Source: Candidatus Muproteobacteria bacterium (GTDB lineage: Bacteria; Pseudomonadota; Gammaproteobacteria; Acidiferrobacterales; Sulfurifustaceae). Taken from it: 8,369 bases of DNA. The stretch is taken from positions 1-8,369 of the forward strand of contig JAHFQD010000065.1 of assembly GCA_023266455.1 (NCBI GenBank). The letters run 5' to 3'. This document shows, piece after piece, positions 1-8,369 of the stretch. The notes below the pieces were generated by a model. It saw only the letters and a list, made by a program, of their open reading frames with translations, was not told the DNA's origin and searched no databases. Numbering within the stretch: the stretch's first letter is position 1; every line of letters starts with the position of its first letter. A program made the translations under genes and the position numbers.

Positions 1-1
1 C

Positions 2-1282
2 AGCACCGGCGAGCGCTGTACCGAGCAATTACTGTTGCGCGGACTTTATTACGCCATCGTTGACGAGGCCGACAGCATCCTCGTCGACGAAGCGCGCACG
101 CCGTTGATCCTGGCGGGTCCGGCTAAAGATCACGGACTCACCCAGCACTACCAGCAAGCGCTGTGGCTCGCCGAACAACTGCAATCCGGCAGCGAGTTCA
201 CGCTGAACGAAACGGCGCGACACGTCGGCTTGTCCACCGCCGGCGTACGCCGGCTAGCGGAGATCGCCAGTCCGCTCGGGGGACCGTGGACGAACGCGCG
301 CAAACGCGAAGCGCTGGTGGAACAAGCCTTATCGGCACGACATCTGTTTCAGCGCGATCGGCATTATTTAGTGCGCGAAGGACGTGTCGAAATCATCGAC
401 GAACACACTGGCCGCACCATGCCGGATCGATCCTGGGAACAAGGTCTACATCAAATGATCGAGATCAAAGAAGGACAAACGCCGAGCTCACAACACGAAC
501 CGCTCGCACGCATCAGCTATCAACGTTTTTTTCAACGCTACCTACGCGTGGCCGGTATGTCGGGAACGATGCATGAAGTGCGTGCTGAACTGCGCAGCGT
601 TTACGGCTTGCATGTGGTGCGCATACCGCGGCATCGCCCCAGCCGGTTACGCATGAGCGGCGCGCATTACTTCCGGCGCGCCGCGGATAAATGGATCGCC
701 ATCGTGCGCGCCATCGAACGCGAACGCGCGAGCGGCCGGCCGGTGTTGGTCGGCACGCGCACCTTGGCGGATTCGGAGCATCTCAGTGCGTTGTTAAAAC
801 AAGCGAACGTACCGCATCAGTTGCTCAACGCGCGGCAAGACGCGGAAGAAGCCGCCATCGTCGCGCGCGCCGGCGAAGCGCAGCAGATTACGATCGCGAC
901 CAACATGGCGGGACGCGGAACCGACATCCCGTTGACCGAAGCCGTCATCGCGCGCGGCGGGTTGCATGTTATCTTATGCGAGCACAACGACTCGCGCCGC
1001 GTCGATCGCCAACTCATCGGCCGCTGCGCGCGCCAAGGCGATTCCGGCAGCTACGAGATATTCGGTTCGAACGAAGACGAAATTATCCGCGTGCGTCTCG
1101 GCGGATGGACCCTGCGACTGGCGCGCGGCGTTTCGCCAACGCTGCCGAGCTGGTTGGGCGCGCTGCTGGCGCGGTTCGCCCAAGAACTCGCCGAAAGTAA
1201 TCATCGGCGCTTGCGGCGAGCGCTGCTGCGCGACGACGAACAACGCGATGAACGCATGGCGTTTTCGGGACGCGCGGAATAA
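2..1282 (+). CDS. Accessory SecA-like translocase ATPase, 5' end missing, short C-terminus
   Basis: SecA is the cytoplasmic ATPase that drives preproteins through SecYEG. The frame is already open at base 2 and stops at TAA 1280-1282, so the start and Walker A lie left of the window; the TTG at 35 is internal. Visible SecA hallmarks, in order: motif II DEAD followed by SILVDEARTPLI (62-103), a shortened preprotein-binding region, DEHTGRTM (398-421), a GMSGT segment near 560, the second motor domain with PVLVGTRTLADSEHL, motif V NMAGRGTD (902-925) and motif VI RQLIGRCARQGD (1007-1042). The last residues (ESNHRRLRRALLRDDEQRDE) align with the start of the long scaffold helix of E. coli SecA, then the protein stops. 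Most of the helical scaffold, the helical wing and the zinc-binding tail are therefore absent. About 426 residues are visible; by comparison with E. coli SecA roughly 200 are missing at the N-terminus, giving about 630. Intact motor motifs argue against a pseudogene. Membership of the SecA family is certain; an accessory role is inferred. Confidence 0.93.
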   Translation, partial: STGERCTEQLLLRGLYYAIVDEADSILVDEARTPLILAGPAKDHGLTQHYQQALWLAEQLQSGSEFTLNETARHVGLSTAGVRRLAEIASPLGGPWTNARKREALVEQALSARHLFQRDRHYLVREGRVEIIDEHTGRTMPDRSWEQGLHQMIEIKEGQTPSSQHEPLARISYQRFFQRYLRVAGMSGTMHEVRAELRSVYGLHVVRIPRHRPSRLRMSGAHYFRRAADKWIAIVRAIERERASGRPVLVGTRTLADSEHLSALLKQANVPHQLLNARQDAEEAAIVARAGEAQQITIATNMAGRGTDIPLTEAVIARGGLHVILCEHNDSRRVDRQLIGRCARQGDSGSYEIFGSNEDEIIRVRLGGWTLRLARGVSPTLPSWLGALLARFAQELAESNHRRLRRALLRDDEQRDERMAFSGRAE

Positions 1283-1316
1283 CTCGCTCTTCGCAAACAA
1301 CAACTATTATCTGTAT

Positions 1317-2081
1317 ATGCCCGTGAACACCGAAACGACGGCTTCGACCGAAAAAGCGCGGCTGCGCATTGTCGCCGCGGCGTTGGTGTTCCTCATCGCC
1401 ATCGACGGCCACGCAGCGCCGTTAGCGGAGTTCGAAGCCCTCATCGAGCCCTACACCACCGTCGAGCTGCGCAGCCCCGTCGAAGGCGTCATCGAATCAC
1501 TGTCGGTGGATCGCGGCGATACGGTCAAACAAGGACAGGAACTAGCGAAACTACGCGCGGACGTGGAAGACGCCGCGCTCGCGATCGCAACGTCCAAAGC
1601 CGAATACGACAAACGCAAACAAACACGCGCGCGCCAACTCTATTCCGAGCAGGCGATTCCCTTTAGCGAAAAAGACGAAGCCGACGCCACCGCACGCTCC
1701 AGCGAGCTTCAGGCGCGTCACGCGCGTGAAACCTTAAACCTTCGCACCATTCGCAGCCCGATCAACGCCGTCATCGCCGAGCGCTATTTGTCGCCCGGCG
1801 AATCGGTCAAAGACAAAACCATCCTCAAATTGGTGCAGCTCAACCCGCTTCGAATCGAAGTGGTATTGCCAGCGACCTTATTCGGACAAATTCAGAAAGG
1901 GACGAACGCCGAAGTTCGATCCGAGTTGGGCGCGATCGGGACCCTAAAAGCTCAAGTAACCGTGGTGGATAAAGTCATCGACGGCGCCAGCGGTACCTTC
2001 GTCGTACGGCTCGAAATACCCAACCCCGAACACGCCATTCCCAGCGGTTTGCGCTGCAAAGTGCGCTTTCTAGTCAATTAA
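1317..2081 (+). CDS. Small periplasmic adaptor (membrane fusion) protein, HlyD/RND type
   Basis: The 254-residue product resembles periplasmic adaptor subunits that link an inner-membrane transporter to an outer-membrane channel. Residues 13-33 look like a signal peptide: basic KARLR, hydrophobic IVAAALVFLIAI, then DGHA with likely cleavage near A33/A34. The first half of a lipoyl-like domain follows (about 49-80, with SPVEGVIESL and RGDTVKQGQ). A short helical hairpin rich in charged residues spans about 81-143. The second lipoyl half is TIRSPINAVIAERYLSPGESV (144-164), and a beta-barrel region reaches the C-terminus. The hairpin is far shorter than in type I HlyD proteins. ATG 1317 was chosen because it puts the signal peptide at the N-terminus; the frame is open further upstream but there it overlaps the SecA-like gene. 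GTG 1323 is an alternative, and no clear Shine-Dalgarno is seen. The gap to the SecA-like gene is 34 bases with no terminator, so cotranscription is likely. No partner transporter or channel lies in the window. Confidence 0.88.
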   Translation: MPVNTETTASTEKARLRIVAAALVFLIAIDGHAAPLAEFEALIEPYTTVELRSPVEGVIESLSVDRGDTVKQGQELAKLRADVEDAALAIATSKAEYDKRKQTRARQLYSEQAIPFSEKDEADATARSSELQARHARETLNLRTIRSPINAVIAERYLSPGESVKDKTILKLVQLNPLRIEVVLPATLFGQIQKGTNAEVRSELGAIGTLKAQVTVVDKVIDGASGTFVVRLEIPNPEHAIPSGLRCKVRFLVN

Positions 2082-2328
2082 AGGTATCTAGGCACATTCG
2101 ACCGTATAGGGTTAATCCCACCCCCGACGATGAGCCGAAAGTAAAAGTTCGACAAGCGAAATAACGTGAAATCCCCTGTTTTTCCTTATTTTTTTTCACC
2201 GTCGTCTCGAAAAAACTAAATCTTCACCTTTATCAGCGGGTTATCGAAATGGCCCGCTTCTTGAAGCTTCTTGGTGAATATCTGGGGCTAGTATTTGTTG
2301 AATAGCCTAAAGCGCCGTCGTGAGCCTA
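2082..2328. other. 247-base intergenic region before the giant gene
   Basis: No gene is supported here. The stretch is clearly AT-richer than the coding DNA on either side, with T-runs (2176-2196) and A-runs (around 2210-2215). Visible elements are a GTGAAA/TTTCAC inverted repeat (2166-2171 and 2194-2199) around a 22-base loop, a GCGGG/CCCGC inverted repeat (2236-2240 and 2253-2257) around a 12-base loop, and a GAAGCTTC palindrome (2263-2270). None forms a convincing intrinsic terminator with a GC stem followed by a T-run. Its size and composition fit a separate promoter and leader for the giant gene, so that gene may be expressed independently of the two upstream genes. This is inference. 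Confidence 0.6.
2250..2265 (+). promoter_or_regulatory. Weak sigma-54-like promoter candidate
   Basis: TGGCCC, five bases, then TTGAA resembles the sigma-54 -24/-12 pattern (TGGCAC-N5-TTGCA). It has the GG of the -24 element at the right spacing but lacks the usual GC of the -12 element (GA instead). It lies about 64 bases upstream of the start codon. No convincing sigma-70 pair with a 16-18 base spacer was found in the same region. The match is imperfect and could be chance. Confidence 0.18.
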
Positions 2329-2331
2329 ATG
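2308..2331 (+). promoter_or_regulatory. Start region of the giant gene
   Basis: An in-frame TAA at 2308-2310 limits the possible starts to GTG 2320 or ATG 2329. ATG 2329 is preferred because GTGAG (2320-2324) can serve as a weak Shine-Dalgarno four bases before it, while nothing purine-rich precedes GTG 2320. The two choices differ by only three residues (V-S-L). Confidence 0.5.
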
Positions 2332-5300
2332 CCTGATAAAAAGCAAAAGGGGCGCAGGGAAGCTATTTACTCGGTGGGATCCGGACCCGTATTCGAAGAG
2401 CTCGAATCGCGCTTACTGCTTTCCGCTGATGTAGCCGGGGCAGTGGCAGATCCGACGCCCGTCGTCGAGCCCGCCGTCATTCAACAAGCCGAACTTCAAT
2501 CGCCCCCCGCCGTCACCCAACCCGCCAGCACCGCCGCCGCCGTCGAAAGCCGTAAAGAACTCGTCCTCATCGATCCACGCGTCAGCGATTATGGTCAGTT
2601 CGTATCCGATCTCCTCACCCCGCGCTCGGATGGACGCGAGATCGAAGTCGTCGTGCTCGATCCGGCACGCGACGGCATCCAGCAAGTCACCGACGCGCTC
2701 GCGAATCGCAACGATCTCTCCGCCGTGCACCTGATCTCGCACGGTGCCGCCGGTTCATTCGACCTCGGCAACACACAACTGAACTTCGAGTCACTGCTCG
2801 CCAACGCCACCGCCATCAAACAATGGGGCAACGCGCTCACCGACGACGCGGACTTCATGCTCTACGGATGCGATATCACCGCGACGTCCGAAGGACAATC
2901 ATTGGTCGCCGCGCTGAGCCGTCTCACCGGCGCCGACGTCGCGGCGAGCGACGACGTGACCGGTCAACAAGTGTTGGGCGGCGACTGGTTGCTCGAAACA
3001 CAAACCGGAACGATCGAAACCGCCATCGCACCCAGCGCGCAGTTGCAAGCGAACTGGATGGGCACACTCAATGTTTCCGCCCAAGGCGGCGAGACCTTGG
3101 TCAATACCACGACCGCCAACGTGCAGGACACCTCGAACAACGGCCGGCAAGCCAATCAAGTCGCGATGGACGCCAACGGCAACTACGTCGTCGTGTGGCG
3201 CAGCGATGCGCAAGACGGCGACGGTTGGGGTATTTACGCGAAGCGCTTCAACAGCGCCGGCGTTGCGCAGGGCGGCGAATTCCGCGTCAACACCACGACC
3301 GTCGACAATCAGACTTTTCCCTCCGTCGCGATGGACGCCAGCGGCAACTTCGTCGTCACCTGGGCAAGCTTAAACCAAGACGGTAGCTCTACCGGCGTCT
3401 ACGCACAGCGTTATAACGCCTCGGGTGTGTCGCAAGGCAGCGAGTTCCGCGTCAATACCACGACCGCGAATATCCAAGACGATCCTGCTATCGCGATGAG
3501 CGCGAGCGGCAGTTTTGTCATTGTCTGGGACAGCTCCAATCAAGACGGCGATCAATTCGGTGTGTACGGACAACGCTACAACGCCGCCGGTGTCGCTCAA
3601 GGCGGCGAATTCAGAATCAACACCACCACCTTGAATACCCAAGACGACGTCACCGTCGCCATGGATGCCAGCGGTAACTTTGTCGCCGTCTGGGAAAGCC
3701 ACGATCAGGACGGCAGCGGGGATGGCATCTATGGACAGCGCTACAACGCCGCCGGCGTCGCCCAAGGCGGCGAATTCCTAATCAATACGGAAACGAGTAA
3801 CGAGCAAACGCTGGCCAGCGTTTCGATGAACGCCACCGGCGACTTTGTCGTCGCGTGGCAAAGCTTGCTGCAGGATGGCGACAGCTGGGGTATCTACGCC
3901 CAGCGCTATAACAGCGCCGGCGTCGCGCAAGGCAGCGAGATGCTCATTAACGTCGACACGGTCGGCGCACAAGATAATCCCAACGTCACGATGCGTTCTT
4001 CCGGCGGTTTCATCGCGACGTGGCGAGGTTACACCGACGGCGATGGCACCGGCATTTATATGCGCGAGTTCGGCGCGTCGGGCAACGCCATCACCGGCGA
4101 GGTTCAAGTCAACACGACGACCACCAATGACGAGCTCGGCGTCAGCGCCGCGATCGACAACAATGGACATCTCGTCGTGGTATGGAGCGGTAGCGGGAGC
4201 GGCGATACCGACGGCGTGTTCATGCAACGCTATAACGTCAACTCCGCGCCGGTGATCACGTCCAATGGCGGCGGGGTCGTCGCTAATATCTCGCTCGCCG
4301 AAAATACCGCGATGATCACCACCGTAACGGCTACCGACGCCGACGCCAACACGCTCACCTATTCCATCATCGGCGGCGGCGATATCAATTTCTTCGCCAT
4401 CAACAGCGTCACCGGCGTGCTGACGTTCGCCTCGACGCCCAATTTCGAAGATATCCGCGACGCCAACGCCGACAACATTTACCAAGTCGCGGTTGTCGTG
4501 TCCGATGGACACGGTGGCGTCGATAATCAAATCATCAACGTCACCATCACCGGCACCAACGACGCGCCGGTGATCATTCCCAGCGAAGTGCGGGTGAATA
4601 CAACCACCACTAATTCGCAGGAAACCGAATATCAGCATCGCGAAGTAACGATGGACAGCAACGGCAATTACGTCGTCGTGTGGATCAGCAACGCGCAAGA
4701 CGGTAGCGGCTACGGTATCTACGCGCGGCGTTACGACACCGGCGGCACGGCGCAAGGCGGCGAGTTCCGCGTCAATACGACGACCGCGAACAACCAACGT
4801 AATCCATCCATCGCGATGGACACCAACGGCAATGTCGTAATCGTGTGGGAAAGCTTGGCGCAAGACGGCAGCGGCTGGGGTATTTACGGGCAGCGTTATA
4901 ACAGCGCCGGCGTCGCGCAGGGTGGCGAGTTCCGCGTTAACACCGCCACGGCGAGCGACCAGGACGACGCGGCGGTGGCGATGGACGCCAGCGGCAATTT
5001 CGTCGTCACGTGGCGCAGCGTCGCGCAGGACGGCGACGGTTACGGTATCTACGCGCAGCGTTACAACGCCTCGGGTGTGGCGCAAGGCAGCGAGTTCCGC
5101 GTCAATACCACGACCGTGAACGATCAAGAGACGCCCTCCATCGCCATGGATGCGGCCGGCAACTTCGTCATCACCTGGCATAGTGATGCCCAAGATGGAA
5201 ACGACTTAGGCGTGTTCGCTCAGCGTTACAACAGCAGCGGCGTCGCCCAAGGCGGCGAATTCCAGGTCAACACCACGACATTGGATTCACAAAGCGACAC

Positions 5301-8300
5301 TTCGATCGCGATGAATAGCAGCGGTTTTGTCATCACGTGGATGAGTTACGTTCAAGATTCGGTGAACTCCTATGGAGTTTACGGACAGCGCTACAACGCC
5401 GCCGGCGTCGCGCAAGGCGGCGAATTCCAGATCAACACCACGACGATGTACGACCAAGAAGCGCCGGTGGTGGCGATGCGGCCCTCCGGCGGCTTCGTCG
5501 TCGTCTGGAGCAGCGACGGACAAGACGACGATTCTTCGTACGGCATCTTTATGCGCGAGTACGATGCCAGCGGCAACGCGCTGACCGGCGAGATCCTCGT
5601 CAACACCACCATCCCTAACGATCAAATCCACGCGAGCGTCGCGGTCGACGACAATGGCCACCAAGTCGTCGTGTGGAGCGGTAACGGTACCGGCGATGCC
5701 TCGGGCGTTTTCATGTACAACCCCTCGGTCGTCATCGCCGAAAACACCACCGCCGTAAAAACCATCGTGGCGACCGATCAAGATCTGCCGGCGAACACGC
5801 TCACCTACTCTATTGCCGGCGGCGCCGACGCCGCGCGCTTCACCATCAATTCATCCAGCGGCGCTTTGAGTTTCAGCGTCGCGCCCGACTACGACACGCC
5901 GGGCGACGCCAACGCCAACAATATTTACGAAGTCATTGTGCAGGTCTCCGACGGCAACGGCGGCACCGACACGCAGTCGATCATCGTCACCGTCACGGAC
6001 GTCGCCGACAACTCGGCGCCGGTGCTAACGCCGATCAGTCCGACCTTACCCACCATTACCGAAGACGACGTCACGAATACCGGCGTACAAGTCTCGACCT
6101 TGCTCGGCAGTGGCTCAATCACTGCGCAGGGATCTGAGACGCGGGTAAATAGCACGACCAGCAACACGCAAGAAACCACGCCATACGACGGCGCCAAACG
6201 CCAGGTAGCGATGGACGCCAATGGCAACTACGTCGTCGTCTGGCAAAGTAATACGCAAGACGGCAGCGGTTGGGGCATCTACGCGCAACGCTACAACGCT
6301 TCGGGTGTTGCCCAAGGCGGCGAATTTAGAGTCAACACCACGACCGCGAACGATCAAGAATTCGCCGCCATCGCAATGGACCCGAGCGGCAATTTCGTCG
6401 TTACCTGGCAAAGCCTCGGTCAAGACGGCAGCGGCGCGGGCATCTACGCCCAACGCTATAACGCCGCCGGCGTCGCCCAAGGCGGTGAGTTTAGAGTCAA
6501 CACCACGACCGCCGGCGAGCAGCAAGAAAGCGCTATCGCGATGGACGCCAGCGGCAACTTCGTCATCACCTGGCAAAGCAACGGCCAAGACGGCAGCGAT
6601 TGGGGCATCTATGGCCAACGCTACAACGCCGCCGGTGTCGCCCAAGGTAGCGAGTTCCAAGTCAACACGAACACCTTCGAAGACCAAGCCGACAGCGCTA
6701 TCGCCATGGACGCCAGCGGCAACTTTGTGGTCGTGTGGGAAAGCCTCGATCAAGACGGCAGCGACTACGGCATTTACGGGCAGCGCTATAACAGCGCCGG
6801 CGTCGCCCAAGGCGGCGAGTTCTTGGTGAACACCTTTACTACCGGCACGCAAGCCGAAAGCGCCGTCGCCATGGATGCGAATGGCAACTTCGCCGTGGTA
6901 TGGGTCAGTCACGGCCAAGACGGCAGCGGCGCGGGTATCTACGGTCAGCGTTACAACGCTTCCGGCGTAGCCCAAGGCAGTGAATTCCAAGCCAGCGTCA
7001 CCACCGCCAACGACCAACGCGATCCGATGATCGCAATGCGTCGCTCCGGCGGATTCTTCGTCGCGTGGGAAGGCGATCTCCAAGACGGCAGCGGTACTGG
7101 GGCCTACGTGCGTCAGTTCGACGCGAGCGGCAACGCGATCACCGGCGAAGTGCTGCTCAACACAACGACCTCGGGCAACCAGTACAACCCAGGCGTCGCC
7201 GTCAATGACGGCGGACGTCTCGTCGCCATCTGGAGCGGCAACGGCCCCGGCGACGCCGACGGCGTCTTCACACAACGCTTCCGTTACTCCTCGGTCGCCG
7301 ATGCCGATGTCTATGCGCTCCAAGGCGTGGCCATCACCAGCGCGGCATCTCCGCAGTGGCAATACTCCACCGACGGCGGCAGTTCTTGGAACGCTATCGG
7401 CACAGTGTCGAATACCAGCGCTTTGTTATTGCGCAGCGCCGACCGCGTGCGCTTCGCCCCCGACTCGGCGAACGGCGACAGTCAGTCGCTGACCTTCCGC
7501 GCTTGGGATCAAACGTCGGGGACCGTGGGCACCAAGGTCGACGTGTCCACCAACGGCAACCCGACGGCGTTCTCCACCGCGACCGACACCGCCTCGATTA
7601 CCGTCACGGCGGCGAACGACGCGCCGATATTGACTGCGCGCAATCCCACCCTGCCGACAATCACCGAAGACAACGTCGCGAATAGCGGCACGTCCGTGTC
7701 ATCGCTGCTCGGCGGCGGATCGGTTAGCGCGCAAGGCGGCGAGACGCGAGTGAACACATTCACCGCCGGCCTTCAAGAAACCACGAACGACGACGCGTCG
7801 AGACGCCAAGTTGCTGTAGATGCCAACGGCAATTTCGTCATCGTGTGGGAGAGCATGAGCCAAGACGGCGATAACCGGGGCGTCTACGCACAACGCTATA
7901 ACGCCGCTGGCGTCGCGCAAGGCAGCGAGTTCCGCGTCAACACCTACACCACGAACGATCAGTCGTATTCAACCGTCGCGATGGATGCCAGCGGCAACTT
8001 TGTCGTCGTCTGGAATAGTTACGGCGAGGACGGCAGCAACTTCGGTATTTACGCACAACGCTATAACGCCGCCGGCGTCGCGCAAGGTGGTGAGTTCCGC
8101 GTCAACACCTTCACCACCGGCATCCAGAGCGAAGGCTCTATCGCGATGAACGCGAGCGGCAATTTCGTGATCGTCTGGACCAGCAATGGCCAAGACGGCG
8201 ACGGCGATGGCGTCTATGGCCAACGCTACAACGCCGCCGGCGTCGCCCAAGGCGGCGAGTTCCGCATCAATACCACTACCGTGGATGAACAAGACGATGC

Positions 8301-8369
8301 TTCCGTCGCGATCGACGCCAGCGGCAATTTCGTCGTCACGTGGGAAGCGATGAACCAAGACGGCGACGG
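2329..8369 (+). CDS. Giant LEPR-XLL/DUF4347 protein with tandem seven-unit propeller blocks, 3' end missing
   Basis: One frame is open from ATG 2329 to the window edge, giving 2013 residues with no stop. Order: basic N-terminus (1-21); LEPR-XLL-like motif (22-34); Pro/Ala-rich linker (35-75); DUF4347 (about 76-247); repeat block 1 (255-636); cadherin-like domain (637-743); block 2 (753-1131); most of a second cadherin-like domain (1132-1226); first part of an Ig-like domain (1229-1264); block 3 (1270-1652); rest of that Ig-like domain (1653-1762); start of another copy (1765-1799); block 4 (1805 to the edge). There is no ordinary hydrophobic signal peptide and no RTX nonapeptide in the visible part. 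Families with this N-terminus are usually very large surface or secreted proteins, so the role is probably extracellular adhesion or binding; the ligand is unknown. The SecA-like ATPase and adaptor upstream may export it. The reading frame is certain, the function is inferred. Confidence 0.95.
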   Translation, partial: MPDKKQKGRREAIYSVGSGPVFEELESRLLLSADVAGAVADPTPVVEPAVIQQAELQSPPAVTQPASTAAAVESRKELVLIDPRVSDYGQFVSDLLTPRSDGREIEVVVLDPARDGIQQVTDALANRNDLSAVHLISHGAAGSFDLGNTQLNFESLLANATAIKQWGNALTDDADFMLYGCDITATSEGQSLVAALSRLTGADVAASDDVTGQQVLGGDWLLETQTGTIETAIAPSAQLQANWMGTLNVSAQGGETLVNTTTANVQDTSNNGRQANQVAMDANGNYVVVWRSDAQDGDGWGIYAKRFNSAGVAQGGEFRVNTTTVDNQTFPSVAMDASGNFVVTWASLNQDGSSTGVYAQRYNASGVSQGSEFRVNTTTANIQDDPAIAMSASGSFVIVWDSSNQDGDQFGVYGQRYNAAGVAQGGEFRINTTTLNTQDDVTVAMDASGNFVAVWESHDQDGSGDGIYGQRYNAAGVAQGGEFLINTETSNEQTLASVSMNATGDFVVAWQSLLQDGDSWGIYAQRYNSAGVAQGSEMLINVDTVGAQDNPNVTMRSSGGFIATWRGYTDGDGTGIYMREFGASGNAITGEVQVNTTTTNDELGVSAAIDNNGHLVVVWSGSGSGDTDGVFMQRYNVNSAPVITSNGGGVVANISLAENTAMITTVTATDADANTLTYSIIGGGDINFFAINSVTGVLTFASTPNFEDIRDANADNIYQVAVVVSDGHGGVDNQIINVTITGTNDAPVIIPSEVRVNTTTTNSQETEYQHREVTMDSNGNYVVVWISNAQDGSGYGIYARRYDTGGTAQGGEFRVNTTTANNQRNPSIAMDTNGNVVIVWESLAQDGSGWGIYGQRYNSAGVAQGGEFRVNTATASDQDDAAVAMDASGNFVVTWRSVAQDGDGYGIYAQRYNASGVAQGSEFRVNTTTVNDQETPSIAMDAAGNFVITWHSDAQDGNDLGVFAQRYNSSGVAQGGEFQVNTTTLDSQSDTSIAMNSSGFVITWMSYVQDSVNSYGVYGQRYNAAGVAQGGEFQINTTTMYDQEAPVVAMRPSGGFVVVWSSDGQDDDSSYGIFMREYDASGNALTGEILVNTTIPNDQIHASVAVDDNGHQVVVWSGNGTGDASGVFMYNPSVVIAENTTAVKTIVATDQDLPANTLTYSIAGGADAARFTINSSSGALSFSVAPDYDTPGDANANNIYEVIVQVSDGNGGTDTQSIIVTVTDVADNSAPVLTPISPTLPTITEDDVTNTGVQVSTLLGSGSITAQGSETRVNSTTSNTQETTPYDGAKRQVAMDANGNYVVVWQSNTQDGSGWGIYAQRYNASGVAQGGEFRVNTTTANDQEFAAIAMDPSGNFVVTWQSLGQDGSGAGIYAQRYNAAGVAQGGEFRVNTTTAGEQQESAIAMDASGNFVITWQSNGQDGSDWGIYGQRYNAAGVAQGSEFQVNTNTFEDQADSAIAMDASGNFVVVWESLDQDGSDYGIYGQRYNSAGVAQGGEFLVNTFTTGTQAESAVAMDANGNFAVVWVSHGQDGSGAGIYGQRYNASGVAQGSEFQASVTTANDQRDPMIAMRRSGGFFVAWEGDLQDGSGTGAYVRQFDASGNAITGEVLLNTTTSGNQYNPGVAVNDGGRLVAIWSGNGPGDADGVFTQRFRYSSVADADVYALQGVAITSAASPQWQYSTDGGSSWNAIGTVSNTSALLLRSADRVRFAPDSANGDSQSLTFRAWDQTSGTVGTKVDVSTNGNPTAFSTATDTASITVTAANDAPILTARNPTLPTITEDNVANSGTSVSSLLGGGSVSAQGGETRVNTFTAGLQETTNDDASRRQVAVDANGNFVIVWESMSQDGDNRGVYAQRYNAAGVAQGSEFRVNTYTTNDQSYSTVAMDASGNFVVVWNSYGEDGSNFGIYAQRYNAAGVAQGGEFRVNTFTTGIQSEGSIAMNASGNFVIVWTSNGQDGDGDGVYGQRYNAAGVAQGGEFRINTTTVDEQDDASVAIDASGNFVVTWEAMNQDGD
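2392..2430 (+). other. LEPR-XLL-like N-terminal motif
   Basis: Residues 22-34 read FEELESRLLLSAD, close to the F-x-x-LEPR-x-LLSAD motif found at the N-terminus of many giant bacterial repeat proteins. The proline of LEPR is serine here. It follows a basic segment (KKQKGRR, residues 4-10) and precedes a low-complexity Pro/Ala/Val linker. Its place at the very N-terminus, without a classical signal peptide, suggests a targeting or processing role; the motif itself is clear, the role is inferred. Confidence 0.82.
2554..3069 (+). other. DUF4347 domain
   Basis: Residues 76-247 match the DUF4347 pattern as remembered: KELVLIDPRV opening, EIEVVVLDPARDGIQQ, DLSAVHLISHG, a QWGNALTDDADFMLYGCDI segment, LTGADVAASDDVTG, GGDWLLE, and the closing ANWMGTL. 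The family sits near the N-terminus of large secreted repeat proteins. Its biochemical activity is not established. Conserved-looking His138 (in LISHG) and Cys181 (in LYGCD) are worth noting. Confidence 0.85.
3091..4236 (+). repeat. Repeat block 1: seven 55-residue units, probable beta-propeller
   Basis: Residues 255-636. The consensus unit is AMDASGNFVVVW, then QDGSG-x-GIY-x-QRYN, A-GVAQGGEF and RVNTTT. The core Trp falls at residues 290, 345, 400, 455, 510, 565 and 619, a spacing of 55, 55, 55, 55, 55 and 54. Units 6 and 7 differ from the rest: unit 6 has MRSSGGF and ASGNAITGE, unit 7 has DNNGHLVVVWSGSGSGD and no trailing EF-RVNTTT strand. A lone GGETLVNTTT strand precedes unit 1, as expected if the ring closes by pairing the two ends. 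The seven-fold count and the ends are seen; the propeller fold is inferred. Confidence 0.8.
4237..4557 (+). other. Cadherin-like domain 1
   Basis: Residues 637-743. It opens NSAPVITSNGG and continues with SLAENTAMITTVTATDAD, LTYSI, FFAINSVTGVLTF, NFEDIRDANADNIYQV, VSDGHGGVDNQ and INVTITGTNDAPV. The AEN, DAD, DANADN and final ND motifs are typical Ca2+ ligands of bacterial cadherin-like domains. It joins block 1 to block 2 and probably rigidifies the fibre when calcium is bound. Confidence 0.8.
4585..5721 (+). repeat. Repeat block 2: seven units, probable beta-propeller
   Basis: Residues 753-1131. The core Trp falls at 785, 840, 895, 950, 1004, 1060 and 1116. Unit 5 lacks one residue before its core strand (MNSSGFVITW, no Asn after Gly) and has an altered loop (QDSVNSYG in place of QDGSGWG). 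Unit 6 carries MRPSGGF and ASGNALTGE, and unit 7 VDDNGHQVVVWSGNGTGD, like the same units of block 1. Unit 7 ends at GVFM and runs straight into the next cadherin-like domain without the usual QRYN. The leading strand is EVRVNTTTTN. Confidence 0.8.
5722..6006 (+). other. Cadherin-like domain 2, first strand displaced
   Basis: Residues 1132-1226: VVIAENTTAVKTIVATDQD, NTLTYSI, ARFTINSSSGALSF, YDTPGDANANNIYEV, VSDGNGGTDTQ, IIVTVTDV. The calcium-ligand motifs match those of domain 1. The usual opening strand (APVITSNGG in domain 1) is missing here; a similar NDAPVI (residues 744-749) stands just before block 2 instead. This suggests that block 2 is inserted near the start of this domain. Confidence 0.75.
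6013..6120 (+). other. Ig-like 'WQYSTDGG' domain, N-terminal part
   Basis: Residues 1229-1264: SAPVLTPISPTLPTITEDD, then TGVQVSTLLGSGSI. This is the start of an Ig-like domain common in giant bacterial surface proteins, in which it normally continues directly into a D-D-x-x-ALEGIAIT segment. Here the sequence breaks off into repeat block 3, and the continuation appears at 7285. A related start recurs at residues 1765-1799. Confidence 0.7.
6136..7284 (+). repeat. Repeat block 3: seven units, probable beta-propeller
   Basis: Residues 1270-1652. This is the most regular block: the core Trp falls at 1305, 1360, 1415, 1470, 1525, 1580 and 1635, exactly 55 apart throughout. Unit 6 has MRRSGGF and ASGNAITGE, unit 7 has VNDGGRLVAIWSGNGPGD and ends GVFTQRF without the last strand. 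The leading strand is SETRVNSTTSN. It lies between the two parts of an Ig-like domain. Confidence 0.8.
7285..7614 (+). other. Ig-like 'WQYSTDGG' domain, C-terminal part
   Basis: Residues 1653-1762: SVADADVYALQGVAITSA, WQYSTDGGSSWNAIG, NTSALLLRSADRVRFAPD, LTFRAWDQTSGTVGTKVD, STATDTASITVTAANDAP. It completes the domain started at 6013. ADADVYALQGVAIT corresponds to the segment that normally follows LLG-x-x-I directly. Confidence 0.72.
7621..7725 (+). other. Second Ig-like domain start, apparently also interrupted
   Basis: Residues 1765-1799: APILTARNPTLPTITEDN, then SGTSVSSLLGGGSV. It closely matches residues 1230-1264 and again leads directly into SAQGGETRVNT and a repeat block. The remainder of the domain would be expected beyond the window after block 4. 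Confidence 0.65.
7741..8369 (+). repeat. Repeat block 4: first four units, cut by the window edge
   Basis: From residue 1805 to the edge. The core Trp falls at 1840, 1895, 1950 and 2005, exactly 55 apart; the fourth unit breaks off after QDGD. The leading strand is GETRVNTFTAG. If the pattern of the earlier blocks holds, three more units follow, the last two with the unit 6 and unit 7 signatures. Confidence 0.78.

Follow-up and report, generated by a model that had tools for sequence, protein, structure and literature searches.

What fold, and what role, should be assigned to a repeat of 55 residues that recurs in groups of seven along a giant bacterial protein? The window analysed here, 8,369 nucleotides from a Candidatus Muproteobacteria bacterium, is the entire contig C92 of the draft genome G000, and most of it is taken up by a single frame (2320-8367, forward strand) of 2016 codons that is still open at the contig end. 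A preliminary description made from the sequence had proposed that each group of repeats forms a seven-bladed beta-propeller with velcro closure, that the blades belong to no named propeller family, and that the protein carries a chain of at least four such propellers. We examine these proposals in turn, together with the protein that carries the repeats and the genes that accompany it.

The locus and its repeat

The features of the window are as follows.

2..1282, + strand: SecA-like ATPase gene, 5' part missing at the contig start (Pfam SecA_DEAD, SecA_PP_bind, P-loop_SecA)
1317..2081, + strand: HlyD-type periplasmic adaptor gene (Pfam HlyD_D23, HlyD_3; start codon by eye; stretch scanned 1305-2081)
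2320..8367, + strand: gene of the giant protein, running off the contig end (frame of 2016 codons)
2389..2454, + strand: LEPR-XLL segment, residues 24-45 (NCBIfam NF012209, 22.5 bits against a cut-off of 17)
2560..3069, + strand: DUF4347 domain, residues 81-250, predicted caspase fold (Pfam PF14252, 180.9 bits; model and fold matches)
3079..4239, + strand: propeller block 1, seven units, residues 254-640 (unit profile and Trp positions; approximate boundaries)
4246..4578, + strand: cadherin-like domain between blocks 1 and 2 (weak Pfam Cadherin_CELSR2_9th at 664-731, below cut-off, and PDB cadherin-23 matches; approximate boundaries)
4582..5724, + strand: propeller block 2, seven units, residues 755-1135 (unit profile and Trp positions)
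5725..5994, + strand: Cadherin domain, residues 1136-1225 (Pfam PF00028 over cut-off; PDB protocadherin-15 matches)
6115..7296, + strand: propeller block 3, seven units, residues 1266-1659; the block used for modelling
7297..7719, + strand: spacer between blocks 3 and 4 without an assigned domain (between unit arrays; no Pfam best stretch there)
7720..8367, + strand: propeller block 4, four units, cut by the contig end (unit profile and Trp 1843, 1898, 1953, 2008)

Judging from the start region, the giant gene begins at GTG 2320 or ATG 2329. Upstream of it, TGGCCCGCTTCTTGAA at window positions 2250-2265 resembles the consensus of a sigma-54 promoter, with one match where 0.07 were expected; the pattern was also matched in 14 of 200 shuffles. 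This candidate was dropped, as no such site was found upstream of the orthologue in the same-family genome G009.

The grouping in sevens is borne out by the core Trp residues, which mark seven units in each of the three complete blocks (residues 293-622, 788-1119 and 1308-1638). The claim of at least four blocks holds in the sense that three are complete and a fourth is seen in part, its four core Trp residues being followed by the end of the contig. The spacing of 55 residues, which had been described as almost without exception, is exact in 17 of the 21 within-block intervals and slips to 54 in two and to 56 in two, the slips in block 2 reading 54, 56 and 56. There are 21 Trp pairs separated by 54-56 residues, whereas 10,000 random placements gave 1.75 on average and never more than 9. 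Both of the regularities that had been called invariable recur throughout: an orphan VNTTT-like strand lies ahead of unit 1 in all four blocks (residues 259, 757, 1274 and 1809), and unit 7 lacks the following EF-RVNTTT strand in all three complete ones.

A profile built from 24 of the protein's own units gives its 25 units scores of 54-89 bits. Units at the same position in different blocks resemble each other more than other pairs do (0.63 vs 0.51; permutation p 0.0002), and the blocks therefore look, from their sequences, as if they had been copied as whole sevens. Units 6 and 7 are the most distinct; the sequences of blades 2 to 5 could almost be exchanged for one another.

Fold of the complete blocks

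Block 3 yielded a confident model that in a fold search aligns over its full length to known closed seven-bladed propellers, the best match being the propeller of CylK. The last unit of the model has three strands of its own, and a separate opening strand (residues 2-10, ITAQGSETR) precedes the first. N-terminal velcro closure fits this arrangement because the lone first strand finds its counterpart in a last unit of three strands; the strand ahead of unit 1 would complete that unit and close the ring. The closure is thus predicted from the strand order and from the full-length matches to closed rings. Seven units in three of three complete blocks agree with a block 3 model that matches seven-bladed rings, and we predict that each complete block is a closed seven-bladed beta-propeller, the fold having been modelled for block 3. 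The proposal of a seven-bladed propeller with velcro closure is accordingly favoured by the model, by the ring matches and by the order of the strands. The unusual fibre that a chain of such propellers was said to make stays conjectural, as the model covers a single block.

Blade number among relatives

Whether the number is always seven was assessed in several sets of relatives. Exactly one array of seven is held by 106 of 120 proteins chosen by block 3. Since a set chosen in this way may be biased towards seven, a second set of 120 giant proteins was selected on the LEPR-XLL/DUF4347 part of the window protein instead; 25 of these giants hold arrays, and 27 of the 28 arrays have seven units, the seventh unit of the 28th (P0162) standing at 2.0 bits. 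Twelve of the remaining 14 block-3-chosen proteins were read in detail, P0025 and P0036 (7 + 2) being left unread. Four carry arrays longer than seven in which the loop motif is lost after the seventh unit (P0001, P0007, P0043 and P0050), three fit sevens with cut or garbled ends (P0004, P0011 and P0024), P0100 has seven, three are cut or frame-shifted (P0040, P0047 and P0086), and the fragment P0083 runs through nine units without a clear break.

The fetched genome loci contain 99 arrays, four of them cut by the sequence end; a further 38, uncut but with no more than four units apiece and for the most part from divergent planctomycete frames, lay beyond the resolution of the unit model and were excluded from the count. 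Seven is the number in 49 of the 57 arrays that are uncut and have at least five units; this total includes one G009 array twice, as L006 and L071, and draws in part on near-identical genomes. As to the others, an array of eight (L042) is seven with one split unit, an array of 14 (L037) is seven, a linker and seven, an array of 13 (L063) makes two sevens only if a sub-threshold stretch at its end counts as a unit, an array of six (L049) probably hides one unit, and L069 has an array of five. Three arrays of eight, in L072 and L073, represent a real eight-unit sister type. Under a stricter filter, applied to arrays of three or more units and itself responsible for part of the smaller sizes, seven is found in 28 of 46 LEPR-group arrays and in 125 of 164 others.

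The sister type occurs in G020, a genome of the same order, as a divergent repeat reading AMDxxGNAVAVW...NIWANRY...GWG, with eight units in each of three arrays (residues 1418-1827 and 2109-2538 of the L072 frame, 728-1142 of the L073 frame). The strict grouping in sevens asserted in the preliminary description thus holds for the sequence family of the window but not for this divergent relative. Because the sister type has eight units and P0083 nine, seven is a mark of the window's propeller family and not of the wider superfamily.

A separate observation concerns the last blade, which reads SGNG-sGDsdGVFmQRY in the 28 LEPR-group arrays of seven and not in the 125 others. This motif is perhaps a contact face special to LEPR giants.

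Family membership and spread

Scoring of 7983 candidates gave 6169 proteins with a match to block 3 (E up to 0.001), a lower bound for the true number. Such blocks are present in loci of planctomycetes, cyanobacteria, acidobacteria, Bacteroidota, Nitrospirota, Proteobacteria, a Thermoplasmata archaeon and other organisms. The impression that the blades fit no named propeller family by sequence is upheld: Asp-box, SBBP, NHL, WD40 and FG-GAP models of Pfam do not match the window protein at E up to 1, and none of them is among the 23 Pfam families with matches in a set of 34 family members (E up to 0.01). The delta-60 repeat of NCBIfam matches one of the 34. Pfam rows for CopC, herpesvirus glycoprotein B and GH43 had no stretch passing alone and were taken as chance or, for GH43, generic propeller likeness; CopC reached 34.6 bits against a cut-off of 23.3 for the whole protein and 25.6 for block 3 alone, in short pieces only.

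By sequence, the nearest NCBIfam model to the propeller family is NF053835 (PDIAV motif-containing lipoprotein), which matches 23 of the 34 members at E up to 0.01 (best 7.1e-17). A repeated motif before the core strand is common to both, the likeness of the motif being read from the name of the model; the window block scores 30.4 bits, below the cut-off of 90. A tree of blocks resolves the relationships poorly, with good support for 5 of its 31 inner branches, all of them away from the blocks of the window; measured by tree path, the latter have each other and the blocks of G009 as their closest neighbours.

The carrier protein

The protein is a LEPR-XLL giant, with NF012209 at residues 24-45 and a length exceeding 2016 residues. 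The same type of N-terminal segment is found in a Vibrio giant of about 8000 residues, which in the accessible part of its description has RTX and serralysin domains, not propellers (PMC10868602).

The DUF4347 domain that follows was modelled with a pLDDT of 90.3 and matches in fold Tce1, CHAT proteases and caspases. In 25 sequences Cys109 is invariant and His66 nearly so; a pattern search finds Gly-Cys in all 25 and a His-Gly motif in 20 of them. The domain thus combines a predicted caspase (clan CD) fold with the His and Cys expected of a catalytic dyad, and because of these it may process the giant protein, as a putative peptidase. DUF4347 probably corresponds to the CPDadh family. The latter name is cited in PMC2900308. 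Tce1 (PDB 9qpe), the T6SS-associated fold match at 16% identity, is named a putative cysteine protease in the available portion of PMC13323088; it is a small effector, whereas DUF4347 sits at the start of a giant protein. Self-processing has been proposed earlier for caspase-like domains in large surface proteins, according to the accessible text of PMC3482391. Designed TIM barrels, which in a PDB sequence search score like the DUF4347 entry, were unlisted by the fold search and were set aside.

The orthologue in G009 (P0129, 2849 residues, named as a gammaproteobacterial MAG protein) has three sevens and ends in a hydrophobic stretch followed by a charged tail. A C-terminal hydrophobic motif of the type VGYVLWLLRGG...SLLSSLPAWR..DPLPVL occurs in 43 of the 120 giants, some of them fragments (e.g. 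P0124, P0129, P0155 and P0191), and might serve to anchor the protein in a membrane or to direct its sorting. By the criterion of this analysis, 95 of the 120 giants in the LEPR-XLL/DUF4347 set show no such propeller, and the propeller is therefore an optional part of DUF4347 giants.

A cassette upstream of the giant gene

Two genes precede the giant gene on its strand (window 2-2081), first the SecA-like gene, which the contig start truncates, and then the HlyD gene. A fuller order, GAF-HlyD, M50/PqqD-HlyD, SecA-like, HlyD and the giant protein, is found in G009 (L071, 12939-19999) and in Zoogloea (L025, 2932-9323). The window's own genome carries, on contig C311 (L118), an M50-HlyD gene preceded by an HlyD-like gene, together with a frame that by eye resembles the start of SecA. 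The M50 match is weak in G009 (25.0 bits against a cut-off of 27.2) and none is listed in L025; HExxH is present in five of five sequences.

Strong matches to M50-HlyD, with E below 1e-50 and in some cases split into pieces, were found in 21 of 29 genomes with DUF4347, as against one of 20 without (Fisher p 1.9e-6). The 29 comprise G009 and 28 of the 31 positives of a DUF4347 screen, G130, G151 and G325 being excluded for weak or partial DUF4347; the 20 are part of the 243 genomes that had no DUF4347 match in the screen. Eight further genomes from outside the screen were left out, among them G030 and G034, which have a strong M50-HlyD match. In nine of the 21 the M50-HlyD and DUF4347 genes lie within 10 kb on one contig, and eight of the 29 have no strong match. 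The cassette may be a dedicated export route for LEPR-XLL/DUF4347 giants. No description of a SecA-like/M50-HlyD/HlyD cassette was found in the literature searched, which lay mostly outside subscription papers. Directly after the giant gene of the Zoogloea locus stands a PAS-GGDEF gene (L025, 17734-19284), which would suit control by cyclic di-GMP.

Discussion

What could be the role of a row of such propellers? We consider it rather probable that the protein, with at least four repeat blocks of which the complete ones are seven-bladed propellers, is exported and shown outside the cell, where the propellers, spaced by cadherin-like domains, act as binding discs, in adhesion or in the building of a matrix. 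Export would run through the linked SecA-like, M50-HlyD and HlyD proteins, and the giant protein would be processed near its N-terminus by the caspase-fold DUF4347 and anchored by a C-terminal hydrophobic segment, as the G009 orthologue suggests for a protein whose own C-terminus lies beyond the contig. The row of propellers would then be presented outside the cell, with a role in binding ligands rather than in catalysis and, by analogy with CylK, perhaps with calcium bound between the blades. No binding site was found. A comparable combination is known from BapP, a biofilm adhesin of Pseudoalteromonas tunicata, which in the available part of its description (PMC12153261) unites a predicted propeller and cadherin-like sandwich domains in one large secreted adhesin. 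As described there, BapP has one five-bladed, N-terminal propeller of 226 residues and a proposed Type 1 export; the window protein differs in its several seven-bladed propellers and its SecA-like/HlyD cassette.

Another possibility is that the propellers are rigid spacers of a stalk, and that the binding activity resides in the C-terminal region beyond the contig. The near interchangeability of blades 2 to 5 would be expected of such spacers, as would the alternation of propellers with cadherin-like domains, which the accessible text of PMC12153261 describes as adhesin extender domains. The distinctness of blades 6 and 7, kept across LEPR giants, argues against a spacer role, as does the fact that many relatives are some 400-450 residues long and consist of a single propeller and little more; we regard this possibility as unlikely, if worth bearing in mind.

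A catalytic role is suggested by the structural kinship with CylK, whose C-terminal beta-propeller (PDB 7fh8, 7roo; eLife 2022, PMC8916777) was by a wide margin the closest solved structure in the fold search. The modelled fold of block 3 is like that of this domain, at 16% identity. Profiles of the propeller family find no solved relative by sequence in PDB, and no CylK chain was recovered there by two family profiles (E up to 10) or by two single divergent members, so the kinship with CylK rests on structure. If each propeller were a CylK-related enzyme domain, it would form bonds with alkyl halides or a similar substrate, and would be expected to have counterparts of Tyr473 and Asp440 of the CylK propeller. 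According to the available part of PMC8916777, CylK consists of a single propeller joined to a calcium-binding domain at its N-terminus; this domain provides the catalytic Arg, and catalysis needs its Arg105 together with Tyr473 of the propeller. The window protein, in contrast, has several propellers set between DUF4347 and cadherin-like domains, and Pfam places these, and no calcium-binding domain with a catalytic Arg, directly ahead of the blocks. Because the partner that supplies the Arg is missing from this position, the enzymatic role is very unlikely; a string of near-identical blocks and blades would also be unlike one shaped active site. Least credible of all is that the repeat, whose units are indeed very similar and evenly spaced, makes an open solenoid or separate beta-sandwiches with sevens that are an accident of duplication in the lineage, an idea rejected in view of the confident block 3 model with its full-length matches to closed rings, the recurrence of seven across phyla and in an independently chosen set, and the break after the seventh unit in several longer arrays.

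With binding discs as the preferred role of the propellers, a broader picture can be offered tentatively, as possible but doubtful: an uncatalogued and very large family of bacterial and archaeal surface propellers, each of seven blades, might be the stock from which the CylK alkylating enzymes derive, and proteobacteria might string such propellers on giants that are exported by an undescribed SecA-like/M50-HlyD-fusion/HlyD system and trimmed as cargo by a caspase fold. The propeller fold itself is already known, and the family is an unnamed and very common one. What is new is that the solved structure nearest to this common family belongs to an enzyme, which was not expected, and that the carrier is linked to a cassette for which no description was found.

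The repeat occurs in thousands of proteins from many phyla without a curated propeller model, and most of its carriers therefore pass as hypothetical; the assignment of a fold and of a fixed blade number makes such proteins readable. It also places the propeller of the enzyme CylK next to a family of likely surface proteins, and points to a conserved cassette that may export giant proteins.
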